Made by a program: the position numbers and the translations under genes
The notes under the pieces: model-generated
Databases searched by the model: none
Told to the model about the DNA's origin: nothing
What the model saw: the letters and a program-made list of their open reading frames with translations, nothing else
Virus record (IMG/VR): IMGVR_UViG_3300027743_000072
Coordinates: 1 to 29,638 of that record
DNA: 29,638 nucleotides
DNA from: a virus
Reading direction: 5' to 3' (one strand)
Shown: in pieces, positions 1-29,638 of the stretch
How positions within the stretch are numbered: the first letter of the stretch is position 1
Layout: every line of letters begins with the position of its first letter

Positions 1-43
1 TAGGAGTCTTCGCACCGTTCGGTCGCACTAAGTAGGAGGTAAA

Positions 44-226
44 ATGGGATACTTTGCTCGGTCACTTGAGGCAAAACTGAGGACGCTCAAGAAAGAACAG
101 GGAGCAAAGCCTAAGCCCATTAGGAAGCAAAAGGTAGAGCCAGGGGATAAGGTTCCAATTTCCTCTGGCTCTATCGATCAGCTTCAGCGTGGTGCATATC
201 AATTCTTTTGGAGGAAAAATAAATGA
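44..226 (+). CDS. Small basic hypothetical protein
   Basis: A 60-residue protein of unknown function. The start is well supported: a full AGGAGGT Shine-Dalgarno sequence lies at 34-40, four bases before the ATG. The middle (about residues 10-35) is rich in Lys, Arg and Pro, and the end is aromatic and basic (QFFWRKNK). There is no signal peptide and no recognisable domain. Its stop overlaps the next start in an ATGA arrangement, so it opens a translationally coupled early phage gene string. The basic composition suggests nucleic-acid or host-protein binding, but that is only inference. Confidence 0.65.
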   Translation: MGYFARSLEAKLRTLKKEQGAKPKPIRKQKVEPGDKVPISSGSIDQLQRGAYQFFWRKNK

Positions 227-429
227 GAACTGAACTCAAGATCATTTCAAGCAAGGGTGACAGCTTCCTCATCAAGGACCCCATCAAGGCTAATGGAGAT
301 GACGAGTTCGTCTACATCGAATCCAACAATGGGGGCCATCCGACCTTCGATAAGGTAGCTCGGGATAGGAGCATCACCATTCTCTTGTGGAGTGACAATG
401 GCGTCAGAGCCAACCCAAGCGGGGACTAG
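223..429 (+). CDS. Small hypothetical early protein
   Basis: A 68-residue soluble protein starting in an ATGA overlap with the preceding gene. A GGAGG motif at 210-214 precedes the start. The sequence alternates hydrophobic and charged residues, as in a small beta-rich domain, and contains an acidic GDDEFVYIE patch near residues 25-33. I do not recognise a family. Its 3' end overlaps the next gene by about 32 bases. Support for it as a real gene comes from the coupling and the ribosome binding site rather than from homology. Confidence 0.6.
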   Translation: MRTELKIISSKGDSFLIKDPIKANGDDEFVYIESNNGGHPTFDKVARDRSITILLWSDNGVRANPSGD

Positions 430-922
430 CGTAGGGTATCGCTCGATGAACAACCATGCCAACGTATTCACCTGTCAGGACTTCACTGAGGGCGAGTGCT
501 GTCAAGGTTGTCATCAGGCAGGATACGTCATCGCTATATATCCTTGGTCTGTCTATTCAGAGGGCTACAAGGACAAGATGCCGGACCTCTCGATGGGACT
601 CCGGGGTGAGGTCTGTTGTCGGAAGTTCCATGCAGTTCGCCAGCTATCAAGAGCATGGTGGATAAGGAGGTATTGTGCCAAGCAAAAGTGGAGCGAAGCC
701 GACACGGAAAGGCTCGTCCAAGCGACCCCGGAAACCTACTCTCGTATCTCTGGAGAGCTCGCCTCAAAGTATTTCCCAGCATTCGGAGGAGGAGCCAAAT
801 CCCAGCGATCTTCGACGCCAGCTACTCGATCTGCTCCACGAAGCAAACCCACAGGGAGCGGATGTCCTAGCTGCGGTGGCAAGTGGGACGGTGTTGTCTG
901 CAACAATTGCGGATACGCATGA
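398..922 (+). CDS. Cys-rich protein with C-terminal zinc ribbon
   Basis: A 174-residue protein of unknown function. The ATG at 398 is preferred over the in-frame GTG at 392 because GGAG at 389-392 sits five bases upstream of it. It has two probable metal-binding regions. The N-terminal region holds C26, C34, C35, C38, C73, C74 and H78. The C-terminal zinc ribbon is CPSCGG (C156, C159) followed by VCNNCGYA (C168, C171). Between them, residues 131-152 are a Ser/Pro/Arg linker. The C-terminal half shares DNA with another well-formed reading frame (675-1118). The zinc ribbon makes this frame convincing. A role in nucleic-acid binding or protein contact is inferred. Confidence 0.7.
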   Translation: MASEPTQAGTSVGYRSMNNHANVFTCQDFTEGECCQGCHQAGYVIAIYPWSVYSEGYKDKMPDLSMGLRGEVCCRKFHAVRQLSRAWWIRRYCAKQKWSEADTERLVQATPETYSRISGELASKYFPAFGGGAKSQRSSTPATRSAPRSKPTGSGCPSCGGKWDGVVCNNCGYA

Positions 923-1118
923 GGCGCATCTCCAGCTACATCGCGCCCTCATAGACCACATTAGGGACATGGAGCCACGGTTTCCCATAACTGTTCGGCA
1001 GGCGAACGCTTTACTTATCGAGCTGGAGCGAGAGTGGATCAAGGACAAGGACGTCGTAACCGCCTTGCTGAGAGAGATGAGAATCTGGCTGGCTATGTTG
1101 TCGAATGGACACTATTGA
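675..1118 (+). CDS. Hypothetical protein overlapping the zinc-ribbon gene out of frame
   Basis: A 147-residue hypothetical protein. It starts at GTG 675, four bases after a strong AAGGAGG at 664-670. Its first 83 codons lie inside the preceding gene in another frame, a 248-base overlap on the same strand. The last 65 residues are outside the overlap and look like an ordinary helical domain with mixed charge (for example ITVRQANALLIELEREW). The N-terminus is basic and Ser/Pro-rich, as expected where codons are constrained by another gene. A shorter form from a GTG near 891 is possible. No known family is recognised. Confidence 0.55.
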   Translation: MPSKSGAKPTRKGSSKRPRKPTLVSLESSPQSISQHSEEEPNPSDLRRQLLDLLHEANPQGADVLAAVASGTVLSATIADTHEAHLQLHRALIDHIRDMEPRFPITVRQANALLIELEREWIKDKDVVTALLREMRIWLAMLSNGHY

Positions 1119-1163
1119 TCCTCATAGTCGGGATGATAATCCTCCACTTTTTCGGGTGACTTA

Positions 1164-1469
1164 ATGTGCGCACTCTGTGAGAAGATTAAAATCGTCAAGG
1201 ACATCCTCAAAGGCTACTTCACCGACGAGGAGCTGGAGGAGATGTCCAAGAGCATCGGGCTTGAGGGGTGGAATGTAAAGGGGACTCGTCTTTCCCTCTA
1301 TCTCATGGCCGTCGTGGAGTTGTGTGTGGAGCAGGGATTGGACCCACTCACCATCCATGACGGGGTGCATGTCGCCATCATGAGGGATGCCCTCAAGCGG
1401 CAATACGAGGAAGCATATCCGGATCGAGATCATACATTGAAAGAGAGGTTGGAAGGATATGAAAGCTAA
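1164..1469 (+). CDS. Small hypothetical protein with N-terminal CxxC
   Basis: A 101-residue, mainly helical, acidic hypothetical protein. It begins MCALCEK, so there is a CxxC pair at residues 2 and 5, with a further Cys near residue 54. The middle contains FTDEELEEMSKSIGLEGW, a likely amphipathic helix and turn. The ribosome binding site (GGTGA) is weak. It overlaps the next gene by 11 bases, consistent with coupled translation. I do not recognise a family. The CxxC might bind metal or act in redox chemistry, but two Cys alone are weak evidence. Confidence 0.6.
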   Translation: MCALCEKIKIVKDILKGYFTDEELEEMSKSIGLEGWNVKGTRLSLYLMAVVELCVEQGLDPLTIHDGVHVAIMRDALKRQYEEAYPDRDHTLKERLEGYES

Positions 1470-1674
1470 GATCAAGCGGCAACCACCAGCAAAGGGCGGT
1501 CGTCAACCGCTCTCACCATGCGTGCTCCACTCGATCGACAACGAGTTGATCAGGCTGTCACGTATCTACGGAGTCACGAAGTCGTGGGTTGTTTCCACGA
1601 TCCTCGCAGACGCATTCAACATCAAGGAGCAGCCTTCCTTTTACGGAGAAGCTAAGCTCCGCCGCATCAAGTAG
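1459..1674 (+). CDS. Putative ribbon-helix-helix DNA-binding protein
   Basis: A 71-residue protein with a basic N-terminus (KAKIKRQ, KGGRQ), then a segment at residues 23-55 that fits the Arc/CopG ribbon-helix-helix layout. That layout is a short polar strand (VLHSIDNELI), a first helix (LIRLSRIYG), a turn (VTK) and a second helix (SWVVSTILADAF). Proteins of this fold bind DNA as dimers and often act as small repressors. AAGGA at 1452-1456 just upstream supports the start, which overlaps the previous gene. Its position among early genes before the recombination module suggests a regulator or accessory factor. The assignment is by pattern only. Confidence 0.5.
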   Translation: MKAKIKRQPPAKGGRQPLSPCVLHSIDNELIRLSRIYGVTKSWVVSTILADAFNIKEQPSFYGEAKLRRIK

Positions 1675-1698
1675 TCGTCAACCTAAGGAGTCGTCAAA

Positions 1699-1944
1699 AT
1701 GTTAAATGGAGCATCGGTGCATTGGACGCAGAAGCCTGAGAATCGTCTCAAGCTCAAGAGAGTTTTGAAGCAGGCCGCGGTAGCCAAGAGAGCGAAAGAC
1801 AAGCTCTCCAAGGCTGAGCGCATCGTCAAGAAGCAAGTGAAGGCCAAGAAGATTGTCCCCACTGCTGAGGATGAAGCAAGCATCATCGTCAACGGCTGGA
1901 AGCTGACCCTTGGCCCCGGCAGGATAAAGATAGAGCAATCATGA
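1699..1944 (+). CDS. Lys-rich small hypothetical protein
   Basis: An 81-residue, strongly basic protein. AAGGAG at 1685-1690 lies eight bases before the ATG. Residues 12-52 are a continuous Lys/Arg/Ala-rich helix, including PENRLKLKRVLKQAAVAKRA. They are followed by a small beta-like end (ASIIVNGWKLTLG). The stop overlaps the next ATG as ATGA, coupling it to the nuclease gene. The composition suggests DNA or RNA binding. No family is recognised. Confidence 0.55.
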   Translation: MLNGASVHWTQKPENRLKLKRVLKQAAVAKRAKDKLSKAERIVKKQVKAKKIVPTAEDEASIIVNGWKLTLGPGRIKIEQS

Positions 1945-2849
1945 GAACCATCGCCCTCGACTCGCAGATTCTCAACACTCTCCAGAACTGTGGCCGCAAG
2001 TTGAAGATGGAGTTCGTCGACAACTGGCGTCCCACCGAGAAGGCTGAAGCTCTGGAGAAGGGGGATCTAATCCACAAGATGTTCGCCACCTATTACAGAG
2101 GCAGGAGGGAGGGCCTCGACAAGCAGGATCAGTCACATGCCCTCCTAATTGCCAGGGCTATTGCAGAGGCGCGCGAAGCTGCCCTCCCAATGAGCCTCTC
2201 CATCGCTACGGTAGAGGAGGACATTAAGCAGTTCAAGGAGAACATCCTCTACTGGCAGCGAGATGGCTGGAAGGTCTTGGAGGTGGAGCAGTCCTTCTCC
2301 AAGGTCTTGTTCGAGAGACCTGATACCTCAGAGCGTGAAGGCTTTCGAGTCCTTTACGAGGGGATCATCGACTTGGTTGTGGAGCATCCTTCCCCTCACG
2401 GTATATTTATCGTGGACCACAAGACGGCATCGAGGAAGAGCACTCCATACAAGGTGACGAACCAGTTCATGGGTTACGCATGGGCGCTCAACCTGAATCA
2501 AGTGATCATCAATCGTGTAGGATTCCAAAAGAGCCTCTCCGCGCAGGAGCGATTCCAGAGGATATTCCTCAACTACGAACGGGAGCTTATCAAAGAATGG
2601 GTCCAGCAGGCTGTCTACTGGGCTCATGTCCTCGTCGGTTACATGGACAACGGTTACTTCCCTCCTAACTATACCTCCTGTGACAAATACTCAGGATGTA
2701 TCTTTCAGCAGGTGTGCGCGACTATCCCACAGGTAAGGGATTTCAAACTCCAATCATTCTACTTCCAAGGAGATCCGTGGTCGCCCCACACGAGGGACAA
2801 GAAAAAGGGAGAGGAGGCAGACGATGTCGAGACCGAGATGGGGACATAA
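1941..2849 (+). CDS. Cas4/RecB-like PD-(D/E)XK nuclease with Fe-S cysteines
   Basis: A 302-residue nuclease of the RecB/Cas4 branch of the PD-(D/E)XK superfamily, which cuts or resects DNA during recombination and replication. Visible motifs are the early GDLIHK with H45, an acidic EVE at 114-116, the catalytic Asp in YEGIIDLV (D144), the DHK core (D159, K161), and the Q175/Y179 helix (NQFMGYA). One Cys near the N-terminus (C17) plus three at the C-terminus (C247, C253, C259) match the four-Cys 4Fe-4S arrangement of Cas4 and AddB. The last 37 residues are a charged tail. It is coupled to the genes on both sides, and no cas1 or CRISPR array is seen, so a phage recombination exonuclease is likelier than adaptation. 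Confidence 0.85.
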   Translation: MRTIALDSQILNTLQNCGRKLKMEFVDNWRPTEKAEALEKGDLIHKMFATYYRGRREGLDKQDQSHALLIARAIAEAREAALPMSLSIATVEEDIKQFKENILYWQRDGWKVLEVEQSFSKVLFERPDTSEREGFRVLYEGIIDLVVEHPSPHGIFIVDHKTASRKSTPYKVTNQFMGYAWALNLNQVIINRVGFQKSLSAQERFQRIFLNYERELIKEWVQQAVYWAHVLVGYMDNGYFPPNYTSCDKYSGCIFQQVCATIPQVRDFKLQSFYFQGDPWSPHTRDKKKGEEADDVETEMGT

Positions 2850-3171
2850 CGTTCATAAATACATGCGGGTCTCTTTCAAGTCGAAGAAGAAGGGTGGAGA
2901 GGAGACAATCCTGTGGAGGTGCACACTCCCGAACTGCCAGCACTACCTCGTCGACCGGATGGTTCTGGGAAAGCTCTGCCTCTGCAACAGGTGCAACGAT
3001 GAAGTCTTCGAAATGAAGCACGCTCACCTCGCCAGGAAGAAGCCTCATTGCCTGAAGTGCACCAAGGACATCTTCGACAATTTCAAGGGGAACAAAGACA
3101 GGAAGGAAGGTCCAAGCATCACCGACATCCTAGCGAATCTGGATTCTCTCATCAAGCCACAGGAGAAGTAA
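2824..3171 (+). CDS. Cys-rich zinc-ribbon protein in the recombination module
   Basis: A 115-residue protein with a dense Cys pattern: C33, C38, C52, C54, C57, C76 and C79. C54/C57 and C76/C79 are CxxC pairs, typical of zinc ribbons. GAGGAGG at 2811-2817 gives a strong ribosome binding site six bases before the ATG. The gene starts inside the end of the nuclease gene, and its stop forms TAATG with the ATPase gene. A DNA-binding accessory to the nuclease and the Sak4-like ATPase is inferred from this position. The specific family is not recognised. Confidence 0.65.
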   Translation: MSRPRWGHNVHKYMRVSFKSKKKGGEETILWRCTLPNCQHYLVDRMVLGKLCLCNRCNDEVFEMKHAHLARKKPHCLKCTKDIFDNFKGNKDRKEGPSITDILANLDSLIKPQEK

Positions 3172-4025
3172 TGCCAAATACATACGACATTGTCCTAGGA
3201 GGCAGGTTGATGTGCCTGTTCATCTCGGACAATGGGAATGGGAAGACGGTCGCAGCCGCTAGTTTCCCAGGCCCAATCAAATTCTTCGATTTCGACGGGA
3301 GGATGCAGCCTGTCAAGCTGTTCTATCCCCGGAGAAGGGACATCACCTATGACATCGTCGGTATGGAGGCGCAGAGACCACAGGGAGGATTCCCCGGTTG
3401 TATCTCCTTCATGCAGTTCGCTGAGGAATTCGAGGGTCTCCAAGATAGGTGTCCGTGGGGCACCGTAGTTGTGGACTCTATAACAGCATTGACAGCTACG
3501 TCGGTAGGGTTCCAGCTCGGCATCAAAGCTAAGGAGGGGAAGGGCAAGAAGCTCTCCTCAGGTATCCAGGTTCCGAGTTGGGATGAATTCAATGGGGAGA
3601 CTTCTGTCGTTCAACAGATACTTGACGTGGCAAAGATCCTCCCCTGTCATGTCATCTTCACAGCCCACCCCGTTGACAAGAGTATTGACGCTGGGGGAGG
3701 CACACTCAAGAAAGCTCGCAGCATTGCAGCATACGGAACGAAGACTCCAAGTCTCGTCCCTATCTACTTCAACGAGATCTACCAGTTCGGAGTTGAGCCA
3801 CCGTCGGCTCCCGGACAACCGGCTCAGAGGTTCATCCTGACCCAGCCGACCGGGAAAGACATGGCGAAGACCGCCCTTCCCCTTCCTCCACGTATTGACA
3901 TTACGGGCAAGCCGTTGTATCCTATCTTAAAGGAGATCTGCAACGCCCACAATCTCAAGCTGGATGAAAAGGAGGAGGCAGAAAGGAGCAAGGAGTCAGT
4001 AGAACCAGTAGCCAGTATCAAGTAA
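3171..4025 (+). CDS. Sak4-like RecA-fold ATPase (single-strand annealing/recombination)
   Basis: A 284-residue P-loop ATPase of the AAA_24/Sak4-like group. These phage proteins have a RecA core and act in recombination with an ssDNA-binding protein. The Walker A loop is ISDNGNGKT (K25, T26). The first Gly of the usual motif is replaced by Ser. Walker B is TVVVDSIT with D102. A sensor-like FTAHPVDK follows near residue 163. The start is taken at ATG 3171, which overlaps the upstream stop (TAATG) and follows AGGAG, rather than at the longer in-frame opening. The following ssDNA-binding-like gene and the preceding nuclease fit a phage recombination operon. Confidence 0.8.
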   Translation: MPNTYDIVLGGRLMCLFISDNGNGKTVAAASFPGPIKFFDFDGRMQPVKLFYPRRRDITYDIVGMEAQRPQGGFPGCISFMQFAEEFEGLQDRCPWGTVVVDSITALTATSVGFQLGIKAKEGKGKKLSSGIQVPSWDEFNGETSVVQQILDVAKILPCHVIFTAHPVDKSIDAGGGTLKKARSIAAYGTKTPSLVPIYFNEIYQFGVEPPSAPGQPAQRFILTQPTGKDMAKTALPLPPRIDITGKPLYPILKEICNAHNLKLDEKEEAERSKESVEPVASIK

Positions 4026-4053
4026 CCAGTCCCAACAACAAGGAGAGTAGACA

Positions 4054-4491
4054 ATGGCAATTCGCATGAACATCACCCCCTCGGACGTGAAGGCTCAGAA
4101 GCTGGTCCGTCCGGGTTGGTATCCCGTCGAGATCAAGGAGGTCAAGTCGGAGTTGGCCTCGGACAAGTCCTCCTACAACACCCGCGTGGATATCGAGGGT
4201 CTGGAGGGTGACGCCGCCGGAGTCCCCGTCCCCACGTGGTTCTCTGAGAAGTTCGCTCAGGGAGCCATCCCCTTCGTGAAGGCCACGGGAGGCCGTGTCT
4301 CGGAGGAGGAGGGCGTGGACCCCGACTACGACTTCGAGGCGCAGATCGGGAAGAAGGTCATGGCTCACATCGTCACGAGCCGTGGAAAGAGCGGGACGGA
4401 CAAGCCGCGCAACCAGATCGACGACTGGGCTCCTCTCCAGGCTGTGACCAGCTCGGAGCAGCTCCCCAACGTCGCCGGATTCGATAGCTAG
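4054..4491 (+). CDS. Probable phage single-stranded DNA-binding protein
   Basis: A 145-residue protein with the layout of small phage ssDNA-binding proteins that accompany Sak4-like ATPases. It has an N-terminal PGWYPVEIKEVK strand, a beta-rich centre with a possible binding face (TWFSEKFAQG), and a GKKVMAHIVTSRGK strand near residues 98-111. It ends in a short polar tail (NVAGFDS). AAGGAGAG at 4040-4047 is a good ribosome binding site. The fold assignment (OB-like) is inferred from gene order and strand pattern, not from a decisive motif. It may coat ssDNA for the polymerase and the Sak4-like ATPase. Confidence 0.6.
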   Translation: MAIRMNITPSDVKAQKLVRPGWYPVEIKEVKSELASDKSSYNTRVDIEGLEGDAAGVPVPTWFSEKFAQGAIPFVKATGGRVSEEEGVDPDYDFEAQIGKKVMAHIVTSRGKSGTDKPRNQIDDWAPLQAVTSSEQLPNVAGFDS

Positions 4492-4497
4492 GTTCTC

Positions 4498-4591
4498 GCC
4501 GGGGTAGTGGCTGACATGTAATGGTGCCTAGTATTCGCGGCCATCGTGAACGCGGCTAGGAAAACGTGGGTTCAAATCCCATCCCCCGGCA
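4498..4591 (+). tRNA. tRNA-like element with an abnormal anticodon region
   Basis: The 5' GCCGGGG (4498-4504) pairs with CCCCGGC (4584-4590), followed by a discriminator A and no encoded CCA. A canonical T-arm is present: GTGGG, loop TTCAAAT, CCCAT (4566-4582). One extra C (4583) lies between T-arm and acceptor. CCTAG (4527-4531) pairs with CTAGG (4556-4560), with G26/A44-like flanks and a 5-base variable loop AAAAC. That stem encloses 24 bases instead of 7. Inside, TTCGC/GTGAA can form a smaller stem with a loop reading CCA in the anticodon position but lacking U33. The D-arm is poor. It could be an intron-bearing, degenerate or unusual phage tRNA; the amino acid is not assigned. Confidence 0.5.
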
Positions 4592-4619
4592 TTTTCATCA
4601 ACCGGATCAGGAGTCTAAC

Positions 4620-4832
4620 GTGAACAACTTTTGGGAGAAGCGCACCATGACCGAGAAGGACAAGCAGCAGGCCGAGCTCGAAAAGGAAGAGGCCATCGAG
4701 AAGGGTGAGATCGAAGACGATAGCATTGAGGCTGATGACGATGACGATGACGATCCTCTCGGTCTGGAAGATGACGATGAGGACGATGACGACGACGATG
4801 ATGACGAGGAAGACGAAGATCTCGTTCAGTAG
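4620..4832 (+). CDS. Small protein with an extremely acidic C-terminal tail
   Basis: A 70-residue protein. The chosen start is GTG 4620, six bases after AGGAG (4609-4613). ATG 4647 is an alternative start. Residues 1-30 form a charged helix (EKDKQQAELEKEEAIEKGE). Of residues 33-70, 28 are Asp or Glu, including runs of seven and eight Asp. The protein ends EDLVQ. Acidic tails occur in ssDNA-binding proteins, DNA mimics and histone-like chaperones. Its place between an ssDNA-binding-like gene and a DNA methyltransferase would suit any of these. No family is recognised, and low-complexity Asp tracts limit what homology could show. Confidence 0.65.
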   Translation: MNNFWEKRTMTEKDKQQAELEKEEAIEKGEIEDDSIEADDDDDDDPLGLEDDDEDDDDDDDDEEDEDLVQ

Positions 4833-4839
4833 CTAGGGT

Positions 4840-4915
4840 GTGGCCCAGGGCTGAGTCCGTGTCTGTGGTGGGGTCGGGGTCTCGATCCTCTGCCACTTGG
4901 ACGGCCCTGGGCTAC
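4840..4915 (+). promoter_or_regulatory. Long structured leader upstream of the ParB/methyltransferase gene
   Basis: The gap of about 98 bases holds a strong imperfect hairpin. GTGGCCCAGGGC (4840-4851) pairs with GCCCTGGGCTAC (4904-4915) over 12 positions with one G-U. Nested inside are GTCC/GGAC and GTGG/CCAC pairings in the right order. The structure ends five bases before the GGAGGT ribosome binding site at 4921-4926. The tail is TTTTC, but the stem is too long and open for a typical intrinsic terminator. A translational or RNA-stability element, or a small RNA, is inferred. Confidence 0.45.
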
Positions 4916-4930
4916 TTTTCGGAGGTAAAT

Positions 4931-6214
4931 GTGAAGATACCTATCGAGCAAGTTTCCTACGAGAAAACAGAGGATTCCGACGACCTGAAGGCAGACCTTG
5001 AGAATATCTCATCTTCCCTTAAGGAAGTCGGGTTAAGCCACCCTATAATTGTTCGTCCGGCGAACGGTTCCTACTCGCTTGTCTCTGGTGAGAAGCGTCT
5101 GAGGGCAGCAGAACTCGCAGGATGGAAAGAAATTGAGGCAGAGATCCGTGAAGTCTCAGAAATCCAGGGTAAGATCATCCAAACTCATGAAAACCTTAAA
5201 CGACACAATCTCCCTTGGTGGGAGGAAGCCGCCCTCATCCAAGCCCTCCACGCCTTCCGACAGTCCGAGCACGGAGAAGGCCAAAGTGGAAGGCCCAAAC
5301 GTGACGAGCCGAAGAAAACCGGGTGGGGCATACGCGATACTGCTATCGAACTTGGAAAATCGCTTGGACCAATTGCAGAAGATCTCCAGCTCGCTCGGGC
5401 GGTCCAGCTTGACCCTTCTCTCCGAAACATTAGAGATAAAAAGACAGCTATCCGGCTTGTCCGAATTGCTGCGCAGCGACACCAGGCTGAGGAAGAAGCA
5501 GGACTGGGAGGAGGAGCAGGAGATTTCGCAGTTAACCAGACCTATCTCGGAGATTCAGCCTCCATCCTCTCCCAATTCCCCGCCCAGAGCATCGACCATT
5601 GCATCACCGACCCGCCGTGGATCAAGTTCTTCGACGAAACACTCACGCTAGACAAGAGGACCCTCCCTGTCCTTGAGCAGGTCTACCGAGTGCTTCGTCA
5701 TGACGGTTTCCTGTTCATGTTCTGTGGCTTCGACGACCTTTCCTACTACTGTGGATTTGACCGCAGAGACAATAAGACCGGGGATCTCATTCACACAAAT
5801 GGGGAGCTAGAGAGGTTAGGCTTCAACATCTCCAAAAGTCCCATGATCTGGCACAAGCTCAACTCCATGAGCCGCCGAGGTGTGAGGTCGTGGGAATACG
5901 ACAGGAACTACGAGCTAGGGATCATCGCGACCAAGGGCTCTCCAGCAATGACAGCTCCGACGGTGAGTAGCGCGGTCAAGACGTTCCCTGTGGTGCCGCC
6001 GGTCAAGCTCATCCACCCGAACGAGAAGCCAGTGGAGCTTCTGAAGGACATCATTAACGACCTGACCTACGAGGGGAACATCATCCTTGATCCCTTCGGT
6101 GGGTCTTTCGTGACTGCCGTCGCAGCCAAGGAATCCAAGAGGCGTTACGTAATCTGTGAGCGAGATAAGAAGTTCTATGATGCTGGCCGCAAGCGTCTAG
6201 GCTTCAAGGAGTAG
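4931..6214 (+). CDS. ParB-like domain fused to a beta-class DNA methyltransferase
   Basis: A 427-residue protein starting at GTG 4931, four bases after GGAGGT. Residues 1 to about 100 match the ParB/Srx-like N-terminal domain: GLSHPIIVRP (34-43), SGEKRLRAA (52-60) and HENLKRHNL (86-94). Residues 110-195 are a charged linker. The C-terminal domain is an N6-adenine or N4-cytosine methyltransferase. It has the catalytic DPPW (227-230), HPNEKP (362-367) and then the S-adenosylmethionine-binding DPFGGS (387-392), the order of beta-class enzymes. Such ParB-methyltransferase fusions are common in phages and protect or mark phage DNA. No partner restriction enzyme is seen. Target specificity is unknown. 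Confidence 0.88.
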   Translation: MKIPIEQVSYEKTEDSDDLKADLENISSSLKEVGLSHPIIVRPANGSYSLVSGEKRLRAAELAGWKEIEAEIREVSEIQGKIIQTHENLKRHNLPWWEEAALIQALHAFRQSEHGEGQSGRPKRDEPKKTGWGIRDTAIELGKSLGPIAEDLQLARAVQLDPSLRNIRDKKTAIRLVRIAAQRHQAEEEAGLGGGAGDFAVNQTYLGDSASILSQFPAQSIDHCITDPPWIKFFDETLTLDKRTLPVLEQVYRVLRHDGFLFMFCGFDDLSYYCGFDRRDNKTGDLIHTNGELERLGFNISKSPMIWHKLNSMSRRGVRSWEYDRNYELGIIATKGSPAMTAPTVSSAVKTFPVVPPVKLIHPNEKPVELLKDIINDLTYEGNIILDPFGGSFVTAVAAKESKRRYVICERDKKFYDAGRKRLGFKE

Positions 6215-6216
6215 CA

Positions 6217-6585
6217 ATGCGTATTGGAGTCTTAGTTTACATCTCCGGGCCAATTACACCCAAAGAGGAGTTCATGGCGGAGGAGAACGTCATTGAAGGC
6301 TTGAAGATGCACCTCAAGCTCACCGAAATGGGTATCCCCTCCCACTGCCCAATGCTCGTAGGTGGCTACCCTTCTGCCTGGCTGGTGGATTGGGAGGATT
6401 GGATCGCTCTGGACTTTGCGATCATCAACCGATGCACTCATGTGCTCCTTCTCCCTCGCTGGCTAACCAGTAAGGGCGCGCTCGAGGAGAGGGACTACGC
6501 TATCACAAAGGGGATTCCTATAGCGGAGAGCCTGGATGAGCTGGTGAAAATGCTCGAGGAAAGCGATGCTCGGGCAAAGGGTTGA
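6217..6585 (+). CDS. DUF4406-like nucleoside 2-deoxyribosyltransferase-fold protein
   Basis: A 122-residue protein of the DUF4406 type, related to nucleoside 2-deoxyribosyltransferases. It shows the N-terminal signature YISGPIT (8-14), a W-x-D-W-x-x-W-like centre (LVDWEDWIALDFAII), and a hallmark end, CTHVLLLPRWLTSKGALEER, followed by a G-I-P strand. Family members are found in many phages and are presumed to act on nucleotides or nucleosides, but their substrates are mostly unproven. It starts two bases after the methyltransferase stop and overlaps the polymerase gene by 20 bases, so it sits in a DNA-synthesis operon, consistent with nucleotide metabolism. Confidence 0.8.
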   Translation: MRIGVLVYISGPITPKEEFMAEENVIEGLKMHLKLTEMGIPSHCPMLVGGYPSAWLVDWEDWIALDFAIINRCTHVLLLPRWLTSKGALEERDYAITKGIPIAESLDELVKMLEESDARAKG

Positions 6586-9070
6586 GGGCCACGGGGCCAC
6601 CGATGCCAAGATCGTGATCGTCGGGGAGGCACCCGGAAAGGACGAGGAGGAGGAAGGGAGGCCATTCGTCGGTCCCTCAGGGAGGCTACTGAACGAGTGG
6701 TTGAAGCAGGCTGGGATTAACCGGCACGACTGTTACGTCACTAACGTCGTGAAGTATCGGCCTCCTTCCAACAACCTAAAACGGCTTGGAGAAATCGGCC
6801 ATACGATTGAGGAGGGAATCCCTCAGCTGTGGCAGGAGATAGGCCAGATAAATCCTAATGTGATCCTGGCCCTAGGAAACCTCTCTCTCAAGGTGCTAAC
6901 AGGTAAGGGTTCTGGCTTCTCTGGGATTCTGAAATACCGGGGTTCCATACTCCCTTCCTCCCACCTCGATTGCAAAGTCGTGCCCACGATCCACCCGGCT
7001 GCCTTCCTCCACTCCGAGGGTGAGGGAGCTAAGGGTGCGATGAAATACCAGATGAGGTATGTAGTCAACTACGACCTCCTCAGGCTGAAAGAACAGAGCC
7101 TGTTCAGACGGTATTCCCCACCTAGTCGGAATCTAGAAATCGTGAGGAGCCCCATCCAGCTCCAACGATTCCTAGATCTCTACGCGGATAAGAAGATCGT
7201 CTCAGTTGACATCGAGACGCTCTATGGGATACCCATCTGTATCGCTCTGGCCTTCAACGAATGGCACGGAATCTCCCTACCATTCTTTGACCTTATGTCA
7301 TGGCAAAATCTGGAGGGGATCTCCCGAACTGAACTCTCCGTAATGATCAAGATCCTAGCCACGTTCTTCGCTAGAAAAGACATCAAGGTCATTGGGCAGA
7401 ATTTCAAGTTCGATCATTCCAAGCTGGAGGACATCTCAGGGATCAAGATCGCCAACGTCCATTGCGACATCATGTTCCTGGCTCACACCCTCCATTGTGA
7501 GTTCGAGAAGTCCCAGGCATTCCTTGCATCCCTGTATACCGAAGAACCCTACTACAAGGACGAGGGGAGAGAGTTCGATTGGAAGAAGGACAATGTAGAC
7601 AGGCTCCTCCTTTACAACGCTAAGGATGCCGTAATCGCCTTCGAGATCTACCTTCGGTTAATGGAGGCGTGTAAGGAGCTGGTAGTTCCTGGGTTCCCAA
7701 ACTGGCTCGACGACTTCTTCTTCGGTTATGTGATGAAGTTGCATAACTTCTATAAGGATATGGAGGAAGTGGGCCTTGCGGTGGACAATACGAGGAGGAA
7801 GGAGCTCGTAAACGAATACGACGACAAGATCAAATTCGCGCAACACGAACTGAATACGATAGCAGGCTGGGAAGTCAATGTAAGCTCTCCGAAGCAGGTT
7901 CAACTTCTACTCTATAGACAGTTCAAACTGCCATTAAGGAAGGGCGTCGATGAAGATACACTGGTCGCTCTCGAAGCAAACATCGCCAAGCTCCCAGAGC
8001 ACAAACGAGCAATCAACCTCATCGGGATCATTCGAGGTTTACGAAAAGCAAAAGGGACATACTTTGAAGCTAAACCTGACTACGATGGCAGAATGCGAAC
8101 TTCTGTCCGAATTTGTGGGACTGAAACCGGGAGAACAAGTAACAGTATCCTTAAACCTCCACTTCGACCCACAAAAGTAGGGTTGGCCTTCCAGACCATG
8201 ACGAAACATGGTGAGATCGGAGCCGAGCTGCGCTCCTATTTCACCGCCGATCCCGGTTATGACTTCGTCGAAGTAGATCTTTCACAAGCAGAGGCCAGGA
8301 TCGTAGCTCACTTGGGACGTGATGAAAAGACCCTTAAACTATTCGCAGATAAGGTTGACATCCATAAGCTCACAGCCTCTTGGATATTTGGGACACCCCC
8401 TGAGAAAGTCACTACAGAGCTTAGGTTTATCGGAAAGACTACTCGGCACGCTGGAAATTACGACATGGGCAAAAGGAGGCTCATGCAGATTGTTAATACT
8501 GACGCCAAAAAGTTCAAGATTGGCATCAGCATTAGCGAGTGGCGTGGTGGTCAAATCCTGGACAAATTCCATAGCTTCTGTCCTAGCATCCGTAAGGTGT
8601 TCCACACTGAGATCAGAGAGGCGCTTGACCAAAACGACCGTGTCCTTGTCACTCCTTTCGGGAGATACCGAAAATTCTTTGACAGGTGGGGAGAAGATCT
8701 ATTTAGAGAGGCTTATGCTCACATCCCCCAGGCCACAGTCCCTGATCATCTACGACGAGCTGGACTCCGTGCCCTCGACCGATATCGAGAAGACAAGATT
8801 ACGCCTTATTTCATCGGAGGCAAAACTCCTTTCGTTATTGAGGCCCACGACGCCTTCCTTGCGCTTGTGCCACACGAATACGTCGGACGATACATCGAAA
8901 TCCTGAACGAGGAGTTAGAGAGACCGATAGACTTCACCAACTGCACCCTTTCACGAGGGCCGCTTGTCATCCCGGCGGAGGCAAAGGTCGGGAGGAATTA
9001 TAAGGAGTGTAAAGTAAAGGGTTGCCCCGGCTGCGAGGGGATGCACGATTACATTTTGAGGGCTGCATGA
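6566..9070 (+). CDS. Uracil-DNA glycosylase / 3'-5' exonuclease / family A DNA polymerase fusion
   Basis: An 834-residue replicative polymerase. Residues 15-170 are a family 4/5-like uracil-DNA glycosylase with GEAPG (20-24), GRPFVGPSGRLL (31-42) and HPAAF (143-147). Residues 205-370 are a DnaQ-like proofreading exonuclease: D215/E217 in DIE, N279 and D283 in NFKFD, and YNAKD with D354. Residues 380-800 are a Pol I-type polymerase. Motif A is EVDLSQAEAR (D571, E576), the O-helix has R620, K624 and Y632, and motif C is HDA (H761, D762). The Glu that usually follows the motif C Asp is Ala763, and the Pol I F762 position is His628. A Cys-rich end (KECKVKGCPGC) may bind zinc. It overlaps both neighbouring genes. 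Confidence 0.92.
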   Translation: MLGQRVEGHGATDAKIVIVGEAPGKDEEEEGRPFVGPSGRLLNEWLKQAGINRHDCYVTNVVKYRPPSNNLKRLGEIGHTIEEGIPQLWQEIGQINPNVILALGNLSLKVLTGKGSGFSGILKYRGSILPSSHLDCKVVPTIHPAAFLHSEGEGAKGAMKYQMRYVVNYDLLRLKEQSLFRRYSPPSRNLEIVRSPIQLQRFLDLYADKKIVSVDIETLYGIPICIALAFNEWHGISLPFFDLMSWQNLEGISRTELSVMIKILATFFARKDIKVIGQNFKFDHSKLEDISGIKIANVHCDIMFLAHTLHCEFEKSQAFLASLYTEEPYYKDEGREFDWKKDNVDRLLLYNAKDAVIAFEIYLRLMEACKELVVPGFPNWLDDFFFGYVMKLHNFYKDMEEVGLAVDNTRRKELVNEYDDKIKFAQHELNTIAGWEVNVSSPKQVQLLLYRQFKLPLRKGVDEDTLVALEANIAKLPEHKRAINLIGIIRGLRKAKGTYFEAKPDYDGRMRTSVRICGTETGRTSNSILKPPLRPTKVGLAFQTMTKHGEIGAELRSYFTADPGYDFVEVDLSQAEARIVAHLGRDEKTLKLFADKVDIHKLTASWIFGTPPEKVTTELRFIGKTTRHAGNYDMGKRRLMQIVNTDAKKFKIGISISEWRGGQILDKFHSFCPSIRKVFHTEIREALDQNDRVLVTPFGRYRKFFDRWGEDLFREAYAHIPQATVPDHLRRAGLRALDRYREDKITPYFIGGKTPFVIEAHDAFLALVPHEYVGRYIEILNEELERPIDFTNCTLSRGPLVIPAEAKVGRNYKECKVKGCPGCEGMHDYILRAA

Positions 9071-10269
9071 CCTGGATAGAACACCTCCTAAAGGCTACAA
9101 AGGAGAGCGAATCTCCCAGGAGGTATTACTATTGGGCAGGTCTGAGTGCGATCGCAGGGGTGGTCAAAAACAACGTCTACCTAGACAAATTCTACTATAA
9201 GCTGTATCCGAATATCTACGTGCTGCTTATCGGGAAGTCAGGTATCCGTAAGGGACCACCAGTGGCCCTGGCAAAAAGGTTGGTGAGTGAGGTCGGGAAT
9301 ACCCGCGTGATCTCTGGGAGAGCCTCGATTCAAGCTATCATCTCGGCGTTGCGAAATACGCACACCACAGATAATGGCGGCCCTCCGGTGACAGATGCTG
9401 CGGGATTCCTGACAAGCTCCGAGTTTGCCAGCTTTATCATCCAGGACCAACAAGCACTGACGATCCTCACGGACCTATACGATGGTGATTACAATCCTGA
9501 ATGGGTGAACTTAACCAAGGGATCAGGAGCCGAGAAGCTCAAGAATCCCTGCTTAACAATGATAGGAGCGAGTAATGAAGTTCATTTCCGAGAGGCTGTC
9601 CCAGACAATGCTCTCGGTGGTGGTTTCGTTGCGCGCACCTTCATTATTCACGCGGATAAGAAGTCCACAATCAACTCGTTAACCACAGCACCAAAGGAGA
9701 CCATATCAGTTCCAAAGATGGCAGAATACCTGAGGATCTTGGGGAAGTTGAGAGGACCGTTCTCATTCTCCGACCAAGCCAAAGCGTTCTATGACGACTG
9801 GTATACTGATTTCTCGGGGAACGAATATGTCGATACAACAGGCACAATCGACAGACTCCATGACCACATCCTAAAAGCAGGAATGCTTATCTCCCTCTCC
9901 AGAAAGACGAATCTGGTGATGGAGCTGGATGACATTCAGGAAGCTATCTCCGCTTGCCAAGATTTCGTGCCGGGAGCGCGACGTGTGGCAATGGGTGGAG
10001 GGAAATCGGTATCAGCTCCGGGGACTGCCATCCTCTTGAAGGAGCTTTTGGCAAGAAAGGAGCATAACTATTCGATAAGCAGAGTAAAGCTACTCCAGAA
10101 ACACTGGAGTTATTTTGACGCTTTTGAGCTGGACCGCATCGCGGAGAGCTTAGAGGCGCAAAAGGCTATTACTCAAAAGTTGGTAACTAATGGGAGCGGA
10201 CAGAGGGAACTCTACTACGCTCTATGCCCCGAGGTTATTGAGAACTACACCAAAATGAAGAAGGAATGA
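9067..10269 (+). CDS. DUF3987-like helicase/primase-type ATPase
   Basis: A 400-residue protein resembling DUF3987-type phage ATPases, often annotated as primase-helicase partners of DNA polymerase. It begins with a helical RRYYYWAGLSAIAG segment, then a nucleotide-binding-like loop IGKSGIRKG (55-63) in which the Walker A Gly-Lys-Ser/Thr end is altered to R-K-G. FLTSSEF (114-120) resembles Walker B, MIGASN (165-170) a sensor, and GGGFVARTFI (184-193) an arginine-finger region. The start is ATG 9067, in an ATGA overlap with the polymerase stop. A helicase or loader role is inferred from family and context. The degenerate P-loop leaves ATPase activity open. Confidence 0.7.
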   Translation: MTWIEHLLKATKESESPRRYYYWAGLSAIAGVVKNNVYLDKFYYKLYPNIYVLLIGKSGIRKGPPVALAKRLVSEVGNTRVISGRASIQAIISALRNTHTTDNGGPPVTDAAGFLTSSEFASFIIQDQQALTILTDLYDGDYNPEWVNLTKGSGAEKLKNPCLTMIGASNEVHFREAVPDNALGGGFVARTFIIHADKKSTINSLTTAPKETISVPKMAEYLRILGKLRGPFSFSDQAKAFYDDWYTDFSGNEYVDTTGTIDRLHDHILKAGMLISLSRKTNLVMELDDIQEAISACQDFVPGARRVAMGGGKSVSAPGTAILLKELLARKEHNYSISRVKLLQKHWSYFDAFELDRIAESLEAQKAITQKLVTNGSGQRELYYALCPEVIENYTKMKKE

Positions 10270-10270
10270 A

Positions 10271-10486
10271 ATGCGAATAGAACTAAAAGGAAGGGACTAC
10301 CAGACACTCCACACCACAGATATACCGGACTTCCCGGAGGCTCCAGGTGTGGTATTGTGGGGGACACGCATCTTTGGCTATACTGCAACCGCTGATGCGT
10401 ATCCCCGAGTAGATGGACAACCAACTCACATTTATCAGGAGGCAGAACCTTACGCGCTCTCTAGCGAGTCACGTTCGAACGCCTGA
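10271..10486 (+). CDS. Small hypothetical protein at the end of the left operon
   Basis: A 71-residue protein of unknown function beginning two bases after the preceding stop, with AAGGAA upstream. It starts MRIELKGRDYQ and is predicted to be beta-rich (GVVLWGTRIFGYTATADAY), with a Ser/Arg end. Its last 26 bases overlap the 3' end of the convergent ejection-protein gene on the other strand. It is the last gene of the rightward operon. No domain is recognised. Confidence 0.55.
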   Translation: MRIELKGRDYQTLHTTDIPDFPEAPGVVLWGTRIFGYTATADAYPRVDGQPTHIYQEAEPYALSSESRSNA

Positions 10487-13400
10487 CAGAGGTTCTCTTG
10501 GTTTGGGAGGTCTCACTCGCAGGCTTCCCAAACCCGAGATTGTTCTCAAACCAGCGCGCACCAGGAGACTCGGTAAATGGTGCCCACGGTTCTGTCAACG
10601 TCTTGGTAATGGACCACTCCGGAATAGGAGAGACTCCCTGTAGCGCTCTCGGTCCTGCCGTTAGAGAAGCGCCCATAAGCATAGGAAGCGCATAGGGTCC
10701 AGCGAGGGCAGATGCCAAAGCTAGAGTCTCCGGATCATCCGTTAATGCACCCGCTCCAGCTCCAGCAGCTATAGATCCTCCATACACCAACTTATGCTTC
10801 TTCCCGCGAGTTAGACCCTGACCAAGTTGGTTGAAGGGGGTCGTCTTGAATGGGACCAGCAGCTTACCAAGTGGAGTGTTCAGTGGTTTCCACTTAGCAA
10901 CCGGATTGGACTCAGTGAGGAGGAGTTCCTTAGCTGCTGCCTCCGAAAGACCAGAACGCATTAGGGAGTTGGTAGCTGCATAATCCGCCGCGCCCATCGC
11001 CCTGCCAGGAATATTGAATCTTCCAAATCCAGCCTGCAATGTGGGATTGTGTCCCTGCTGCCATCCTGTCTTGAGATCCCTCCCAATGGACCTGAAGTCC
11101 GTAAGAGCCTTGAGAGGTCGTAAAGTGCGTCCCTCCGCCGATGCTGCAATGTGAGCACCGACGTTACCGAGGAGCGATTTAGGGAGCGCAAGGCCAGAGA
11201 GCATGGAGGTCATGCGGGCCTGATCTGCTAGGTTCCCGACATCTCCTATGGCCTTCTTGATGACTTGCGGATTGAAGTTTATAGCTCCGGTCTCGTCCTC
11301 CGCTAACCTCCTGAGCCTATCACCAACTTCAGGACCCCCACCTTCTGCAGCACCCTCGACCTGATCTATTGGTCTATCGGGCAGCTTGCGTGGTTCACCT
11401 CTTGAAGCCCTCGCCTGATCATCGAGCCATCGCTCGTAATCGTAGCTCTGCTCACCGTTGGGAAGATTCTGCTCGGGAGCATCCGGGTTGTCCACATCCC
11501 AACGATCGGTAGCAGGCTCGTCAAACCGATTGGGATTTCGAGCCTCATCTAGTTCTGCTCGGAGGCGCTGTAATGCTCGCTCTCTCCTCTCAGGTGGGCC
11601 ATAGATGCTAGGATCTCGACCCTCTGCTATGGCACGTTCTCTTGACTCCATCCGACGGGTCTCGTTCTGCTCCGCATTACTAAGTTCACCCTCTAGCCTG
11701 GTCACCCTAGCATGACGCTCATGTTCTTCTGGTGTCAGATTCCCTCGACCACGACTTGGTTGTGGAGTCAGGTCATAATCTATGGGATTGCCCTCTCCCC
11801 TAGACTGAGCTATGGTTTGCCGAAGTTGATCATCGGTTATATCCTGGAGCCCTGCTGCATCCAGTTGCCGACGAAGCCGCGCGATAGTATCCTCTATTGG
11901 AGGCCGACCAGTTTGCCTGTCGATGGACTCCTGAAAACTAGCAGCCATCTCAGGAGAGACACCAGGATGCATTGCACCTGATCTCGGTGTAGAATAGCGT
12001 TGGCCACGTTGAGGACGAGGAGGAGGCGGGAACATGGCATCAAGCTCCTCCACCGTCTTGCCAGTTCCACGAGTTACGAGTTTAGTGATGTAGTTTCTGG
12101 TATCACCCGATATCGAAGTCGATGGTCCCCTCACTCCTAGATCGTCCATCAGATGCAACGTGGTCTTGTGCATCGCCTTTCCCATAAGAGGAGATCCCTT
12201 AAGGTTTGGGTCACGACCAAAGCTGGAGATACCCCAATCACCATGTCGCGTCTTGGTGAGTTCAGCTACGATTATGGGTTTTCCCTTGGGGTCACGATAA
12301 ACTACGTGCTTGTAATAAGGGTCGTCCGGGTTAGCCACTTGGAGTCCAGGACGAGTGGGATCTACATCATGCTCTGTCAGGAGGTTCTCAGCAAACCCAC
12401 TGTGGACCTCACCGGGTTGTGCCTCCTGAAGCCGTCTCCATGCCTCGTAGAAATCCTCCTCCTTGACGTTCTTGAACTTGATAGCCCCTTCCTCATTCTC
12501 AAGGAGCCGCTGGAGCCTATCCTTAAGATTGTATTCAGGACGGTCCAGGAAGTCGAAATCGCTATCACCTGGGTCAATCACCTTCTGCTCGATATTCCGA
12601 CCAACCGCTCCTGACTCCGACCGCAAACGAGCGAGAGGCCCAGTTCCCACATTACGGGTCCTAGGCTGTTCCTTTTTACGCTGGAGGATCGTCCTAGCAT
12701 CCGAGAGATCCATCGCCTCGCCACGATCTACCATCCCCTGGAGGTAGTCACGAGTAGCATTCTGCTTGGTGACATTCGGACCCTGGGGTTTGGGTTGCTC
12801 GATGGTCCCAGCAGCTTCCTGTTCCCTCAAAGCTAATTCTCTTTGAGCAGATTTATTTCCCCGAGAAGCCTGTGCCCCTACTGCCTCATCCGAAGCCTGA
12901 GCGAGGGGCCGCGCACCAGAAGCTACTCTTGTAGAAGGAGCAGTTTCAACTGGGGGAGGAGGATTCCTCTGAACTTCCTCTAGGGTAGCTCGAAGTTTTT
13001 CCTCCATCGTAGGAGCTTTAACGACGGGACTTGGTTTTGGTTTTGGTTGAGGAGCCGGAGGAGGGTTTCGTGGCGCGACCTTGACCGTGACCTTTGGTTC
13101 TTTATCGAGGATACGACCAGCCTTCACTTCCTTGACGGACATGCCGGTCCTACGAGCAGTTTCCTCGACCCCGTATTCCTGAACCATCTGGGCAACGCTC
13201 TTGGTCCCGGGAGGAGCTGGAGCAGGACGAATCCCACGCTCCGTTACTGTCCCAAGGCGAGGATTCCGAGGCGCAACTGGTCCAATAGCACCCTCCATAT
13301 TCTGAAGGTCCGGCTCGTAGGCTACTCCACCTTTGTAGCGCTCTGGGACCATAGCCTCGAATGCAGCCTGAGCATCTGAGGTCCGACCCATACCTGCTGA

Positions 13401-14231
13401 TACTGGAACAGGTCTCCCAGCTTCCACGGTCCCTAGACGAACCCCACCAAACCTCTCAGATGGAATTCCAGGAACTCCTCCATAGAAGTTGGGAGGGGGA
13501 GGCACAGGAACACCAGAAGAAGCACTCGGTCCCATCGACCATGCTGGCGTCCCAGGTCCAGTCTGCTCAGGAATTCCAACAGGTCGTCGACCAGGATTCC
13601 TGTATGGAGATGCAACAGAGGTATCTCCAGGTATCCCAGGAGGATTTGAGAACCCACGTAAACTAGTGGGTGCCTCCGATGCACGGGGGATGTTCATCGC
13701 AGTCGTCTGCTGAAAATCTGTGATCTTCGGCTTGACCCTGGGAGCAAACATCTCCGCTTCGCGCACCGCATTTGCAGCACCCTTGACGGCAGGCTTGGCG
13801 TATTTTCCAACAATCGGGAGGGCCGCTAAAGTCAAGTCGAATCCAGCGCGCCCCGCTTTGGTAGCTCCAGACCTAGCCTTAGATGGATCAATAGCCTGCT
13901 CCACAACCGACTGGACTCCAGGATCGAATACGTTACCAGCCGCCTGGAGAGGGTCACTGAAGAATCCACCGAATGCAGAACCCGCGCCCTCCTTGAATCC
14001 CTCAACGGAGGCTTTGAACCCCTCCGGGGTCTGCATGTTTCGATAGATGTCGTAGGGAGATCGAATGAGGCTTTTTAGTGCTCCCCCAACCTCCTGAGCT
14101 CGTTCGCCATACCCACTGGCAAATTCGCTAATGGAGGGACCCCAACCCCCAGCAGAGGCAGGAGAAGGGGGAGCATTCCTAGCCGCCATCCTAGCCCGAC
14201 GAGCTTCTGCCCTAGAAGTAGGTCCAGGCAT
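10461..14231 (-). CDS. Large virion-associated (ejection/internal) protein
   Basis: A 1256-residue protein, the last gene of the leftward structural operon. The start follows GGAGG and overlaps the previous stop (TAATG). Regions in order are: an Arg/Ala N-terminus and amphipathic segments to about residue 180, a Pro-rich disordered stretch to about 490, a folded domain around 540-720 (PIIVAELTKTRHGDWGISSF), a long Arg/Glu helical region, and a Gly/Ala C-terminal domain with hydrophobic segments (GGSIAAGAGAGAL, ALAGPYALPMLMGASL). A short motif recurs (ENEEGAIKF and EDETGAINF). Position after the other internal proteins and overall size match the largest ejection protein of podoviruses. An enzymatic domain, possibly acetyltransferase-like around 640-720, cannot be excluded. 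Confidence 0.6.
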   Translation of the reverse strand: MPGPTSRAEARRARMAARNAPPSPASAGGWGPSISEFASGYGERAQEVGGALKSLIRSPYDIYRNMQTPEGFKASVEGFKEGAGSAFGGFFSDPLQAAGNVFDPGVQSVVEQAIDPSKARSGATKAGRAGFDLTLAALPIVGKYAKPAVKGAANAVREAEMFAPRVKPKITDFQQTTAMNIPRASEAPTSLRGFSNPPGIPGDTSVASPYRNPGRRPVGIPEQTGPGTPAWSMGPSASSGVPVPPPPNFYGGVPGIPSERFGGVRLGTVEAGRPVPVSAGMGRTSDAQAAFEAMVPERYKGGVAYEPDLQNMEGAIGPVAPRNPRLGTVTERGIRPAPAPPGTKSVAQMVQEYGVEETARRTGMSVKEVKAGRILDKEPKVTVKVAPRNPPPAPQPKPKPSPVVKAPTMEEKLRATLEEVQRNPPPPVETAPSTRVASGARPLAQASDEAVGAQASRGNKSAQRELALREQEAAGTIEQPKPQGPNVTKQNATRDYLQGMVDRGEAMDLSDARTILQRKKEQPRTRNVGTGPLARLRSESGAVGRNIEQKVIDPGDSDFDFLDRPEYNLKDRLQRLLENEEGAIKFKNVKEEDFYEAWRRLQEAQPGEVHSGFAENLLTEHDVDPTRPGLQVANPDDPYYKHVVYRDPKGKPIIVAELTKTRHGDWGISSFGRDPNLKGSPLMGKAMHKTTLHLMDDLGVRGPSTSISGDTRNYITKLVTRGTGKTVEELDAMFPPPPRPQRGQRYSTPRSGAMHPGVSPEMAASFQESIDRQTGRPPIEDTIARLRRQLDAAGLQDITDDQLRQTIAQSRGEGNPIDYDLTPQPSRGRGNLTPEEHERHARVTRLEGELSNAEQNETRRMESRERAIAEGRDPSIYGPPERRERALQRLRAELDEARNPNRFDEPATDRWDVDNPDAPEQNLPNGEQSYDYERWLDDQARASRGEPRKLPDRPIDQVEGAAEGGGPEVGDRLRRLAEDETGAINFNPQVIKKAIGDVGNLADQARMTSMLSGLALPKSLLGNVGAHIAASAEGRTLRPLKALTDFRSIGRDLKTGWQQGHNPTLQAGFGRFNIPGRAMGAADYAATNSLMRSGLSEAAAKELLLTESNPVAKWKPLNTPLGKLLVPFKTTPFNQLGQGLTRGKKHKLVYGGSIAAGAGAGALTDDPETLALASALAGPYALPMLMGASLTAGPRALQGVSPIPEWSITKTLTEPWAPFTESPGARWFENNLGFGKPASETSQTKRTSVRRSNVTR
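10500..10534. repeat. Inverted repeat near the convergent operon junction
   Basis: GGTTTGGGAGG (10500-10510) pairs with CTTCCCAAACC (10524-10534) over 11 positions with one G-U, leaving a 13-base loop. It lies just past the end of the rightward operon and inside the last codons of the leftward gene. No T-tract follows on either strand, so it is not a standard intrinsic terminator. It could slow polymerase or stabilise mRNA ends at the meeting point of the two operons. Confidence 0.4.
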
Positions 14232-15400
14232 TACTCACCTCCCCTTCGTCTATTGAGGATTTCATTCATAACATCCTGGATCTCTGCCTCTAGGTCCGCC
14301 TGTTCTTCTGCGGAGAGGGTATTGAAGTAACCATTCCCTCGGCGCCCTAGCATTGGACCATAGGTGGGATCTGCAAGGAGTTGTGTCTCAGCTTCTTTCC
14401 TCGCAGCCGTTGTGCTACCAGCAGGGATAAATGAGTCAGCTGAGGAGTCTTGTGGGTTAAGAGCCCTATACACAGACGCTCCAGCAGTTGCCTCCTGAGC
14501 CGCTACGCTCCTGGGCCTGAGTTGCTGGTCGAGGGCGAGCTGACCTTGAGCTACTCCAAGCTGGCCACGAGAGGTTTGAGCAGAGAATCGAGCAACCTCA
14601 TTCTGAGCATCCTGGACCGTCTTAGCAGGAATGATCCTACCAGTGATAGGATCGTCCGGGTTATTCCTGTTCTGGACGATGAAGCCACCCTGGACAGGAG
14701 TGTAGACATAATCCTGTTTGGAGGCATTCCTGAGCGCGGCTTGAGCGGAAGTAGCACGAGCATTGGCAGTCGTCGCTCCCTGCTCAATGGTTGCTTTATC
14801 CTTGATTTTTGTTTGCTCGAATTTATCGTAGTCAAGGCCCATCTGGTAAGCCTTGTGCATGGCGTCGAGTTCGGACCTCTTGCTTGCCTCCTCCATAGTC
14901 GCCTGTTCCTTAAGAGACCCGAGACGATTGGAGTATTCAGCAATAGCGTTGTCGTAGTTGCTACGGTTGATCCCCATAGCTACCTCGGCACCCCTACCAG
15001 GATCTCGCATACCAGCAGAGAACCCTGAGAGTCCAGAGGCGATTCTGGTGAGCCAATTCGGCTTGTATTGATCCGGAGTAGGCATATTTTGCAATGCCTC
15101 TTTATAAGCTGAGAGACCCGGAGAGGGCTGATTCCTCGCGTTCTCCATCATCTCATAGAAATGGGAGGCGCGATCGTTAGGTCCCTGCTGAGCAGCAGAA
15201 GGAGCCTCTACAGTATCCTGACCACCAAAGTTGATTCGCCCGCGGAACCCACCTGTCCCTGGTCCGATGGGGCTGTCAGGTGTGATGGGTTCAGGAGCGA
15301 TAGGCTCAGGAGTGGAGAAGGCTCGTTTCTGCATCCCCATCTGAGGAGCGCCACGACCCATGATGCTCTGCAACCGGATTCGCTGGATTGGGCTTATCAT
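14231..15400 (-). CDS. Internal virion/ejection protein, coiled coil
   Basis: A 389-residue structural-type protein. GGAGAT precedes the ATG. The N-terminal 80 residues are Pro/Gly-rich and probably disordered. Residues 90-290 are helical, including a long Ala/Gln/Lys-rich section (AIAEYSNRLGSLKEQATMEE) likely to form a coiled coil. The C-terminus is a charged helix (LEAEIQDVMNEILNRR). It is coupled by TAATG to the 1256-residue gene. Size, composition and place between two other internal proteins suggest the middle ejection protein of a podovirus. No sequence family is recognised with certainty. Confidence 0.55.
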   Translation of the reverse strand: MISPIQRIRLQSIMGRGAPQMGMQKRAFSTPEPIAPEPITPDSPIGPGTGGFRGRINFGGQDTVEAPSAAQQGPNDRASHFYEMMENARNQPSPGLSAYKEALQNMPTPDQYKPNWLTRIASGLSGFSAGMRDPGRGAEVAMGINRSNYDNAIAEYSNRLGSLKEQATMEEASKRSELDAMHKAYQMGLDYDKFEQTKIKDKATIEQGATTANARATSAQAALRNASKQDYVYTPVQGGFIVQNRNNPDDPITGRIIPAKTVQDAQNEVARFSAQTSRGQLGVAQGQLALDQQLRPRSVAAQEATAGASVYRALNPQDSSADSFIPAGSTTAARKEAETQLLADPTYGPMLGRRGNGYFNTLSAEEQADLEAEIQDVMNEILNRRRGGE

Positions 15401-15403
15401 GGG

Positions 15404-16756
15404 TTATCTCCACGTCGGCTTGGGATATTGCGTTCCAACGTTGATCCCGGTATTACGTGGCGCGCCAAAACCCATCGCACCCATGCCGGTCATCATGCCA
15501 CCAGCAGCACCCGCGAGGCCACCGACCATGCCCATCCAGTCTGTCTTGGGGTTATTCGCCATTCGAGCGTCGTAGGTATTTGCCTGCTGACCGTAGTTAG
15601 TCTGACGGCCTGCAAGATTAGCATCGAGATACATATCGACTTCACCGGGTCTCATACCGTAGAGAGATTGCATCCCTTCGAGACCCATCATGCGAGAATC
15701 TCGGTCGAAGTCGGCTCTCCATCTGGCGTCGGCAGCAGAGGCCGCAGAAGAAGCAGCACCTCTAGCAGCTGCTGATTCTGCCATACCTTCCAGACCCTGG
15801 GTGCCGAACATCTTACCCTTCTGGATCGTGCCCTGCATCCCGATCTCGTTGTTCCCACCTGCGGAGGCCGCTGCGGTCCTGTTCCCCGCGATGGAGTTCA
15901 ACATATTCGATTCGGCAGATGCAGCCCCGCCTAGACCAGCGAGTCGATTCGAGCTCATCAGTGTTTGGAGGCCCGCTTCCGAGTCCGCGAGGTTTGACGA
16001 TCCCCACTGACGGCCCTCGTTAACTTGCGACATGATGCCAAGTTCCGCATCGCGAGCCGCGTCTGCACCCGCTGCAGCTTGCTCTCTAGCAGAACGACCA
16101 GCCAGAGCACTTCTGCCAGGGCCGTATCCGCCTTGAACCGCTGCTCCTCGGTTAGCTTCTTCTTGCATCTGACGATAGAACGCAGGTATTGTAGATGTGG
16201 CTCTAGAGCGGATGTTACCTCGGTCTGCATCGGAGAGACCACCTGTTTTCGCAAACTCGTCGAAGACACCGTTACCTCTCATCCTTGCCATACCTTCGGC
16301 GTCTACGCCTCCGGTTCTGGCAATATCCTTGTAGCCTCGGATGTTCTCATCCATTGAGGCAATACGCGCTGGATCCCAACCACCGTTTCCAGCAATGTCC
16401 ATGAGGTTCCCTTGGAACTTATTGAACATGCCGGTATCGACACCACCACCTTGCATGAAGTTCCGATAGGACCCTTCAACCTCACCGAATCGGCCGTCTC
16501 CTCCCGCACCACCATCTCCTCCGCCACCGCCTCCTCCCGAACCGCCGCCATACTTCGCAGGGTCGTAGTCGTATTTCCCGTTAGCAAAGTCCTTGAAGCC
16601 CTCGTATTGGACTCCATACATATCACCCGCGCGACCGGTTGCACCTGCCAGACCGGTGTTCACGGTGTTCATGTAGTTGGTATTATCGGCTGCCGCACCA
16701 GCACGATCCGTGTCGATCATCGCGTTGGTCTTCTTCTTTTCCTTACCTCCACCCAT
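15404..16756 (-). CDS. Gly/Ala-rich internal virion protein
   Basis: A 450-residue protein with a marked Gly/Ala bias. It begins with a basic KEKKK patch, has a polyglycine linker (about residues 70-87), and then long Ala-rich helices (RSAREQAAAGADAARDAELG). Near the C-terminus is a Gly/Met hydrophobic segment with small-residue spacing (GMVGGLAGAAGGMMTGMG, about residues 413-430) that could insert in a membrane. The 41-residue end is polar. This pattern and its place as the first of three large internal genes resemble podovirus ejection proteins that form a channel across the host envelope. The function is inferred from context. Confidence 0.55.
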   Translation of the reverse strand: MGGGKEKKKTNAMIDTDRAGAAADNTNYMNTVNTGLAGATGRAGDMYGVQYEGFKDFANGKYDYDPAKYGGGSGGGGGGGDGGAGGDGRFGEVEGSYRNFMQGGGVDTGMFNKFQGNLMDIAGNGGWDPARIASMDENIRGYKDIARTGGVDAEGMARMRGNGVFDEFAKTGGLSDADRGNIRSRATSTIPAFYRQMQEEANRGAAVQGGYGPGRSALAGRSAREQAAAGADAARDAELGIMSQVNEGRQWGSSNLADSEAGLQTLMSSNRLAGLGGAASAESNMLNSIAGNRTAAASAGGNNEIGMQGTIQKGKMFGTQGLEGMAESAAARGAASSAASAADARWRADFDRDSRMMGLEGMQSLYGMRPGEVDMYLDANLAGRQTNYGQQANTYDARMANNPKTDWMGMVGGLAGAAGGMMTGMGAMGFGAPRNTGINVGTQYPKPTWR

Positions 16757-16757
16757 A

Positions 16758-17144
16758 TTACACCTTCCTCAGTAAAAGTTCGCCGGGTTCATCTACGATC
16801 TCAAAGGAGAAATGTTTACTGATTAAGGTTGCAAACTGAGGATCTTTGATGAAACAATACAAATCTTCTAGACCAGCTAGGTCCGTCCCACGTATCGCTT
16901 CAAGTATAAGTAACTTAAGAGCTTCAACCTTGTTTCGTTGGCTGGCGTCTTTGTCCAGGAAGAACATAGCCTCGGCAAAAAGTCTGACTTGTCCGTAGGC
17001 GACGACTGTTCCTGATGAGTCCTCAACGACAGCATCGATAACCAGGTTATTCCGATTAGGAACGGAGAAGTCGTTAGCATGGTGCTTTCTCCAAATCTCG
17101 TCGATGACCTCCACATCATTCCGTCGAAAGCGTCTAATCTTCAT
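16758..17144 (-). CDS. GNAT-like acetyltransferase domain protein
   Basis: A 128-residue protein with the start of a GNAT N-acetyltransferase: MKIRRFRRNDVEVIDEIWRK, then two beta strands (NNLVIDAVVEDSSGTVVAYG) and a further strand ending MFFLD. The usual acetyl-CoA loop (R/Q-x-x-G-x-G/A) is not clear; the equivalent region reads DASQRNKVEALKLL, so CoA binding is uncertain. The start overlaps the stop of the DUF483/methyltransferase gene as ATGA, placing it in the same coupled set as the radical SAM enzyme. It might modify a virion protein or a host target. A non-catalytic GNAT-fold protein is an alternative. Confidence 0.6.
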   Translation of the reverse strand: MKIRRFRRNDVEVIDEIWRKHHANDFSVPNRNNLVIDAVVEDSSGTVVAYGQVRLFAEAMFFLDKDASQRNKVEALKLLILEAIRGTDLAGLEDLYCFIKDPQFATLISKHFSFEIVDEPGELLLRKV

Positions 17145-18499
17145 TTCGGTTTCAGAATACGAGATTCACAGGATTCGATTTGTTCTGAATCCACAAGAGT
17201 AAAATGGCGCGAAAGTAGAGTATCTATCTCTGGTATCCAAGGTTCATAGTAAGTGGTGACAATTAGGTATCGCGTATGTGCCCGGAGATGTCTGAGGAGC
17301 AGTTCAGCATCTTCCCCCTCTACCTCATTGAAACGATTGAGGGAGATTATGACAAGCTGGAAATCATCCCTCAAATACAAGCTAGTATTAAAGATATTAC
17401 CAAATTTAATGTTATCTCCAATACGGTCTACAGCTTTATGATAACGCTCGTCCCAACTCTCAACACCATATGGAACTAGGTAGCGATACTGGTCAACTAT
17501 GCGTTCTAACAATACCCCGTTACCACATCCGAGGTCAAGGACACGACCGCTATCCAATAGAATCTTGCTGACTGACCTAATAACGAGATCATGTGCCTTT
17601 CGCATTGCGCTGAAATTTGAGAACCCGTTGTCCGACCATGTATCCTTTATCCCTTGAATCATGGAGCTGGGACGAGAAGATTGAAAAGGGAATTCAGTTC
17701 CCGTCGCACCACCTTCCGGGTAGCTAGATCCTGGGAGATCGTATCGGATCTCCTCGGGTAACGCATCGCTGGAGGTAATTACCTTTAGAACTGGAGTCGT
17801 GATCATCGCTACACCGTGGAGGGAGGACCATCGGACAGGCCAGTTGAGCATGTCCCTAATCCAATCTACCTCAAGGTCAAATCCTGCTTGTGTAGCATGG
17901 GTCAGAATTTTATCACCAACAATGGAGGTAATCTCGCAACCCAGGGAGCAGGGAAGGTGGAACACAGAACGAATGCCGAGATGCCGCAATAAAATGTTAC
18001 AATGAAAAGTTCCGACATTCTTTGTGTTCCGAGTCATCGGGTAGGTCAGATCTCTCCAACCACGATCTACCCAATTGTCTTGAAAGAACTCAGTGCAGCA
18101 AGAGGGATAACCGAGATAAGTTCCGATCGTCAGATTATCCGACTCTAGCCAAGCTCTCATGAAAGCTTTGGGGTTATCCCCAATATAGACTCGATAATTC
18201 CAGGGCTTACCTTGCTCTAGTGGGATACTCGCATTCCCATATACTTTGGCTGCACCCTCTTGGCCAAGGATGACAAAGTCTAGTTCGTTATCATAGCAAA
18301 ATGCTTGAAGCTCCATCAGACGCTCAGGAGCTACTGTCTGTAAAGCGCCTCTCCTTAGCCCTGAGGTTACAGTTCCAAGCTCGATCTTGGGCCAGGCTGA
18401 GTTGATGTTTGCTATCTTCGGTTGCCAGATATTACGCGCTTGTTCCGACACCCAAATGATGCGTGTGAATTCTGGGAGGACGAAGTCTAGGCGATCCAT
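17141..18499 (-). CDS. DUF483-like domain fused to a class I methyltransferase
   Basis: A 452-residue two-domain protein. Residues 1 to about 230 carry a Cys signature: GYPSCCTEFF (C134, C135), then a conserved-looking N-x-LLRHLGIR and HLPCSLGCE (C184, C188). This resembles the DUF483 family, whose function is unknown and which may bind metal. Residues 300-452 are a Rossmann methyltransferase with VLDLGCGNG (320-328) as the S-adenosylmethionine-binding motif I and GVESWD as the acidic loop near 345-350. It overlaps the radical SAM gene by 13 bases and the GNAT-like gene by 4, so it probably acts in the same pathway. The substrate is unknown; a neighbouring peptide or protein is the natural guess. 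Confidence 0.65.
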   Translation of the reverse strand: MDRLDFVLPEFTRIIWVSEQARNIWQPKIANINSAWPKIELGTVTSGLRRGALQTVAPERLMELQAFCYDNELDFVILGQEGAAKVYGNASIPLEQGKPWNYRVYIGDNPKAFMRAWLESDNLTIGTYLGYPSCCTEFFQDNWVDRGWRDLTYPMTRNTKNVGTFHCNILLRHLGIRSVFHLPCSLGCEITSIVGDKILTHATQAGFDLEVDWIRDMLNWPVRWSSLHGVAMITTPVLKVITSSDALPEEIRYDLPGSSYPEGGATGTEFPFQSSRPSSMIQGIKDTWSDNGFSNFSAMRKAHDLVIRSVSKILLDSGRVLDLGCGNGVLLERIVDQYRYLVPYGVESWDERYHKAVDRIGDNIKFGNIFNTSLYLRDDFQLVIISLNRFNEVEGEDAELLLRHLRAHTRYLIVTTYYEPWIPEIDTLLSRHFTLVDSEQIESCESRILKPK

Positions 18500-19725
18500 G
18501 ACGGCTTCTCAGTTAAAAAGGTTGCTGGGATACCTTGCCTATTCATCGCATAATCCGTGTGGTCTCCATGCGCATCGCCATGAGGAACATCCCCATGAGC
18601 TACGTCACCATGAGCTACATCACCGTGGGATATGCCTTGCCAGCTTGCCAAGTAATCCCGTTCAATTTCCGCCTTGAATGCAGTATCCTTGGAGATAGGA
18701 AGCCTAGCCTCAGAGATAAGGTCAGTCTCAATACGCTCGAAAAGAGCATACCAAGTTTTGCAATCTTGTGTCCGATTCCGCCAGTCCCCATCGATGGCTG
18801 TTCCTGGACACTGACCCTTGCAGAAGATGAAGAAGGTGCAGTCCTTACATCCTCCATGTTCCTGAGGAGTCTTGTGGAGGAGGAGGTATCTCTCGTAGCC
18901 AGCCTCATCTGCTTTAACCCAGTTGACACCATCTTTATTAGCGCGACCACAATTAGACATAGAACCGTCAGGATTAATCCCCTGAACGGCATTAGTGGTG
19001 GAAGGGTCACAGTGGTTCCAAATACAGGAAACATTAGGATTCCTCTCGGTCAGGAGCTTGCGAATATCGGTAAACGGTTCCACATGGAGGCTAGAAGTTT
19101 TCGACCATTCGTAGAGTTCCAGGAACACATTCGTGGTCATTTCCTGTGTGAATCCGAGACCTTCCATCCCCTTCTCTACTTCGAGGAAATGGAGGTTGAT
19201 ATATCGGATTCCCCACTTCTCTACCTCATCAAGCCAGGCTGTTAGTTCAGGTAAGCGAGTCCCATTCGCTTGGTGAACAGTGACGATTAGAGAAGGATAA
19301 ATACCCTCCTCACAGAGCCGATGGATAGCCTTTATCGTCCGCTCAGTGCCCACCAAACTACCAGAATGATCATGACGAAAACTATTAAGCTCCCCAGGAC
19401 CGTCGATAGATATCCCCACGTAGACACCGTATTTCTTAAACAGGTCGATATGCGCCTCGGTGATGAGAGACCCATTGGTTTGGATTCCGTTCTTCCCGTA
19501 TTTTTCGTAGCCGAATCTCCAAACTTCTTCCAGATGTTCAATGGGGGCAAGTAGTGGTTCTCCTCCAAAAGTGACGAAATCCACACCTATCCGCTCGATT
19601 TGAGCCTTGACCCGAGGCCAGTCTCGTTTGGTCGTAATGTTACCTGCATCCCGCTGAGTCTCCTGGTAGCAATAGGAGCACTTGAGGTTGCAGGCAATAC
19701 CAACGGGGAGGTATTCTACAGTCAT
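18487..19725 (-). CDS. Radical SAM/SPASM peptide maturase with its own HGD repeats
   Basis: A 412-residue radical SAM enzyme. The 4Fe-4S site that cleaves S-adenosylmethionine is CNLKCSYC (C12, C16, C19), followed by FGGEPLL (53-59). The C-terminal SPASM domain fits the canonical pattern exactly: C239 to G254, GSMSNC (C259), C293-x2-C296-x5-C302-x3-C306, then C322. C234 may be an added ligand. SPASM proteins use auxiliary clusters to modify peptides or proteins, including ribosomal peptides. Residues 367-391 hold five HGD triplets and one HTD, resembling the repeats of the upstream gene. The start overlaps that gene's stop (TAATG). This is the likely catalyst of a virion-protein modification; the actual substrate is inferred. 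Confidence 0.88.
   Translation of the reverse strand: MTVEYLPVGIACNLKCSYCYQETQRDAGNITTKRDWPRVKAQIERIGVDFVTFGGEPLLAPIEHLEEVWRFGYEKYGKNGIQTNGSLITEAHIDLFKKYGVYVGISIDGPGELNSFRHDHSGSLVGTERTIKAIHRLCEEGIYPSLIVTVHQANGTRLPELTAWLDEVEKWGIRYINLHFLEVEKGMEGLGFTQEMTTNVFLELYEWSKTSSLHVEPFTDIRKLLTERNPNVSCIWNHCDPSTTNAVQGINPDGSMSNCGRANKDGVNWVKADEAGYERYLLLHKTPQEHGGCKDCTFFIFCKGQCPGTAIDGDWRNRTQDCKTWYALFERIETDLISEARLPISKDTAFKAEIERDYLASWQGISHGDVAHGDVAHGDVPHGDAHGDHTDYAMNRQGIPATFLTEKPSWIA
18553..18627 (-). repeat. HGD repeats at the radical SAM C-terminus
   Basis: A coding tandem repeat corresponds to residues 367-391 of the radical SAM protein. The H-x-D units are spaced five, five, five, four and three residues apart. 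HGDVA occurs twice and HGDVP once. The peptide DVAHGD is also present in the adjacent His-rich protein, showing shared repeat vocabulary between enzyme and putative substrate. Confidence 0.85.
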
Positions 19726-20612
19726 TATGGTCCAATGTAAGTCGGGTTATCGGTGTGAGGAGAATTTACGTGAGTTACATCAGTATGGTCCTGATGTGCT
19801 GCATTCTGATGGGGAGCATTCTGATGGGGCGTATCACCATGCGAGGAATTAGTATGCGCGCTGGAGTGAGCAGCATTCTGATGAGGCTGGTCATTGTGAT
19901 CGTCTACATGCGCTGAGTTAGAATGAGCCTGATCTGTATGGTCTGAGTGAGAAACGTCACTATGATCCTGGTGATTGTTTATACTACCTGAAGTATCATA
20001 GTGTGAAGTTTGGTCACCATGTCCTACACCATCAACATTTCCATCGCTATGGTAGGTAGGCTTGTCGCCATGTTCTACGTAATCAGAATGACCACCTGAG
20101 CTGCTATTTACATGAGGATTGTCAGTGTGAGTATTCGTATGAGGAACGTTGGTATGCCCGTCACCATGAAAATCGCTATGGGGATTATCGGTATGTGCAT
20201 CTCCATGAGACCCATTTGTGTGTGGGATTGAAACAGGAGGAACATTTACGTGTGGAGTGTTAACGTGGCTTGATCCTCCACCACCATCTCCATGAGCCAC
20301 ATCTTGATGAGCAATTCTGTGGACTTGATCTGCTCCAAGCCAACGAAAGTAGATCCATTCAATCCAGATAGAACCTTGTTGTCCATTAGGAATGACACCA
20401 GTCACAGCAGGCCCTGCGATATGGAGAACTTTAGTTCCAGACTCGTTGACATAAAGAAGGTTAGGTCCATCTACCCAAACGCAACCAGGCATGTAAGAGC
20501 CTGCGGGGATCACACCAACTAATAGACCATTCCATGCCCTTTCGGCTCCATCCTGATCGATGAAGCGAAAGGTGTCACCGGAGATCCAGATCGAACCGGC
20601 TTGCTTAGCCAC
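19725..20612 (-). CDS. Tail-associated protein with about 35 H-x-[D/N] repeats (putative rSAM substrate)
   Basis: A 295-residue protein. Residues 6-100 form about three repeats of a beta-rich unit (GSIWISG, GCVWVDG, GSIWIEW, with G-V-I-P-x-G links), as in a small fibre or propeller segment. Residues 102-288 contain 35 His triplets, of which 34 are H-x-D or H-x-N, mostly three to five residues apart, with Gly, Ser, Thr, Val or Gln in the middle. It starts at GTG overlapping the previous stop (TAGTG) and its own stop overlaps the radical SAM start. The layout resembles His-Xaa-Ser (Hxs) radical SAM substrates and aromatic-x-x cyclophane precursors. Metal binding by unmodified repeats is an alternative role. 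The exact family is not recognised. Confidence 0.75.
   Translation of the reverse strand: MAKQAGSIWISGDTFRFIDQDGAERAWNGLLVGVIPAGSYMPGCVWVDGPNLLYVNESGTKVLHIAGPAVTGVIPNGQQGSIWIEWIYFRWLGADQVHRIAHQDVAHGDGGGGSSHVNTPHVNVPPVSIPHTNGSHGDAHTDNPHSDFHGDGHTNVPHTNTHTDNPHVNSSSGGHSDYVEHGDKPTYHSDGNVDGVGHGDQTSHYDTSGSINNHQDHSDVSHSDHTDQAHSNSAHVDDHNDQPHQNAAHSSAHTNSSHGDTPHQNAPHQNAAHQDHTDVTHVNSPHTDNPTYIGP
19749..20309 (-). repeat. H-x-[D/N] triplet repeat array
   Basis: This 561-base coding region encodes the 35 His triplets. The DNA is variable at third positions and in the middle residue, so it is an old, selected protein repeat rather than a fresh DNA duplication. Spacing between His residues ranges from 3 to 10, most often 5. 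Confidence 0.85.
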
Positions 20613-21238
20613 TAAAAGCTCACGTATTTATTAGCGCCAACAGGAATTACAAATCCCTCACGGCACTGAGTATACTTCGCTACAACAATAAGAGGCGCGT
20701 AAGCGTAATCTGAGCTATGACATAAAAGATTAAAGTCTCCTTGACCCGGAGTTGAAGCCGCAATTAAAACTCCCCCACCACCTGTCCCATCTGCGCCATG
20801 ACCTGAAACTGCTATAGCATACTGATTAGTTGGACCTGATATGTTGAAATGAGTCCTAGGCAGATAGAAATTACCGTCAGGATAGGATACATTACCTCTA
20901 AGGTTTATAGGGCCAATAAATCCTTGAGTAATATTGACAGCATTGGCGTTTTGATAGGCCATTGTGCCAAGGCCCATACCAGTCCCAATGCCTGCAAGAG
21001 TATTAGCACCAGTTCCACCACCCTCTACCGAGAGGATCTTATCTTGAAATGCCGTTCCATCCCACTCCTGAAACTTGATCTGTGGGTAGGTTGCCATCCG
21101 AAGCATCTTGACAGAGCCCACCGGGGGATTAACCAGGGCAATCCTTTGGAGAGAAATTGCGTCGATGTCACGATTTTTTACCTCATCGACGAAGGTGACG
21201 TAATTACTCGTGATTGTCGGTTTGGACCAGTCGGCCAT
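20612..21238 (-). CDS. Short tail-fibre-like protein
   Basis: A 208-residue protein with tail-fibre features. It has an N-terminal attachment-like segment (residues 1-65), then a Gly-rich hinge and repeat typical of phage fibres (GGGTGANTLAGIGTGMGLGT, residues 73-92, continuing into MAYQNANAVNITQG). A beta-rich C-terminal domain ends in YVSF. The start is ATG 21238 after GAGAGGA. It overlaps the upstream coiled-coil gene by 35 bases, and its stop couples to the H-x-[D/N] repeat protein. It is probably a receptor-binding or baseplate-side fibre. The C-terminal domain is not assigned. Confidence 0.6.
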   Translation of the reverse strand: MADWSKPTITSNYVTFVDEVKNRDIDAISLQRIALVNPPVGSVKMLRMATYPQIKFQEWDGTAFQDKILSVEGGGTGANTLAGIGTGMGLGTMAYQNANAVNITQGFIGPINLRGNVSYPDGNFYLPRTHFNISGPTNQYAIAVSGHGADGTGGGGVLIAASTPGQGDFNLLCHSSDYAYAPLIVVAKYTQCREGFVIPVGANKYVSF

Positions 21239-21395
21239 TTTCCTCTCGCAATCTGGTAATCTCTGCGCTCATCTCGTCGATTTGAATGAGGTATTTTTGA
21301 ACTTGGAGATTAAGACTACGACGGACAACTTCGAGTTCACCAACGATTGTGTAAAGATCTTCAGGTCTTATCTCTAACTGCGGTTGCGGGTGCAT
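21204..21395 (-). CDS. Small coiled-coil protein
   Basis: A 63-residue protein with a clear ribosome binding site (GGAGG, six bases before ATG 21395). Residues 10-58 make one long heptad-like helix (ELEVVRRSLNLQVQKYLIQI, then EITRLREENGRLVQ). It overlaps genes on both sides by 35 bases, typical of real coupled phage genes. A trimeric coiled-coil or assembly chaperone for the neighbouring fibres is a reasonable inference. No transmembrane segment is seen, so a holin is unlikely. Confidence 0.65.
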   Translation of the reverse strand: MHPQPQLEIRPEDLYTIVGELEVVRRSLNLQVQKYLIQIDEMSAEITRLREENGRLVQTDNHE

Positions 21396-21735
21396 CGATG
21401 CCTCCGAGAGAATTCCAAAGAGTAGTAACCTGTGACTCTAACTGCTGATCCGTGGCCGTGCAAGTTGACTTGCCGGTAGCTTCGTCGTAGGTAGTAGTTG
21501 TTGTAATATTGACTCCCATAACAATTTGTGGTCCCGCAGCTACGCCTGCAGACAACGGATCTTTAACAACCTGCTGTGCATAATAGGCACGAGGCTGGTG
21601 ATGTTGGACCGCTGGAGATTCCGTCAGAACCTTACCAGCAACAAACGCCATGACTGCGGTGACGCGCTCCATGAACCCACCAGGACCGACGTCCCGAGTT
21701 AGTGCCATCTGCTTTGTAGAAGTCTCAACAGCCAT
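21361..21735 (-). CDS. Hypothetical small virion-region protein
   Basis: A 124-residue protein. The ATG at 21735 is chosen because TAGGAGT lies seven bases upstream; a longer in-frame opening lacks this. The N-terminal part (residues 20-50) is helical (VMAFVAGKVL), the middle is polar with HHQPRAYYAQQVVKDP, and the end is Thr-rich (ITTTTTYDEATGKS). It lies between two fibre genes and may be a small structural or assembly factor. No domain is recognised. Confidence 0.6.
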   Translation of the reverse strand: MAVETSTKQMALTRDVGPGGFMERVTAVMAFVAGKVLTESPAVQHHQPRAYYAQQVVKDPLSAGVAAGPQIVMGVNITTTTTYDEATGKSTCTATDQQLESQVTTLWNSLGGIDAPATAVRDKT

Positions 21736-21743
21736 TTTAACTC

Positions 21744-22574
21744 CTAAATAGTTTGATAACAACCCATGAGTCTGATAGTGTCTCCAGCCTGAAGGATTAC
21801 TGGAATACTACTTGTAACATAATCTCCAGTAACACCTCGCATATGACCTTGATTTACATTAGATATCCCAGCCGTTAGTGGAACTGCCTTATCAATAGAG
21901 ACGTCGGTTAACATCCCGTGAAAAACTGGGAAAAGATATCCTACGTAAGCTGCTTGAAAGTCTTTTGGGACGTTAAAATAATAATACCCAGAACCAAAGA
22001 CAGTTGTAGACCCAGATGCCATCTCCCAGATAAACCATATAGTTCTATCTACCCTAGTGTATCTCCCACGAAGCCCACCGTTCCCGATTGCAGGCTGCAC
22101 CCCACTAGATGCCCATGTTGCAGCGTAATCTACCCAGGTCCCGATTGGATGTCCCAGACCATTGAGATCTATACCTCCTTGTGTAAGAAGGCCACCACCG
22201 CGAGAAATCATCAATGGAGTTTTCGTAACAGCAGTTTGATCGTCACTTAGACACTCAAAACGAATCGCATCCGTTCCTTGATATTGTAGTGTCCTCCAAA
22301 CCTTCGCACCAGCAGGCGCACCAGGGTCGACGTAGGTCGTCAACATGTTAGCGCCATTAATAATATTGCCCGACTGGAGAGTTTGTGGAACAAAATAGTT
22401 ATTAACGTGAGTATATGCTATATTCGCAGGCAACGGAGTCACAGGTGGTAGTCGAGCAGGGTCCATAACTCCCTCTGTGATGATAGACGCATTCAATCCG
22501 AGAGGACTCCAGGAGCTACCATTATCGGTGCTCTTCTCGAATATGTGCGTGCTCTGATTCCACCGTTGCCACAT
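21744..22574 (-). CDS. Phage tail fibre / receptor-binding protein
   Basis: A 276-residue protein starting at ATG 22574, which overlaps the upstream stop (TAATG) and follows GAGGAA. The N-terminus (STDNGSSWSPLGLN, then EGVMDPARLP) is a pattern common in phage tail fibres at the attachment and neck region. The centre holds Gly-rich loops (GGGLLTQGGIDLNGLG), and the C-terminal 130 residues are beta-rich with aromatic strands (RTIWFIWEMASG, YYYFNVPKDF), as expected of a host-binding head. The specific receptor cannot be deduced. Confidence 0.7.
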   Translation of the reverse strand: MWQRWNQSTHIFEKSTDNGSSWSPLGLNASIITEGVMDPARLPPVTPLPANIAYTHVNNYFVPQTLQSGNIINGANMLTTYVDPGAPAGAKVWRTLQYQGTDAIRFECLSDDQTAVTKTPLMISRGGGLLTQGGIDLNGLGHPIGTWVDYAATWASSGVQPAIGNGGLRGRYTRVDRTIWFIWEMASGSTTVFGSGYYYFNVPKDFQAAYVGYLFPVFHGMLTDVSIDKAVPLTAGISNVNQGHMRGVTGDYVTSSIPVILQAGDTIRLMGCYQTI

Positions 22575-23977
22575 TAAATGATTCCTCGAGCTTTCCAATC
22601 CACCACACGACTAACACGATTACCAGTAGAATCAAATACATACACCCTAAACCCAACAGGATTAGGAACGTCCGTGAAATCGAATATGACAGTATAAGGT
22701 TCAGTAACAGACTTGGTGGTGCAAGTAATAGACTCCACATCCTTGAAAGCTTTTTTGAAATTGACCTGTGTTCCTCCAACGTCGGTAAGAAGTGCGTTGA
22801 CCTCACCACCGTCGTTCTCACGCTTTACGCTCAGGGAGTAGGTCAGATTCCAGAGCTCGTAGAGAGCCTTATCAGAGGTTCCAGTAAACTCTAGACGAAT
22901 CTTAAGATACCTCATTGATGGAGAATATAGAGAGACACCAGCGACGAATGGAGTATAGGTAACACCGTCCTCAGAGGTTGCTAGCTTAACGATGATGGTA
23001 GTTAACTCCTGGTGAACGAAGAAGTTCCAAGTGACTGTGATGATGGTATTCTGAATGACCACCCCGTAGTCTATTACTTCCTCGTAGGAGCCAGTAGTTG
23101 CGGTCGGTTGGATGTAGATGGGATAGCCAGCATCAACTTGAGCTTGGATCGTTGCAAAACCGAAGTTAACAAAGTGTTCCTCCCAGGTAGAAGGGGCCCA
23201 GCAAGCGATGAGACTAGGGATATATGGATCTCGAATTACGTTAACCCTGGTTCCATTCAAACCAGAAACTCGAGTATCCTGGAGAGCATAATCAGGAGGT
23301 GTCTGAACCTCAACTGTTGTCTCTGCAAGTGGACCCTTGTTCCCTGCTATGTCGACCGAGACGATCCCATATCTATAAGCGCCAGCTACATTTTCGAAGA
23401 AGGAGAAGAAGGTAGCGTCAACATTGCCAGCGAAGATCCCATTTCGATATGCCTCATACGTTAAGATCCTAAACGTAGAGACCGGGGCTACCCAGCGGAG
23501 GAGGACGTTATTATCAATTACCGTGCTTATGAGGGAGATGGTTCCAATCGGAGGAACTGTGACAACAATAGATAAAGAGTCAGTAGAGAAGACCCCATTC
23601 GAGTTCAGGGTCTTCATATAAAATTCGTGAGTTCCTACCTTGAGGGCATCAATGTCGGCTTGAAGCGACATGATCCGAAAGAGAAAGAGACCAAACTCAA
23701 AGGAGGGTCCCTTGCGAAGCTCGTAACCATAGGCTCCTAGAACCTCGGTCCAATTGAAACGCACTGTTGTCGGAGTGAATATGAATGAGATGGAACCAGG
23801 AAGAACTGGAATCGGAACTTCAGCAGGAGGAGCCTGAGACTCCAGAACGAGAGGAAAAAGCTCATCCTGAACAAGCATCAACCCACGATTAAGCTCCTGA
23901 AGGATCTGGTAGAGACGTGGGTTATCGAGCTGAATACCCTGGATTAGGGCTTCAACGCTGATATGGTCCTGAGCCAT
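22574..23977 (-). CDS. Fibronectin type III-containing tail protein
   Basis: A 467-residue tail protein. Residues 1-50 are a helical N-terminus (LYQILQELNRGLMLVQDEL). It is followed by at least two fibronectin III-like beta domains (PGSISFIFTPTTVRFNWTEV, then IGTISLISTVIDNNVLLRWV). Next is a discoidin-like beta domain near residues 235-375, and a C-terminal strand set ending GFRVYVFDSTGNRV. Such modules are common in central fibre or tip proteins. Its start overlaps the nozzle gene stop (TAATG), and its stop overlaps the fibre start, so it probably links the tail tube to the fibres. Confidence 0.7.
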   Translation of the reverse strand: MAQDHISVEALIQGIQLDNPRLYQILQELNRGLMLVQDELFPLVLESQAPPAEVPIPVLPGSISFIFTPTTVRFNWTEVLGAYGYELRKGPSFEFGLFLFRIMSLQADIDALKVGTHEFYMKTLNSNGVFSTDSLSIVVTVPPIGTISLISTVIDNNVLLRWVAPVSTFRILTYEAYRNGIFAGNVDATFFSFFENVAGAYRYGIVSVDIAGNKGPLAETTVEVQTPPDYALQDTRVSGLNGTRVNVIRDPYIPSLIACWAPSTWEEHFVNFGFATIQAQVDAGYPIYIQPTATTGSYEEVIDYGVVIQNTIITVTWNFFVHQELTTIIVKLATSEDGVTYTPFVAGVSLYSPSMRYLKIRLEFTGTSDKALYELWNLTYSLSVKRENDGGEVNALLTDVGGTQVNFKKAFKDVESITCTTKSVTEPYTVIFDFTDVPNPVGFRVYVFDSTGNRVSRVVDWKARGII

Positions 23978-25848
23978 TACTCAGGCCTCGTCTGCCAGAG
24001 TTGCTTGTAGAACAACGAGAAATGAGACATCAGGAACCACTCGTTAGCTAAACTGGTTCGGAGCTTCACTGAACACCGTTCGGAGGTGAAGTTGAAACCC
24101 CGGAACAGTGGTTTACCTGGAGTGGGAGATAGAGCGAGACTTGGCACAAAGGCGGTCTGAACATCATCCAAACCGGAAAGAGTAATATCTAGATTTCCAA
24201 CGCCCTTCAAACGCGCACGGAACCCAGTGAAATGATTGACAGGCCAGTCGTCACCTTGTGGGAGCAGAGGAAACTCCACCCAGCTGTCAATTGCCTGTCC
24301 ACGGTCCAGCTTGGCAGTTCGATCCAAGCCGTCAACTCCAGAGGCAATCATGGAGCCGAACTTCATGAAAGATTCTTTATCCGTCTCCCGCACATCAACT
24401 ACGACAGTGGAGGGAGGGAATGGAAACTTCCAGAGGGTGAATTTCATAGAGTCAAGGGAGAGACCATCCTGCCAATCCCCCACGATCATGTGGGAGGGGT
24501 CGGTAGCATTATCGAGAGGCACGCAGATGTAGATTCGGGCCTCCAGTGGGTCAACGGCAATCTCGACCTTGTGGAACTGTGCCTTGTTGATTCGGTCCCA
24601 AATGTCGGAGATGTTACCACTTATTTCGGTATCGGAGAAGGTTCCAACGTAGAGCTGGAGTCCTGACCTGTCGCAGATGAACGCCCTGTCTCTGACATCC
24701 TCTCCGAAGTCAAGGATCTTTCCGACGCCATGACATTCAGTTCCGACCGACTTATCCAGGGCGTTGACCTCCCAGAGAGCGGCGGAATTACCATTGTCCA
24801 TCGTGATGTAACTTCGCTGCGATTTGCAACAGATGAGCTGGGTTCGGTATTCAAAGCAGTATTTAACGCCTCCGCCAGAATCTCCAGGGTTAATGGTCGT
24901 GAACCCCTCGACCGCGTCAAAGGACTCAGGAAATCCTGCCTGGGATACGCGCACAATGGAAGGGTTAGCATTCTCTCCCCAAACGATGAGACGTCCACGA
25001 TAGATGTTGATACCAACGCCAGCCGGAATCGTAGAGAGTTGATCTACTAGATGGGAGGCTTCAGCCTGGAGGTCGGCATCGTAGAAGGAGACCGTTCGAG
25101 TAGTTTCTGCGTTGTTTCCGATCCGACCATCAGGGACGTAGTAGTAGGTTTTATTGAGAAAATCTCCATCCCATCCGATATCGACGTTAGTCGTAGAGAT
25201 ATTCTTCGTAGCAACTATGACCCTAGCTACAGTTCCAGTAGGTCCAATAGGAATGTTAGCAAGATTAACTTTGAGGTTTCCAGTTAGGTTCAGGGCTAGG
25301 TAGGCTCCGATTTGGGTAAGATGGCCCGAGGCAGTCTCAAATGCTACTGCAAAAGCGTGGACGCCCTTATCCATCGGTCCAGTAACACCCTCAGTTCCAG
25401 TCATAGCACCACTAGGACCAGTCCCACCTGCGGGACGAGCCGTTCCTGATCCCTCGTAGACGTATACCACTGAGCCTGGAATCCCTACGATTCCTGTGTG
25501 TGGAGTGATGTATGCCCGATTGAACATGGACACCATCGAAAAATCCGACATTCCTCCAATGGTCAAAATGGGGAGGGAGAGGTTTGTGGAGTCCCAAAGG
25601 CGGGCAGCATCATCGAGAATAAGGAGGCGAGGAGCTTCACCAATCCTTTTGTAGATAGCAATGCGGCGGATGTTGAAAGTAGTAGGGACTACTATTCCAG
25701 ACCCCTCCCTCGTATGCACGTCGGCATGGGAGAAGGCTACGTTCTGGGAGTCGTTAAAATAACCGGGAGGAGTAGTTTCCTCTTCCCCCCGGTCGAACGT
25801 CCCTAGAAACTGATTGAAGCTGATAGGGTCGTGGTCCCGAACAGGCAT
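23977..25848 (-). CDS. Tail nozzle/stabilisation-type protein
   Basis: A 623-residue protein taken from ATG 25848, one base after the upstream stop; an extra 19 residues are possible with an earlier start. Its N-terminus contains PPGYFNDSQNVAFSH followed by V-x-T-R-x-G, a pattern I associate with podovirus nozzle or tail tubular B-like and stabilisation proteins. The body is beta-rich throughout, consistent with a beta-propeller-like hexamer at the tail end. Placement after the head-tail adaptor and before the fibre genes agrees. The family assignment rests on this motif and gene order. Confidence 0.65.
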   Translation of the reverse strand: MPVRDHDPISFNQFLGTFDRGEEETTPPGYFNDSQNVAFSHADVHTREGSGIVVPTTFNIRRIAIYKRIGEAPRLLILDDAARLWDSTNLSLPILTIGGMSDFSMVSMFNRAYITPHTGIVGIPGSVVYVYEGSGTARPAGGTGPSGAMTGTEGVTGPMDKGVHAFAVAFETASGHLTQIGAYLALNLTGNLKVNLANIPIGPTGTVARVIVATKNISTTNVDIGWDGDFLNKTYYYVPDGRIGNNAETTRTVSFYDADLQAEASHLVDQLSTIPAGVGINIYRGRLIVWGENANPSIVRVSQAGFPESFDAVEGFTTINPGDSGGGVKYCFEYRTQLICCKSQRSYITMDNGNSAALWEVNALDKSVGTECHGVGKILDFGEDVRDRAFICDRSGLQLYVGTFSDTEISGNISDIWDRINKAQFHKVEIAVDPLEARIYICVPLDNATDPSHMIVGDWQDGLSLDSMKFTLWKFPFPPSTVVVDVRETDKESFMKFGSMIASGVDGLDRTAKLDRGQAIDSWVEFPLLPQGDDWPVNHFTGFRARLKGVGNLDITLSGLDDVQTAFVPSLALSPTPGKPLFRGFNFTSERCSVKLRTSLANEWFLMSHFSLFYKQLWQTRPE

Positions 25849-25849
25849 C

Positions 25850-26314
25850 TCATCTCCCGTCGACCATAGATGCTGATTCGAGAGCGTAGGTCGCCATGAC
25901 GTCAATGCTGGTCGCTCCGGTCAGGGCACCACCAACACGCTCGATGGAGATTGCTGTGTTGGGGTCGGTCAGGTTGGTAGAGGCACCGTCTGCCAACACC
26001 GTGGCATTCGCTGCTCCCATACGCAACATGGTGCTCTGGGTGAGACCTGCGACAGCGAGGGTGAGGAGATTGACCTTGACGTTGTTGACGATCCCTGTAA
26101 GTAGGATAGAGGTAATCCCTGCCGCCGCTCCCCCGTTCGCGATCGCAATGACATCAACGAGACGATAGCGACCTCGTGAGGTAGCAGGGAGGAAGACGGT
26201 CCCCGGAGTAGTGACGAGATCGGCAGGAAGAAACCGAGTCCGGTTGGTGAGTAGGACTTCATGATCCTGGAGCTTGTAGATCTCGGTCTGTCTGTTCTTT
26301 CTTCGGAGTGGCAT
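25850..26314 (-). CDS. Small structural protein (decoration or head-tail)
   Basis: A 154-residue protein with a strong AAGGAG eight bases before the ATG. It begins basic (PLRRKNRQTEIYKLQDHEVLL) and continues as an Ala/Thr/Val-rich beta domain (LTLAVAGLTQS, ISIERVGGALTGATSIDVM). Its composition resembles capsid decoration or small head-tail proteins. It lies between the head-tail adaptor and the nozzle. No family is identified. Confidence 0.55.
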   Translation of the reverse strand: MPLRRKNRQTEIYKLQDHEVLLTNRTRFLPADLVTTPGTVFLPATSRGRYRLVDVIAIANGGAAAGITSILLTGIVNNVKVNLLTLAVAGLTQSTMLRMGAANATVLADGASTNLTDPNTAISIERVGGALTGATSIDVMATYALESASMVDGR

Positions 26315-26345
26315 TGCATCTTCTCCTTTTTAAGGCACCACGCCC

Positions 26346-26999
26346 CTATTGACGATACCGAGTCCGCATCCTACGAACCGGCATTCTCTGTCCCCGCTTC
26401 ACGAGCGTTCCGATGAGAACATCATACCATTGCTCAGCGTCGGAATTAAGAGCACCAGCGCGGGTATAGTTCTCACCTAGAACCCCAGCCGCGATAGCTG
26501 CGGTCCTAGCCTCTAGGAATAGCTCCGAGTTGAGGATCTGGATGGGGGTATTGACGTCGCTGATAGGCGTCAGCCCCTTCATATAACGAATGTAAACGTC
26601 TCGATCTCGCGTAGCACCGACGAACTTAATTTGCTCCTCTCGCCAAGCCCAGACGTTCAGCTCGGTGGTAGCTTTAGCAGAGGGCTCCCAGCTGCGCTCC
26701 TCGATAGTATAAAAGTCAGAGATGGGTGCTCCAGCATCTCCTTCCTTTACTTCAATCGGGTAAAGCAGACCAGCCGGGAGCCCAGACCCATCTCCTAAAG
26801 CAACGGTCCCAGCGAGAACAGGAACGCGCGCAGATACCTCCTTCGTCACTCCCATTCCAGCCCGTGAGATCCTAATCTGGAGCTCTCGGTAGGCTTTGTT
26901 GAGCAAAGGGAGGAGTGCCGTATCGTTGTAGATGATCCCCTGAGGATCGTTCAGCAACGGCTTGGCACCCGCGAGAATTGAGGACGCTAGAACAGCCAT
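26346..26999 (-). CDS. Head-tail adaptor (gp4/gp11-type)
   Basis: A 217-residue protein with features of podovirus head-tail adaptors that dock under the portal. It has an N-terminal helical bundle (LLPLLNKAYRELQIRISR), a beta insert (LYPIEVKEGD, DFYTIEERSWE), and a C-terminal helical domain (EARTAAIAAGVLGENYTR, then QWYDVLIGTLVKRGQR) with a basic tail. The start is one base past the preceding gene's stop. Gene order, between capsid-side genes and the nozzle, fits. The exact family was judged by architecture. Confidence 0.65.
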   Translation of the reverse strand: MAVLASSILAGAKPLLNDPQGIIYNDTALLPLLNKAYRELQIRISRAGMGVTKEVSARVPVLAGTVALGDGSGLPAGLLYPIEVKEGDAGAPISDFYTIEERSWEPSAKATTELNVWAWREEQIKFVGATRDRDVYIRYMKGLTPISDVNTPIQILNSELFLEARTAAIAAGVLGENYTRAGALNSDAEQWYDVLIGTLVKRGQRMPVRRMRTRYRQ

Positions 27000-27000
27000 G

Positions 27001-27216
27001 TTATTCTATTTCAGAATTGGGATCGTTGAAGACCACCGCTTTGATCGCCCACATCGCTGTGGTCTCATTCTCAGTTATGGCGATTGATTGCTGACGAGAC
27101 TGAGGGCAGATCTCCCGGATTAAACGTTCGCCCTCGGAGAAATGAGCACGGAGCCGGTTGATCTTTTCGAGACCCTCCGATGAGGGCTTGTGATACGCAT
27201 ACGGTTTATCGATCAT
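27001..27216 (-). CDS. Acb2/Tad1 hairpin-domain protein, probable anti-CBASS sponge
   Basis: A 71-residue protein starting at ATG 27216, with GGAG about ten bases upstream. A longer in-frame opening has no support. It matches the pattern of the Acb2/Tad1 hairpin family (DUF7681): a YHKP start (8-11), a first helix with INRLR, then CPQSRQQSIAITENETTAMW and A-I-K-A-V-V. Acb2 proteins bind cyclic nucleotides made by CBASS and related defences and so keep host effectors off. That activity is known for characterised members, and is inferred here. It sits between the head-tail adaptor and a zinc-ribbon gene, in the late operon. Confidence 0.75.
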   Translation of the reverse strand: MIDKPYAYHKPSSEGLEKINRLRAHFSEGERLIREICPQSRQQSIAITENETTAMWAIKAVVFNDPNSEIE

Positions 27217-27230
27217 GATGTAAACTCCAG

Positions 27231-27941
27231 TTAAGTGTTCGCCGGGGGAACAGTTTCGGGTTTGCGGTTGACCTTCTCGATCATCCCAGAGTTGAGAAAT
27301 TCCTGCTTGTATCGTGCCTCGTCGACGATCCCATGACAGGAGGGGCAGATGCAAGCGTTGGGGTGAATCTGGGTGAAGCAGAACTTGCACTTCGAGAGAG
27401 CTTCCTCAATCTTGTGTGCGATCATCCACTCCCGATTCACCTGACCCAAAACGGTCGCCGCCGTCCTCTGTAGCTCGGTGACGAACTTGTGCTGGCGGTA
27501 GCGAGCCCAATCATCATCAGCCATCTGGAGGAGCCGCTTATACCACTCGTTCTGGAGCGAGATCATCGACTTCAGAAGGGAGGCATGAGCATAGGCGAGC
27601 GACCGTTTACCATCGTCATCGTTCAGGTATTCACCCCAGACCCACGCGAGTCCAGGCTCGGCGATCCCACCCTCGTAGCAGATCATGGCAACCTTATGGT
27701 CCTCCACGATGGATCGTGCCACAATATCAGATGGATCAGGCACGATGAGTCGGGGTCTGTTTTCGTCGAGGTAAACCGAATGCTGGCACCGCTCGACAGA
27801 GAAAAGAGTGAAGTCTCCAGGAGCGGTATAGGGGATCTTGAAGACCCCAGGGACCAGACCAGGCTTTTGCTCATGGAGCGGGTATGGGAGCATCGAGATG
27901 ACGGTCGAAATGTCATTACTTCTTACCGGAGATGACGACAT
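27231..27941 (-). CDS. Hypothetical protein with C-terminal zinc ribbon
   Basis: A 236-residue protein of unknown function. Residues 20-110 look like a mixed alpha/beta domain (FTLFSVERCQHSVYLDE). Residues 115-182 are a long helical stretch (AYAHASLLKSMISLQNEWYK). Residues 185-202 form a zinc ribbon (CKFC, then CPSC: C185, C188, C199, C202). A 34-residue polar tail follows. It overlaps the previous gene by 26 bases; a start at Met17 is possible. Its position among head genes suggests a virion or assembly protein. Confidence 0.6.
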   Translation of the reverse strand: MSSSPVRSNDISTVISMLPYPLHEQKPGLVPGVFKIPYTAPGDFTLFSVERCQHSVYLDENRPRLIVPDPSDIVARSIVEDHKVAMICYEGGIAEPGLAWVWGEYLNDDDGKRSLAYAHASLLKSMISLQNEWYKRLLQMADDDWARYRQHKFVTELQRTAATVLGQVNREWMIAHKIEEALSKCKFCFTQIHPNACICPSCHGIVDEARYKQEFLNSGMIEKVNRKPETVPPANT

Positions 27942-28524
27942 CTGGTTCTACCCTTTCGATGTAAACCTTTTTCGAATCCATGAATACTGAGTTCTCACTG
28001 GCGAACAATGCACTTCTACCGGATGCCTCGAGCTCAGCTTCAAAGTATTGAGCTTCGGCGTCGGTTTCGGCGTGGTATTGCTTCCGCATGTCGGAGTCGG
28101 AAAGTCTGACCCGGTCTCCGAACTCAAGGTTGTGCATAACCGCGTCCAGAGCCCACTCAGTGAGTGGGAGAGGGTTGCCAGCCTTGTCTTGAAAGAAGTA
28201 GATCGGCTCATAAGAACCGTTCATAGTAGGACGTGTTATGTCCAAATCCCGAGTTGCTAATACCTCCCGATGTATAGCAGCATCAGGAGGCAGAAAACAA
28301 AGCCGCTCAAGAACCCAACGGTTAGGGGAGTTCCAATACTTCGGAACTTCTCGAACCTCCTCGACCTCTCGAAGAAATATTTTTCCGTAGAAGTCCGAGA
28401 ATTTGCCACGGCGCATCTCCCTTTGTGATGAAGACCAAGTAAGACGCCAGATAGGACGACCATCGATAGAGCGACCCCGCTCGCTCAGTTTCCGGTTAAA
28501 ATACTGAGCGAGCGGGTTATCCAA
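27916..28524 (-). CDS. Hypothetical head-region protein
   Basis: A 202-residue protein beginning at TTG 28524, one base after the capsid stop, with a weak ribosome binding site; a downstream start would shorten it. It is Arg- and Trp-rich at the N-terminus (IDGRPIWRLTWSSSQREMRR), followed by a mixed domain with a YEPIYFFQDKAGNPLPLTEW core and a Glu-rich helix (AETDAEAQYFEAELEA). No known family is recognised. The place directly after the capsid gene suggests a head-associated protein. Confidence 0.55.
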   Translation of the reverse strand: MDNPLAQYFNRKLSERGRSIDGRPIWRLTWSSSQREMRRGKFSDFYGKIFLREVEEVREVPKYWNSPNRWVLERLCFLPPDAAIHREVLATRDLDITRPTMNGSYEPIYFFQDKAGNPLPLTEWALDAVMHNLEFGDRVRLSDSDMRKQYHAETDAEAQYFEAELEASGRSALFASENSVFMDSKKVYIERVEPDVVISGKK

Positions 28525-28525
28525 G

Positions 28526-29638
28526 CTAGTAGCCCGAGGGAACCGTCAGCCCGTCGATGTAGGCACAGGCAGCGGGGTTGTTGACGAACGTGTTGAACGA
28601 GGCAACGATGTAGAAGATCGTCGCCGTCGCAACACCACCCGAAGGTCCGCGGAGCTCGAACAGCCGCCGACCCTCTTCCTCGTAGAATCCCGGAGGATTC
28701 ATCTCGGCACGACCCCACACCTCATTCACGATGAAATCGATGCGGGTCTTGTCCCACGAGTAGCTCCGGCGAATCGGGGCTCCCGCGATCTGCTGCACGT
28801 CGAAATAGAGGTCCAACTTCTGATTGGAACTACCAGTTCGAGTGATCACCTGAGCCATCTGGCCAAGCTCTTCATAAGCCTGGACCTGGCAGGGGTGCAT
28901 CCACGCCGTGACCTTGGTCCCGTTGTCGAGGCCAATACGGTCGCCGATACGGTTCAGAGCCAGACGAGCGTGCGCTAGGGCAAGAGGCCCAGCCGCGTTG
29001 ACTCGATTGGCCCGAATCTCTGGGAATTGCGCACGGTCCAAGCCCAACCACGTCCCGGTGGAGGCGTTGTTGTGGTGGTATGGGACTCCGAGAAGGGCAA
29101 CAGGATTTGCTCCAGAGAGACCCTCGATGACAACTCTGTCCCCGAGAGCGGGAGTAGTTGTTGCTCCTCGGATGCGGAAGGTCTTGTTCGCATAATCCAC
29201 CTGATCGATCTGCGCCGCGGTGCCGACCAGCGTGCCATCACCGGAGGGAGTGATGACCTTGGCCGCTGCGAAAGTCGAGTTGTAGATCGAGACGAACTGA
29301 CCATACCGAAGGAGTCGGACGCCGAAGCCGTCAGTCGTGCAAGTGTAGGTGTCCTTGCCAGCGGCAGTTGCAATCGACGTGATCGTCGCAACCGCACCAT
29401 CTCCACCCGTCATGAGGGAGGAGTCAACCTGACGACGGAACTCGGCCATCGCCTTGGCCAGGAGCTGCCGGAAAGCGTTGACAACTGACTTGCGTGAGTC
29501 GTCCGTCGCCCACTGAGCGCGCTTCTGCCATTCCACGCCATGCTTGAGATGGACCGTGGATACCAAAGCCTTTTCAAAGCTCTGACCGTCGCCTCGTCCG
29601 AGGTCGCCACCGTCAGGAGAGAAGTAACCGAATCGTCC
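28526..29638 (-). CDS. Probable major capsid protein, N-terminus outside the window
   Basis: At least 370 residues are visible. The frame remains open to the window edge, so the true start lies outside; the TTG at 29566 is not taken as a start. It has a helical N-terminal part (SVVNAFRQLLAKAMAEFRRQ), a beta-rich middle, a long helix (GPLALAHARLALNRIGDRIG), and a C-terminal region ending in a beta and loop set (FNTFVNNPAACAYIDGL). Length, composition and its place ahead of the adaptor and tail genes fit a major capsid protein of the HK97-like fold. Portal and terminase genes would be expected beyond the right edge. Confidence 0.65.
   Translation of the reverse strand, partial: GRFGYFSPDGGDLGRGDGQSFEKALVSTVHLKHGVEWQKRAQWATDDSRKSVVNAFRQLLAKAMAEFRRQVDSSLMTGGDGAVATITSIATAAGKDTYTCTTDGFGVRLLRYGQFVSIYNSTFAAAKVITPSGDGTLVGTAAQIDQVDYANKTFRIRGATTTPALGDRVVIEGLSGANPVALLGVPYHHNNASTGTWLGLDRAQFPEIRANRVNAAGPLALAHARLALNRIGDRIGLDNGTKVTAWMHPCQVQAYEELGQMAQVITRTGSSNQKLDLYFDVQQIAGAPIRRSYSWDKTRIDFIVNEVWGRAEMNPPGFYEEEGRRLFELRGPSGGVATATIFYIVASFNTFVNNPAACAYIDGLTVPSGY

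Follow-up and report, generated by a model that had tools for sequence, protein, structure and literature searches.

A radical SAM/SPASM enzyme paired with His-x-Asp/Asn repeat proteins in phages and bacteria, an apparently undescribed protein-modifying system

The window, a 29,638-nucleotide stretch of viral DNA (IMG/VR record IMGVR_UViG_3300027743_000072), encodes a substrate built of His-x-Asp/Asn (H-x-D/N) repeats, a radical SAM/SPASM enzyme, and a DUF483-like partner that here carries a methyltransferase, and these three proteins most likely form a post-translational modification unit. The unit belongs to what is apparently a real, widespread, protein-modifying system that has so far gone undescribed. 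We are highly confident that H-x-D/N is the motif on which the enzyme acts: this proposal of the initial annotation is strongly supported by enzyme–repeat pairing in both directions of search, by replacement of His with aromatic residues only, and by a switch to H-x-K in one enzyme clade.

A three-gene unit in a viral genome

A tail/host-specificity protein is encoded in the window (table 1), which places the three-gene unit where the tail gene block ends. The start of the substrate gene coincides with the stop codon of the upstream fibre-like gene, a homologue of whose product occupies the same place in a second locus (L001). The TAATG coupling of the repeat gene to the radical SAM gene can be read directly in the sequence, and the stop of the enzyme gene, the only radical SAM gene in the unit, is overlapped by 13 bases of the DUF483-like gene. 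The initial annotation gave correct coordinates and lengths for the repeat protein and the radical SAM gene and recognized that they are coupled, but its two-gene layout (18487–20612) stopped short of the third, DUF483-like member.

Table 1. Features of the three-gene unit and its surroundings in the window
Feature	Position	Strand	Details
H-x-D/N repeat protein, proposed substrate	19725..20612	(-)	295 aa, GTG start
H-x-D/N array of repeat protein	19749..20309	(-)	residues 102-288, 34 motifs, 35 His
Radical SAM/SPASM enzyme, proposed modifying enzyme	18487..19725	(-)	412 aa
Radical SAM CxxxCxxC of enzyme	19669..19692	(-)	residues 12-19
SPASM cysteines of enzyme	18760..19011	(-)	residues 239-322
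C-terminal tail of enzyme, six H-x-D motifs, HGDVAHGDVAHGDVPHGDAHGDHTD	18553..18627	(-)	residues 367-391, predicted disordered
DUF483-like domain and MetW-like methyltransferase, fused	17141..18499	(-)	452 aa
Fibre-like protein upstream of substrate gene	20612..21238	(-)	208 aa, GTGA-type motif
Tail/host-specificity protein (PHROG 1727)	22574..23977	(-)	

The repeat protein contains 37 His in total, 34 of which lie in motifs (22 H-x-D and 12 H-x-N) and three outside them (in LHIAG, VHRIA, and AHSSA); the earlier count of 34 of 35 His triplets is true for the repeat region, from residue 102 onward. When this 200-residue region was shuffled 100,000 times, a mean of 7.7 motifs and a maximum of 19 were obtained versus the 34 observed. 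The N-terminal ~98 aa comprise three GSIWI-type repeats that are also found in other phage substrates.

The enzyme has the radical SAM motif C12-x3-C16-x2-C19, and the exact SPASM Cys pattern seen initially is intact (C239-x14-G254-x4-C259 ... C293-x2-C296-x5-C302-x3-C306 ... C322); neither cysteine pattern varies across 30 aligned family members. Six H-x-D motifs at the enzyme's own C-terminus had escaped the first reading. They lie in a tail that is disordered in the structure model (pLDDT about 30), and at least two such motifs were found in 36 of the 46 enzymes from viruses and in 5 of the 57 from bacteria. Among NCBIfam models, DynA, AmcB, and sulfatase maturase come closest, and the enzyme scores below the curated cut-offs of all cyclophane-forming families there, the best score being 99 bits versus 450 for the dynobactin maturase (DynA in NCBIfam; DynE in PMC11002830). 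It likewise misses the NCBIfam cut-off for the anaerobic sulfatase maturase TIGR03942 (90.4 bits vs 349), and its nearest solved relative in both sequence and fold is the sulfatase maturase anSMEcpe (PDB 4k36-4k39). Structure predictions were run on alignments without Thermus phage rows.

The DUF483-like domain covers the N-terminal ~300 aa of its protein and has conserved CC, H/PC, C, and WxxLHG motifs. Neither the window protein nor that of Thermus phage Cumys matches Pfam DUF483 (PF04467), and the L088 protein reaches 18.5 bits against a gathering cut-off of 25; because this cut-off is not reached, we refer to the domain as DUF483-like. Although its model has a mean pLDDT of 88.7, no convincing fold relative was found among solved structures; the best, 2guk (Z 6.9 over 100 residues), may reflect a common structural arrangement. 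TIGR04267 beta-hydroxylase homologues and methyltransferases adjoin or are fused with the enzyme or the partner in some loci. PqqD is also present among the loci; like the TIGR04267 beta-hydroxylase, it is a known peptide-tailoring gene, in keeping with a peptide- or protein-modifying role.

Pairing of enzyme and repeats across phages and bacteria

Relatives of the enzyme occur in about a dozen bacterial phyla and in a range of phages, three of which are Thermus phages. What was first taken for a phage system therefore does recur in many phages but is not restricted to them, being widespread in bacterial genomes as well. The initial annotation suggested searching phages for SPASM genes beside H-x-[D/N] proteins and held that its proposal would fail if the two genes never occurred together in homologous loci. 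By a strict test, an H-x-D/N-rich protein adjoins the enzyme in 59 of 80 loci; 19 of the 22 viral loci and 40 of the 58 bacterial loci have a strict cluster no more than 3.5 kb from the enzyme, some bacterial loci having no cluster by this test. No strict cluster was found at any of the 47 loci of other radical SAM proteins from the same scan, or among the 3,039 open reading frames (ORFs) of the bacterial loci that are more than 6 kb distant.

A reverse scan started from the H-x-D/N repeats themselves, using a DNA pattern only. It yielded 41 non-monotonous H-x-D/N ORFs, 32 of which have the enzyme in their locus, compared with 4 of 29 monotonous H-x-D ORFs. Searching whole records located the enzyme in four further groups; the remaining ORFs run off the contig end or resemble wrong-frame artefacts. 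Three seeming exceptions (L162, L190, and L212) have a sister record (L218) in which the enzyme is present. Whether the search starts from the enzyme or from the repeats, their pairing is near-obligate.

Motif rules, proposed chemistry, and alternatives

Motif statistics were compiled from 2,816 His in 102 unique repeat segments. Asp or Asn is found at +2 of 94.4% of these His, of 35% of Tyr, 25% of Phe, and 16% of Trp, and of 0–9% (mean 5%) of all remaining residues; Tyr, Phe, and Trp are thus the sole stand-ins for His. In bacterial substrates, Phe (5/106) and Trp (2/27) are not enriched and Tyr stands at 9/33, and the aromatic rule therefore rests mainly on viral loci. Homologous sites illustrate the exchange, with IPHVD and HVDHVD of Nannocystis corresponding to IPFVD and HIDYVD of Plesiocystis. 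Decay of His codons was ruled out as the source of Tyr because the one-base neighbours Asn, Asp, Leu, Pro, Arg, and Gln stay at 6%, and it is also contradicted by Phe and Trp, which are two or three bases away and raised in viral loci. Of 2,658 motifs, one has Pro at x; at +3, Pro stands at 0.1%. The arrays are non-monotonous, with varied x and motif spacings mostly of 3 to 10. A comparison of Cumys with phiMa, both Thermus phages, shows the first position of the motif altered at 1 of 58 sites, from H to Y, versus changes at 8 of 80 sites outside the motif. Finally, the substrates of L130, L131, and L134 terminate in H-x-K repeats, and the enzymes of these three loci form one clade (SH-aLRT 99).

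Taken together, the aromatic-only replacement, the i, i+2 motif, and the H-x-K clade fit a cyclophane-type cross-link better than metal binding. The likeness to three-residue cyclophanes drawn in the initial annotation is apt. The substrates have the aromatic-x-residue motif, i to i+2, and the product is probably a side-chain cross-link between His and the third residue. We infer a reaction and a bond, and likewise a role for the partner, presence in the virion, and a benefit. The enzyme would use SAM to remove a hydrogen from C-beta of the third-place Asp or Asn; this carbon would then be bonded to the imidazole of the motif's His, two places earlier (-2 Da per motif). Repeated along the array, this reaction would leave up to 34 three-residue macrocycles in a chain on a tail-region protein, and such a chain would be stiff and protease-resistant. 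Known cyclophanes join Trp to C-beta of Asn or Asp (OscB) and Tyr to C-beta of Asp (YxdB), and for His, bonds from C2 to C-beta of Ala or Arg (HaaB, YhhB) and from N to C-beta of Tyr (dynobactin) have been described (PMC11002830).

The enzyme might instead act on H-x-D/N to give another product with no cross-link from His to residue 3, such as an epimerized or decarboxylated residue or an altered Asp capped by a methyltransferase or hydroxylase. The pairing is compatible with any reaction, the accessory beta-hydroxylase homologues and methyltransferases would fit such capping, and the nearest solved relatives, the sulfatase maturases, make no cross-link; single-residue reactions, however, explain neither the strict i, i+2 spacing with an aromatic residue at i nor the exclusion of Pro at x, and we regard this reading as unlikely, if deserving of serious weight. 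That the repeats are metal sites, with the enzyme modifying something else or being a passenger, is very improbable. His and Asp are frequent metal ligands, and locus L104 holds a DUF364 (heavy-metal chelation) domain and a TonB receptor, but His is not replaced by Cys, Asp, or Glu (6%, against the far higher values for Tyr, Phe, and Trp), one clade uses Lys, a poor ligand, at the third place, and the near-obligate pairing with the enzyme is left unexplained.

Still less probable is a DNA modification made by the module, as suggested for the Thermus phages. Homologues of the enzyme and of DUF483 lie beside deazapurine genes in cyanobacteria, and DUF483 is fused with methyltransferase or rSAM domains, yet the Thermus phages lack deazapurine genes, all according to PMC11437467; moreover, the conserved third partner is the H-x-D/N protein rather than a nucleotide enzyme, and the nearest SPASM families modify peptides or proteins. 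Simple chance or low complexity was rejected on the strength of the shuffles and of the difference that separates varied from monotonous arrays. The idea that the repeats arose by low-complexity drift or simple-sequence expansion and adjoin the enzyme by chance deserves almost no credence: monotonous H-x-D ORFs without the enzyme do exist in the same database, but the varied x and spacings, the preference of the enzyme for varied ORFs, and the near-constancy of the first motif position between Cumys and phiMa all oppose it.

Significance and comparison with known systems

The radical SAM/SPASM peptide enzymes described so far mostly make small products, modified at one to a few sites. The targets proposed here would carry 10 to 100 near-identical sites per chain and are phage tail-region proteins and large bacterial proteins, some of them exported-looking. 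If the cross-link reading is correct, radical chemistry hardens or functionalizes phage virion proteins, and to our knowledge such use of it by phages has not been described; the function of DUF483 would become testable, and the His-x-Asp unit would be a simple genetically encoded polypeptide staple. We consider it an even question whether a dedicated three-component machinery is common to phages and about a dozen bacterial phyla and equips the repeat arrays of large virion or surface proteins with macrocycles by the dozen, each formed by linking the side chain of His to that of the Asp, Asn, or Lys two residues further on. This would be a genetically encoded staple on a polymer scale, serving as structural material and not as an antibiotic. 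A search limited to the open-licence literature found no relevant report on His-Xaa-Asp and radical SAM, which leaves priority uncertain.

T4 gp37-type tail-fibre tips bind metal through HxH motifs, a pattern that the repeat segments do not share, His being at +2 of 1% of His. The sulfatase maturase anSMEcpe makes formylglycine at one site and without H-x-D. Hxs systems, according to PMC9062424 (citing Haft and Basu), combine radical SAM proteins with a His-x-residue motif. They use a radical SAM pair, HxsB/HxsC, and Ser at the third place, unlike the one radical SAM and the H-x-D/N of the window; HxsB and HxsC models are absent among the best 25 NCBIfam matches of the window enzyme, and H-x-S repeats were not found in the repeat segments (Ser at +2 in 0.4% of His). 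We know of no DUF483 in Hxs systems. In poly-cyclopropylglycine biosynthesis (TvgA/TvgB), a radical SAM enzyme also modifies a short repeated motif many times per chain (PMC9062424); it differs in its TVGG motif, the cyclopropane on Val, and the predicted exported peptide.

The Thermus phages Cumys and phiMa have the same three genes in the same order as the window: Cumys_13 (XKB90002.1) is an H-x-D protein with 54 motifs, Cumys_12 an rSAM enzyme that is 44% identical to the window enzyme and has an H-x-D tail, and Cumys_11 a DUF483 protein. The 2024 report presents this module as an rSAM together with two proteins whose function is unknown, suggests a role in DNA modification, and in its available portion describes neither the repeats nor a substrate role (PMC11437467). 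The initial statement that no phage system of this layout had been described thus appears to hold for the H-x-D substrate, which had gone unrecognized, but not for the enzyme and DUF483 module. Both phages can be cultured on a laboratory host (T. thermophilus HB8), making the H-x-D question directly testable.

The triceptide systems (XncB, OscB, MscB, YxdB, HaaB, and YhhB) combine, as here, a radical SAM/SPASM enzyme with an aromatic-x-residue motif, and His as first residue and Asp or Asn as third residue are each known among them (PMC11002830). A short precursor with a leader was found only in bacterial loci L109, L135, L136, and L137 (in L109 and L137 its end reads VVHIDI), and not in the window, where the substrate is a 295-aa tail-region protein; bacterial substrates reach 900–1400 aa, unlike the short triceptide precursors, and the DUF483-like partner is a further difference. 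The dynobactin maturase joins a His and a Tyr two places apart by a C-N link, on a short antibiotic precursor. Known triceptide products are short peptides, whereas the substrate here is of the phage structural type, and substrates in the family carry up to ~100 motifs.

The three-gene unit and its relatives in Thermus phages

The 29.6-kb virus record of the window carries, on the minus strand directly after the tail genes, a three-gene unit in which gene ends overlap: the repeat protein gene is coupled by TAATG to the gene for the radical SAM/SPASM enzyme, whose stop is overlapped by 13 bases by the start of the third gene. H-x-D or H-x-N occurs at 34 of the 35 His in the repeat region vs an average of 7.7 and a maximum of 19 such motifs after shuffling, and the CxxxCxxC and SPASM cysteines of the enzyme are complete and invariant in a 30-member family alignment. 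The initial annotation had read the 34 of 35 His triplets, the TAATG coupling and the SPASM Cys pattern from the sequence, and its account of these two genes is accurate. The enzyme itself ends in HGDVAHGDVAHGDVPHGDAHGDHTD.

Features in the window and in the compared loci (L numbers are viral or bacterial loci; lengths in residues)
Feature	Record	Position	Strand	Length
PHROG 1727 'tail protein and host specificity'	window	22574-23977	-	
Fibre-like protein	window	20612-21238	-	
Repeat protein	window	20612-19725	-	295
Radical SAM/SPASM enzyme	window	19725-18487	-	412
Third protein (DUF483-methyltransferase gene)	window	18499-17141	-	452
Small ORF	window	16758-17144	-	128
Putative glycosylase-polymerase protein	window	6566-9070	+	834
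ParB-like protein	window	4838-6214	+	458
Three repeat ORFs, phiLo	L005	17810-23672		478, 802, 678
TIGR04267 locus	L119	10001-12640		
TIGR04267 locus	L132	11984-13378		
TIGR04267 locus	L124	12004-13440		
TIGR04267 locus	L102	12055-12906		
H-x-K substrate	L130	2-1180		
H-x-K substrate	L131	4007-6667		
H-x-K substrate	L134	6832-9972		
Leader-type peptide	L109	4713-4949		
Leader-type peptide	L137	12697-12966		
Leader-type peptide	L135	6523-6819		
Leader-type peptide	L136	5526-5759		
Pseudoalteromonas peptide	L104	8957-9238		94
Radical SAM/H-x-N repeat locus	L025	5006-5731		
Radical SAM/H-x-N repeat locus	L025	8001-8975		
Enzyme apart from repeat gene	L218	90257-91429		

The small ORF shares a 4-base overlap with the end of the DUF483-methyltransferase gene, had no match in a family search, looks acetyltransferase-like by eye and may be a further operon member. 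Two plus-strand genes elsewhere in the window appear by eye to combine a family-4-type uracil-DNA glycosylase domain with a DNA polymerase I-like polymerase, and a ParB-like N-terminus with a DNA methyltransferase (TDPPW motif), respectively.

Using tblastn, we found relatives of the enzyme (44-45% identity) in three Thermus phages, Cumys, phiMa, and phiLo, and relatives of the repeat protein in the first two. Cumys and phiMa share the gene order of the window (H-x-D protein, enzyme, DUF483 protein), with 54 and 53 motifs, respectively, and their enzymes end in an H-x-D tail. phiLo carries the enzyme and a DUF483-like gene, and its three consecutive repeat ORFs contain 75, 104, and 58 H-x-D/N motifs and lie on the opposite strand 4-10 kb from the enzyme. 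The passages found on this module in the Cumys paper describe an 'rSAM module' made up of rSAM plus two proteins of unknown function, one of them containing DUF483, report similar loci in prophages, suggest DNA modification as its role and make no mention of H-x-D repeats (PMC11437467).

Spread of the enzyme and pairing with H-x-D/N proteins

A profile built from the window and Thermus phage enzymes was used to scan viral and bacterial sequences and matched about 20 further viral loci and 58 bacterial contigs from Acidobacteriota, Actinomycetota, Armatimonadota, Bacillota, Bacteroidota, Chloroflexota, Cyanobacteriota, Myxococcota, Nitrospinota, Planctomycetota, Pseudomonadota, and several candidate groups. 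A strict cluster, defined as at least four H-x-D/N in 60 residues with three quarters of His in the motif, lies within 3.5 kb of the enzyme at 40 of the 58 bacterial loci and at 19 of the 22 viral ones. The same test found none beside the other radical SAMs recovered in that scan (47 loci) and none among those ORFs of the bacterial loci that lie at a distance of over 6 kb (3,039 ORFs).

A reverse search used DNA patterns for H-x-D spacing only, with no enzyme query, and sampled cellular genomes via degenerate patterns only. It yielded 41 distinct non-monotonous H-x-D/N ORFs, 32 with the enzyme in the same locus; searching whole records added it for L143, L236, L287, and the L162/L190/L212/L218 group. 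Among the ORFs left, L222 and L342 run off the contig end, and L277 and L338 look like wrong-frame artefacts. The enzyme accompanies 4 of 29 monotonous ORFs. The system is real and conserved.

In the L218 record (104,871 bases) the enzyme lies elsewhere than the repeat gene, whose 368-residue protein has 14 of 14 His in H-x-D, as do L162 and L212 (L190, 13 of 13). L025 has a far more divergent radical SAM (27% identity) near interrupted H-x-N repeat ORFs (YNNHRNTGYNNHTN); this locus may represent an outlying branch.

Partner genes, substrate types and the enzyme tail

Of 123 enzyme loci, 109 have a DUF483-like partner (19 fused, 90 separate genes), and in many of the others the sequence ends close to the enzyme. 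The domain conserves CC, H/PC, C, and WxxLHG; its predicted model is good, and a search of solved structures gave no clear relative. We would guess that it may be a metal-binding accessory or a second enzyme. Some loci have a TIGR04267 beta-hydroxylase (aKG-HExxH peptide type) that is fused to or adjoins the enzyme, a methyltransferase is present in some, and the H-x-D gene of L088 adjoins genes for a PqqD-like protein and an HprK-like kinase.

Viral substrates have GSIWI-type repeats in common at the N-terminus or extend long tail-like proteins at their C-terminus. Some bacterial substrates are 900-1400 residues long with a C-terminal array, several following a similar helical-looking segment; others are peptides of fewer than 120 residues. 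Apparent twin-arginine or lipoprotein signals were seen by eye in L085, L088, L090, and L141. Four loci (L109, L137, L135, and L136) encode short leader-type peptides with a single H-I/L-D at the end (VVHIDI, VVHIDF, IIHLDG, IIHIDV) together with another, distinct radical SAM gene close by, matching the classical layout of small modified-peptide clusters. The Pseudoalteromonas peptide has HTD/HSD motifs on both sides of (VD/ID) repeats, and nearby lie the enzyme, a PhyH-like oxygenase, a protein fusing DUF483 to DUF364, and a TonB receptor.

The tail has at least two H-x-D motifs in 36 of the 46 viral enzymes and in 5 of the 57 bacterial ones; it may serve for docking or regulation, or be modified by the enzyme itself. 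In a quick tree of the system's own enzymes, viral and bacterial enzymes part with a single change at a weak split support of 23. Midpoint rooting places bacterial enzymes inside viral diversity; transfer may have gone in either direction.

The motif and the predicted bond

Across 102 unique repeat segments containing 2,816 His, D or N stands at position +2 of 94.4% of His (89% D, 5% N). It also lies two places after 35% of Tyr (95% interval 27-43), 25% of Phe (17-35), and 16% of Trp (8-26), with an average of 5% for the remaining residues. His is replaced by Tyr, Phe, and Trp, and metal ligands do not replace it. At homologous sites, HYD of Cumys corresponds to YYD of phiMa, and IPHVD/HVDHVD of Nannocystis to IPFVD/HIDYVD of Plesiocystis. 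Phe and Trp are enriched in viral substrates only; Tyr alone is raised in bacterial ones (9/33). Pro occupies x in 1 of 2,658 motifs and +3 in 0.1%, and it is common directly before His (17%). Three bacterial substrates (L130, L131, and L134) end in H-x-K repeats (for example, LPHIKIPLPHIKVSLPHVKAPHLKHIKLF), and their enzymes form one clade (SH-aLRT 99), suggesting that enzyme and substrate co-vary at the third residue.

Known bonds between residues two apart run from Trp to the Asn/Asp C-beta (OscB), from Tyr to the Asp C-beta (YxdB), from His C2 to the C-beta of Ala or Arg (HaaB and YhhB) and, in dynobactin, from a His N to the Tyr C-beta (PMC11002830). By analogy, known chemistry provides each half of the proposed His-to-C-beta bond. 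The best model scores of the window enzyme, all below cut-offs, are to the dynobactin maturase, AmcB (a cyclophane maturase), and sulfatase maturases, and the solved structures nearest to it in fold are anSMEcpe and ChlB. From these precedents and relatives we infer that the enzyme would form a His-to-C-beta cross-link within each H-x-D/N unit, repeated unit by unit along the array. The substrate motif and a probable chemistry can be read from sequence. With its predicted bond, the system would work in the manner of three-residue cyclophane systems but lacks some of the features that define them.

Follow-up and report, generated by a model that had tools for sequence, protein, structure and literature searches.

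A phage radical SAM/SPASM enzyme with a conserved C-terminal tail of HxD units and its neighboring HxD-array protein

Genes of the rSAM locus

The window, i.e., the whole stretch of DNA analyzed (29,638 nucleotides; IMG/VR record IMGVR_UViG_3300027743_000072), is a viral record with genes for a polymerase, a primase and an exonuclease and with tail-type genes. Based on Pfam, NCBIfam and Foldseek, a gene for a radical SAM (rSAM)/SPASM enzyme of 412 aa was found on the minus strand (18487..19725). The gene directly upstream (19725..20612, minus strand), whose stop codon overlaps the ATG of the enzyme gene by one base, encodes a 295-aa HxD/HxN-repeat protein, the likely substrate. As read from its sequence, three GSIWI-type repeats at the N-terminus are followed by an HxD/HxN array (about residues 102–288; 19749..20309, minus strand), and the protein has 22 HxD units, or 34 with HxN included.

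The gene directly downstream of the rSAM gene (17141..18499, minus strand) encodes a putative partner protein of 452 aa, in which Pfam, AF2 and Foldseek indicate a DUF483-like N-terminal part and a class I methyltransferase domain. In Pfam, MetW (8.7e-05) was above its cut-off and DUF483 (0.0064) below its cut-off. The AF2 model had a pLDDT of 92.9, and a Foldseek search with it matched the methyltransferase part and gave nothing for the DUF483 part. An alignment of 56 DUF483 proteins showed no variation at C134, C135 and C188 and very little at C184 and H181, a pattern suggestive of a metal or Fe-S site in this protein. For the next ORF after this gene (16758–17144, 128 aa), neither Pfam nor PHROG gave a match within the limits applied. 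Elsewhere in the window, a single ORF (4838–6214) matched both ParB-like and DNA methyltransferase PHROGs and is thus a ParB-methyltransferase fusion.

The enzyme matched Pfam Radical_SAM (5.9e-18), and the CxxxCxxC motif and the Cys-rich SPASM region place it among the rSAM/SPASM peptide maturases at the superfamily level. In 82 aligned rSAMs, which formed the set for structure and alignment out of the 134 unique homologues described below, C12, C16, C19, C234, C239, C259, C293, C296, C302, C306 and C322 were invariant. The best NCBIfam models for the window enzyme were DynA (99.4 bits vs. a cut-off of 450), AmcB (95.6 vs. 425) and the sulfatase maturase anSME (90.4 vs. 349), all far under their equivalog cut-offs, and the scores for YhhB and GrrM/OscB fell short by a wide margin as well. 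All 82 scanned members matched the DynA, AmcB, YhhB and GrrM/OscB models, none of them at the cut-off.

The best fold matches in Foldseek were anSMEcpe (1.2e-16) and ChlB; a literature search for ChlB gave no paper on that enzyme. The best PDB sequence match was also anSMEcpe (PDB 4k36–4k39), which differs from the present system in having no HxD arrays. Of note, proteins or peptides are the substrates of the nearest folds and of most of the nearest families. Anaerobic sulfatase-maturating enzymes oxidize a single Cys or Ser of sulfatases, and anSMEcpe recognizes its target, a full-size protein, by a short linear motif; to our knowledge, no anaerobic sulfatase maturase is a crosslinker.

The HxD tail and its conservation

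Residues 367–391 of the enzyme (HGDVAHGDVAHGDVPHGDAHGDHTD; 18553..18627, minus strand) contain five HGD units and one HTD unit, exactly as the first-pass annotation had read from the ORF. When the same protein was shuffled 20,000 times, the maximum was four HxD units in 25 residues, seen once, so the six units of the tail are not explicable by composition or chance. Among the ORFs of 60 aa or longer in the six frames of the window, at least three HxD units were found only in the rSAM ORF and in the adjoining 295-aa repeat protein, and the tail does resemble the putative substrate in its HxD units. The repeats lie past C322, the last Cys of the SPASM region, and AF2 predicted disorder there (pLDDT below 50 for residues 368–398, with 39–45 for the tail blocks), in agreement with their earlier placement outside the core fold. 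In the AF2 model of the enzyme, the tail was not docked and gave no backing for occupancy of the active site.

The tail is followed by a short C-terminal segment (residues 392–412, ...GIPATFLTEKPSWIA; 18490..18552, minus strand), which was delimited from pLDDT and from the similar, GIPxxxL-like ends conserved in close relatives. The last two blocks of the AF2 model had mean pLDDT values of 72 and 63, vs. 39–45 for the tail. This segment may anchor the far end of the tail and, since it is better predicted than the tail itself, the tail may form a loop in the subgroup that has it.

Homologues were retrieved by motif patterns from viral and chromosomal scans. After the removal of identical proteins, 134 unique rSAMs remained (76 viral and 58 chromosomal). 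The counts do not include the broken rSAM of L007 or the copy of the window itself (L002). A tail was defined as at least two HxD units in the C-terminal extension, with the first 60 residues past the core considered in fused proteins and the first 110 in all others. By this definition, 63 of 75 complete viral rSAMs have a tail and 12 do not, and it is present in 5 of 58 chromosomal rSAMs (5/39 unfused enzymes and 0/19 rSAM-DUF483 fusions) and missing in the other 53. Since near-copies persist among the 75 viral entries, clusters at 80% identity were also used, and the tail is then found in 41 of 47 clusters of viral enzymes and in 2 of 43 of chromosomal ones. Thus, phages are not alone in having the system; the conserved tail is largely a phage feature. 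As a control, 38 other rSAM-like viral ORFs were inspected, and no tail cluster was found among them; two have two HxD in the last 90 residues, in both cases inside the SPASM part.

In a FastTree phylogeny of the cores, presence or absence of the tail required six changes and the virus/chromosome division one change; 42 of 129 inner branches of this tree are open and some branches are long, so that gains are not separable from losses. The comparison of homologue C-termini asked for by the first-pass annotation showed the repeats present in some and absent from others, with gain and loss not distinguished. Tail-less homologues, whose equal activity had been named as evidence against a role of the tail, do exist. 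The tail is therefore not required for the fold and, judging from these sequences, is probably dispensable for basic catalysis.

The typical phage tail is PHGDxHGDHTD. Direct HxDHxD was found in 53 of 63 viral tails, which are richer in it than the arrays. Some phages have two rSAMs, one of them with a very long tail of 14 to 25 HxD and many PHGDHTD copies (L021:7508–9451; L328, L329, L330). In L007 (6001–6693), the rSAM gene is broken; its frame stops after 230 aa, and a separate frame piece of that contig (L217) encodes the tail.

Selection on the tail was estimated from 19 close pairs of hand-picked close relatives. The pN/pS ratio was 0.05–0.06 for the HxD units, 0.17 for the core and 0.40–0.41 for the rest of the C-terminal extension. 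By position and in both directions, the values were 0.008 for His, 0.007 for Asp and 0.21 for x in the tail, vs. 0.14 for the His, Gly and Asp residues of the core. The five HGD units of the window are encoded by five different 9-mers. Together with the low pN/pS, this indicates that the units are old and that their His and Asp are held. The tail is kept more strictly than the core in related phages, so it looks like a working part of the enzyme and not an accident. Self-modification, a built-in substrate mimic and a docking site, the functions first considered for it, are each compatible with strong purifying selection on precisely the His and Asp of every unit.

HxD arrays and the origin of the tail

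In the arrays, D or N stands at i+2 of His in 2,917 of 2,967 cases (98.3%), vs. 4–41% at the other offsets tested. A same-strand HxD-dense ORF was found within the stretch at 60 of 63 tailed viral loci. As in triceptide systems, a repeated aromatic-x-acceptor motif, here His followed by D/N at i+2, adjoins the maturase gene. Adjacency of an array probably does not explain the tail; this candidate cause was set aside because several chromosomal enzymes with an adjoining array are tail-less and the tail-less phages form two small parts of the tree. In the tail-less phages, the array gene is mostly further from the rSAM gene.

A search by array alone, using a DNA pattern in which four HxD units are spaced apart, matched 92 stretches, 80 of them listed, on 77 viral records. 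Among the array matches listed (80 of 92), 59 of the 77 records contain an rSAM of this family: 35 of 35 on contigs that were mostly already known and 24 of the other 42. DUF483 relatives were present in 16 of the 27 array records that were checked for them among these matches. The 24 rSAMs from the other 42 array records (again among the matches listed) include 20 with at least two HxD at the end, three with one and one cut by the record end. Fourteen complete, deeply divergent rSAMs (175–275 bits; from the same listed matches), some of them near-copies of one another, comprise 11 with at least two terminal HxD and 3 with one; an example of such an end is ...SGHGDAHGDEHGDKPHGDHTDV. Among the matches listed, 18 of 77 records, some of them short fragments, have no detectable rSAM of this family (L254, L255, L256, L261, L266, L270, L273, L286, L290, L301, L306 and seven more), which counts against a strict dependence of array on enzyme. 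Fragments, another enzyme or chance arrays are candidate readings of these records.

The phage array proteins often have GSIWI-type repeats; one has collagen repeats and tail-fiber matches (L181), and one has a lectin-like domain (L009). The chromosomal array proteins include short ones with a twin-Arg-like N-terminus and long ones with the array at the end. At the chromosomal loci L085–L142, which represent many bacterial phyla, the enzyme family, often DUF483-fused, occurs beside exported-looking or very long HxD-array proteins.

The HGDxHGDHTD form of the tail is restricted to the enzyme. A scan of 2.9 million viral contigs for DNA encoding this motif gave 33 stretches, 31 of which are in frames matching rSAM. 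The remaining two are best read as pieces of rSAM genes: in L239, the tail sequence is the same as the rSAM tail of another record and its own record has a whole rSAM, and in L231, the tail lies beside an rSAM gene split into several frames. In none of the 33 stretches was the motif in a repeat or array protein. The DUF483 proteins never had more than one HxD per 25 residues.

The tails also differ from the arrays in detail. Gly is the middle residue in 157 of 278 tail units vs. 374 of 2,075 substrate units, and a unit spacing of 3 was found in 63 of 206 cases in tails vs. 179 of 2,225 in arrays. At i+2 of His, the tails have 278 Asp and 3 Asn. At 60 loci, the share of tail 5-mers in common with the own substrate was 0.062 vs. 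0.054 for other substrates (mean rank 0.54, P = 0.34), and 37 of the 60 tails have no 5-mer in common with their own substrate. In one case of this set, the "nearest substrate" is another rSAM (L021), so the contrast between own and other substrates is a conservative one. The DVAHGD noted in the first-pass annotation as common to the enzyme and its neighbor is real, and uninformative, since sharing with the own substrate is not raised.

A further idea of that annotation was that the tail is a trace of gene fusion or recombination with the adjacent gene. Adjacent genes with similar motifs would fit such an origin. However, the longest DNA match between the tail and the substrate gene is 11 nt, which is the level of chance (mean of 11.0 for codon-resampled tails, P = 0.60). 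The units are synonymously diverged and under the strongest purifying selection in the protein, the tails do not track the local substrate, and they are found in lineages with differing gene order. We regard a functionless trace as extremely improbable. A recent copy from the neighboring gene is not supported, and the recombination trace was rejected on the match length, the synonymous divergence, the comparison of own with other substrates and the absence of HxD clusters from DUF483. The original observation of a substrate-like tail is sound and is more general than a reading of the single sequence could show.

A possible maturation system and known relatives

We suggest the following scheme for the three genes, to which, as a whole, we give somewhat less than even confidence. 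The trio would be a protein-maturation system. We infer that the rSAM/SPASM enzyme and the DUF483(-methyltransferase) partner would modify the H-x-D/N units of a phage tail-region array protein as their substrate, that one His-to-Asp/Asn crosslink (i to i+2) would be made per unit, by analogy with the three-residue cyclophane enzymes, and that the short disordered tail of the phage branch would act as a generic substrate mimic in cis, sitting, while no array is bound, in the HxD-binding site of its own chain or of the other chain of a dimer. The tail itself may also be modified. Given the near-absolute H-x-D/N rule and the chemistry of HaaB, YhhB and OscB, the crosslink is the likeliest product, which we propose tentatively. 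Tails and arrays differ in the share of Gly and in spacing, so the word "mimic" would be valid for the H-x-D grammar only. Several points stand against this scheme, namely the undocked, disordered tail in AF2, the tail-less relatives, the missed model cut-offs, an anSME about as similar as the cyclophane enzymes, and the array records without an rSAM. A bolder reading, which we consider rather doubtful, would be a widespread and so far undescribed modification system of phages and bacteria, in which tail-region or exported proteins would be stapled at dozens of His-x-Asp units by the rSAM enzyme and the tail of the phage enzymes would be a self-modified "starter" that gates the active site, i.e., an rSAM counterpart of the borosins.

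A mimic in cis is tentatively favored over a docking motif for the DUF483 protein or the array. By the docking explanation, which we consider somewhat unlikely, the DUF483 partner would bind HxD units and the tail would recruit the partner (or the array) outside the active site. Viral rSAM loci have a DUF483 relative in 73 of 76 cases and chromosomal ones in 57 of 58. This protein has no HxD cluster of its own and is thus a candidate for reading such units. The tail is generic, with no match to the local substrate. None of the 19 natural rSAM-DUF483 fusions is tailed, as expected if the tether substitutes for the tail, but 34 of 39 unfused chromosomal enzymes are tail-less too, so the argument from fusions is weak and not independent of ancestry. 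It is also possible, though improbable, that the tail is a metal-binding appendage, whose His and Asp would chelate Fe, Ni or Zn and thereby serve stability, the handling of metal or assembly together with the array. The HxDHxD pattern of the viral tails is chelator-like, and iron is held by phage tail fibers via HxH, as described in the available part of PMC11705849. However, the exact H-x-D spacing with Asp is not needed for chelation, the HxH pattern is not kept, and the near-constant D/N at i+2 of the array His resembles a reaction site.

For the Thermus phages Cumys and phiMa, a three-gene module of an rSAM gene, a DUF483 gene and an unknown gene was described with a suggested role in DNA modification, proposed from a cyanobacterial neighborhood (PMC11437467, available part). 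The window likewise has an rSAM gene with a DUF483-type gene and a third gene adjacent, in identical order, and its enzyme is 46–47% identical to those of the two phages. The protein listed there as unknown bears an HxD array, and the C-terminus of the rSAM reads ...EHGDYTDHGDAPHGDHWDG; the available text of PMC11437467 leaves the HxD repeats unmentioned. The module of the window differs in that its DUF483 part is joined to a methyltransferase domain. In Cumys, phiMa and phiLo and in the IMG/VR contig L001, the enzyme, the HxD protein and the DUF483 protein lie in one region, and each enzyme terminates in HxD units. If the module modified DNA, the HxD protein and the tail would be unrelated to its substrate, which we consider very improbable: the adjoining repeat protein, the rSAM found with most arrays (59 of 77 records, among the matches listed) and the substrate-like tail agree with a protein as the substrate, and the nearest relatives in fold and family mostly act on proteins or peptides.

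The proposed chemistry has its closest models in the triceptide enzymes. According to the available part of PMC11002830, HaaB and YhhB make C2(His)-Cβ crosslinks from i to i+2, giving three-residue rings, and the acceptor of OscB is the Cβ of Asn or Asp at i+2. XncB, OscB/GrrM, HaaB, YhhB and also DynA share with the window system the rSAM/SPASM type and the aromatic-x-acceptor motif, with His at i as in HaaB/YhhB and Asn/Asp at i+2 as in OscB. They differ in that scores against their models are far below the cut-offs (99 vs. 450 for DynA), the likely substrates here are proteins with dozens of units, and a DUF483 partner and a substrate-like tail borne by the enzyme are added. The closest precedent for a self-modified tail is provided by the borosins, in which a methyltransferase (OphMA) carries its own core peptide at the C-terminus (PMC7878506 and PMC8429565, available parts). 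These maturases also bear a substrate sequence C-terminally, but they belong to another enzyme class, and the fungal fused peptide is the substrate, in contrast to the separate array protein here.

In the open-access literature, searches that combined rSAM with phage tail, repeats, HxD or cyclophane gave no prior account of the HxD system, which subscription papers might contain, and no paper other than PMC11437467 naming both radical SAM and DUF483. The HxD system thus appears to be undescribed, and the module itself is published with a guess at DNA modification (PMC11437467, as far as available).

With the proposed scheme, what was a phage module of a hypothetical protein plus an rSAM would become a maturation system that is open to testing and has a clear H-x-D/N rule. 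By probably acting on tail-region proteins, this system would likely influence how stable virions are or how they adsorb. That a substrate-like tail is conserved more strongly than the catalytic core is unusual and hints at the way in which an rSAM enzyme might deal with an array of dozens of sites. Furthermore, HGDxHGDHTD works as a tag for such enzymes, since the scan with this motif led to rSAM genes or their pieces only.
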